37,899 nucleotides of DNA from Desulfovibrio sp. (GTDB lineage: Bacteria; Desulfobacterota; Desulfovibrionia; Desulfovibrionales; Desulfovibrionaceae). Under the pieces are notes generated by a model, which saw only the letters and a list, made by a program, of their open reading frames with translations, was not told the DNA's origin and did no database searches. Of the stretch, positions 1-37,899 are shown piece after piece. The position numbers and the translations under genes were made by a program. The stretch is taken from positions 1 through 37,899 of the forward strand of contig JAISTW010000042.1 of assembly GCA_031272405.1 (NCBI GenBank), given 5' to 3'. Every line of letters begins with the position of its first letter. Within the stretch, counting starts at the first letter, position 1.

Positions 1-1
1 C

Positions 2-184
2 AAGGAAAAATGGAAACTCAAGCCGGGCACGGCGCTTGTATGCAAGTCATTGCAGCGCGAGCGCAAGAAGAAGATGCTGGATATGAAACTCTGGGAACGC
101 AGGACTGACAGGAAGGCGCGGAATGTCAAATCGCGCAGAGTCAGAATAAAGGACAATGCCGCCCCGGCAGCCGAAAACGCCTGA
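2..184 (+). CDS. C-terminal end of an unidentified, strongly basic protein (partial)
   Basis: The frame starting at base 2 is open from the left edge to a TGA at 182-184, giving 60 residues of C-terminal sequence. It is dominated by Lys and Arg (for example RERKKKM and DRKARNVKSRR) and ends in a short Ala-rich tail. The gene begins outside the window. I do not recognise a family. The charge would suit nucleic-acid binding or a disordered tail, but this is inference. The 77 bases to the next gene hold no clear terminator, only a weak GGCAA/TTGCC dyad, so the following ATPase gene may be co-transcribed. Confidence 0.45.
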   Translation, partial: KEKWKLKPGTALVCKSLQRERKKKMLDMKLWERRTDRKARNVKSRRVRIKDNAAPAAENA

Positions 185-261
185 TCGCTTCTGGATTGTC
201 GTCGCGCGGCAACCTTGTCTTGCCACGCCGCATGGTGTATTGAGGTAGAAAGGAGCGCGTC

Positions 262-1833
262 ATGTCCATTGTCTACCCCACCTTGCCCAAATACTTCAAT
301 GTCGCCGGCCCCTGTATACCGGACAGGCATTATATGATCCCCGCCCTTGCACGGCTTCCTGAAGCGCAAAAGCTGGCTCAGCAGGGACACTATTTTGTCA
401 TCCATGCCGCCCGGCAGTCCGGCAAGACGACGCTGCTGAACGCGCTGACAGATGAAATCAACGCGCAGGGGCAATTTTACGCCCTGTACTGCTCACTGGA
501 AACTGTGCAGGGCTATGAAAAACCGGAACAGGGTCTGCCGATGGTTATAGAAAAAATCAACACGGCGATCCTGATTTCACCGATCCTCTCAAACATGCAG
601 ATATCTCCACAACCTTCAGGCGCCCTTGGTTCCGGAATATTCCTGGCTTTGCACAATATCGCGAAATCTCTCGACCGTCCGCTCATCATCTTTTTCGACG
701 AGGCCGATTGCCTTTCCGGTCAAACGCTCATCACGTTTCTGCGCCAGTTGCGCGACGGCTATGTCAACCGCGGCAGAGCCCCCTTCCCCTGGTCAATATC
801 GCTCATCGGCATGCGCGACATCCGGGACTTCAAAGCCCATATCCGTCCGGACAGCGAGACTCTCGGTTCGGCCAGCCCCTTCAATATCGTCACCAAGGCG
901 TTGACCCTCGATAATTTTACTCAGGAGCAGATCGCGGCCCTGTATCAGCAGCACAGCGAGGCCACAGGGCAGGTCTTTGAGCCGGACGCCGTGGAACAGG
1001 CATTTTACTGGTCCCAGGGCCAGCCCTGGCTGGTCAACGCCCTGGCCAGGCAGGTTGTGGACGAGGACATGGGCGGCGATTACACAAAACCCGTCACATC
1101 AACGCATATCGACAACGCGGCCGAGGCGATCATGCAGCGACGGGACACGCATATTGACTCCCTGCTGGAACGGCTCAAGGAACCGCGCGTACGCAAGGTG
1201 CTGGAGCCATTGTTTTGCGGCGGCGAGCCTGAAGTTGATCCGCTGGACGATGACACAAAGTTTTGTGTGGACCTGGGCCTGGTCAAATGGGAAAAACGCG
1301 GCGTCCTGCGCCCGTCCAACCCCATCTATCGTGATGTCATGGTGCGTACTCTCAATTACAAGACACAGATCACCCTGCCAGAATCCCTGATCAACCGCTG
1401 GATGGACGGCAAGAATCTGGACATGAGCGCCCTGTTGAAGGAATTCCAGCAGTTCTGGCGGGAGAACTCCGATATCTGGATAGCAAAATACGAGTACAAG
1501 GAAGCCGCGCCGCACCTTATTTTACAGGCTTTCTTGCAGCGCGTGGTCAACGGCGGCGGGCACATCGAACGCGAGTACGCCCTGGGAACGGGCCGGGTGG
1601 ACGTGTGCGCCGTGTACGCGGGCCGGCGGTATCCTGTGGAAGTGAAACTGGCCGGCAAAAGAGCGCTGGCCGAGGGTCTGGAGCAGTTGGAGCGCTATGC
1701 GGACAAGTGCGGCGCCGCCGAGGGCTGGCTGGTGATTTTTGACCGCGCTTCCGACAAAAGCTGGGACGAGAAGATTTTTTGGAACACGCAACACCTGCCG
1801 AGTGGGAAAACCGCGTACATTGTTGGGTGCTGA
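262..1833 (+). CDS. AAA family ATPase fused to a PD-(D/E)XK nuclease-like domain
   Basis: This 523-residue protein has a Walker A loop ARQSGKTT at residues 50-57 and a Walker B strand LIIFFDEADC at 141-150, so it is a P-loop ATPase of the AAA-like type. The middle (about 190-330) fits the helical and winged-helix part common in such ATPases. The C-terminus carries a PD-(D/E)XK nuclease pattern: D447 in GRVDV, then E460 and K462 in PVEVKL. The start ATG at 262 has an AGGAG 6 bases upstream. Such ATPase-nuclease fusions are found in many anaerobes, often in multiple copies, with no settled role; defence or mobile-DNA functions are guesses. No partner gene in the window points to its substrate. 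The architecture is well supported, the biological role is not. Confidence 0.85.
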   Translation: MSIVYPTLPKYFNVAGPCIPDRHYMIPALARLPEAQKLAQQGHYFVIHAARQSGKTTLLNALTDEINAQGQFYALYCSLETVQGYEKPEQGLPMVIEKINTAILISPILSNMQISPQPSGALGSGIFLALHNIAKSLDRPLIIFFDEADCLSGQTLITFLRQLRDGYVNRGRAPFPWSISLIGMRDIRDFKAHIRPDSETLGSASPFNIVTKALTLDNFTQEQIAALYQQHSEATGQVFEPDAVEQAFYWSQGQPWLVNALARQVVDEDMGGDYTKPVTSTHIDNAAEAIMQRRDTHIDSLLERLKEPRVRKVLEPLFCGGEPEVDPLDDDTKFCVDLGLVKWEKRGVLRPSNPIYRDVMVRTLNYKTQITLPESLINRWMDGKNLDMSALLKEFQQFWRENSDIWIAKYEYKEAAPHLILQAFLQRVVNGGGHIEREYALGTGRVDVCAVYAGRRYPVEVKLAGKRALAEGLEQLERYADKCGAAEGWLVIFDRASDKSWDEKIFWNTQHLPSGKTAYIVGC

Positions 1834-1925
1834 GGCTGTTTTCGAGGGACTTTCTGTTTACAGCTTGCTTTTGCGCGCTCCGGGGCGTATACTTCATACC
1901 TTTAAGTCAGTCGGAAATTTTGGCG

Positions 1926-2600
1926 ATGAATTGCAGTAGGAAATGTTCATCGGGGTGGCTCTTCCCCGACGGCCTGAGCGGAGTTGTCTTTGATTGTGAC
2001 GGCGTTATGATTGAGTCCCGCGAGGCCAACAGACAATACTATAACCGTATCCTGGCTTTTCTTGGTCTGCCTGAAATGACGCCGGAACAGGAAAAGTACG
2101 CTTTCATGGCCACCGCCCGCGAGGCCTTGCTGGCGATGGTCCCCGAGGCGCTGTATCCTCGTCTGAAACGGGCGGCGCGCGAAGCCGTGGATTATCAGAC
2201 CGATATTGCGCCTCTTTTGCGTCTCAACCCCGGGTTTGAAAACTTCATCCGCTGGCTTCACCAGCGCGACCTGCGTATGGCTGTGGCAACCAACCGCACA
2301 GACCGAGGCCTGCAAACGGTTCTGGACTTTTTCGCCTTGCCCGACTATTTTAAACCCAAGGTAACGGTGAGCAACGCCGCTCCAAAGCCTTCTCCGGAAT
2401 GCGTGCATATCGTCTGCGAGGCTTGGGGCGCGGCGCCCCACACCGTGCTTTTTGTCGGAGACAGCCGTAACGACAGAGAGGCGGCCCTTGGGGCGGGCGC
2501 TGTTTTCGCCGCTTTTAACAACAGTGGGCTTGACGGACATGTGCGCGTTGCGGATTTTGACGATCTGCGGCAGGTTCTGGAAGACGTCGCGGCGATTTGA
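1926..2600 (+). CDS. HAD-superfamily hydrolase (phosphoglycolate-phosphatase-like)
   Basis: With ATG 1926 as start the protein is 224 residues. The four HAD motifs are in order: VVFDCDGVMIES (nucleophile Asp and acid/base Asp), VATNRT (motif II Thr), KPSPE (motif III Lys) and FVGDSRNDREAA (motif IV acids). The helical cap between motifs I and II is that of subfamily I, as in phosphoglycolate phosphatase or beta-phosphoglucomutase. The frame is open back to 1779, but that start would overlap the ATPase gene and add about 49 residues with no HAD similarity, so I reject it. The ribosome site at 1926 is weak. The substrate cannot be told from sequence. Confidence 0.85.
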   Translation: MNCSRKCSSGWLFPDGLSGVVFDCDGVMIESREANRQYYNRILAFLGLPEMTPEQEKYAFMATAREALLAMVPEALYPRLKRAAREAVDYQTDIAPLLRLNPGFENFIRWLHQRDLRMAVATNRTDRGLQTVLDFFALPDYFKPKVTVSNAAPKPSPECVHIVCEAWGAAPHTVLFVGDSRNDREAALGAGAVFAAFNNSGLDGHVRVADFDDLRQVLEDVAAI

Positions 2601-2657
2601 CGCTTCAGCCCGTAAAAACGCGCGGCCGTCGGCACAGCAACAGTTTGGGAAGAAACC

Positions 2658-2960
2658 ATGTTTGTACTCTCCAATACGCTGAGCGCCATAGCGACTGTTC
2701 TGGGTTCCCTGCTGAACATCTATTTCTGGATCGTCATTATTTCCGCTGTATTAACCTGGGTAAAGCCTGACCCGTACAACCCCATTGTGCGCACCTTGCG
2801 TGTGTTGACCGAACCGGTCTTTTACCGTGTGCGCAAATGGCTGCCCTTTACCTACATGAGCGGTCTGGACTTTTCGCCGATAGTGGTGTTGCTGGCCATT
2901 GAACTCGTCAACAGGATAGTGGTGGCTTCCCTGTACCAGTACGCCCTTTCCATGAGTTGA
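2658..2960 (+). CDS. YggT family integral membrane protein
   Basis: This 100-residue protein has two hydrophobic membrane segments (about residues 5-33 and 70-92) separated by a short loop containing PDPYNPIVRTLRVLTEPV. The loop matches the YggT family signature of Asn-Pro followed by LT(E/D)P. YggT proteins are small inner-membrane proteins; roles in cell division, osmotic stress or organelle-type thylakoid biogenesis have been proposed for homologues, but the bacterial function is unsettled. The start ATG follows GGGAAG. The gene lies 57 bases after the HAD gene and 35 before a DUF465 gene, on the same strand and probably the same transcript. Confidence 0.88.
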   Translation: MFVLSNTLSAIATVLGSLLNIYFWIVIISAVLTWVKPDPYNPIVRTLRVLTEPVFYRVRKWLPFTYMSGLDFSPIVVLLAIELVNRIVVASLYQYALSMS

Positions 2961-2995
2961 CATTCCAGAACATATAACATAACAGGAGATTTCTT

Positions 2996-3226
2996 ATGGA
3001 TCAGCATGATATTGACCTTTTGGAAAAGCACATGCCCAGCGATCCCGAGTTGAAATCCCTTTGGGAAGACCATGTGCTTTACAAGAAACAGGTGGAAAAA
3101 CTCGAAAGCAAGCCCTTTCGGACGCCTGACGAAGAGCAGAATCTGAAACAGTTGAAAAAACAGAAATTGGACGTCAAGACCAGACTGGTGGCCAAACTGG
3201 ACTATCTGAAGGAACAAAAGGCCTGA
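2996..3226 (+). CDS. DUF465 (YdcH-like) small coiled-coil protein
   Basis: A 76-residue, charged, entirely helical protein with MDQHDIDLLEKHMPSDPELK at the N-terminus and Lys/Gln/Leu-rich heptad-like sequence afterwards, including a stretch around residues 45-75 (LKQLKKQKLDVKTRL). This matches DUF465, a family of small alpha-hairpin proteins of unknown function: an N-terminal helix, a short turn with PFRTPDEE, and a second helix. A good AGGAGA site precedes the ATG. It lies between yggT and ilvB, 43 bases before the ilvB start, and could be the last gene of a small housekeeping transcript. Confidence 0.85.
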   Translation: MDQHDIDLLEKHMPSDPELKSLWEDHVLYKKQVEKLESKPFRTPDEEQNLKQLKKQKLDVKTRLVAKLDYLKEQKA

Positions 3227-3269
3227 GGCCTTTATCCAGGTCTGCCTTGTGAGGGACGGGAAGAGGATT

Positions 3270-4961
3270 ATGGAACATACCGGAGCGTGGATACTATTGG
3301 AGTCACTGAGGCGGGAAGGGGTTGATCTGCTGTTCGGTTATCCCGGCGGCGCGGTTATCGACATATACGACGAATTGCCCAGACACCCGACAATCCGCCA
3401 TGTGCTCGTGCGCCACGAGCAGGGGGCCGTGCACGCCGCGGACGGGTATGCCAGGGCTTCCGGCAAGGTCGGCGCCTGCCTGGTCACTTCCGGGCCCGGC
3501 GCCACCAACACGGTGACGGGCATCGCCACAGCCTATTGCGACTCCATTCCCCTGGTTGTGCTCACCGGTCAGGTGCCGACGGCCCTCATCGGCAACGACG
3601 CCTTTCAGGAAGTGGACATTGTGGGGATAACCCGCCCCTGCACGAAACACAATTTTTTGGTCAATGACATTGACAAGCTGGCTTTGATCATAAGGAGAGC
3701 CTTCTACCTGGCCCGTTCCGGCCGCCCCGGTCCGGTGCTGGTGGACCTGCCCAAGGACATCGTCCAGTGCAAGACGGAATTTGTCTGGCCGGAAGAAATC
3801 GGGATGCGGAGCTACAATCCCACGTATAAACCCCATGTCAATCAGCTCAGACACGCCGTCGGGGATCTGGCATCGGCCAGACGACCGGTTTTCCTGGTCG
3901 GCGGCGGGGTGATCCTGTCCAATGCCGCCAACGAACTGACAAATCTGGTCCGTAAACTGCAAACGCCCGTGACGAGCACTCTGATGGGATTGGGCGCCTT
4001 CCCCGCCACGGATGATCTCTGGTTGGGCATGGTGGGGATGCACGGATCCTATGCCGCCAATATGTCCATCGCTCATGCCGATCTTCTGGTCTGCGTGGGG
4101 GCGCGTTTTGACGACAGAGTCACCGGCAAGATATCGGGCTTCGCGCCGGGAGCGCGCATTGTGCATATTGACATTGATCCCACTTCCATTCGCAAGAACG
4201 TGCAGGTCGACGTTCCTGTGGTAGGGGATTGCCGCCTTTCCCTGCAGGGTTTGCAGGAAATCTGCGATGCCAAATGCGGCGGCGTGGACTGGGCGGACAA
4301 ACACGCCAACTGGCTGGACACGGTGCATAACTGGAAGAAAAGCAAGCCCCTCGCCTATCAGAAAAACGGCGGCATCAAGCCGCAACAGGTGGTGGAGGAA
4401 CTCTTCGAGATTACCGGCGGCGAAGCCATCATAGCCACCGAGGTCGGTCAGCACCAGATGTGGACCGCGCAATTTTACACCTTTACCCGGCCGCGCACCC
4501 TGCTCACCAGCGGTGGCCTGGGAACCATGGGCTTTGGTTTTCCCGCGGCGATTGGCGCGCAAATGGCCTTTCCGGATAAAAAGGTCGTTGTCGTGGCCGG
4601 GGACGGCTGCATACAGATGAACATTCAGGAACTGTCCACTGCTGTGGTCAACAAATTGCCCATCAAGGTCATTATATTGAACAACCGTCATCTGGGCATG
4701 GTGCGTCAGTGGCAGGAATTGTTCTATCACGGCAATTATGTGTCCACCAACATGGAAGCTCAGCCGGATTTTGTGAAACTGGCCGAGGCCTACGGCGCGG
4801 AAGGCTACCGCATCAGCAGGGAAGCCGACATACGGCCTGTGCTCACCAAGGCCCTGGCCTCGCCGGCCACAACTTTTGTCGATGTTATGGTGGAACGGGA
4901 AGAAAACGTCTATCCCATTGTTCCGGCCGGCGCGGCGCTGGATGAAATGCTTCTGGTGTGA
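3270..4961 (+). CDS. ilvB: Acetolactate synthase, large (catalytic) subunit
   Basis: This 563-residue thiamine-diphosphate enzyme condenses two pyruvates to acetolactate, or pyruvate with 2-oxobutyrate, the first common step of valine, leucine and isoleucine synthesis. Visible features: the N-terminal pyrimidine-binding domain with the catalytic Glu in VRHEQGAVHAADGYAR, the central FAD/Rossmann-like domain, and the C-terminal ThDP motif beginning GDGCIQMNIQEL and closing with NN. Length is normal. The frame is open from a GTG at 3249, but ATG 3270 has AAGAGG at the right distance and begins MEHTGAWILLESL as family members do. ilvN and ilvC follow on the same strand, forming a standard operon. 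Confidence 0.97.
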   Translation: MEHTGAWILLESLRREGVDLLFGYPGGAVIDIYDELPRHPTIRHVLVRHEQGAVHAADGYARASGKVGACLVTSGPGATNTVTGIATAYCDSIPLVVLTGQVPTALIGNDAFQEVDIVGITRPCTKHNFLVNDIDKLALIIRRAFYLARSGRPGPVLVDLPKDIVQCKTEFVWPEEIGMRSYNPTYKPHVNQLRHAVGDLASARRPVFLVGGGVILSNAANELTNLVRKLQTPVTSTLMGLGAFPATDDLWLGMVGMHGSYAANMSIAHADLLVCVGARFDDRVTGKISGFAPGARIVHIDIDPTSIRKNVQVDVPVVGDCRLSLQGLQEICDAKCGGVDWADKHANWLDTVHNWKKSKPLAYQKNGGIKPQQVVEELFEITGGEAIIATEVGQHQMWTAQFYTFTRPRTLLTSGGLGTMGFGFPAAIGAQMAFPDKKVVVVAGDGCIQMNIQELSTAVVNKLPIKVIILNNRHLGMVRQWQELFYHGNYVSTNMEAQPDFVKLAEAYGAEGYRISREADIRPVLTKALASPATTFVDVMVEREENVYPIVPAGAALDEMLLV

Positions 4962-5035
4962 TGAAATGCCCGGAGAAGAAAAGAGGCCCGTTTTGACTGA
5001 ATACTGTTGACTTTGCAAGGAAACCAAGGGGAATT

Positions 5036-5530
5036 ATGGCAACGCAACGACATGTGCTCTCTGTGCTGGTGGAAAATGAGCCTGGCGTGCTTTCGCGCGT
5101 GGTGGGGCTTTTCAGCGGGCGCGGGTTCAATATCCATTCGCTCAACGTCGCCCCCGCGCTGGAGGACGGCGTCTCGCATATGACCATCACCACATACGGA
5201 GACAGCTTTATTGTGGAGCAGATAATGAAACAGCTCCACAAGATCGTCACTGTGATCAAGGTTGTTGATTTTGAGGACATTCCCGCCGTGGAACGGGAAA
5301 TGATGTTCGTCAAGGTGCAGGCGGAAGGTCCTGCCCGCGGGGAAATTTTGCGCACAGTGGAGATATTTCGCTGCAAGGTTGTGGACGTGAGCCCCTCGGA
5401 AATAATTATTGAGGCCACCGGCGTTCACGATAAGCTGGAAGCCATCATCGGCCTTTTGCAGCGTTTCGGCATCAAGGAGTTAGCCCGCACAGGTTCTGTG
5501 GCCATGCGCCGCTCCAGAAAATCAGATTAA
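5036..5530 (+). CDS. ilvN: Acetolactate synthase, small (regulatory) subunit
   Basis: A 164-residue protein with an N-terminal ACT domain (about residues 4-78), including NEPGVLSRVVGLFSGRG and FNIHSLNVAP. The C-terminal half is the catalytic-subunit-activating region typical of IlvH/IlvN. The small subunit stabilises and activates the IlvB catalytic subunit and confers feedback inhibition by valine. An AAGGGGA ribosome site lies 5 bases before ATG 5036. It is 74 bases after ilvB and 12 before ilvC, so the three genes are almost certainly co-transcribed. I saw no leader peptide or attenuator in the gap before it. Confidence 0.97.
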   Translation: MATQRHVLSVLVENEPGVLSRVVGLFSGRGFNIHSLNVAPALEDGVSHMTITTYGDSFIVEQIMKQLHKIVTVIKVVDFEDIPAVEREMMFVKVQAEGPARGEILRTVEIFRCKVVDVSPSEIIIEATGVHDKLEAIIGLLQRFGIKELARTGSVAMRRSRKSD

Positions 5531-6541
<1,011 letters not shown>

Positions 6542-6574
6542 AGCAAGTTCAAGTTAAAATGCTCTGACGGACAA

Positions 6575-6613
6575 ACCCCGCCGCGGCCTGATCCTGATCA
6601 GACGCGGCGGGGT
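6575..6613. terminator. GC-rich hairpin between convergent ilvC and gcvPB
   Basis: ACCCCGCCGCG (6575-6585) pairs perfectly with CGCGGCGGGGT (6603-6613), an 11-bp stem around a 17-base loop that itself contains TGATC/CTGATCA. It lies 33 bases after the ilvC stop and 41 before the gcvPB stop on the opposite strand. The T-runs on either side are short (CTTTG to the right; TTT on the minus strand), so it may act as a modest bidirectional terminator. Confidence 0.7.
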
Positions 6614-6654
6614 CGCTTTGACGGCTCCGTTTTCCCGGTTTGCTTCTCGAGATT

Positions 6655-8100
6655 TCACTCCATGTCATCGGTCAGCGTCATGCGCCGCGCCGCGGCGGTT
6701 TCGTCCAGTCGTCGGACCGGCGTGCGTCGCGGGGCCATTGTCAGGGCCTCCGGATTATTTTTCCCCAGGGCCACTGTTTCTTTCAACGCTTCCACGTAGG
6801 CATCCAGCGTCTGTTTGCTTTCTGTTTCAGTAGGTTCGGCCATAAGGCATTCTTTGACGATCAGCGGGAAATAGATTGTCGGCGCATGGAATCCGCGGTC
6901 AAGCAGAGCCTTGGCGATATCCAGCGCGCGCAATCCCTGCGGGGCCGAGGCGACGAATTCATGAGCGCACAGTCGCGCAAAGGGGATATCCAGCACGTCT
7001 TCCAGACGTTTTTTCAAATAGTTGGCATTCAGCACCGCGTATTCCGCCACGCGCTCCAATCCTTCACCGCCCAGACGCAACATGTAGGCCAATGCTTTTA
7101 CCACTACAGCGAAACTGCCGTAAAACGGCCCTATAGACCCGATGGACTGGGGCAGGTTGTTGTTGAGGTAAAAGCTGCCGTCTCTGCGAACCGCCACACG
7201 GGGTCCGGGCAGGAAAGGCTCAAGCCGCGCGCTGACGCCCACCGGACCTGAACCGGGTCCGCCGCCGCCGTGAGGTGTGGCGAACGTTTTGTGCAGATTC
7301 AGATGCACCACGTCAAAACCAGCGTCGCCCACGCGCATTTTGCCCAAAACAGCGTTCATATTGGCGCCGTCGTAGTAAAGCAGCGCGTCGGTCTTGCGCA
7401 GCGTTTCCACAATTTCCGGCAAATGCGTTTCCATGAGGCCGAGGGTGTTGGGGCAGGTCATCATAAGTCCGACCACGTCGTCGCCGTATTCCGCCATGTG
7501 GGCGGCAAGGGCCTCCGGGGCCACCATGCCGTCGCGCGACTCTACATTGACGATTTCAAGGCCGGCCAGGGCCGCCGACGCGGGATTGGTGCCGTGCGCC
7601 GAATCAGGAATGAGCATTCTGCCGCGCTTGCGGCCTTTGCTTCTGTGGTAGGCCGCCATGAGACTGACGCCGGTGAATTCTCCATTGGCGCCAGCCATAG
7701 GCTGAAAGGTGAACGCTTCCATACCGGTGATTTCGCGCAGCAGCATTTCCGCGTCGTACAGGCAGCGCAGCGCCCCCTGGGTTTGGGACGCGCCTTGGCC
7801 GAGTTGGGCCAGCAGGGGGTGCAGGCGGGCAAAACCGGGCAGCCCGGCCACATATTCCGTAAATTTGGGATTGTATTTCATCGTGCAGGAGCCGAGAGGA
7901 TAGAAATTGGCGTCTACACTGTAGTTGAGGCTGGAAAGCCCGGTGAAGTGTCTGACCACGTCAAGCTCCGAACATTCGGGAAGGCGTGGCGGTTTGGCGC
8001 GTAAAAGCTCGCCCGGCAGCATCTGCGCCGCCGTCGGCGCGTCGGACTCAATGAATCGGGAACCGCGTCCCGGCACGGATTCGGCAAAAATGGTTTTCAC
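6655..8100 (-). CDS. gcvPB: Glycine dehydrogenase (decarboxylating), subunit 2
   Basis: This 481-residue protein is the C-terminal half of a split P-protein of the glycine cleavage system. The PLP lysine is K271 in HLNLHKTFATPHGGGGPG, the family signature. With GcvPA it decarboxylates glycine and passes the aminomethyl group to lipoyl-GcvH. The start is a GTG at 8098-8100 that overlaps the gcvPA stop as GTGA, giving translational coupling. It is the last gene of a long minus-strand transcript, ending at a shared terminator region with ilvC. The split form is common in Desulfovibrio, Firmicutes and archaea; E. coli has the fused form. Confidence 0.97.
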   Translation of the reverse strand: MKTIFAESVPGRGSRFIESDAPTAAQMLPGELLRAKPPRLPECSELDVVRHFTGLSSLNYSVDANFYPLGSCTMKYNPKFTEYVAGLPGFARLHPLLAQLGQGASQTQGALRCLYDAEMLLREITGMEAFTFQPMAGANGEFTGVSLMAAYHRSKGRKRGRMLIPDSAHGTNPASAALAGLEIVNVESRDGMVAPEALAAHMAEYGDDVVGLMMTCPNTLGLMETHLPEIVETLRKTDALLYYDGANMNAVLGKMRVGDAGFDVVHLNLHKTFATPHGGGGPGSGPVGVSARLEPFLPGPRVAVRRDGSFYLNNNLPQSIGSIGPFYGSFAVVVKALAYMLRLGGEGLERVAEYAVLNANYLKKRLEDVLDIPFARLCAHEFVASAPQGLRALDIAKALLDRGFHAPTIYFPLIVKECLMAEPTETESKQTLDAYVEALKETVALGKNNPEALTMAPRRTPVRRLDETAAARRMTLTDDME

Positions 8101-9428
8101 AGCAAGCCTCCCATGGCCCCGGCCAGCATGGCTATGTGCTCAGCCCTGTTGACTTCGGTGCAGGCCAGCAACAGAATATTTTCCATATCCGGATAATAAC
8201 GGCCCACGGGCAAACCCGCCGCAAAACCTTTGGCGATCAGCGCGTTGACGATCTGTTCCGCCGGTTCGGGCAGGCATAGGGCCACTTCATTGCCGTAGGG
8301 CGCGTTATTGAGCAACTCGACGCCCTTGAGCGCTGTAAGCTGTTTGACTGCCTGTCTGGTCAGGTGCATGTTGTGTTCGGCCTGGCGGGCCAGACCTTCG
8401 GGACCGAGCAAGCTCATATGCACCAAAGCGCGCAGGGCGCACAGCGCCTGGTTGGAACAGATGTTGGACGTCGCCTTGGCCCTGCGGATATGTTGCTCGC
8501 GGGCCTGCAGGGTCAGCACATAGCCGGTTTTGCCGTCCAGGTCTGTGGCGCGTCCGACGATGCGGCCGGGGAATTGGCGTATGTGTTCCTTTTTGCAGGC
8601 CATCAGTCCCAAATAGGGACCGCCGAAGTTCAGCGGCTGGCCCAGGCTTTGGCCTTCAGCCACCGCCACGGCGGCGTTCATCTCGCCGGGCGTTTTGAGC
8701 ACGGCCTGCATGACGGGATAGACCGAGATGATGCCGAACGCCTTGAGTTCTCCGGCTTTGGCGAACACGGACGTATAGTCTTCAATGAAGCCGAAAAAGT
8801 TGGGATTTTGCACGATGACGGCCGCGCAGTCCCTGTCCAGGGCCGCGCACAGCGCCTGCTTGTCGCTCAGGCCCTTACGCTGCGGCACGGTTTTTATGTT
8901 GACGGCCAAGCCGGCGCAGTAGGTCGTCAACATACCGCGCCAAATGGGATTGACGGCCTCATCCACCACCAGAGTGTGGCGGCGTGTGCTCCGCACGGCC
9001 ATCATGGCGGCTTCAAACATGGCTGTGCCGCCGTCGTAAACAGAAGCGTTGGCGCAGTCCATTTCCAGCAGGCGGCTGACGGCCGTCTGGAATTCAAAGA
9101 TGGCCTGCAGCGTCCCTTGAGAACATTCGGCCTGATAGGGAGTGTAGGCGGTGTAAAACTCGCTGCGCCCGACAATGGCGTCCACGGCCTTGGGAATGTT
9201 GTGAGCGTAATAGCCCGCGCCGAGAAAGGACACGAGATCCGTTTTGTCGGCGGCGGCCATATCTTCAAAAAAAGCGCAGACGGCAGCCTCGCTTTGCCCT
9301 CGGGGCAGTTTGAACCGGCGTGACCGCATTTGCGGCGGAATATCGGCGAAAAGCTCGTCCAGGCTGCGTACGCCGACAACAGCGAGCATTTCCTCAACTT
9401 CTTGCGGCGTATGGGGTATAAAAGGCAT
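8097..9428 (-). CDS. gcvPA: Glycine dehydrogenase (decarboxylating), subunit 1
   Basis: This 443-residue protein is the N-terminal half of the split P-protein, beginning MPFIPHTPQEVEEML as GcvPA proteins do. Family segments include FLGAGYYAHNIP, YTPYQAECSQGTLQAIFEFQT and ANASVYDGGTAMFEA. It lacks the PLP lysine, which is in subunit 2; the two form the active heterotetramer. ATG 9428 is preceded by AGAGGT on the minus strand. It lies 43 bases after gcvH and overlaps gcvPB by four bases. Confidence 0.97.
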   Translation of the reverse strand: MPFIPHTPQEVEEMLAVVGVRSLDELFADIPPQMRSRRFKLPRGQSEAAVCAFFEDMAAADKTDLVSFLGAGYYAHNIPKAVDAIVGRSEFYTAYTPYQAECSQGTLQAIFEFQTAVSRLLEMDCANASVYDGGTAMFEAAMMAVRSTRRHTLVVDEAVNPIWRGMLTTYCAGLAVNIKTVPQRKGLSDKQALCAALDRDCAAVIVQNPNFFGFIEDYTSVFAKAGELKAFGIISVYPVMQAVLKTPGEMNAAVAVAEGQSLGQPLNFGGPYLGLMACKKEHIRQFPGRIVGRATDLDGKTGYVLTLQAREQHIRRAKATSNICSNQALCALRALVHMSLLGPEGLARQAEHNMHLTRQAVKQLTALKGVELLNNAPYGNEVALCLPEPAEQIVNALIAKGFAAGLPVGRYYPDMENILLLACTEVNRAEHIAMLAGAMGGLL

Positions 9429-9471
9429 GACAGACCTCTATGGCGTTATTTTACCCTTCAATGGGAGCGCT

Positions 9472-9858
9472 CTAGTGTTTTTCCGCGGCGCAATGGGCTT
9501 CATAGGCCGCCGCGTCCATCAATCCGGCCGGTTCCGCCGAGAGCTTGACGCGCGCTATCCAGCCCTCGCCGTAGGGCGCGCTGTTCAATGTCTCCGGAGC
9601 ATTGTCCAGGACGGCGTTGACTGCGACGACCGTGCCGCTGACTGGGGAAATCAGTTCGCTTGCCGCCTTGACCGACTCCACGGAGCCAAATTCTTCGCCG
9701 GCCGCAAGCGTGTCCCCCTCTTGGGGCGTTTCTACATAGGTGACGTCGCCCAAGGCCTCCTGGGCGAAAAAACTGATGCCGATAACGGCTTCATCGCCTT
9801 CCCGTCGCATCCATTCGTGTGTTTTGCTGTACAGAATATCTGTGGGAAAATGGGACAT
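9472..9858 (-). CDS. gcvH: Glycine cleavage system H protein (lipoyl carrier)
   Basis: This 128-residue carrier shuttles the methylamine group between the P, T and L proteins on a lipoyl arm. The lipoylation site is K64 in [12 protein letters not shown], with the usual downstream [12 protein letters not shown] typical N-terminus ([18 protein letters not shown]) is visible. GGAGG lies just upstream of ATG 9858. It sits 21 bases after gcvT and 43 before gcvPA. The lipoate ligase encoded two genes upstream in the same transcript is the probable enzyme that lipoylates this lysine (inference from context). Confidence 0.97.
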
Positions 9859-9879
9859 GAGTCGCCTCCGTTTTGAGTT

Positions 9880-10962
9880 TCACGCGAATTTCATTCGTGC
9901 CGTGCCCCGCGTGTGGAAAGGCAGGCTGACCCGTTCGGCCTTGAGTTCGTTTCTGGCGGCTTTGATGAGGAAGTTTTGCTCTTCCGCGGCGGCGGCCTCC
10001 ACATAGGCCAAAGCGATGGCGCAACCGAGAGATGGCGCGAAGGAACCGCTGGTTACTCTGCCCACATCCACGCCGCCGGAAAGGGCCACAACATCTCCGT
10101 TGCGCGCGGCGCGTCGTCCCTCAAGGCGCAGGGCGATAAGACGCTCGCGGATGTTCATTGCTCCTTTTTTGCCCACATAGTCCGCCTCGCTGCTCAAAAG
10201 AGCGGCGAAACCGGCTTCCGCCGGACTGTGTTCCCCGTCGAGCTCATGACCGTACAGGGGCAGCCCGGCCTCCAGGCGCAACGTGTCGCGCGCGCCGAGG
10301 CCGGCGGGTTTGACCCGCGCGTCGTCCAGCAGGTTTTCCCACAGCGTCAGAACCTTGGCTGCGGGCAGGTAGAGCTCGTAACCCAGTTCTCCGGTGTAGC
10401 CGGTGCGGCTCACCAAGAGCGGAACCCCGTTGTAAACGGTTTCTCGAAACGAAAAATAGGGCAAATCGTGAAAATTTTGTCCAGTGGTCTGCTCCAGCAC
10501 AGACAGGGATTGCGGCCCCTGCAGGTCTATCTTGGCCGTGTCGTCCGATATGTCGTTCAGCGCGACCGCCGCGGGCAGACGCTCGCGCAGGATGGCGAAA
10601 TCGCCGGCCGCGCAGGCCGCGTTGACTACGATCATGAAACTGTCGGGGCCAAAGCGGTAGACGATGCAGTCGTCCAGAACGCCTCCAGCCGGATTGAGCA
10701 GGAAGCCGTAACGGCATTTGCCCTCTCTGAGTGTAGCCAGATTATGACTGACGGCGTGGGCCAAAGCGGCGTCGGCCGCCGGGCCTTCCACGCGAAATTC
10801 GCCCATGTGGCAGATGTCGAAAAGAGCTGCCCGAGCGCGGGTCTGTTCGTGTTCAACGACGATGCCTTCGTACTGAATGGGCATGAGCCAGCCGGCGAAG
10901 GGAGCCATTTTCGCGCCGTGGGCCGTGTGCCAGGCGGTGAGGGGGGTGTGCAGTTCCGTCAT
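9880..10962 (-). CDS. gcvT: Aminomethyltransferase (glycine cleavage T protein)
   Basis: This 360-residue protein transfers the methylene group from H-protein-bound aminomethyl lipoate to tetrahydrofolate, releasing ammonia. Typical segments: TPLTAWHTAHGAKMAPFAGW near the start, FDICHMGEFRVEGPAA, and SRTGYTGELGYELYLPA, followed by GLGARDTLRLEAGLPLYGHE. The frame is open to a TTG at 11025, but ATG 10962 has AAGGA 6 bases upstream and starts where the family does, so the longer form is rejected. It is 70 bases downstream of lplA; I found no glycine riboswitch fold in that gap, which is too short for a tandem one. Confidence 0.96.
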   Translation of the reverse strand: MTELHTPLTAWHTAHGAKMAPFAGWLMPIQYEGIVVEHEQTRARAALFDICHMGEFRVEGPAADAALAHAVSHNLATLREGKCRYGFLLNPAGGVLDDCIVYRFGPDSFMIVVNAACAAGDFAILRERLPAAVALNDISDDTAKIDLQGPQSLSVLEQTTGQNFHDLPYFSFRETVYNGVPLLVSRTGYTGELGYELYLPAAKVLTLWENLLDDARVKPAGLGARDTLRLEAGLPLYGHELDGEHSPAEAGFAALLSSEADYVGKKGAMNIRERLIALRLEGRRAARNGDVVALSGGVDVGRVTSGSFAPSLGCAIALAYVEAAAAEEQNFLIKAARNELKAERVSLPFHTRGTARMKFA

Positions 10963-11032
10963 GGGAATCCTTTGCATATCATTTGGCCGTTCCTGTTCTG
11001 TCGCTTCCACAAACAGCATTACCAAAACGAAA

Positions 11033-12007
11033 TCACTCTGTCAAAAAGCAGCGCATGGCGTCCGCATCGCAGCCGCTGAAAAACTCCTCCAGATCGGTCT
11101 CGGCCAGCACATGTTTCAGGGTCGCGCTGCGGCGTTTTTCGCCTGTGAGCAGCGCTTCCAGTTCCCCGATGGGTTTGGCGGAGAAAAAATCGCCATAAAT
11201 CCGACAGGACCGGATGATGCCGTCGCGCACATCAAGGCGCAGTTCGACGAGTCCCCAGGGAAAGCGTTCCCGCTTGCGTTCGCTGAAAGGGGGAGATGCC
11301 CCATAGTTCCATTTCCACAGGCGGTATTTGTTCCGGGCCAAGGTTTGCGCGGCCAGCGCGTCCCCGGGATTCAACGTGCCTTTGGCGTCGGCGCAGCGGG
11401 CGAGAAGGGCTTCCCTGAGCATTTCCATTGTCGTTCCCTGTGGCCAGAGTTCAGAGATATTGACCACTCTGGCGCGTATGGAGGCGACGCCCTTGGAGCG
11501 GATTTTTTCCGGCGCCGGAGTCAGAGCTTCGCACATGCGTTCAAAATCAAGACTCACCAACAGGGTGCCGTGATGCAGTATTTTGCCTCGGCTCAGCAGC
11601 TGCGCGTTGCCGGAGATTTTGCGGCCGTCGGCTTCCAGGTCATTGCGGCCGGAAATATGCGTTGTGACGCCCACATCTTGCAGAGACAGCCTGACAGGTT
11701 CCAAAAAACGCAAAAAATCGACTTTGGCGCTGGACCTGTTTTCCAGAAAGGAGAAATTGAGATTGCCGGCGTCGTGGTATACGGCGCCACCGCCAGTCAT
11801 GCGCCGCACAACGGGCAGATTTTCACGCTGGACGTATGCGGCGTTGACTTCCTCGGCCGTACACTGGTTGCGCCCCACGATGACGGATGGGTTGTTTTGC
11901 CAAAGCAGAAAAAAGCCCGGATGTTCCGGCGGCAGGGTGGTGAAAAGTCGTTCTTCCAGGGCCAGATTGAAGGTCGGGTCAAAGGAGTCGAGGGAAAGGA
12001 ATTCCAT
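11033..12007 (-). CDS. lplA: Lipoate-protein ligase A
   Basis: This 324-residue protein activates lipoate with ATP to lipoyl-AMP and transfers it to target lysines. The signature RRMTGGGAVYHD lies at residues 68-79, with the adenylate-binding lysine near K130 in ADGRKISGNAQ. The C-terminal accessory domain (about 230-324, with KWNYGASPPF) is present, so it should carry out both half-reactions. The frame continues 86 residues upstream to 12265 through tatD in another frame with no similarity; ATG 12007, giving MEFLSLDSFDPTFNLALEE, fits the family. Its position directly before gcvT and gcvH suggests GcvH as substrate. Confidence 0.94.
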   Translation of the reverse strand: MEFLSLDSFDPTFNLALEERLFTTLPPEHPGFFLLWQNNPSVIVGRNQCTAEEVNAAYVQRENLPVVRRMTGGGAVYHDAGNLNFSFLENRSSAKVDFLRFLEPVRLSLQDVGVTTHISGRNDLEADGRKISGNAQLLSRGKILHHGTLLVSLDFERMCEALTPAPEKIRSKGVASIRARVVNISELWPQGTTMEMLREALLARCADAKGTLNPGDALAAQTLARNKYRLWKWNYGASPPFSERKRERFPWGLVELRLDVRDGIIRSCRIYGDFFSAKPIGELEALLTGEKRRSATLKHVLAETDLEEFFSGCDADAMRCFLTE

Positions 12008-12047
12008 GCGGGTGATTCTGTGCGTTCGCGGTGGATGTTTTACAGCA

Positions 12048-12866
12048 TCACAGCCCGAAAAAACGCCGCGCGTTGTCGCCGCAGGTCTGCCAGACTTCCT
12101 CCGGGCTCTGTCCGCGCGCGGCGGCCGCGGCATGGGCCGTGAAGACCGTGTTGGCCGGTTCGTTGCGTGTACCGCGCCAGGGTTCAGGCGCGAGGTAGGG
12201 GCAGTCTGTTTCCAGCAAAAGGCGCTCAGCCGGAATAGCGGCCACGGCCTCGCGCAGTGCGGCATTGCCCTTGTAAGTGACCGGCCCGGGCACGGATATA
12301 TGCCAGCCGTTGGTCAAAATGCGCCGGGCCAGTTTTAGCCCGCCGCCGAAACAATGCCACAGAAGGGGGTAATCTTTGAAGCCCAGCGTCTCCAGAATGG
12401 CCAGGGTTTGTTCCTCCGCCTCGCGGCAGTGCAGGGCCACAGGCCTGTCCAGTTTACGCGCCAGAGCGAGTTGAGCCGTGAAGGCCAGCATCTGCGCTTC
12501 ACGCGGACAGTCCTTCCAGTGAAAGTCCAGACCGATTTCTCCCACAGCTTTCAGACGGGCGTCGTTGAAGGCTTCACGCATGGCGGCAAGGTTCTCATCG
12601 TTGCATCGCTGCCCCTCGCACGGATGTATGCCCAAAAGAAAAAATATATCCGAGTCCGCCTCAAAAAACGCTTTACGCGAGGCAAAATCTTCCGGATTGA
12701 GAAAGACGCAGCCGATTTGCGCAAGCCCGACAGCTCGAGCGCGTTCCAGAACAACAGCCCTGTCGGAGTCAAATTCCGGTCCGTCAAGGTGGGCGTGGCT
12801 GTCCACGCCGCCTTTGGGCAGAGCCATTGTCAGCGGATCAATGCGCCGGATTTTTTTGTGTCCCAT
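12048..12866 (-). CDS. tatD: TatD family metal-dependent hydrolase (putative DNase)
   Basis: This 272-residue TIM-barrel hydrolase has the metal-binding HAHLD at residues 24-28, E110 in GEIGLDFH, the later His residues in ALHCREA and WHCFGG, and the ETDCPYLAPEP motif. The TatD/YcfH family includes 3'-5' exonucleases and D-aminoacyl-tRNA deacylase-like enzymes; the exact substrate is uncertain. Starting at ATG 12866 it overlaps the mnmA end by 37 bases. An internal ATG at 12827 would remove the overlap and also keep the barrel intact; ribosome sites are weak for both. lplA follows after 40 bases. Confidence 0.92.
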   Translation of the reverse strand: MGHKKIRRIDPLTMALPKGGVDSHAHLDGPEFDSDRAVVLERARAVGLAQIGCVFLNPEDFASRKAFFEADSDIFFLLGIHPCEGQRCNDENLAAMREAFNDARLKAVGEIGLDFHWKDCPREAQMLAFTAQLALARKLDRPVALHCREAEEQTLAILETLGFKDYPLLWHCFGGGLKLARRILTNGWHISVPGPVTYKGNAALREAVAAIPAERLLLETDCPYLAPEPWRGTRNEPANTVFTAHAAAAARGQSPEEVWQTCGDNARRFFGL

Positions 12867-13957
12867 TTTGTGTATTCCACTGTTTCAATAATGCCGCCCG
12901 CCAAAGCCCGCTCATTTTTGTCATAAATAACGACAAGTTGGCCAGGCGCAGCGGGGAATTCCGGGTTTTCCAGGCTGACGTGCAGGCGGCCTTCTCTTGC
13001 CTTCACAAGCGCCGGGGCCGCCGCGCGGCGGTATCGCAGACGCGCGAAAACACGTTCCGGCCACCGGTCGGGGTCGGACAAAAAATTGGCTTTGCCGGTG
13101 GAGCAGCCGTTCATGCCCAGAAGTGATTTGCCGCCGACAATGAGCGCGTTGCGTCCGGCATCCTTGCAAAGCACATGAAGTGGTTCCGGGTGGGCTATGC
13201 CGATGCCGCGCCGCTGCCCCTCGGTATAACGCCACAAACCTTGGTGTCTGCCGATTTCGTGCAGTTCTCCCGCGCCATCGGCCAACAGGATGGGGCCGGG
13301 ACCGGGGATATGATCGCCGGAACGCGACCAGTGGTCGAGCAGATAATCACGGCAGGCGTCCGGTCCTGCTCCGGAGACAAAACAGAGGTCATTGCTGGGA
13401 GTCGGCAGAGGAACATCCAAACCTTCCTCGGCGACACGCGCGGCGCACCAGTTTTTTGTCTTTTCGGCCAGGGGGAAGCGCGCGCGGCGCAGGCGTTCCT
13501 TCCCGACCAGACTCAAAAAGTAGCTTTGATCCCTGCTTTTGTCTTCTGCGACGTAAAGCCCGGGAATTTCTTCATCCGGCAGATCCTTGAGACGCGCGTA
13601 GTGGCCTGTGGCCAGTTTGTCGGCGCCCAGAGACAGAGCGGCGTCCAGCAACGCACCGAATTTGACATGTCGGTTGCACAGGGAGCAGGGGTTCGGCGTG
13701 CGTCCTTCGGCATAACTCCGGGCAAAGGGGGTGATGACCTCCCGCAGGAAGACGGCCCGCAGATCAACAACATGCAGCGGCACCGACAGTATCCCGCATG
13801 CTCGTTCCAGTCCGGGCAGGGGATCTGTTTTGGCTGCTTGCGGAGCGAACAGACCGTGCAGGGCCAGTACTCCGGAACCTGTCTTTTGCGCCGCCTGTCT
13901 TTCGAGCGTCAGGGCGCAGAGGCTGTCCACGCCGCCGCTGACCGCCACGGCGATCAT
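12830..13957 (-). CDS. mnmA: tRNA-specific 2-thiouridylase
   Basis: This 375-residue enzyme makes the 2-thiouridine at position 34 of Lys, Glu and Gln tRNAs. It begins with the PP-loop AVSGGVDS for ATP binding. The catalytic cysteine pair appears in TPNPCSLCNRHVKFG and in SNDLCFVSGAG; GHYARL is the conserved tRNA/ATP region, and GLWRYTEGQRRGIGI is a strong family marker. GGAG precedes ATG 13957. It starts 5 bases after the cyclophilin stop. The N-terminal region is slightly compact compared with E. coli MnmA, but all active-site elements are present. Confidence 0.95.
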   Translation of the reverse strand: MIAVAVSGGVDSLCALTLERQAAQKTGSGVLALHGLFAPQAAKTDPLPGLERACGILSVPLHVVDLRAVFLREVITPFARSYAEGRTPNPCSLCNRHVKFGALLDAALSLGADKLATGHYARLKDLPDEEIPGLYVAEDKSRDQSYFLSLVGKERLRRARFPLAEKTKNWCAARVAEEGLDVPLPTPSNDLCFVSGAGPDACRDYLLDHWSRSGDHIPGPGPILLADGAGELHEIGRHQGLWRYTEGQRRGIGIAHPEPLHVLCKDAGRNALIVGGKSLLGMNGCSTGKANFLSDPDRWPERVFARLRYRRAAAPALVKAREGRLHVSLENPEFPAAPGQLVVIYDKNERALAGGIIETVEYTKWDTKKSGALIR

Positions 13958-13962
13958 GGTGT

Positions 13963-14580
13963 TTACTCCGAGGTCAGGATTGCTTTGTTGATGACAACGG
14001 GGCTGACGGGCACATCGTCAAAAAGGCCCCGCTTGCCGGTTGCGGCGGCCTCAATTTTGTCCACTACGTCCTGCCCCTTGATCACTTTGCCGAAGACGGC
14101 ATAACCCCAGCCTTGGGGCGTAGAGCTTTTGAAATCAAGGAAGGCGTTGTCCCTGGTGTTGATGAAAAATTGGGACGTCGCCGAGTGCGGATCGTTGGTG
14201 CGGGCCATGGCTATGGTGTATTTGACGTTTTTCAGGCCGTTGTTGGCTTCATTGCGTATGGCGACACGGGTGGGTTTTTGTTTCATTTCGGGCGTGAATC
14301 CTCCCCCTTGTATCATAAAACCTTTGATGACGCGGTGAAAAATGACGCCGTCGTAATGCCCGGACTTGACGTACTGGATAAAATTGGCCGTGGATATGGG
14401 GGCCTTGCGTTCGTCCAGACGCACCAGAATATCCCCCTTGTTTGTCGCAAGTTTCACCACCGGCGCCTGAGTCGCCCTGGGCGGCGCGGCGGCGTCGTTT
14501 TGAGCGGCTGGAAGAGACGAAGCGGACAGAAAGAATAACAGGGCGCACAAAAGCAGGCCGCGGACGGGAAAGGTTGGCAT
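13963..14580 (-). CDS. Periplasmic cyclophilin-type peptidyl-prolyl isomerase
   Basis: From ATG 14580 this is 205 residues: a signal peptide (basic MPTFPVRG, hydrophobic LLLCALLFFLSASS, cleavage near LPAAQ) followed by a cyclophilin domain. The catalytic region contains VIFHRVIKGFMIQGGGFTP and, later, ATSQFFINTRDNAFLD and YAVFGKVIKGQDVVDKI. It should act on periplasmic proteins, resembling PpiA. AAGGAG lies before ATG 14580; the longer start at 14619 adds a tail before the signal peptide and is rejected. It is the first gene of the minus-strand run leading to gcvPB. Confidence 0.95.
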   Translation of the reverse strand: MPTFPVRGLLLCALLFFLSASSLPAAQNDAAAPPRATQAPVVKLATNKGDILVRLDERKAPISTANFIQYVKSGHYDGVIFHRVIKGFMIQGGGFTPEMKQKPTRVAIRNEANNGLKNVKYTIAMARTNDPHSATSQFFINTRDNAFLDFKSSTPQGWGYAVFGKVIKGQDVVDKIEAAATGKRGLFDDVPVSPVVINKAILTSE

Positions 14581-14639
14581 GGCGACTCCTTGTCGTTCGT
14601 GTTTCACCTTGACTAGCATATTTTTTCAGAAAAAGCCAC

Positions 14640-14669
14640 TTGCCAGACGGCGGGAAAATCTTATATATT
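14640..14669 (+). promoter_or_regulatory. Sigma-70-type promoter for the Bax-inhibitor-like gene
   Basis: TTGCCA (14640-14645) and TATATT (14664-14669) are separated by 18 bases, each 5 of 6 to consensus. They lie in the AT-rich divergent gap between the cyclophilin gene and the plus-strand membrane-protein gene. Start of transcription would be near 14676, leaving an AT-rich leader of about 50 bases before AGGAGG and ATG 14727. The minus-strand promoter for the cyclophilin operon must lie in the same gap, but I see only a weak TATGCT candidate. Confidence 0.5.
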
Positions 14670-14726
14670 ATCAAGAAACAGGCCCGTTTGTTTATATAAA
14701 TATTTATTTACTCGTCAGGAGGAACC

Positions 14727-15431
14727 ATGTCCCCCGAAGTTCGCACCATCGCCCAAAGCGGCATCAGCGCAGTCTCTGTTTACATGCGTCAGGTCTATCA
14801 ATGGATGACGGCCGGTCTGGCCGCTACGGCCGCTGTCGCCTATGGGGTGGCCGGCTCCCCCGGTCTGCAGGAAGTCATCCTGGGTAACACCATTGTCATG
14901 ATCGGCCTTGTTATCGCCCAGTTTGGCCTTGTCATCGCCCTGTCCTCATCGGTGCACAAAATGTCGGCCTCGACGGCTACCGCCCTTTTTCTGCTCTATT
15001 CCATACTCACAGGGGCCGTGCTCTCGTCTGTTTTTGTGATCTACCCCATCGCATCCATTTCCAACGCCTTTCTGGTCACGGCCGGAACCTTTTTCGCCAT
15101 GTCGGTTTACGGCACGGTGACCAAACGCGATCTGACGGCTTTCGGCTCCTTTTTGGGCATGGGGCTTATCGGTCTGATCATCGCCATGCTGGTCAATGTG
15201 TTTCTCAAGAGCAGCATGATGGATTTTATAGTCAGTTGCCTTGGCGTGCTGATATTCACCGGTCTTACCGCCTACGACACGCAAAAGATTCGTAATTTCG
15301 GTTTGGGCGCGCCCCTGAGCGACGGCACAGCCATGCGGCGCGGGGCCATATTGGGCGCGTTGACTCTGTATCTTGATTTCATCAATTTGTTTTTGATGAT
15401 GCTGCGCTTTTTTGGCGGCAACCGCGATTGA
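14727..15431 (+). CDS. Bax inhibitor-1 / YccA family membrane protein
   Basis: This 234-residue protein has seven hydrophobic segments and the family end signature with conserved acids: LTAYDTQKIRN near residue 190 and GALTLYLDFINLFLMMLRFFG at the C-terminus. BI-1/YccA proteins are inner-membrane proteins; characterised bacterial members act as pH-sensitive calcium leak channels or interact with the FtsH protease. AGGAGG precedes ATG 14727. It has its own promoter and its own terminator, so it looks monocistronic. Confidence 0.93.
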   Translation: MSPEVRTIAQSGISAVSVYMRQVYQWMTAGLAATAAVAYGVAGSPGLQEVILGNTIVMIGLVIAQFGLVIALSSSVHKMSASTATALFLLYSILTGAVLSSVFVIYPIASISNAFLVTAGTFFAMSVYGTVTKRDLTAFGSFLGMGLIGLIIAMLVNVFLKSSMMDFIVSCLGVLIFTGLTAYDTQKIRNFGLGAPLSDGTAMRRGAILGALTLYLDFINLFLMMLRFFGGNRD

Positions 15432-15458
15432 AGTTTACAAAAAACGGCGGCTTATACG

Positions 15459-15497
15459 GCCCGTCCGTTCCCGACGACAGGGGCGGGCGGGCTTTTT
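15459..15497 (+). terminator. Intrinsic terminator of the Bax-inhibitor-like gene
   Basis: A 13-bp stem (15459-15471 with 15480-15492, including three G-U pairs) closes an 8-base loop and is followed directly by TTTTT at 15493-15497. It lies 28 bases after the stop at 15431 and ends 22 bases before the murJ start, so murJ needs read-through or its own promoter downstream or within the upstream gene. Confidence 0.8.
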
Positions 15498-15519
15498 CGT
15501 TCCGCAAAGGCGGCTTTTG

Positions 15520-17103
15520 ATGGGAATATTTTCCGCACCGCAGCGTATGGGCGCGGCGGCCGCCTTGCTGGCCGTGAGCGCCCTTTGTTCCCGCTTGATG
15601 GGGCTTGTGCGGGACAAAGTCATTTCCTGGCAGTTCGGCGCCGGGACGGAGGCGGACATGTACTTCGCGGCCTTCGTGGTGCCGGATTGCATCAATTATC
15701 TTCTTGCCGGCGGCTTCATGTCCATCACCATCATGCCCTTGCTGGCGACGCGTTTCCAGGAGGACGAAGCGGACGCCTGGCGCTTTTTTTCCTGTGTTTT
15801 CTGCTGGATGTTTACAGCCTCTGTTCTGCTGTCCCTGTTGGGCATGGTTTTCGCTCGGGATCTGGCCCGGTTGGCGGCTCCGGGATTTACAACCGGGCAG
15901 CATGCGCGACTGGCTTTTTTCATGCGCCTTGTCCTGCCCGCCCAAGTGTTTTTTTTGTCCGGCGCCTGTTTCACGGCCCTTTTGTACCTCAGGCGTCAGT
16001 TCCGTGTTCCGGCCCTGACGCCTCTTATATATAACATCTGCATCATTGCTTTCGGCGTGTCCGCGCCCTGGTGGGGAGCGGTTCTCGGCGACGCCGCGCA
16101 GGGCATGACAGGTTATTGCGTCGGCGTGACCGTTGGTGCCGCCCTGGGCGCCTTTTTGCTGCCCTGGCGTGTGGCTGCTCAGGGAGGCCTCCGTCTTTAT
16201 CCGGTGTGGCGGCACAGGCTTATGGGACGTTTCTTGCTGGTGGCTCTGCCGCTCATGCTAGGGCAGACCATCGTCATGCTGGATGAACAGTTTCTGCGCG
16301 TTTTCGGCAGCCTGGCCGGAGAGGGCGTGGTAAGTCTGCTCAACTATGCCCGCCGTATCGCCCAAGTTCCGGTGGGGCTGGTGGGACAGGCTGCTGCTGC
16401 TGCTTCCTACCCTTTTTTGGTCAGCTTGCTCGCGCAGGGCGATGAGGATCTCTTCAACAGGACCCTGCAAAAAGCCCTGTCGAGCGGGTTGGGTCTGATT
16501 GTGCCTTGCGCCCTGTGCCTTGCGGCCTGCGCTTGGCCTGTTCTGGCCGTGATTTTTCAAGGCGGGCGTTTCGGGGAGACGGAAACCCTGTCCACCTTGC
16601 CGCTGACGCGCATTATGCTGGCGTCAACGCCTTTCTGGGTGGTCTATATGGTGTTGGTGCGCGGTTATTACGCCTGCGGGGATACGCTCACGCCCGCCGT
16701 CGTCGGCACGGTGATGACCCTCGTCTGTCTGCCCGTTTATTATTATTGGGCGGCTCCGGCTGGAGCCGCATACATTGCCGTGCTCTCCGGGTTGAGTGTG
16801 ACGTTGTATGCGTTGTGGTTGGCCTGGATATGGGCACGCCGACGCGGAAGCTCGGCATTTGCCGGGGTCGCCGCGCTTGCGCTGCGCGCGCTGATCTGCT
16901 CATCGCCCGCAGCGGCGGCGGCCTGGCTGGCGAGTCGCTGCTGCATGGAACAGCTTCCTCTTCCGTCCATAGCTGCGGCCTGTCTGTCACTGGTTGTGGG
17001 GAGCGCGGCCTTTGGCCTGATTTTTGTTCCCTGTTCCCGTCTGCTGGCGCCGACGTTGCTGGGACCGTTTTTCGACTGGTTAGGAAAACGCAAAGACGGA
17101 TAA
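15520..17103 (+). CDS. murJ: Lipid II flippase MurJ (MviN)
   Basis: This 527-residue polytopic protein is of the MOP exporter superfamily with about 14 membrane segments. Family features: LCSRLMGLVRDKVISWQFGAGTEADMYFAAF near the N-terminus with the conserved Arg residues, and YARRIAQVPVGLVGQAAAAASYPFLVS in the middle. It flips lipid-linked peptidoglycan precursor across the inner membrane. The frame opens at 15412 inside the previous gene, but ATG 15520 (MGIFSAPQRMGAAAALLAVS) has AAAGG upstream and fits the family. The terminator before it ends at 15497. It converges on the histidine phosphatase gene, with 34 bases between stops and no clear terminator. Confidence 0.94.
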   Translation: MGIFSAPQRMGAAAALLAVSALCSRLMGLVRDKVISWQFGAGTEADMYFAAFVVPDCINYLLAGGFMSITIMPLLATRFQEDEADAWRFFSCVFCWMFTASVLLSLLGMVFARDLARLAAPGFTTGQHARLAFFMRLVLPAQVFFLSGACFTALLYLRRQFRVPALTPLIYNICIIAFGVSAPWWGAVLGDAAQGMTGYCVGVTVGAALGAFLLPWRVAAQGGLRLYPVWRHRLMGRFLLVALPLMLGQTIVMLDEQFLRVFGSLAGEGVVSLLNYARRIAQVPVGLVGQAAAAASYPFLVSLLAQGDEDLFNRTLQKALSSGLGLIVPCALCLAACAWPVLAVIFQGGRFGETETLSTLPLTRIMLASTPFWVVYMVLVRGYYACGDTLTPAVVGTVMTLVCLPVYYYWAAPAGAAYIAVLSGLSVTLYALWLAWIWARRRGSSAFAGVAALALRALICSSPAAAAAWLASRCCMEQLPLPSIAAACLSLVVGSAAFGLIFVPCSRLLAPTLLGPFFDWLGKRKDG

Positions 17104-17137
17104 TTGTTTTCGGCATCCACGTCGTTGCGCCTGCCGT

Positions 17138-17719
17138 CTACCATCCGGGGAGAAAGGCGCGGCAGGCGTAAGGCTGGGGAATGCGCAACACGTCGTTGAG
17201 CGGCAAGGCCAGATATTCGGCCAGGAGGACTTTGTTGAGTCCGGCGTGCCCCACGGCAAGCACAAGGCCATCGCTGCGGCGGGAACGAATATCGGCAAGG
17301 GCTGCCAGAGCCCGGTTGCGGAGCATGAGGAAGCTTTCCCCTTCTTCCGGCTGAAAGGCGGCCATGTTCCGGCCTCGCGCTTCGTACTGGCCGGGGAAGT
17401 CGCGTTCCACCTCAAGCCGCGTTCGTCCTTCCCAGCGGCCCAAGCTTATTTCCCGTAGTCCCGGGAAGCAGAGCAGGGGTGCGTCCGGGATTGCCGCCGC
17501 CAAAATGGCCGCGCTCTCCCGACTGCGGACGAGATCGGAGCAGCAGACGGCTTTTGGCGTTTCCATGTTTCCGCTGTTGATTTCCCATGCCAATTCCTCG
17601 CTCAGAGCGCGCATACGGGCACGCCCAACATCGCTCAGGGAAACGTCGGATGCGCCGATAAATCTGCGCTCCGGGTTGGGGAGCAAATCGCCGTGCCGGA
17701 CAAGCAAAAGGTTCTTCAT
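17138..17719 (-). CDS. Histidine phosphatase family protein at the end of the MOP cluster
   Basis: This 193-residue protein has the phosphohistidine nucleophile RHG at residues 8-10, CSDLVRSRESA (second Arg), the acid in PEEGES and the second His in VGHAG. These are the standard catalytic residues of the phosphoglycerate-mutase-like branch that includes CobC-type alpha-ribazole phosphatases. Its ATG overlaps the stop of the nucleotidyltransferase gene by four bases, so it is translationally coupled to the MOP cluster. A role in nucleotide or cofactor-phosphate hydrolysis is an inference; no cobalamin genes are nearby to support CobC. Confidence 0.88.
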   Translation of the reverse strand: MKNLLLVRHGDLLPNPERRFIGASDVSLSDVGRARMRALSEELAWEINSGNMETPKAVCCSDLVRSRESAAILAAAIPDAPLLCFPGLREISLGRWEGRTRLEVERDFPGQYEARGRNMAAFQPEEGESFLMLRNRALAALADIRSRRSDGLVLAVGHAGLNKVLLAEYLALPLNDVLRIPQPYACRAFLPGW

Positions 17720-18351
17720 GGTAAACGGTGGTTCAGGGCAAGGGCGCGCAGACGCGCGTAATCGTCCGGACTATCCATGTCTTCCGTGACGCCGGGGTCG
17801 CCCGTCTCAAGCGCAAGCACATCCTGCTCGGGCAGGGAGGCCAAAGCTCCGCGCAGGCCGTTTTCTCCGCTGTGAGAGAGAATGGCGCGTTTGAAGACGT
17901 CCGGTACAAGGAGAGGGTGTCCTTCTCGTCCGTCACAGAGGGGGATGACGACAACAGGGGATTCCGCCCGCGCGATCCGGGCTGCGTGCGTCCTGGCCAG
18001 CAGGTGCGCTGTGGCCGTGCGCACCAGGGGGACGTCCACAGGGTGGATGAAAAAGGCGTCGCTGTCCGGCGGCGCGGCGCGCAACCCAACGCAAACGGAG
18101 GAAAACATGCCGTCATCCGGGCGTGGATTGCGCGCGACAGTCAGCGAGAGCGCCTTGGCGGCCGCTTCCACTTGTTCGGCATGACAGCCGCTGATAACAA
18201 GAATATCCTCAAAACCGGCGGCGCGGTACAGACGGGCCAGTCCCTCCAGGGCGGAGCGCTCGACGTCGTCCCTAGGCAGGGGCAGCAGCGCCTTGATCTT
18301 GCCCATGCGGGAGGATTGCCCGGCCGCCAATATAATTGGGCAGAATTTCAT
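17716..18351 (-). CDS. MobA/MocA-like nucleotidyltransferase (DVU_1551-type)
   Basis: This 211-residue NTP transferase starts PIILAAGQSSRMGKIKALLPL, the nucleotide-binding signature of the MobA/MocA/IspD group, and has RNPRPDDGMFSSVCVGL and IHPVDVPLV (metal-binding Asp) as in MocA. MocA attaches CMP to molybdopterin to give MCD, and the D. gigas aldehyde oxidoreductase carries MCD; I infer that this protein supplies the MOP cofactor. It overlaps genes on both sides by four bases (ATGA type). I recall an NCBI family named after DVU_1551 for this protein. CTP versus GTP preference cannot be read with certainty from sequence. Confidence 0.87.
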   Translation of the reverse strand: MKFCPIILAAGQSSRMGKIKALLPLPRDDVERSALEGLARLYRAAGFEDILVISGCHAEQVEAAAKALSLTVARNPRPDDGMFSSVCVGLRAAPPDSDAFFIHPVDVPLVRTATAHLLARTHAARIARAESPVVVIPLCDGREGHPLLVPDVFKRAILSHSGENGLRGALASLPEQDVLALETGDPGVTEDMDSPDDYARLRALALNHRLP

Positions 18352-19424
18352 GCCCGCCCCCCCTTGGGCAGGCGTGCCAGGCGCGGGCCATCGGCGTCAC
18401 GGATCAGTCTGCCGATGATGGGGCCGAGACGGCGCAGAGGGCTGCCGCAAGGACAGGGACCGGGCAAAAAGCGCGCAGCGTCCCCCGTTCGGTAGCGCAG
18501 CAGAGGCATGGCCTCATGATGCAGAGTGGTGATGACCACTTCCCCGCCGCGACCCGGCGGCACGGATTTATCGCCATCCGGGTCTACAATTTCCACCAAA
18601 GTATCCAGTTCGCGCAGATGATAGCCGCTGTGGGCGACGCATTCGACTCCCAGACCGAAACCGCTTTCCGTCAGGCCGTAGTGGTCCAGAAGCTCGCAAT
18701 GCCAGCTCCGGCGCAATGCGCGGGCCAGATCACGATCAAGATTGTCCGCGCTGGAGAGCACTCCGCGCAGCGGCGTCGGCGCTTGAGGCAAATGGGCCAG
18801 CAGGGCGCGCAACTGTTCCGGCGTGGCCACAAGGCAATGAAAGCCGCCCGTCTCCACCCATTCGGCCGTGGCGGACGCATTGCCGCGTATAGCCGGCGGT
18901 GGATCCCGCACGACGATATTCAGGACGGCCAGCGCCTGCCGGAGTTGATCCGTCACGCCATCCGGGCGTTCCCCGCCGGGCAGCAGCACCGCGAGACGCC
19001 CGCCTGGCGGGACAAGCCCGCTCAGGCCGACGCGGAAAAAGTCCCGCGTGGCCGCAAGGTCGTTTTCCGTAAAGGCCAAATGTTTCGGAGGGCCGCTGGT
19101 GCCGGATGTGTTCAGGCTGACCAGACGTTGTACGCGACTGTGGGACACGCAGAGAAATTTTCGCCAGTCCCGGAGATGGGCCGGTTCGGTAAAAGGCAGT
19201 TTTTGTAAATCTTCGGGACAGGTTATGTGCAGATCGCGGCCGGACAGATGGCCTGCGTAAAAGGAACTCCGTTGCGAAACGTAGTCAAGCAGGCGTTGCA
19301 GGGCCTCTGTTTGCGCTTGTCGCACGCGGGCGGGCAGCGGCTTGTCGTCCGGCGGGAGACGCCCGGCAAGCCAGGCGTCCAGGGGGGATACGGGAATGGA
19401 ATCAGCCTGACGGCGGTCGCTCAT
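18348..19424 (-). CDS. AMP-dependent ligase, phenylacetate-CoA-ligase-like (DVU_1553-type)
   Basis: This 358-residue member of the adenylate-forming superfamily is shorter than typical PaaK (about 430). The ATP loop is LNTSGTSGPPKHLAF, the adenine/substrate motif is DHYGLTESGFG, and RYRTGDAARFLPGPCPCGSPL is the hinge-proximal motif with the Cys cluster seen in PaaK relatives. The C-terminal lid is very short, ending soon after RLGPIIGRL, so the half that completes thioester formation may be missing or supplied otherwise. The start overlaps the C_GCAxxG_C_C gene by four bases. Substrate unknown; an aldehyde-derived acid or a cofactor precursor are both possible. Confidence 0.85.
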   Translation of the reverse strand: MSDRRQADSIPVSPLDAWLAGRLPPDDKPLPARVRQAQTEALQRLLDYVSQRSSFYAGHLSGRDLHITCPEDLQKLPFTEPAHLRDWRKFLCVSHSRVQRLVSLNTSGTSGPPKHLAFTENDLAATRDFFRVGLSGLVPPGGRLAVLLPGGERPDGVTDQLRQALAVLNIVVRDPPPAIRGNASATAEWVETGGFHCLVATPEQLRALLAHLPQAPTPLRGVLSSADNLDRDLARALRRSWHCELLDHYGLTESGFGLGVECVAHSGYHLRELDTLVEIVDPDGDKSVPPGRGGEVVITTLHHEAMPLLRYRTGDAARFLPGPCPCGSPLRRLGPIIGRLIRDADGPRLARLPKGGRA

Positions 19425-19879
19425 CGTGCCGTGTCCGGGTTCAGCTCATAATCCTGTGCAAGTTCAAGCAGCTTGTCCCAGCATTCGGCCAACAGCACGG
19501 CGCAGGCCGCTGAATCGGGTTTGCCGCCGCCTGTTGCAGCTCCCAGGCCGGCGGCTATGGCCTCGCAGTTTGTCCCGCCATAAACGACAACGCGTTCATA
19601 AAACCAGCTCGCGTAATCGTTGAGCAAGGGCGTGAACATGGGGTGGGGCGTTTCGTGCGGAGCGCCCTTGCCGGCGAGCAAAGCCAGGGCGCAGGCCCCG
19701 CCGGTGAGCAGACCGCAGGGGCCGTCAGATTGGCCTATTCCGTGGCACAAGCCCTGCATGGCCCGCGTGAGGGCGGGATTCTCCGCTCCGCTTTGCTCCA
19801 GCATGAGCAAAAGCAACAGTTGGCTGCAACAATAGCCTTGCCGCGCCAGCGGCGCGATTTCCATCATCAACGGGTGCAT
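19421..19879 (-). CDS. C_GCAxxG_C_C family redox-type protein (DVU_1555-type)
   Basis: From ATG 19879 this is 152 residues. Cysteines are spaced as in the C_GCAxxG_C_C family: GYCCSQ near residue 17, then a Gly-rich part with DGPCGLLTGGACALALL, a later TNCEAI and two more Cys near AACAVLLAECW. Family members are thought to bind metal or redox centres, but no function is established. The frame is open to 19903, but AAGGAG lies before 19879, which begins MHPLMMEIAP. It overlaps the methyltransferase end by 13 bases and the ligase start by four. Confidence 0.83.
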   Translation of the reverse strand: MHPLMMEIAPLARQGYCCSQLLLLLMLEQSGAENPALTRAMQGLCHGIGQSDGPCGLLTGGACALALLAGKGAPHETPHPMFTPLLNDYASWFYERVVVYGGTNCEAIAAGLGAATGGGKPDSAACAVLLAECWDKLLELAQDYELNPDTAR

Positions 19880-20538
19880 GGCATCTCCTTTTGGGCTATC
19901 CACAGCCCATAGCCGCGATGTGAACGACGCGCGTCCCCGGACAGGCCGAAAAAAGCCGTCAGATCCGCTTCCCCATACCAGGCGAGTTTTGCCGCCAGTT
20001 CCGCGAGGGCCTGACTGTGATCTTCAAAGACATGAAGGAAAAAACCGGCCTCAGCCAACAGATGGCTCCATTCCGCAAGACGCCGTTCACCGGTGGGGCA
20101 GAAGCCGTCATCCTCGTTGCGTGCGTATACGTCCGTGAGCAAAAGCGCACCGCCGGGCCGCACGATGCGCGCGCACTCCCCAAGCGCCCGCGACGGTTCG
20201 GCAAGCAGGGAGAGTACGCATTCACACAGCACGGCGTCCATCACGGCATCGGCCAGAGGCGTTCGTTCCGCTTCGGCTCGGATGCCCACGCGTGCGGAAT
20301 ACGCTTCAGCACGGAGGCGTCCCGGCTCAAGATCAAGTCCCAAAGCCCGATAACCCTGTTTTTCAAGCAGGTCAAGAGTAGCTCCGTCGCCACAACCCAT
20401 ATCCAGTGCGCGCGCTCCCCGGCTCAGTCCGCAGTATCGTCGGCACAATTCCAGGCCGCGCAGGGTCAGGACTAGCCCGCCGGGGCGCAGTGCCGGGCCG
20501 GAGGCCATCCTGAAGTCTTCCCGCCGCCAGGGGGTCAT
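19867..20538 (-). CDS. SAM-dependent methyltransferase (DVU_1556-type)
   Basis: This 223-residue class I methyltransferase carries motif I ALDMGCGDGATLDLL at about residues 44-58, the acidic end of strand 2 (GLDLEP), the motif II/III region DAVMDAVLCECVLSLL, and RPGGALLLTDVY. It resembles UbiE/arsenite methyltransferase-like proteins in fold. An unusual feature is the Cys-rich strand 4 (LCECVL). Substrate not known. Its start overlaps the stop of the two-CxxC protein by four bases, and it overlaps the next gene by 13 bases, so it is embedded in the MOP transcript. Confidence 0.86.
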   Translation of the reverse strand: MTPWRREDFRMASGPALRPGGLVLTLRGLELCRRYCGLSRGARALDMGCGDGATLDLLEKQGYRALGLDLEPGRLRAEAYSARVGIRAEAERTPLADAVMDAVLCECVLSLLAEPSRALGECARIVRPGGALLLTDVYARNEDDGFCPTGERRLAEWSHLLAEAGFFLHVFEDHSQALAELAAKLAWYGEADLTAFFGLSGDARRSHRGYGLWIAQKEMPCTR

Positions 20539-20750
20539 TTGTCTTCCAGCAGGGCTTCCACTTCCAGCATTTTGCCTTCAGCCAAGGATTTCGGGGTCAT
20601 GGTCAACCCGCATTGAGGGCAGGAAGGCAGCGAGACGTCAAAGGCGCTGTTCAGATAAAAAATCTGCATCTTGATTTGTTCCAGCGGCCGACGGCAGACG
20701 CCGCATACCCATTGACCGCTGTCCGGCGGATAGTCGGGGGCCATGCTCAC
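20535..20750 (-). CDS. Small two-CxxC protein (DVU_1557-type redox / zinc-ribbon protein)
   Basis: This 71-residue protein has two CxxC knuckles, WVCGVCRRP (around residue 16) and SCPQCGLTM (around residue 44), the arrangement of a zinc ribbon or rubredoxin-like iron site. It lacks other rubredoxin residues such as the Pro-Asp-Cys pattern, so metal identity is open. It could be an electron carrier or a scaffold. The GTG at 20750 makes a GTGA overlap with the upstream stop; an ATG at 20744 is an alternative. I recall an NCBI family named after DVU_1557 that calls it a redox protein. Confidence 0.8.
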   Translation of the reverse strand: MSMAPDYPPDSGQWVCGVCRRPLEQIKMQIFYLNSAFDVSLPSCPQCGLTMTPKSLAEGKMLEVEALLEDK

Positions 20751-23104
20751 GGCATGTTCTCCCGAGGCGTTTGCCCGGTCTCATGCCTGCCGCCCGGCGT
20801 CGTGCCGGCGTCGCCCGCGCCCGGCACGATCATGCGGTGCATCCAGGCGTCATGCACCATTACTGTTTCCCCGTCACGCGAATATTCCACCCAAAAGGTG
20901 ACATGGCGCGGCCGCGACGAAGCGAGGCGGCGTCCGTTCTGCAGATTTTCAAAATAGCGTCCGCCGCGTTCCGCTTGGGCCACGACGCTTTCCACATCTT
21001 CAAGCAGAATGTGTCTTTCTTCCAGACGAGTTAAGGTTTGCGGCGGCACTGTCAGGCGTTCGGCCGGCCGCTCCAGTGTTTGCCGGCCCAGGTATTCGCG
21101 CAGGACGCGACGGCGCAAGGCCGCGCGTCCGGCTCGCCGGGTGGAGAAGCTGGGACCGCGCGCTGCGGCGGCCTGCGTGTCGGACATTGACGGACGGGGG
21201 AAGAGCAGATCCAGCAGATGAAGACAGGCCTTGTCCTGGTTCGCGAGTCTGTCTCGGCACATGATGCAGGAGGCCAGAGCCGTGTGCGGCAGATCCGCCG
21301 CGCGGGCAGCGCTCATTTCAGCGGCGACGTCCGGAGCGGCGCAGAAGACGAGCCCGCCGTAGCCGCAGCAGGGTGTGGTTTCACCGGTCAGGCGTGGTTC
21401 CTCAGGCGTCGCGCCGCAGGCGCGAACCAGTGCACGCACGGATTTCAGCCAGGCGGCGTCAAATCTTGCCGCGCACGGATCATGAATGGAAAGGGCGAAC
21501 GCGTCATAGTGCCTGCGCCCAGGCGGCAGGGAAAGCGTCGTCAGGATTTCCCAAGCGGAAACAAGTCCGGCTTCCGGCAACGCGGAACGCAGGGCCTTGA
21601 GGCACGAAGCGCAGGCCGCGATGAGCGTGGGCCGGCCGAAATTCTCCCATTGCCGCAGCAATTCGGCCGCATGTCGGTCAAAATCCGCCCGGCGTCCGGC
21701 CCACTGGGCGGGAATGCCGCAACACGACAGCGTGAGGGCGACGCCGCCGGAGAGATTGCTCCGCAAATGCTCATATAATTCCAGAGTCTGTTCCCCGCGC
21801 GAGGCGGTCAGCTGGCAACCGGGGAAAAAGAGCCAGGACGGTTTCCCGCCTTTATCCAGACCGATATCGTTGAGGACAAGGGCGCATTCTGGGCCACAGG
21901 CGCTTTCCATGTCTTCCAGGGCGAATTCATGGGCCGAGGGCGGCATGTAGTTGCGCTCCACCATGTCCTCGCGGGCAGAGCGGCACAAATCGGCCATGGA
22001 AAAACGTTCCGGACAGAGCCGTTCGCACTGGCCGCAAAGAGCGCAACCGTTGATAAGTGTATTGGCCGTGTGAAAACCCTGCACAATGGAGGCGTTGTTA
22101 TATGCCTGGCGAGCATAGGTACGTGGGTATCCCTTGTGTTTTTGCAGAAAGACGCATTCCTTGACGCAGATCAGGCATTGACACTGTATGCAGCGCCCAG
22201 CCTCCCTTGCCGCCTCGTCGGGCGTATAGCCTTCAGCCTCCGCCTCAAGACGCGGCACGGGACTGACGCCTTCCAGGGGAACATGTAAAACTCCCGGTTT
22301 TTTATCGCGTTCCGCCGTCAGGGAGACTTTGCCCACAATGCGCTCCAGGGTCTGGGCCGCGCGGCGGCCTTCCCCCGCCTGCCTTGAAGCTTCCGGAATG
22401 ACGCGTCCCGCCGCGTTCAGGCTTGGCCAACCCGCGCAGCAAACGGTATCGTGCCACAGCAATGTGGCCGCGTCAACATCATCCGGAGGAGGGGCTGGTT
22501 CGGACGCGGCATCGGCGTCCAGCAGCAGCGCGTCGAATGTTTGTACGCAACGGGAGATCAGCGGCGCGTCCAGTCTTGCTTCGGCAAAGGCCACCTCCAG
22601 CGCGACAAGGGCTTCCATATCCGCGCGGAGCGCGCCGCTGTCCGCAAGCACCGGGAAGCGGGAGCACAACAGGCTTGCCGGTTCACCGTTGTGGAAGAGG
22701 GTGATCGAATACCCCTTGCGGGCAAGGTCGGCTGCGGCGACAAGGCCGGCAAGCCCTGCTCCCATAACGGCCAGAGAAAATTTTTTGCGCGGCTGGGGCG
22801 GTATGCGCGTGGGAGAAGTCGCGGCCAAGCAGGCCTGTTCGAGTTTGTTGACGGCAACGGAACCGCCGAGCCCTTTGCGTGGGCAGACGCCTTCACAGGG
22901 ATGGTCGCAAACGGCAGCCATGATGCCCGGCAGAGGCAGGGCGCGGTCAAGGATTCTGCGAGCCGGGACAAGGCGTCCTTCGGTCATGGCGGCAAGGAAA
23001 GCGCGCACATCCAGTTGGAAGGGGCAGACGCCCTGACAGCCCGGTGGGCTCTCCTGGGTGCAGCGCGCTTCAATTTCATGCAGGCGGGCTTGATCGAACG
23101 TCAT
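20747..23104 (-). CDS. Dicluster / CCG-domain redox protein with contracted FAD domain
   Basis: From ATG 23104 this is 785 residues. Order of domains: an N-terminal GltD-like Fe-S segment (C15, C23, C27 and the HPCEGVCP motif); a short flavin-type Rossmann stretch with VMGAGLAGLVAA (about 115); two 4Fe-4S motifs (C305/308/313/317 and C354/357/360/364); two CCG modules (PGC430-CC461, DPC544-CC579), each with a following CxxC, as in HdrB/GlpC-type proteins; and a C-terminal region unique to this family. It probably moves electrons between the aldehyde oxidoreductase system and a quinone, NAD(P)H or thiol partner (inference). The frame extends upstream only through an mRNA hairpin, so ATG 23104, with GGAAG before it, is preferred. 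Confidence 0.85.
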   Translation of the reverse strand: MTFDQARLHEIEARCTQESPPGCQGVCPFQLDVRAFLAAMTEGRLVPARRILDRALPLPGIMAAVCDHPCEGVCPRKGLGGSVAVNKLEQACLAATSPTRIPPQPRKKFSLAVMGAGLAGLVAAADLARKGYSITLFHNGEPASLLCSRFPVLADSGALRADMEALVALEVAFAEARLDAPLISRCVQTFDALLLDADAASEPAPPPDDVDAATLLWHDTVCCAGWPSLNAAGRVIPEASRQAGEGRRAAQTLERIVGKVSLTAERDKKPGVLHVPLEGVSPVPRLEAEAEGYTPDEAAREAGRCIQCQCLICVKECVFLQKHKGYPRTYARQAYNNASIVQGFHTANTLINGCALCGQCERLCPERFSMADLCRSAREDMVERNYMPPSAHEFALEDMESACGPECALVLNDIGLDKGGKPSWLFFPGCQLTASRGEQTLELYEHLRSNLSGGVALTLSCCGIPAQWAGRRADFDRHAAELLRQWENFGRPTLIAACASCLKALRSALPEAGLVSAWEILTTLSLPPGRRHYDAFALSIHDPCAARFDAAWLKSVRALVRACGATPEEPRLTGETTPCCGYGGLVFCAAPDVAAEMSAARAADLPHTALASCIMCRDRLANQDKACLHLLDLLFPRPSMSDTQAAAARGPSFSTRRAGRAALRRRVLREYLGRQTLERPAERLTVPPQTLTRLEERHILLEDVESVVAQAERGGRYFENLQNGRRLASSRPRHVTFWVEYSRDGETVMVHDAWMHRMIVPGAGDAGTTPGGRHETGQTPRENMP

Positions 23105-23130
23105 GGACTTCCACGCAGTTTGGGCGCGCA

Positions 23131-23168
23131 CGGGGTATTGTGCGCGTGACCTCACGCACAATACCCCG
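23131..23168 (-). other. Stable intercistronic hairpin between mop and the dicluster gene
   Basis: A 14-bp perfect stem (23131-23144 with 23155-23168) closes a 10-base loop in the 87-base gap after the mop stop. There is no T-run after it on either strand, so it is not a classical terminator. It is placed to protect the mop 3' end or to lower expression of the seven downstream genes relative to mop. Confidence 0.7.
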
Positions 23169-23191
23169 GATATGTCAGTCTGTCTACCTCG

Positions 23192-25921
23192 TCATGGCTG
23201 CTTGGGCATGGCTTTGAGCACCTTGTCCGGATAGGCGGGCAGGTGCGTGATGCGCGCGCCGCAGGCGTCGCGGATGGCGTTGATGATGGCCGGGTGCGGA
23301 GCCGTGAGCGGCATTTCGCCAATGCCGGAAGCGCCGAAGGGGCCGTCCTTGCGTGGCGTTTCCACATAGATGATTTCCATGCCGTCCGGAATCATCTTGA
23401 TGCTGGGGATGCCCGCTCCCGCAATGGTGCTGTGCTTCTTCAGATCTTCATAATCCTCGGAGAGCGCCAGACCGACGCCCTGCGCCATGCCGCCGTAAAT
23501 CTGGCCGTCAGTGACCAGTTTGTTGTTGACCTTGCCTATATCCGTCACACAGGTGAGTTTTTCCACCTGGGTTTTGCCGGTGGCTTTTTCCACAGCGACT
23601 TCGGCCATGAAAATGCCGTACATGTAACAGCAGAAGGGGCTGCCCTGGCCTTTTTCGTCGCAGCTGGTCGCCGGGGCCGTCCATTTGCCTTCCTGGCGCG
23701 GGGCGCGTCCGGCCGCCTTCAGACCGGCGTAATCGTAAAAACCACCGCCGGGCTTGCGCATGGCTTCAATAAGGGCTTCGCAAGCCACGCGAATGGCGTT
23801 GCCCGTCACGACCTGAGAGCGCGAACCGCCGGCCGGGCCGGAGTTGGGGGCCAGGCTGGTGTCGTTCATGACCAGACGGATTTTGTCGGGAGCGATGCCC
23901 AAGGGACGCAACGCTTCGTGGGCGGTGCCCAACGCTCCGGCATCCGCTCCTTGGCCGTGGTCTTCCCAGCAGGAGCCGACGGAAACGGAGCCGTCTTCAT
24001 TGAGTTCGGCCCAGGCTTCCGAAGAGTCCGGACCGTCCAGACCGGCGCCGTACACGCCGAGAGCGATGCCCACGCCGCGTTTGATTTCGGCCGTGGATGC
24101 GGCTTTGGCTTTTTCTTTGGCCGCCTTGTACAGCGGGCGCAGCTTGTCGAACATTTCCGGCAGACTGTACACTTCCGGATCCTGGCCTGTGGGCGTGGTG
24201 TCACCTTTGCGGTAACAGTTGAGCGCCCGCAATTCCAAGGGGTCCATGTTCAGTTTTTCGGCCAGGTCATCCATGAGTACTTCGGACGGAAATTCACTTT
24301 CCGGCGCTCCATAGCCCCGGAAGGCCGCGCCCCAGCAGTGGTTGGTGCAGACTGTCCGACCTTTGCCGCGAATATTGGGAATGCCGTAGCCGGCGCCGAT
24401 ATACTGCGCGCCGCGCAGAGTCAGCAGGTCGCCGAATTCTGAATAGGGGCCGTGGTCAACGGACCAGTCCGTTTCCATGGCCAGCAGTTTGCCGTTCCTG
24501 TCGGCGGCGTAGCGCACCGTCGTCCAGAATGGGGAGCGTTTGCCGGTGTAGTTTTGTTGCTGTTCATAATTGTAGCGCAGATGGCAGGGTCGGCCGGTGG
24601 CCAGCGCGGCCACGCCAAGCAGAGCCTCCATGGTCGGGCTGAATTTGTAGCCGAAGGTGCCGCCTGCGGTATTCTGCACCATGACCATATCCTTGCCGAA
24701 ATCCAGGCCAAGGCCGGGCGCGATCATCATGCCGTGCAGATGCAGACCGATGGATTTGGAATGAATCACGAGCTTGCCGGCTTCGTTCAGATAGGCGTAG
24801 CCCACGTCCGGCTCAATGGGCAGATGAGGTTGGCGCTGGGTATAAAAATCGTCTTCCACGATGACGTTGTTCGGGTCTTTGAAGAACGGCAGGGTGTCCT
24901 GACCCTTCTCAAGATTCTGGTCATAGTAGACGTTGGGCGTGCCGGGGTGGATTTCAATGGCGTCGGCGGCCATGGCGTCAGGCGCGTTCATATATTCCGG
25001 CAACAGTTCCAGATCGAATTTGACCTTGTCCGCCGCCGCGCGGGCATGGCATTCCGAATCGGCGCAGACGATGGCCAGGGCGTCGCCGTACTGGAAGACC
25101 TTGGAGTCGTTGAGTATGGGTCTGTCCCAACCGTCGCCTTTGTTGGTCGGGAAGGTGATCAGGCCGGTGATGCGGTTTTTGCCCTTGACGTCCTTGTGAG
25201 TCAACACTTTATGGACGCCGGGCATTTTTTCGGCTTCCGAGGTGTCAATGCCCTTGATGAGCGCGTGAGAAACCTTGGCTTGGGCTATGGCCAGATGCAG
25301 CGTGTCCTTGGGCAGGCGGTAGGCGGCGTCGGCTCCGAATTCCGCGGTTCCCGTCACTTTGGCGAGAGCGCTCGGGCGGGGCAGGGATGATCCCCAGATG
25401 CGGCCGTCGGCCGGAAGCCTGAACTCGATGTCCGAGTCTTTTTTGTCGCCGCGCATGACGGCGGCTGCGTCCATAACGGCGTCCACCAGAGGCTGATAGC
25501 CGGTGCAACGGCAGATGTTGTGGTGTTTTTCAAACCAGTCGCGCACGTCGTGACGACTTGGTTTGGGATTTTCGTCCAAAAGGGCCTTGGCCGAAACGAT
25601 AAAGCCAGGCGTGCAGAAGCCGCATTGGGCTGCGCCGTGGAATATCCAAGCCTTCTGGAGGGGATGCAGGCGGTCCGCTGTGCCTATGCCTTCCACTGTG
25701 GTAATGGACGCGTTGTTCGGAACGCGGCGCATTTTTATGATGCATGAGCGGGTCGTCTTGCCGTCAAGTATGACGGTGCACGCGCCGCATTGCCCCTGTC
25801 CGCAGCCTACCTTGACGCTGGTAAGCTGCAACTGGCCACGCAAGACATCGGCCAGGGAATCGTCCGGATTTATCAGCAACCTCCGGGGGATTCCGTTTAC
25901 GACAAGCGTTTTTGTTTCCAT
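23192..25921 (-). CDS. mop: Molybdenum aldehyde oxidoreductase (MOP type, xanthine oxidase family)
   Basis: This 909-residue single-chain enzyme oxidises aldehydes to carboxylic acids. The N-terminal plant-type [2Fe-2S] domain has C40, C45, C48, C60; the second helical [2Fe-2S] domain has C100, C103, C137, C139. All match the numbering I recall from D. gigas MOP (907 residues), and long stretches such as KGKNRITGLITFPTNKGDG look the same. The molybdenum domain includes GGTFGYKFSP, AFRGYGAPES and the catalytic Glu in PFGASGIGEMPLT. There is no FAD domain, as in MOP, so electrons must leave through the Fe-S clusters. AGGAGA precedes ATG 25921. It heads the eight-gene cluster; cofactor MCD is expected by homology. 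Confidence 0.97.
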   Translation of the reverse strand: METKTLVVNGIPRRLLINPDDSLADVLRGQLQLTSVKVGCGQGQCGACTVILDGKTTRSCIIKMRRVPNNASITTVEGIGTADRLHPLQKAWIFHGAAQCGFCTPGFIVSAKALLDENPKPSRHDVRDWFEKHHNICRCTGYQPLVDAVMDAAAVMRGDKKDSDIEFRLPADGRIWGSSLPRPSALAKVTGTAEFGADAAYRLPKDTLHLAIAQAKVSHALIKGIDTSEAEKMPGVHKVLTHKDVKGKNRITGLITFPTNKGDGWDRPILNDSKVFQYGDALAIVCADSECHARAAADKVKFDLELLPEYMNAPDAMAADAIEIHPGTPNVYYDQNLEKGQDTLPFFKDPNNVIVEDDFYTQRQPHLPIEPDVGYAYLNEAGKLVIHSKSIGLHLHGMMIAPGLGLDFGKDMVMVQNTAGGTFGYKFSPTMEALLGVAALATGRPCHLRYNYEQQQNYTGKRSPFWTTVRYAADRNGKLLAMETDWSVDHGPYSEFGDLLTLRGAQYIGAGYGIPNIRGKGRTVCTNHCWGAAFRGYGAPESEFPSEVLMDDLAEKLNMDPLELRALNCYRKGDTTPTGQDPEVYSLPEMFDKLRPLYKAAKEKAKAASTAEIKRGVGIALGVYGAGLDGPDSSEAWAELNEDGSVSVGSCWEDHGQGADAGALGTAHEALRPLGIAPDKIRLVMNDTSLAPNSGPAGGSRSQVVTGNAIRVACEALIEAMRKPGGGFYDYAGLKAAGRAPRQEGKWTAPATSCDEKGQGSPFCCYMYGIFMAEVAVEKATGKTQVEKLTCVTDIGKVNNKLVTDGQIYGGMAQGVGLALSEDYEDLKKHSTIAGAGIPSIKMIPDGMEIIYVETPRKDGPFGASGIGEMPLTAPHPAIINAIRDACGARITHLPAYPDKVLKAMPKQP

Positions 25922-25941
25922 ATCGTCTCCTTTTGGTTGAC

Positions 25942-26000
25942 GTTGATATCCGGCAATTCTTTTCCATATTATAATGCACTTTCTCCGTGTCTATATCAAC
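25942..26000 (-). promoter_or_regulatory. mop promoter region with flanking inverted repeat
   Basis: On the minus strand, TTGATA (25999-25994) is followed after 17 bases by CATTAT (25976-25971), overlapping a perfect TATAAT (25973-25968). The 8-mer GTTGATAT (25942-25949) recurs inverted as ATATCAAC (25993-26000), bracketing the promoter; this could be a regulator site pair. The surrounding 25922-26100 is strikingly AT-rich. A plus-strand TTGTGT-17-TATAAT pair at 26005-26033 is also present but leads to no gene. Confidence 0.4.
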
Positions 26001-26111
26001 AGTTTTGTGTATATGTTATTTTTAATATATAATGCTCGTTGTCCGCGGCGTATCTGTCGAACGGCATGCTTATACATTTTTTTAATGGCTCCCCGGTCGG
26101 CATTACAGCGC

Positions 26112-26148
26112 AAAAACAGACAGCGCGCCTGCGCGCGCCGTCTGTCTG
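26112..26148 (-). terminator. Intrinsic terminator after the flgJ-like gene
   Basis: Reading the minus strand, a stem of 7 bp (26148-26142 with 26123-26117) plus 5 bp, separated by a small asymmetric bulge, is followed by a run of five T (26116-26112). It begins 24 bases after the flgJ-like stop at 26173 and separates the flagellar pair from the mop promoter. Confidence 0.75.
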
Positions 26149-26172
26149 CTGGGCCGCCGGAAAGGCAATGCG

Positions 26173-27432
26173 TCAGGATGCCGTCAGGGGAGGAATGCTT
26201 CCAGAGGGGGCAGCGCCCGTCGGAGGCGGAACGACTCCGGCCGGGTTGCCGGCGGTTACGGCGGCTCCCTGGGATTGCACGGCCCGCAACATTTCATTGT
26301 TGAACGCGGCGCCGCCTGTTCCGGCGGGCATGTTTGTGGTATATGTCACCTTATGGACGCCGGCCTGCGCGGTCTGAGCGGCTCCCGGCGTCTGCCGCGC
26401 CGTTTCCTGACCGGAGGCGGTCAGCGGCGGCGGGCTTGCGGGTGCCCCCTGCGCCTGCACGGCGCGCAGTATTTCTTCATTTACCCCGCGGCGGCCCTTG
26501 CCGGACGGCGTATTGGTGGTGTAACGCACCTTGCGGCCCCGCGCTGTCTGTTCCCCCCCGTCCGCCGTCCGGCCCTCGGTCGCCGCGTCGGCTGTCCGGC
26601 CCGGATACAGGGGCGGTCGCACGGAACCGGGGCCGAGTTTGGTGCCGGCTTCACGCTGGGCGGTGCGGGCCAAGTCCAGCCCGGATTGCGGATAGTGCTG
26701 CCGCCGCACACCCTGACCGGCGGGAACGGCTTCTATGAGGACATTCCCTGATCCGGTCTTTTCCGGCGGAACATGTTGCAGTCGCAGTTGGGCGAGGGCC
26801 GCGGCCACCTCCGGCGGGTCTTCCACGGCGGCGTTTGCCGGAGACGCCACGGGAAGGACCGCTGAATTTTGCGCGGCGGGTTTTTCGTCAACAACGCCCT
26901 GACGCGGGACAATGCCGTCATAGACCGAGGGAACGCTTTTGTTCGCGCGGGCAGGAGACGCATCCGCCGGCGTGTTGTCCGTCGTCTGCCGGAAGGCTTC
27001 GGCGCTTTCTGGCAGCAATGGAGCCGCGGAAGGCATGAAATTCGAGCCCTGCATCATGCCCGTGACGCCGCGCGTGGCCGAGACCAGATTACGCGACAGT
27101 TGCCGATACATCATGTCCGCCAGGCCAACGCCGCCGGCGGATGTCATTTTTTTGGCAAGCTCCTGATCATACATGTCCTGCCAGAATTTTTCTTCCCGGC
27201 CGTGCAGCAGGCCGTCTTGAGGCACTGTTTTACGCATTTCCTGCCACATTTTCTGAATAAAAACGGACTCGAATCCCTCGCAGGCCTCGCGGAGCTTTTT
27301 TTCCTTTTGTTCAGGCGACAGTTTTTTGCCGCTCAAATCGCCCAATCCAGCCAATTTGGCCCGCAGTTCCCGGCGGGCGTTTTCGGCCTGGGCAACTTCG
27401 GGTCGTATGGAATCAGCAATGGGAGTGGTCAT
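26173..27432 (-). CDS. flgJ: FlgJ-like rod-binding protein with repeat-containing low-complexity tail
   Basis: This is a 419-residue protein. Residues about 45-112 are the rod-binding domain (PF10135 type): CEGFESVFIQKMWQEMRKTVP, then GREEKFWQDMYDQELAKKM and SAGGVGLADMMYRQL. It should cap or scaffold rod assembly in the periplasm. The peptidoglycan hydrolase domain found after this in gamma-proteobacterial FlgJ is absent. Instead there is a 300-residue tail rich in Pro, Ala, Thr and Gln, with a 30-residue unit at 301-330 repeated at 361-390 (KVxYTTNxPxG, then LRAVQxQGA), each followed by a PPLTAS end. It starts one base after the flgI stop. Confidence 0.85.
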   Translation of the reverse strand: MTTPIADSIRPEVAQAENARRELRAKLAGLGDLSGKKLSPEQKEKKLREACEGFESVFIQKMWQEMRKTVPQDGLLHGREEKFWQDMYDQELAKKMTSAGGVGLADMMYRQLSRNLVSATRGVTGMMQGSNFMPSAAPLLPESAEAFRQTTDNTPADASPARANKSVPSVYDGIVPRQGVVDEKPAAQNSAVLPVASPANAAVEDPPEVAAALAQLRLQHVPPEKTGSGNVLIEAVPAGQGVRRQHYPQSGLDLARTAQREAGTKLGPGSVRPPLYPGRTADAATEGRTADGGEQTARGRKVRYTTNTPSGKGRRGVNEEILRAVQAQGAPASPPPLTASGQETARQTPGAAQTAQAGVHKVTYTTNMPAGTGGAAFNNEMLRAVQSQGAAVTAGNPAGVVPPPTGAAPSGSIPPLTAS

Positions 27433-27433
27433 T

Positions 27434-28552
27434 TTAGATAACCTCCAGTTCGGCGTGGAGTGAACCTGACGCCTGCAGGCTGCGCAAGATGGAGATCAGG
27501 TCGCGCGGCGTCGCTCCAATGGCGTTGAGCCCGTCCACCAGTTCCTGTAATGTCGCGCCTTCCACCATCATCAGACGGCGGTTTTCCTCACGCATGTTGA
27601 TGTCCGTCTGTGGGGTGACGACAGTCTGCCCCTGGGAGAACGGCCCCGGCTGCGATACCTGCTCGCTTTCCTTCACTGTTATCTGCAGGTTGCCATGAGC
27701 CACGGCTGCCCGGGATATGCGCACATCGCGTCCCAGCACCACAGTGCCCGTTTTTTCGTCCACAACCACCCTGGCCGCTATATCCGGGTTGATTTCCAGA
27801 TTCTCCACCGAGGCCATAAGGGGAACCAGGTTGTTTCTGTACTGCGGCGGCACGTCCATGCGCACGCTTGAGGCATCCACGGCGCGGGCGTAAGGGCCAC
27901 CCATAGCCTGGTTGAGACGTTCGGCCATTTGCTGGGCTGTGGAAAAGTCCCCGTGGCGCATGTTGAGGGTGAGGGAATCCTGCTGGTTGAACTCAAAGGG
28001 AATGGCCCGTTCCACTATGCCGCCGCCGGGAATGATGCCCACGGTATTGATGTTTTTGGTCGCAGTGGCCGCCGCGCCGCCGGCGGACAGGCCGCCTACC
28101 GTCAGCGGCCCCTGGGCCAGGGTATAGGTTTTGCCGTCCACGCCCTTGAGCGATGTTTGCAGCAACACGCCGCCCACCAAGGATGTGGCGTCCCCCACCG
28201 AGGAAACCGTCACGTCGAGCCTGGTCCCGGGTTTGGCTGAAACAGGCATGCGCGCCGTAACCATGACGGAAGCCACGTTCTTGATTTTGAGCGCCTTGGA
28301 GCTGACGCCGATGCCCATGCGGTCCATCATGTTTTTCATGGAGCTTATGGTGAAGACGGAATCTTTTTTGTCCCCTGTGCCGGCCAGGCCGACCACAAGG
28401 CCATAGCCTATCAACTGGTTGTCCCGTACGCCGGAAAAGGTGGCGATGTCCTTGATGCGCACGGCGCCGGCCGGAGCGGCCAGACAGAACGCGACGAAGA
28501 GCGCGGCGAGCAGGCCTGTGAGAAACGGGGGAAAACGGTATGTCAATTTCAT
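27434..28552 (-). CDS. flgI: Flagellar P-ring protein FlgI
   Basis: This 372-residue protein has a signal peptide (residues 1-30, ending APAGA) and the canonical start of the mature protein [31 protein letters not shown]. The central part has [21 protein letters not shown] and the end has [34 protein letters not shown]. It forms the periplasmic P ring around the flagellar rod. AAGGAG precedes the ATG. A sigma-54 promoter lies about 50 bases upstream. The usual upstream partners flgF, flgG, flgA and flgH are not found here, so the operon appears to start with flgI. Confidence 0.97.
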
Positions 28553-28601
28553 GGCGAAACTCCTTGACAGCGTAACCGAAGTATGGCTTCGCGGAGACTG
28601 T

Positions 28602-28618
28602 ATGCAGAAAGCGTGCCT
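28602..28618 (-). promoter_or_regulatory. Sigma-54 (RpoN) promoter for flgI
   Basis: On the minus strand the sequence AGGCACGCTTTCTGCAT matches the RpoN consensus TGGCACG-N4-TTGCA. The invariant GG (-24) and GC (-12) are correctly spaced, with CACG after GG. It lies 50 bases before the flgI ATG, leaving room for a 30-40 base leader. Flagellar rod and ring genes are commonly RpoN-dependent in Desulfovibrio (family knowledge). Confidence 0.7.
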
Positions 28619-28629
28619 GGATAAAAATC

Positions 28630-28731
28630 ATGGTCGGCTGCGGGACAAAGGGCGATATCCGCATTGAGGCCATTGTGGACACGCGCAACGTGGGAGGGCT
28701 GACCAATATCGCCGACGCGGGTCAGGGCTGA
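28630..28731 (+). other. Short plus-strand ORF of unknown origin, possibly a gene remnant
   Basis: In the 253-base gap between flgI and the HD-domain gene, a plus-strand frame (open from 28576) contains ATG 28630 and codes for 33 residues with protein-like composition, including RIEAIVDTRNVGGLTNIAD, ending in TGA 28729-28731. There is no ribosome site and it runs opposite to flgI over its leader. It may be the C-terminal leftover of a gene lost by deletion, or chance. The rest of the gap (28732-28805) shows nothing I recognise. Confidence 0.25.
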
Positions 28732-28805
28732 TGGCGCGTTTTGTCCCCTCTTTACAGTAGGTTGTGTTTGAAGCAGAGCAGCCTTGTATTCGTGTTCCGT
28801 TTGAT

Positions 28806-30068
28806 TCAGTCAAAATCCGCCAACAGTGAGCCGAGGCCTAGGCATTCCAGCGGGCATTCCAGCAGCCGCGTTTTGAGCCGGGCCAAGGCCTCCTGCAAAT
28901 GCGGGGAGGAAACGCCGTTGCGGATGGAGCTGTGCGCCTCCAAAAAGGCGGCCAGCCAGTCGCAGACCTTGATCATTTCTCCGTCCTTGGGGTCAAGGGC
29001 GTCAGCGTTCCAGGCCTCCTGAAGCGTCCGAAAACCGTCCACCCTGACGACGCGCCCGCCTTGGCGGGCGCTTTCCTGAAATTCCGAGCCCACTTCCAGG
29101 CCGAGATAATAGGAGACGCGTTCCACCAGCGCCCCAAAGCCTTCCAGACGCAAGGGGGCGAAGATGCGCCGTTCGAGTTCCTCTTCCTCATATTGTTTGA
29201 GGATGCGGGGCAACATTTTGACCGATTGCTTGACCGGCGAAATGATGTCGCGGGTCAGAAGTTCCGGCAGGTCGTGGAAGAGGCCGCAGAAAAAATTGTT
29301 GACCGCCCGCGCGGGGCAGGCCCCGACGGACAGGCTGAAAAACCAGGCCAGCGCGGCCACCACGAACATGTGGCCGAGCACGGAGGTGGCCGGGATGCGC
29401 GGGGCCTGCGTCCAACGTATTTGAAAGCGCAACTGCCCGCAGTGGTTGGCCAGCCGGGCCAGGGCGGAACCGGGGGTGAGCAGGGCGTCCACGCCCCGCA
29501 CGTCTCTGAAACCGTCCAGCCGTTCCTCGAAGGAGCGGGCGATATCGTCCATTTCGTCGTCAAAGTGGTTCAGCGGTCTGATCAGGGAAAATTCCCAGCG
29601 GGAGGCGAAAAGGTGCGCGGCGGCCAGAATGCGGCGGGCAAGGCCGCCTTCCTCGCCGGTCAGATGCCAATCCCGGCAACGCTCCCAAAAGGCGCCCAGC
29701 GGGGCAAGCCGGGGCTCCAGCCGGCCAAGGACATACTCGGTCAACAGGCGGAAGTGTTCCGGGTTCTCCTTGATGCGGTAAAAGACGGGCGGTTTGATGT
29801 CCGTGATGACAAGGCGGTAGAAATAGTCGAAAAGGCAGCCTTCAATGACTTCCCGGCCCATGTCCATCTGTTCGGTCCCGGGCAGGGAACGGGAGTTTTC
29901 CTGCCAGAGGATGCAGGCCGCAAGCATCTTGTGCGCCTGCTTGTCGAGTTCCGTCAGCTCCGAAGGGCGGAGCTTGTCGTTCCAGCGCAAAAGGTAAGCC
30001 CCTGAAAAAATAAGCTGCAGCAAGCTCTTGCGCACCACAGGCGCTGTCGTCTCCATATGCGTCGTCAT
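28806..30068 (-). CDS. HD-domain metal-dependent phosphohydrolase
   Basis: From ATG 30068 this is 420 residues. The HD core sits in the middle: H233 in VLGHMFVVAALAWFF, then the HD pair H265-D266 in CGLFHDLPELLTRDI, and a later conserved Asp near IKVCDWLAAF. The YfbR/HDDC2-type arrangement (GHMF...LFHDLPE) suggests a nucleotidase-like fold; the substrate is unknown. About 200 N-terminal residues are helical without a known domain. The frame runs to 30263, across the start of the divergent phosphofructokinase gene, so the longer form is rejected; GGAGAG lies before ATG 30068. Confidence 0.82.
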   Translation of the reverse strand: MTTHMETTAPVVRKSLLQLIFSGAYLLRWNDKLRPSELTELDKQAHKMLAACILWQENSRSLPGTEQMDMGREVIEGCLFDYFYRLVITDIKPPVFYRIKENPEHFRLLTEYVLGRLEPRLAPLGAFWERCRDWHLTGEEGGLARRILAAAHLFASRWEFSLIRPLNHFDDEMDDIARSFEERLDGFRDVRGVDALLTPGSALARLANHCGQLRFQIRWTQAPRIPATSVLGHMFVVAALAWFFSLSVGACPARAVNNFFCGLFHDLPELLTRDIISPVKQSVKMLPRILKQYEEEELERRIFAPLRLEGFGALVERVSYYLGLEVGSEFQESARQGGRVVRVDGFRTLQEAWNADALDPKDGEMIKVCDWLAAFLEAHSSIRNGVSSPHLQEALARLKTRLLECPLECLGLGSLLADFD

Positions 30069-30105
30069 ATATGTTTCTCTCCGTGAAAAACGGCTCCGGC
30101 GGCTC

Positions 30106-30134
30106 TTGCCTTGAACGCGAGAAGCAAGTATAAG
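30106..30134 (+). promoter_or_regulatory. Sigma-70-type promoter for the phosphofructokinase gene
   Basis: TTGCCT (30106-30111) and TATAAG (30129-30134) are spaced by exactly 17 bases in the divergent gap between the HD-domain and phosphofructokinase genes. The start of transcription would be near 30141, about 58 bases before the ATG. Confidence 0.5.
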
Positions 30135-30198
30135 AAGCCCGCGCGAAAATCTCAACCCGTAAGCTGAAACCACTGAACCATCTTGCCGGGGGGCGGCC

Positions 30199-31512
30199 AT
30201 GAAAAAACATTCCGAGGAAAAATCAGGCGTTGAAACCGCTATTCGTACCCTTGGCCCTTGCAAGCTCGACTCGAATCTGCCTTACAGAACCTGGGCCGAC
30301 GACGTGAACTTCCGGATTTTTGTGGACGACGAGTTGTCCGAGGAAGGCGAAGGGCGCGCCGCGCATGTTTTTGAAGCTGCGGGGCCGCGCCGCAAGCTCT
30401 ATTTTGAACCCAGCCGGGCCAAATGTGCCATCGTGACGTGCGGCGGCCTGTGTCCCGGCATCAACGACGTCATTCAGGCCATTGTGATGGAGGCTTTTCA
30501 CGCCTACAACGTGCCCTCGGTGCTGGGCATCCCCTACGGTCTGGAAGGCTTTATTCCCAAGTACAAACACAAGCTGGTGGAGCTTTCGCCCGCTCTGGTG
30601 GCGGACATTCACCGTTTCGGCGGGACGATGCTCGGCTCCTCGCGCGGGCCGCAACCGGCCGATGAAATTGTGGACACGCTGGAGCGCTGCAACGTTAACG
30701 CCCTGTTCATCGTCGGCGGGGACGGAACCATGCGCGCGGCCCTTTCCGTCAGCGAGGAGGTGAACCGGCGCGGCCTCAGGATAGCTGTTATCGGCATACC
30801 CAAAACCATTGACAACGATATTAATTTCATCCCCCAGTCCTTCGGTTTTGAAACTGCCGTCTACAAGGCGACGGAAGCCATAGAATGCGCCCATACCGAG
30901 GCTTGCGGCACGCCCAACGGCATCGGGCTGGTCAAGCTCATGGGGCGCGAATCGGGCTTTATCGCGGCTCGCGCCACATTGGCCCTCAAGGAAGTGAATT
31001 TTGTTTTGATTCCCGAAGCGGCCTTCACCCTAGAAGGCGAGGGCGGTCTTTTGCCCGCCCTGGAGGCGCGTCTGCTTGCGCGCAAGCATGCCGTCATCGT
31101 CGCCGCCGAGGGGGCAGGGCAGCATCTGCTGGCCAGAGCCTCGGACACGGATGCCTCGGGTAACCCCATTTTGGGCGACATAGCGACGCTGTTGCGTAAA
31201 AAAATCAAGGAGTATCTCGACGCCCGCAATATCCCCCATTCCCTGAAATATATTGATCCCAGCTATATCATACGCTCCGTGCCGGCTGTGGCCAACGACA
31301 AGGTTTACTGCGGCTTTCTGGGGCAATACGCGGTTCACGCGGCTATGGCCGGGCGCACGGATATGGTTGTGGCCAAACTCCAGGGCCGCTATGTGCACCT
31401 GCCCCTGGAACTGGTAACGCGCAAACGCCGGACGTTGAATGTCTATTCGGAATTGTGGCGGGCTGTGCTGGAATCCACCGGGCAGGGGACGCTCAAGGGC
31501 ATGTTGCCGTAA
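30199..31512 (+). CDS. pfkA: ATP-dependent 6-phosphofructokinase (long, plant/TP0108-like group)
   Basis: This 437-residue enzyme phosphorylates fructose 6-phosphate. The active site shows CGGLCPGINDV (81-91), VGGDGTMRAA (172-181), IPKTIDNDINF (200-210) and LMGRESGFIA (247-256). GGDG, rather than GGDD, at the first position favours ATP over pyrophosphate; the Lys in PKTIDND is shared by long ATP enzymes of plants and spirochaetes. About 70 extra N-terminal residues precede the fold, as in that group. A promoter lies upstream. The gene converges with the phosphorylase gene, with 15 bases between stops and no terminator visible. Confidence 0.93.
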   Translation: MKKHSEEKSGVETAIRTLGPCKLDSNLPYRTWADDVNFRIFVDDELSEEGEGRAAHVFEAAGPRRKLYFEPSRAKCAIVTCGGLCPGINDVIQAIVMEAFHAYNVPSVLGIPYGLEGFIPKYKHKLVELSPALVADIHRFGGTMLGSSRGPQPADEIVDTLERCNVNALFIVGGDGTMRAALSVSEEVNRRGLRIAVIGIPKTIDNDINFIPQSFGFETAVYKATEAIECAHTEACGTPNGIGLVKLMGRESGFIAARATLALKEVNFVLIPEAAFTLEGEGGLLPALEARLLARKHAVIVAAEGAGQHLLARASDTDASGNPILGDIATLLRKKIKEYLDARNIPHSLKYIDPSYIIRSVPAVANDKVYCGFLGQYAVHAAMAGRTDMVVAKLQGRYVHLPLELVTRKRRTLNVYSELWRAVLESTGQGTLKGMLP

Positions 31513-31527
31513 GGCGGGCACTTCGTT

Positions 31528-32295
31528 TCAGAGATATATGCCAGCCGCGCGGGGCACGGCGTCCGCGAGAATATTCATGACGTTGTCGGCGTTGTCGGCG
31601 AAGACCTTCAGGATTTCCTCCCAGGTGACGGTCTGTTCGTCCTCGTTCCAGGCATCGTAGTCCGTGCTCATGGCCACGGCGGCGTAAGGCAGGCCGAGCT
31701 CGTTGGCCAGTATGGCCTCTGTGGCCGTGCTCATGTTGATGATGTCTCCGCCCCAGAGGCGGAACATGCGCGATTCCGCCCGGGTGGAAAAACGCGGCCC
31801 CTCAATAGTCACAACGGTGCCGCCCGCGTGGCAGGGCACGCCGACGGCTTCCGCCGCGTCCATCAACGCGGCCCTGAGGGCGGGATCAAAAGGTTCGGCC
31901 ATGGGCGTGTGCCTGGCGTTGCCGGGTTCAAAGCTCTCGAAAAAGGTCATGGCGCGCCGACGGGTGAAATCAATGAACTGATCGGGCACGACGCAGTGGC
32001 CGCGACCTATTTCCCGCCGGAGGGAACCAACGGCCGTGGTGGCGAGCAGGCAACGGCAACCGGCGTTTTTGAGAGCCCACACATTGGCCCTGTAATTGAC
32101 CTGCGAAGGCGGGATGGTGTGCCCGCGTCCGTGGCGGGAAAGCTGAATTACCGGAATGCCGGCAAGACTGCCTTCCAGCAGCGCGTCTGACGGATCGCCC
32201 CAGAGCGTTGTGACGTCGCTTTCCCGCCGCGCCGTGAACACGGCTTTGCCGGAAAGCCCGCTGCCGCCGATGATGCCGATTTTGCCTTCTGACAT
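31528..32295 (-). CDS. mtnP: S-methyl-5'-thioadenosine phosphorylase / purine nucleoside phosphorylase
   Basis: This 255-residue protein starts IGIIGGSGL and carries the phosphate-binding SRHGRGHTIPPSQVNYRANVWALK region, TIEGPRFSTRAESRMFR, and the specificity segment NMSTATEAILANELGLPYAAVAMSTDYD. The Asp pair in STDYD favours a 6-aminopurine such as adenine, so methylthioadenosine is the likely substrate, for methionine salvage; methylthioinosine or inosine use cannot be ruled out. Two ATGs lie two codons apart; the inner one (32295) has AGGAG at proper distance. It is divergent from the yedE operon. Confidence 0.9.
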   Translation of the reverse strand: MSEGKIGIIGGSGLSGKAVFTARRESDVTTLWGDPSDALLEGSLAGIPVIQLSRHGRGHTIPPSQVNYRANVWALKNAGCRCLLATTAVGSLRREIGRGHCVVPDQFIDFTRRRAMTFFESFEPGNARHTPMAEPFDPALRAALMDAAEAVGVPCHAGGTVVTIEGPRFSTRAESRMFRLWGGDIINMSTATEAILANELGLPYAAVAMSTDYDAWNEDEQTVTWEEILKVFADNADNVMNILADAVPRAAGIYL

Positions 32296-32349
32296 GAGCA
32301 TCTCCTGTTACGGTGAAACCTCTCTTCCTCATGAGCCGAATATTTCGAC

Positions 32350-32379
32350 TTGTCAAGCGTGCCGTGTCCGTGTGATACT
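32350..32379 (+). promoter_or_regulatory. Probable yedE operon promoter, overlapping a divergent mtnP -35
   Basis: TTGTCA (32350-32355) and GATACT (32374-32379) are spaced by 18 bases. The near-palindrome CTTGTCAAG also gives TTGACA on the minus strand (32356-32351), usable for mtnP. Transcription from the plus site would leave a leader of about 200 bases before yedE, which holds the mini-ORF and hairpin listed separately. Confidence 0.4.
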
Positions 32380-32444
32380 GAAACCGTGACTATATGGCGC
32401 GGCAACATTTCGGCAACGGCTTTGGATACCGCAAGGAGGGCGCT

Positions 32445-32459
32445 ATGCTGACACGCTGA
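32445..32459 (+). promoter_or_regulatory. Four-codon leader ORF ending in UGA before yedE
   Basis: An excellent ribosome site AAGGAGGG (32432-32439) is followed after 5 bases by ATG CTG ACA CGC TGA. No gene follows this site otherwise. If the UGA were read as selenocysteine, the frame would run on to TGA near 32562 (about 39 residues, not in the yedE frame). The ORF ends 13 bases before a terminator hairpin, so translation here could influence it. Confidence 0.45.
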
Positions 32460-32472
32460 ATGTTCTCTTTGT

Positions 32473-32499
32473 CGCGGCACGGTGTGTGTCGCGTTTTTT
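32473..32499 (+). terminator. Leader hairpin with U6 tract before yedE; SECIS-like features
   Basis: CGCGGCAC (32473-32480) pairs with GTGTCGCG (32486-32493), 8 bp with one G-U, around the loop GGTGT; TTTTTT follows at 32494-32499. No plus-strand gene ends before it (the phosphofructokinase stop is 960 bases away), so it must act inside the yedE leader. The loop begins GGU and starts 21 bases after the leader UGA, within the range I recall for bacterial SECIS elements. Confidence 0.7.
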
Positions 32500-32586
32500 G
32501 GCGTCCTTGGCCTGCCTCCAACCGTTCTTGCCCGGCATTGTCGCAAGGAGGCGCGCTTATCTGAGAATTTTAGCAAGGATATGAAT

Positions 32587-33678
32587 ATGCTTTCAAAAAA
32601 CAATCCCTTTGCGACCGGCATCGGAGTCGTTTGTGTGGGGTTCGCTGTCGGCATCTTGGCCTCTGTTCTGCAAAAACTTGGAAATCCGCCCAACATGGGC
32701 ATTTGCGTGGCCTGCTTCGAACGGGACATCGCCGGCGCCCTGGGGCTTCATCAGGCGGCCATAGTCCGCTATCTTCGACCTGAAATCATCGGCCTGTGTC
32801 TGGGGGCGTTTCTCGCCGCCCTGCTTTTCAAAGAATTTCGGCCCAGAGGAGGCTCCTCCCCGACGCTTCGCTTTATTCTGGGGGTGATCGGCATGACGGG
32901 AGCTCTTGTTTTTCTCGGTTGCCCCTGGAGGGCGCTGTTCCGTCTGGGAGGCGGAGATCTGAACGCCCTGACCGGTCTGGCCGGATTCGCTGCGGGGATA
33001 GGCATGGCCACCTTCTTTTTCAAGACCGGTTTCAGTCTGGAGAGCGGCAAAAGCCAACCTTCTCCCGCCGGATATGTTCTCCCCCTGATCATGGTGGTTC
33101 TTTTGGGCTTGCGCCTGCTGTACCCGCAAGTTGACGGAGCGGAAAAAAGCGGAGTGCTTTTTTATTCCCTCAAGGGGCCGGGGGCGTCACACGCCCCCTT
33201 GCTCGCCTCTCTCGGTATAGCCCTGGCGATCGGTTTTTTGGCTCAACGCAGCCGTTTTTGCTCCATGGGGGCTTTCAGGGATTTTTTCCTGTTTCGGCAA
33301 ACCCATCTTCTCTGGGGTGTTCTCGCGTTATTGGCCGGTGTTTTCTGCGCCAATCTGGCATTCGGACAGTTTCATCCGGGTTTTGCGGGTCAGCCTGTGG
33401 CCCATGACAATCATCTCTGGAATTTCCTCGGCATGACCATGTCCGGCCTGGCCTTCGCCCTGGCCGGCGGTTGCCCTGGGCGACAACTCTTCATGAGCGG
33501 CGAGGGGGATACTGATGCCGGAATATTTGTGCTGGGCATGATTGTCGGCGCGGCTCTTTCCCACAATCTGGGGCTGGCCAGCTCCGGTGCCGGGCCGGGT
33601 CCCAATGGGCCCGTCGCTGTGGCGGTCGGCATGGTTGTTCTTTTGAGTATCGGCTTTTTTTGTCGTCGCAAATCCTGA
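32587..33678 (+). CDS. yedE: YedE-type membrane protein, putative selenium transporter
   Basis: This 363-residue integral membrane protein has about nine or ten hydrophobic segments and paired, half-repeat organisation of the YeeE/YedE family. Conserved Cys motifs are present: ICVACFERDIAG, FLGCPWRALFRLGGGD, and in the second half SRFCSMGAFRDFF and GGCPGRQLFMSGEGD. The family moves thiosulfate or related sulfur species; the subgroup with CVACF and a TusA-like neighbour is linked to selenium metabolism (TIGR04112 as I recall). ATG 32587 is 7 bases after AAGGA; ATG 32581 is too close. It begins an operon of five genes. The upstream leader holds a terminator-like hairpin. Confidence 0.88.
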   Translation: MLSKNNPFATGIGVVCVGFAVGILASVLQKLGNPPNMGICVACFERDIAGALGLHQAAIVRYLRPEIIGLCLGAFLAALLFKEFRPRGGSSPTLRFILGVIGMTGALVFLGCPWRALFRLGGGDLNALTGLAGFAAGIGMATFFFKTGFSLESGKSQPSPAGYVLPLIMVVLLGLRLLYPQVDGAEKSGVLFYSLKGPGASHAPLLASLGIALAIGFLAQRSRFCSMGAFRDFFLFRQTHLLWGVLALLAGVFCANLAFGQFHPGFAGQPVAHDNHLWNFLGMTMSGLAFALAGGCPGRQLFMSGEGDTDAGIFVLGMIVGAALSHNLGLASSGAGPGPNGPVAVAVGMVVLLSIGFFCRRKS

Positions 33679-33695
33679 ATCCGGAGGGAGAAAAT

Positions 33696-33908
33696 ATGCA
33701 AACCATTGACGTCAGGGGGCTGTCCTGCCCCCAACCCGTTTTTCTGGTGCTGGAAGCCATAAAGGCAGGAAAGGACAGCACCCTTGAAGTCCGGGTGGAC
33801 AATATCGCGGCTGTGGAAAATATCACCAGGGCCGCGGCATCCAGCGGTTGGTCCGTCTCTGCCGCGGAATCCGGGGAAGAAACGTTTCTTACCCTCGCCA
33901 AACAGTGA
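33696..33908 (+). CDS. TusA/SirA-like sulfur (selenium) carrier protein
   Basis: This 70-residue protein has QTIDVRGLSCPQPVFLVLEAI at the start, with the CPxP active-site motif of TusA (Cys at residue 10). It carries persulfide, or plausibly selenide, on that Cys. In YedE operons a TusA-like domain is the usual cytosolic acceptor; here it is a separate small protein without the C-terminal DsrE-like part of YedF. GGAGGGA precedes ATG 33696; the frame upstream to 33660 overlaps yedE and is rejected. Its stop overlaps the next start as GTGA. Confidence 0.92.
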   Translation: MQTIDVRGLSCPQPVFLVLEAIKAGKDSTLEVRVDNIAAVENITRAAASSGWSVSAAESGEETFLTLAKQ

Positions 33909-34453
33909 CGCTGAAAGACATTTTCCTCAAGGTTTTGCGCCGCGCCCATTCCGACGCCCACGGGACGGGCGTGGCGCTGTTTGAGCAGACAGGCGATGTG
34001 ATCAGGGCCGAGCAGCTTCTTAAAGATGCCGGAATCCCGGTCGCGGTAAAGGCCCCTCCATCTCACATGCGCAAGGGCTGCGATCTTGCCATCGAATACC
34101 GTCTGGAACAGGAACCTTTTCTCCGCGGCATTTTTGACGCCAACAACCTCCGTCCTCTGGGATTTTTCCCTGTCACGGAGGATTTGCCGGGACCAGCGTC
34201 CCTGTTTGCGCATAAGGATTTCGGAGAGTACATGATGGTCAGGGCGGCGAACATGAAAATCACCATTGAAAAGGTTTCGGGACGCATCGTCAATGTTTCC
34301 GGCGGAGGATGCCCGGATGTTCCCCATCTGGCGCGTATTCTCGTCAACCAGACGCTTGGGGAAGCGGAACCGCCCAGAAAGAAGGGGCAAAGCTTGTGCG
34401 CCTATGCTTTGCATCTAGCTTTCGAGGAGGCGAAACGTCTGTGGAATGGCTGA
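33905..34453 (+). CDS. DUF3343 protein with extra C-terminal domain
   Basis: Starting at the GTG overlapping the TusA stop, this is 182 residues. Residues about 22-68 match DUF3343: GVALFEQTGDVIRAEQLLKD, GIPVAVKAPPS, and C59 in RKGCDLAIEYRLEQE, the family's invariant Cys. DUF3343 is often beside TusA-like and selenium-related genes, and probably accepts or shields a chalcogen on its Cys (inference). A further 110 residues with VNVSGGGCPDVPHLA and SLCAYALHLA are not part of DUF3343 and I do not recognise them. The ATG start at 33848 lies inside the TusA gene and is rejected. Confidence 0.8.
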   Translation: MTLKDIFLKVLRRAHSDAHGTGVALFEQTGDVIRAEQLLKDAGIPVAVKAPPSHMRKGCDLAIEYRLEQEPFLRGIFDANNLRPLGFFPVTEDLPGPASLFAHKDFGEYMMVRAANMKITIEKVSGRIVNVSGGGCPDVPHLARILVNQTLGEAEPPRKKGQSLCAYALHLAFEEAKRLWNG

Positions 34454-35295
34454 TTTGCGGAACCGTGCCGGAGGAATGCCCCTGTCGGCTGTGCCGCGCC
34501 AGGATATCCGAAGGAGGGCGCGAACTCACGCTGGAAAGCGGCGAAGGCCGAACCGATGTTTCCGTGGCCAGGGGAACGGCCGCATTGGCGGCGGCATACG
34601 CCATTATGGCGGACATTTTGGATATTCCCCCGCCCCTTGTCCTGTTGGCAGGAGACGACGGCGGCGGTGAGGGCAGTCGCCAGGTCTATCGCTTTTTGCA
34701 CGAACAGGGTCTTCCCACTGTACGGGGGATAATTTTTCATTACTTCTGGCCGGATGTGGACTGGCACAACAGGCTTCTGCTACGCCTGGAAACCATCGCG
34801 CCGAAGCCGTTGCTGTGCGCCGACGCCGGTTTTATGTACGCAGCCAAAATGAGCGGCTATGCGGCCTCCTATGATCTCTTCTTTCCGGATGCCGGAGAAT
34901 TGGCTTTTCTGGCCGACGAAAAGGCGCCTCATCCCTTTTATACTAGAGGTTTTATTTTGTCCGAGGACAACCGCGCCCCGGAACTTGCCCGACGGGCGCA
35001 TACGCATGAAAACGCCGCGTTGAGCATGCTGGTCAAGGGAAGCACCGACTACATAATCCAGAGCGGGGAGGTGACGGCAAGCGTCAGCCAGCCCAATATT
35101 CCGGAACTGGAAGCTGTGGGTGGCACAGGCGATACCCTGGCTGGAATCGCTTGCGCCCTGCTTTGCGCCGGATTGCCCATGGGAGAAGCATTGACCAGAG
35201 CCGCCCTTGTCAATCGACGCATGGGAGCGCTGGCGCGGCCGACGCCTGCCGCCGACATCGCTTCCCTTTTGGCCTTTCTTCCCCAGGCCGCGTGA
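34441..35295 (+). CDS. Ribokinase-fold protein like NAD(P)H-hydrate dehydratase, with Cys-rich N-terminus
   Basis: From GTG 34441 (GAGGAGG 10 bases before) this is 284 residues and overlaps the previous gene by 13. The C-terminal half resembles the YjeF-C/NNRD kinase fold: SMLVKGSTDYIIQSG, then the anion-hole motif GGTGDTLAGIACALL at 227 with the catalytic Asp. The N-terminal region is not typical of NNRD: it has C6, C13, C15 and C18 in ICGTVPEECPCRLC, looking like a metal or chalcogen site. A role in repairing NAD(P)HX is possible but the operon context makes a specialised role in selenium/sulfur handling more attractive (inference). Confidence 0.75.
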   Translation: MEWLICGTVPEECPCRLCRARISEGGRELTLESGEGRTDVSVARGTAALAAAYAIMADILDIPPPLVLLAGDDGGGEGSRQVYRFLHEQGLPTVRGIIFHYFWPDVDWHNRLLLRLETIAPKPLLCADAGFMYAAKMSGYAASYDLFFPDAGELAFLADEKAPHPFYTRGFILSEDNRAPELARRAHTHENAALSMLVKGSTDYIIQSGEVTASVSQPNIPELEAVGGTGDTLAGIACALLCAGLPMGEALTRAALVNRRMGALARPTPAADIASLLAFLPQAA

Positions 35296-35387
35296 TTCCT
35301 CTCAAGGAGGGGGAAGGGAGTGTCGTCATCCGTCCCTGCAGGGCAATGTTTTGCCGTTCAATGTCGGGGGCAAATATCCGCCGTGCA

Positions 35388-35417
35388 TTGACCTGAACGT
35401 AAAAAATGTGGCATATT
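35388..35417 (+). promoter_or_regulatory. Possible internal promoter before the CoA-disulfide-reductase-like gene
   Basis: TTGACC (35388-35393) with CATATT (35412-35417), spaced 18, or GCATAT spaced 17. Transcription would begin near 35424, inside the hairpin described next. The 178-base gap also contains a ribosome-site-like AAGGAGGGGGAAGGGAG after the previous stop, with no ORF behind it. Confidence 0.4.
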
Positions 35418-35422
35418 CACAG

Positions 35423-35458
35423 CGGCGCATTTTTCACCTGATCTTGCGCCGGTTTTTT
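35423..35458 (+). terminator. Terminator-like hairpin just before the disulfide-reductase-like gene
   Basis: CGGCGCA (35423-35429) pairs with TGCGCCG (35445-35451) around a 15-base loop, then G and TTTTTT (35453-35458), only 16 bases before ATG 35475. It either ends the yedE transcript, with partial read-through, or acts as a leader attenuator for the next gene. Confidence 0.65.
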
Positions 35459-35474
35459 CAGCAAGGAGACGAAC

Positions 35475-37187
35475 ATGCCGAAAAACATCCTGATTGTGGG
35501 CGGCGTGGCTCTTGGCCCCAAGGCGGCCTGCCGCTGCAAACGCCTAGCCCCGGACGCCGCAGTGACTGTCATTGATGAAAACCGCTATATTTCCTACGGG
35601 GGCTGCGGCATCCCATACTATGTGTCCGGAGAGGTGAACAGCCTGGACGACCTGCGAGCCACTCCCTACCATACCGTGCGCGATCCGGAATTTTTCAGGA
35701 CAATGAAAGACGTGACCGTGCGCACACAGACGCGCGCTCTGAGTATTGACCGCGCGGCGAAAAAACTGCTCGTCAGGGATCTCGTCAGCGGGCAAGAGGA
35801 AAATCTGCCCTACGACAAGCTCCTTCTGGCCACTGGCGCCCGTCCGCGCATCCCACCTGTGGAAGGCCGCGACCTTGAAGGCGTGTTTTCACTGACCAGA
35901 CTGGAAGCCGCCGAGACGATACGGACAGCCTGCCGAAACGGGGCCGTCAGCAAGGCCGTCATTGTCGGCGGCGGATTTATAGGTCTGGAAGCCGCCGTCG
36001 CCCTTGCCGACATGTGGGGCGTCAAGGTCAGCGTTGTTGAAATGGCCGACCACCTGCTGCCGGGCGCGCTTTCCCCCGATCTTGCCCGCATGGCGGGCCA
36101 TGATTGCCAAAGTCATGGCGTTGACGTCTTCACATCTGAAAAAGTCGTCCGCATCCTGGGCAAGGACGGGGCCGTCTGCGGCGTGACCACGGAAAAACGT
36201 AAACTGCTCTGCGAACTGGTCATCTTTGCGGCCGGCTTTATCCCCAACAGCGATCTGGCCAGAGAGGCCGGCCTCAAGGTGACGTCTTTCGGCGCCGTGC
36301 CTGTGGACGAACACATGCGTACCTCGGACGCGGATATCTACGCCGGCGGCGACTGCGCCTCCATAAAAAACATCATCACCGGGCAGGACGGCTATCTGCC
36401 TCTGGGCAGTATGGCCAATCGTCAGGGACGTGTCATCGGCACAAATCTTGTCGGCGGTTCAGCGACATTCCCCGGTTACGTCGGAACATGGGCGGTCAAA
36501 CTCTTTGATCTCTCTTTTTGCGGGGCCGGACTGACAGTCGAGAGCGCAAAAAAAGCCGCTTTTGACGCGATTGGGGTCAGCGTGGAACAGTTGGACCGCG
36601 CCCATTTCTATCCGGAAAAGAGCATGATGGGGCTCAGTCTGGTCGTGGACAGGAAGGATGGCCGTGTACTGGGCATTCAGGGCGCCGGCCCTGACGGGGA
36701 TACCCTCAAGGCCCGCGTGGACGCCGTAGCGGGGCTGCTCCAGTATGCCAAACCTTCCGTTGCGGACATCTCCAACCTTGAAGTCGGCTATGCCCCGCCC
36801 TTCGCCGCGGCTATGGACATCGTCAATGCCGTCGCCAACGTCACGGAAAACGTGCTGGCTGGGCGTTTCCAGCCTGTCACGGCAGACGCGTTCATGGATA
36901 TGTGGATCAACAGAACGAAAAACGGCGTCTTCTTCATTGACGCCCGCCCGGCGGCCGCCGGCAAGGCCGTGGAAGCGAAGCAGCCGGACTGGCACTCCAT
37001 TCCCCTGGAAGAGATCGGAGCGCGCATCGCCGAAGTGCCCAAGGACAAGCCGGTGGCCCTTATCTGCAATACTGGTCTGCGCGCATACGACGGCGTGCTG
37101 GTGCTGGCCCGCAACGGCGTAAAAAACGTCGTCAACGCAATGGGCGGCATGCAGGCGCTGAAGAAGATGGGTCTGAATCCGGTCTGA
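35475..37187 (+). CDS. CoA-disulfide / persulfide reductase fused to rhodanese domain
   Basis: This 570-residue fusion consists of an FAD/NAD(P)H disulfide reductase (1-450) and a C-terminal rhodanese domain (about 475-570). The FAD loop is ILIVGGVALGPKAA; the single redox Cys C44 lies in SYGGCGIPYYVSG, typical of CoA-disulfide reductase and NADH-dependent persulfide reductases (CDR-RHD, Npsr). The NAD loop IVGGGFIGLEAA and the FAD-binding YAGGDCA follow. The rhodanese Cys is C531 in ICNTGLRAYDG. It would reduce CoA persulfides or polysulfide; with the YedE/TusA genes ahead it may reduce a selenium carrier (inference). AAGGAGA precedes the ATG. Confidence 0.92.
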   Translation: MPKNILIVGGVALGPKAACRCKRLAPDAAVTVIDENRYISYGGCGIPYYVSGEVNSLDDLRATPYHTVRDPEFFRTMKDVTVRTQTRALSIDRAAKKLLVRDLVSGQEENLPYDKLLLATGARPRIPPVEGRDLEGVFSLTRLEAAETIRTACRNGAVSKAVIVGGGFIGLEAAVALADMWGVKVSVVEMADHLLPGALSPDLARMAGHDCQSHGVDVFTSEKVVRILGKDGAVCGVTTEKRKLLCELVIFAAGFIPNSDLAREAGLKVTSFGAVPVDEHMRTSDADIYAGGDCASIKNIITGQDGYLPLGSMANRQGRVIGTNLVGGSATFPGYVGTWAVKLFDLSFCGAGLTVESAKKAAFDAIGVSVEQLDRAHFYPEKSMMGLSLVVDRKDGRVLGIQGAGPDGDTLKARVDAVAGLLQYAKPSVADISNLEVGYAPPFAAAMDIVNAVANVTENVLAGRFQPVTADAFMDMWINRTKNGVFFIDARPAAAGKAVEAKQPDWHSIPLEEIGARIAEVPKDKPVALICNTGLRAYDGVLVLARNGVKNVVNAMGGMQALKKMGLNPV

Positions 37188-37190
37188 CGG

Positions 37191-37253
37191 CGCAACATGA
37201 GGAGGTTACCGAGGCTGGACTCATCACAGCTTTGTCGCTGATGTTGCGTTTTT
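37191..37253 (+). terminator. Long-range hairpin with T5 after the disulfide-reductase-like gene
   Basis: CGCAACAT (37191-37198), starting 3 bases after the stop, pairs with ATGTTGCG (37241-37248) and is followed by TTTTT (37249-37253). The 42-base interior can form a smaller CAGC/GCTG hairpin. Probably the operon terminator; the large interior also contains a GAGGAGG element. Confidence 0.6.
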
Positions 37254-37264
37254 GAATTCAGATG

Positions 37265-37297
37265 GACGACGGCGCGGGCATGTTCCGCGCCGCCGTC
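37265..37297. repeat. GC-rich inverted repeat without T-run
   Basis: A 13-bp stem with one mismatch (37265-37277 with 37285-37297) around a 7-base loop. No T-run follows on either strand. It follows closely on the preceding terminator. The rest of 37298-37511 holds no gene I can support; two short overlapping ORFs there have no family features. Confidence 0.55.
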
Positions 37298-37511
37298 GGG
37301 GGCTGGTATCCGCTCAGATACCAAGGAAGGGGTGTAACAAACCGGTAATCCAAGCCAGCTTGTAACGGTAAGGGCAAATTATCGCGTGCCAAGCAAAAGT
37401 TCTGTCGCGCCAGCAACATTAGGCAAAGAAAATTCCTTTGCAACGTTCCGTAGCGGTTTGTGGTATTCAACGATTCGCAAAGCTGTGTCAAGAAAGCGTG
37501 GATTGGATAAA

Positions 37512-37562
37512 AATGAGGCTTCACAAGCGTTTATGCATCTTATGAAGCCTCATTGTATTTTT
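37512..37562. terminator. Bidirectional terminator beside tRNA-Cys
   Basis: A perfect 12-bp stem, AATGAGGCTTCA (37512-37523) with TGAAGCCTCATT (37543-37554), has GTATTTTT on the right side and, on the minus strand, ATTTTTATCC after the stem. It lies just downstream of the minus-strand tRNA-Cys gene and is well placed to end its transcript. Confidence 0.8.
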
Positions 37563-37565
37563 CTC

Positions 37566-37639
<74 letters not shown>

Positions 37640-37783
37640 GCGGTGGAACGGGGAAAAGGCCCGACCACCGTGAATCTCTATCCTATTGGACTGCGCTTGG
37701 CAAGAAGAAATTTATGGCCTGTCTTTTGGCGGTTCACGCATGCGGGAAAATCGTCCGCTTTTCATTTGCCTTCGTATGCGCTA

Positions 37784-37899
37784 GGGCGTGTTAACACTAT
37801 TTAAGGGCCATCACGATGAGAGCAAAAACGACAAAGCCACGGTATACGGTCGCCAACTTGTCAAATCGCGTGAAGACACGCCGAAATCCCTTGAGTTTG
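37784..37899 (-). mobile_element. End of an IS5-like insertion sequence (partial)
   Basis: The sequence GGGCGTGTTAACACTATT from about 37784 resembles terminal inverted repeats of IS5-family elements and sits just outside the transposase stop; CTAG at 37781-37784 could be the target site. The rest of the element lies beyond the window. Between the tRNA and the IS, 37640-37780 contains only a small CGGTGG/CCACCG dyad. Confidence 0.65.
37797..37899 (-). CDS. IS5-family transposase, C-terminal end (partial)
   Basis: The minus strand is open from the right edge to a TAG at 37799-37797, coding for 33 residues that include FRRVFTRFDKLATVYRGF and FALIVMALK. This matches the C-terminal end of IS5-family DDE transposases, in which an R-(V/I)-(F/A)-(T/S)-R-(Y/F)-(D/E)-K block is followed by a hydrophobic FxALI helix. 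Only the last part is visible, so whether the element is intact cannot be said. Confidence 0.78.
   Translation of the reverse strand, partial: KLKGFRRVFTRFDKLATVYRGFVVFALIVMALK

Follow-up and report, generated by a model that had tools for sequence, protein, structure and literature searches.

The molybdopterin-dependent aldehyde oxidoreductase (MOP) is among the best studied molybdenum enzymes. According to the available part of one article (PMC3877041), its structures reach 1.28 A, the enzyme of D. gigas carries the ordinary pyranopterin cytidine dinucleotide (MCD) with an oxo ligand at the molybdenum, the sulfido ligand being absent, and inactive D. gigas enzyme is revived by dithionite plus sulfide. 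A 2024 proteomics table for D. vulgaris, accessible as an extract (PMC10920352), places MOP (DVU_1559) under ethanol metabolism. The genes of the DVU_1551-1559 type correspond to the NCBIfam set NF045645, NF045646 and NF045663-NF045669, which has been named piecemeal, mostly without functions. One member, TrsS, is a radical-SAM (seleno)protein, sometimes with an in-frame UGA, that resembles in sequence the lipid-joining enzyme Tes (GDGT-macrocyclic archaeol synthase / tetraether synthase, 7TOL, 7TOM).

The window, that is, the whole analysed stretch of 37,899 nt from a Desulfovibrio genome, contains a MOP operon of eight genes, all on the minus strand, at 17138-25921 (Table 1), as the preliminary description had stated. 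That description also counted six overlaps among the seven junctions after mop and included mop in the translated unit. An 87-base gap separates mop from the next gene, DIC, so that mop lies outside the overlapping unit. The junctions after DIC are, in order, overlaps of 4, 4, 13, 4, 4 and 4 bases; the first of these requires a GTG start of RED at 20750, whereas the ATG start at 20744 leaves a 2-base gap and reduces the count to five of seven. The gap after mop harbors a stem-loop, and stems of 10 bp or more follow mop in 71 of 77 related clusters, compared with 7.5 expected from shuffles; a U-run 3' of the stem in the window was looked for and none was found. Given the gap and the widely kept stem, expression levels probably differ between mop and the accessory genes, and the stem suggests that the cell produces more MOP than partner proteins.

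Table 1. Genes of the MOP operon in the window and the gap behind mop.
Feature	Position	Strand	Basis
mop: molybdopterin-dependent aldehyde oxidoreductase, 909 aa	23192..25921	-	NF045668, Pfam, 1DGJ/1SIJ matches
Gap mop/DIC with 16-bp stem-loop	23105..23191	-	stem analysis
DIC: CCG/4Fe-4S dicluster protein	20747..23104	-	NF045663 835.6 bits (cut-off 530); Pfam Fer4_20, Fer4_17, CCG
RED: 69-aa two-CxxC protein, DVU_1557 family	20535..20744	-	NF045645 82.8 bits (cut-off 60)
MT: SAM-dependent methyltransferase, DVU_1556 family	19867..20538	-	NF045667 201.2 bits (cut-off 155)
CGA: C_GCAxxG_C_C protein, DVU_1555 family	19421..19879	-	NF045669 154.6 bits (cut-off 103)
LIG: PaaK-like AMP-forming ligase, DVU_1553 family	18348..19424	-	NF045666 370.5 bits (cut-off 300)
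NTP: MocA-like nucleotidyltransferase	17716..18351	-	NF045665 200.3 bits (cut-off 315), positions 3-198 of 359
HP: histidine phosphatase, CobC-like	17138..17719	-	PF00300 134 bits; TIGR03162 114.5 bits, below cut-off 162.9

The MOP of the window is the same enzyme, over its full length, as the aldehyde oxidoreductases of D. desulfuricans ATCC 27774 (1DGJ, 1770 bits) and D. gigas (1SIJ/1VLB; 1SIJ, 1448 bits). It reaches 1641 bits with NF045668 (curated cut-off 1100), has two [2Fe-2S] domains and the molybdenum domains but no FAD domain in Pfam, and retains the Cys motifs, GASGIGE and FRGYG in the alignment with the D. gigas protein. The genomes with a MOP 100% identical to 1DGJ (312 residues) or to the D. 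gigas enzyme (309 residues) have the same partner set. However, both of their clusters include TrsS, unlike that of the window, and XdhC (D. gigas) and NTP-HD (ATCC 27774) are likewise missing from the window.

The window shares MOP, DIC, RED, MT, CGA and LIG with the NCBIfam set, all above the curated cut-offs, but it lacks TrsS and XdhC_rel_AOR, and its NTP, which remains below the cut-off, aligns with no more than the first half of the DVU_1551 family (NF045665) and has no HD half. With these three absent, the cluster amounts to a reduced form of the set; a 4-base overlap joins CGA to LIG, and the cluster contains no TrsS. Elsewhere in the same genome, contig 27 encodes one TrsS (502.5 bits, cut-off 490), which belongs to a clade otherwise found, in this sample, only in Synergistia, and which retains all 26 of the 26 C/H/D/E/K/R columns that are more than 95% conserved. 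The Synergistia-class sample comprised 33 genomes with TrsS at 1e-110, of which 25 were examined, yielding 26 loci (two from G519); the loci of G373 and G379 (L137, L143) were examined in addition, outside of these 25. The absence of XdhC noted in the preliminary description holds at this locus but not genome-wide, where contig 22 carries an XdhC-like gene (269.4 bits, cut-off 350), nor among relatives.

To compare the relatives, we used 91 DIC clusters, 70 of which extend 6.5 kb downstream, and counted matches of 30 bits or more; two duplicate places (L006=L100 and L032=L093) were kept in the 70 and left out of the 77 clusters of the stem count. TrsS is present in 64 of the 70 clusters, a count that excludes the L009 row, where the genes are in broken frames and the 32-bit match was a chance fragment. 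RED, counted in 60, is under-counted because several loci encode it in one ORF together with DIC. The HD half is fused to the MocA-like gene in 45 of the 70. XdhC occurs in only 35 of the 70 clusters and is thus not a strict requirement of the set. Where at least 2.5 kb of upstream sequence was available, mop lies directly upstream of DIC in 72 of 73 clusters, far beyond chance, and about 1.2 kb upstream in the remaining one. The same partners surround MOP in a different gene order in MOP1- and MOP2-type clusters. Two MOP clusters (L063, L111) keep DIC, RED, CGA and LIG without TrsS and MT, and in two others (L048, L076) only DIC and RED remain beside MOP.

The linkage is also high at the genome level. 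Among 160 genomes of the order Desulfovibrionales, MOP and DIC were both found in 96 and neither in 61; of the 98 genomes with MOP, 96 have DIC and 92 have TrsS above its cut-off, which bears out the earlier proposal of a dedicated set tied to MOP. Four genomes (G239, G241, G295, G306; the last two 99% complete) have MOP and DIC without TrsS, and in one complete genome with MOP (G170) both DIC and TrsS are absent at the thresholds used. Three genomes (G256, G278, G314) combine two or three MOPs with one DIC and one TrsS each. The converse, occurrence of the families without MOP, which the preliminary description had regarded as evidence against its proposal, was observed in part: in the phylum sample, 5 of the 16 genomes with TrsS above the cut-off have neither MOP nor DIC above the cut-off, yet MOP rarely occurs without the set. 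In genomes without MOP there are operons of TrsS, methyltransferase, ligase and redox pieces, and the first three were together in five of the six MOP-less loci examined. In Syntrophorhabdus sp. (G372) and a Syntrophobacterales bacterium (G377), the TrsS core and MOP-DIC-RED are at separate loci; in the latter, the core is located behind genes for a molybdopterin oxidoreductase and FmdE.

TrsS is shorter than Tes and scores only 310-362 bits against the Tes family cut-off of 450. The rubredoxin-like, N-terminal cluster and radical-SAM ligands of the Tes family are present in the TrsS of the relatives and of contig 27 (A2 invariants, 7TOL alignment). A further feature that sets TrsS apart from Tes is an additional Cys or TGA close to the radical-SAM motif, frequently accompanied by a second; the protein is probably a selenoprotein in some species. 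The five full-length TrsS of the MOP-less core form a clade of their own and lack a Cys that is present in 84 of 92 other TrsS, these 92 being all rows outside the no-MOP, split and Tes lists, although some of their loci end before MOP. Because of this separate clade and the missing Cys, the MOP-less core may have diverged from the MOP-linked one.

DIC consists of a GltD-like N-terminal Fe-S region with a Rossmann part, a 4Fe-4S dicluster, CCG and a C-terminal domain, and is encoded with RED in a single ORF in some relatives; it is likely a redox partner of MOP. DIC, RED and CGA all have conserved Cys or Fe-S motifs. Four Cys of CGA (18, 55, 105, 126) are invariant in an alignment of 47 sequences, and its structure is predicted with a pLDDT of 94. 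LIG shares the AMP-binding core motifs of the PaaK phenylacetate-CoA ligases. The C-terminal lid domain of PaaK-type ligases carries a catalytic Lys. In the LIG of the window this lid is absent, the PaaK match stopping at residue 339 of 358 with 19 residues remaining, whereas long-tailed relatives keep it, with 93 or more residues after the core; one short-tailed row of this survey (L068) ends at a contig edge. Without the lid, activation of an acid to its CoA ester by the LIG of the window appears doubtful.

We tentatively favor the view, as possible rather than probable, that the operon encodes a metabolic module centred on MOP and is not simply a kit for making the enzyme. MOP would turn an aldehyde into the acid, and DIC and RED would accept the electrons, a role suggested by their linkage, their Fe-S content, the DIC-RED fusions and the fact that MOP has no FAD domain. 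The Tes-like radical-SAM enzyme TrsS, the SAM methyltransferase MT and the PaaK-like adenylating enzyme LIG, together with CGA, would form a chemistry core acting on an organic, perhaps hydrophobic, compound, either the source of the natural aldehyde of MOP or a product made from its acid. Judging from family memberships, the MocA-like NTP(-HD), XdhC and HP could form an optional layer that supplies or inserts MCD; the MocA-type helper proposed previously is represented by a transferase that could make MCD. In the genome of the window, TrsS, XdhC and the HD half would have disappeared from the cluster, with the stand-alone TrsS on contig 27 probably acting in trans. The boundaries between these layers are not sharp, since L063 and L111 keep DIC, RED, CGA and LIG without TrsS and MT, and the listing under ethanol metabolism, which plainly read makes MOP a general aldehyde enzyme, counts against the module. 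So do G170, the four genomes with MOP and DIC but no TrsS, the possible divergence of the MOP-less core and the lid-less LIG of the window. A narrower version, which we consider rather doubtful, is that TrsS, MT and LIG form an undescribed anaerobic pathway that can also operate without MOP and that provides the true substrate of MOP, a possibly hydrophobic aldehyde; if so, MOP is a pathway enzyme and not a general aldehyde scavenger. The earlier suggestion that the acid product is processed through the ligase fares better than a role at the molybdenum site, although the lid-less LIG of the window speaks against it. Insertion or alteration of the molybdenum site, another function proposed, appears unlikely as the purpose of the set because TrsS, the methyltransferase, the ligase and XdhC all adjoin mop in D. 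gigas, and yet its MOP has, in the part of PMC3877041 available, ordinary MCD and an oxo ligand.

Alternatively, the whole set could serve the maturation and repair of MOP, with NTP making MCD, XdhC inserting it and TrsS, MT, LIG, DIC, RED and CGA performing a transient step without lasting trace, such as protection, reduction or activation of the cofactor or apoprotein. We regard this as unlikely on balance: the TrsS-MT-LIG core occurs in genomes without MOP, neither DIC nor TrsS accompanies MOP in the complete genome G170 under the thresholds applied, and the D. gigas enzyme is drawn with an ordinary cofactor and no sulfido ligand in the accessible part of PMC3877041, even though the same text reports the revival by dithionite and sulfide. 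On the other hand, DIC and TrsS hardly occur outside genomes with MOP in the sample of the order, NCBIfam names the XdhC of the cluster an aldehyde oxidoreductase maturation factor, the single DIC and TrsS beside up to three MOPs fit trans-acting maturation equally, and the stem-loop parts mop from the remaining genes, an excess of MOP being expected if its partners are maturation factors. The cores in MOP-less genomes and the separate loci in G372 and G377 are also consistent with a core that makes its own product, a lipid, as the likeness of TrsS to a lipid-joining enzyme might indicate, or a redox compound; the link would then be physiological, with MOP clearing an aldehyde by-product or sharing regulation. 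That the same partners recur around MOP in different orders suggests a closer tie, and we consider this explanation improbable. It is very improbable that all accessory genes pass electrons from MOP to cellular acceptors: the motifs of DIC, RED and CGA, and DIC and RED as sole partners of MOP in L048 and L076, would agree with such an island, but TrsS, MT, LIG, NTP and HP are left unexplained.

The tight linkage of MOP to TrsS, MT, LIG, DIC, RED and CGA provides a concrete list of genes for deletion, and the MOP-less operons offer a control with which maturation and metabolism can be told apart. The linkage also puts a Tes-like radical enzyme, in some cases containing an in-frame UGA, next to the anaerobic oxidation of aldehydes, and partners that form a small pathway would help explain the purpose of MOP. 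Contig 42 of the same genome also carries a locus that resembles, and that we take to be, a selenium-dependent molybdenum hydroxylase system. Such systems share with the window a xanthine oxidase-family enzyme and a MocA-like helper, but the MOP of the window falls below the cut-off of their hydroxylase family (TIGR03311; 407.4 versus 830.45 bits).

Eight genes, mop (encoding the aldehyde oxidoreductase MOP), DIC, RED, MT, CGA, LIG, NTP and HP, occupy positions 17138-25921 on the minus strand of the window, and six of the eight exceed the curated NCBIfam cut-off for their own family. NTP falls below its cut-off in the profile search because the first half of the family model alone is present, and for HP no NCBIfam family was found over cut-off in this search. 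The overlapping junctions after mop stand as in the preliminary description, provided that RED starts at the GTG at 20750. The gap 3' of mop (23105-23191) contains a 16-bp stem, and a stem of 10 bp or longer follows mop in 71 of the 77 related clusters, compared with 7.5 expected from shuffles; among these 71, the structure is kept, whereas the sequences differ. This conservation suggests separate expression of mop and of the overlapping gene unit, and the stem-loop probably sets the mRNA levels of mop and the other cluster genes differently. CGA is predicted with high confidence (pLDDT 94) to fold into seven helices, and no strong match to this model was found in the PDB.

Genes of the window cluster and of related clusters, with occurrence in the 70 DIC clusters that have at least 6.5 kb of downstream DNA
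Gene	Position	Strand	Description	DIC clusters (of 70)
DIC		minus	785-aa pyridine-nucleotide/4Fe-4S/CCG protein	
RED		minus	69-aa two-CxxC protein	60 (an under-count; ORF common with DIC in several)
MT		minus	methyltransferase	60
CGA	19421-19879	minus	C_GCAxxG_C_C protein	68
TrsS			Tes-like radical-SAM (seleno)protein	64
LIG		minus	PaaK-like ligase	62
XdhC			maturation-type helper	35
NTP		minus	MocA-like transferase	46
HD			second half of the NTP family	45
HP		minus	histidine phosphatase	43

A scan with DIC yielded 76 loci, and later fetches brought the number of DIC clusters read to 91, of which 70 were used for the gene counts (table). DIC is directly preceded by mop in 72 of the 73 clusters with enough DNA, and in the remaining one mop lies about 1.2 kb upstream. 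Compared with its relatives, the window cluster lacks TrsS, XdhC and the HD half of NTP; the absence of XdhC, noted in the preliminary description, holds locally. In the relatives, TrsS is located between CGA and LIG, and XdhC between LIG and NTP; the close relatives L004 and L005 are without XdhC and the HD half, with TrsS still in place. TrsS was not found in six of the 70 clusters (L009, L042, L048, L063, L072 and L076). A whole-genome search located a TrsS above its cut-off at another place in four of the respective genomes (G371, G372, G373 and G377) and none at 1e-60 in the other two (G374 and G380). The window adds a seventh TrsS-less cluster, again with TrsS elsewhere in the genome. 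In L009 (7177-14186), near kin of the window cluster, the frames of mop, MT and NTP are broken, through decay or assembly error, and neither TrsS nor LIG was found.

The assembly to which the window belongs (2.2 Mb, 80.65% complete) contains one TrsS over cut-off, a stand-alone gene on contig 27 (L080:8033-9385) with seemingly unrelated neighbors, nitrite-reductase-like and others, as assigned by sequence reading rather than by family scan. This TrsS keeps 26 of 26 highly conserved residues. In the tree, it is placed well away from the TrsS proteins that close relatives carry, in a clade (support 1.0) whose 14 other members all come from the Synergistia class sample or from G373. The same genome encodes a MOP2-clade enzyme on contig 53 (L081:8052-10859; 1166 bits to the MOP family NF045668); the neighboring genes, likewise read without a family scan, are hydrolase-like, ABC-transporter-like and MFS-like, and no core or partner genes were found beside it. 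In the simplest story, the resident TrsS would have been lost from the window cluster, and the contig 27 gene would have been acquired from a Synergistia-like source, perhaps along with the MOP2 gene, and would now serve the window cluster in trans. A further TrsS copy may lie in the fifth of the genome that the assembly does not cover. A third XO-family enzyme (contig 42, L082) has separate Fe-S and Mo subunit genes and a MocA-like gene; a further gene there resembles a selenium-dependent hydroxylase helper. On contig 22 (L144:7297-8403), the Rossmann part of an XdhC-like protein precedes the XdhC_CoxI part, a reversal of the domain order in the family model.

Across genomes, the linkage of MOP and its partner set is strong. 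In the order-level sample of 160 genomes, MOP (detected by similarity to residues 1-309 of the D. gigas enzyme at E 1e-100) is present in 98 and DIC (E 1e-150) in 97, 96 of these over cut-off; both are present in 96 genomes and neither in 61, and DIC accompanies TrsS in all 93 genomes with TrsS over cut-off. At these thresholds, MOP was found without DIC and TrsS in G170 (100% complete) and G243 (63% complete), DIC and TrsS without a MOP match in G308, and MOP and DIC without TrsS in G239, G241, G295 and G306. In the 19 kb read at the MOP locus of G170 (contig 4, L145), core genes are absent. The wider, phylum-level sample comprised 168 genomes, of which 10 have a MOP over cut-off and 11 a DIC over cut-off. 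The additional DIC genome, G104, has a partial MOP, and its DIC contig (L092) stops inside mop. TrsS is over cut-off in 16 of these genomes, namely, all 11 DIC genomes and five without MOP. The proposed profiling against MOP linked DIC tightly to the enzyme; TrsS also occurs in genomes without MOP. XdhC_rel_AOR exceeds its cut-off in 30 phylum genomes, only three of them DIC genomes, and is therefore not specific to the MOP-DIC system.

Over all rivals, we tentatively favor a MOP-centered pathway, with TrsS-MT-LIG (plus CGA) as its core, combined with a separable cofactor layer of NTP(-HD), XdhC and HP. That the set is a maturation system for MOP appears rather unlikely, mainly because the core also occurs without MOP or split from it. 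Six TrsS loci (L083-L088) come from genomes without MOP over cut-off; the sixth, from G039, scores under the TrsS cut-off and is split over two frames. In the gene order of the MOP clusters, these loci contain a short DIC or the DIC C-terminal domain, RED (in four of the six, by models built here), MT, TrsS and LIG (not found in L083). CGA is present in two of the six, placed elsewhere than in MOP clusters, and MOP, NTP, XdhC and HP were not found in the stretches read. MOP-less examples of TrsS, MT and LIG exceed the curated cut-offs; caution is due because the five full-length MOP-less TrsS, a separate clade in the tree, lack a Cys that is present in 84 of the 92 other rows. In Syntrophorhabdus sp. 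(G372) and a Syntrophobacterales bacterium (G377), the cluster is split into MOP-DIC-RED (L048, L076) and MT-TrsS-LIG (L135, L136). At L136 (3937-11058), a molybdopterin oxidoreductase gene and an FmdE-family gene precede the TrsS core, hinting at possible ties to other molybdenum enzymes.

The D. gigas genome, recognized by a 100% match over 309 residues to the crystal sequence, has a single cluster of MOP, DIC, RED, MT, CGA, TrsS, LIG, XdhC and HP; that of D. desulfuricans ATCC 27774 extends from MOP to LIG, followed by NTP-HD and HP. D. gigas MOP is described as carrying a pyranopterin cytidine dinucleotide with an equatorial oxo ligand and as not requiring a sulfido ligand (PMC3877041). 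The cofactor is thus ordinary despite TrsS and MT in the cluster, with no reported change of the molybdenum site, which speaks against the earlier suggestion that the set modifies this site; a transient role of TrsS or MT there is possible. Less probable than maturation is that the TrsS core makes a separate product, with MOP in a supporting role, and a purely electron-carrying island is very improbable. As to a special MOP substrate, two sources point in opposite directions: a proteomics table lists MOP under ethanol metabolism (PMC10920352), which counts against it, whereas in D. alaskensis ethanol and choline fitness is linked to aldehyde:ferredoxin oxidoreductase (PMC4215793), which counts for it.

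The residues after the LIG core were surveyed in 80 rows. Tails are short (16-55 residues) in 50 rows, one of them cut by the contig, mostly from loci titled Desulfovibrio, Mailhella, Bilophila and Solidesulfovibrio, and long (93 or more residues) in 30, including D. gigas and each of the five LIG from MOP-less loci. Many long tails have a Lys-Arg pair close to the end, presumably a candidate for the catalytic lysine of adenylate-forming enzymes. The window LIG keeps the three AMP-binding motifs and lacks the long-tail C-terminal domain; judging by its sequence, it may adenylate, and standard CoA ligation is doubtful.

In 180 genomes of Synergistia, the class of L063 (titled Synergistaceae), TrsS is over cut-off in 27 and detected in 33 at 1e-110. 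MOP adjoins TrsS in 20 of the 26 fetched loci; in L146, L155, L167 and L170 there is no MOP beside TrsS and the contig stops near the cluster, and in L160 and L161 MOP was not found in the stretch read. The MOP1-type order is MOP-DIC-RED-MT-CGA-TrsS-LIG, and MOP2-type loci (assigned by score) combine MOP2 with TrsS, DIC and RED, often also CGA, MT and LIG, arranged differently. Matches to NTP, XdhC and HP were not seen in the 26 loci, and the single HD match adjoins LIG in L170. Hence, the core set surrounds two kinds of MOP, and the cofactor genes are optional. Six TrsS genes contain an in-frame TGA (L147, L148 and L149; L143, L166 and L167); the three with TGA at the first position have no Cys at the second, and the TGA sites correspond to two different conserved-Cys positions.
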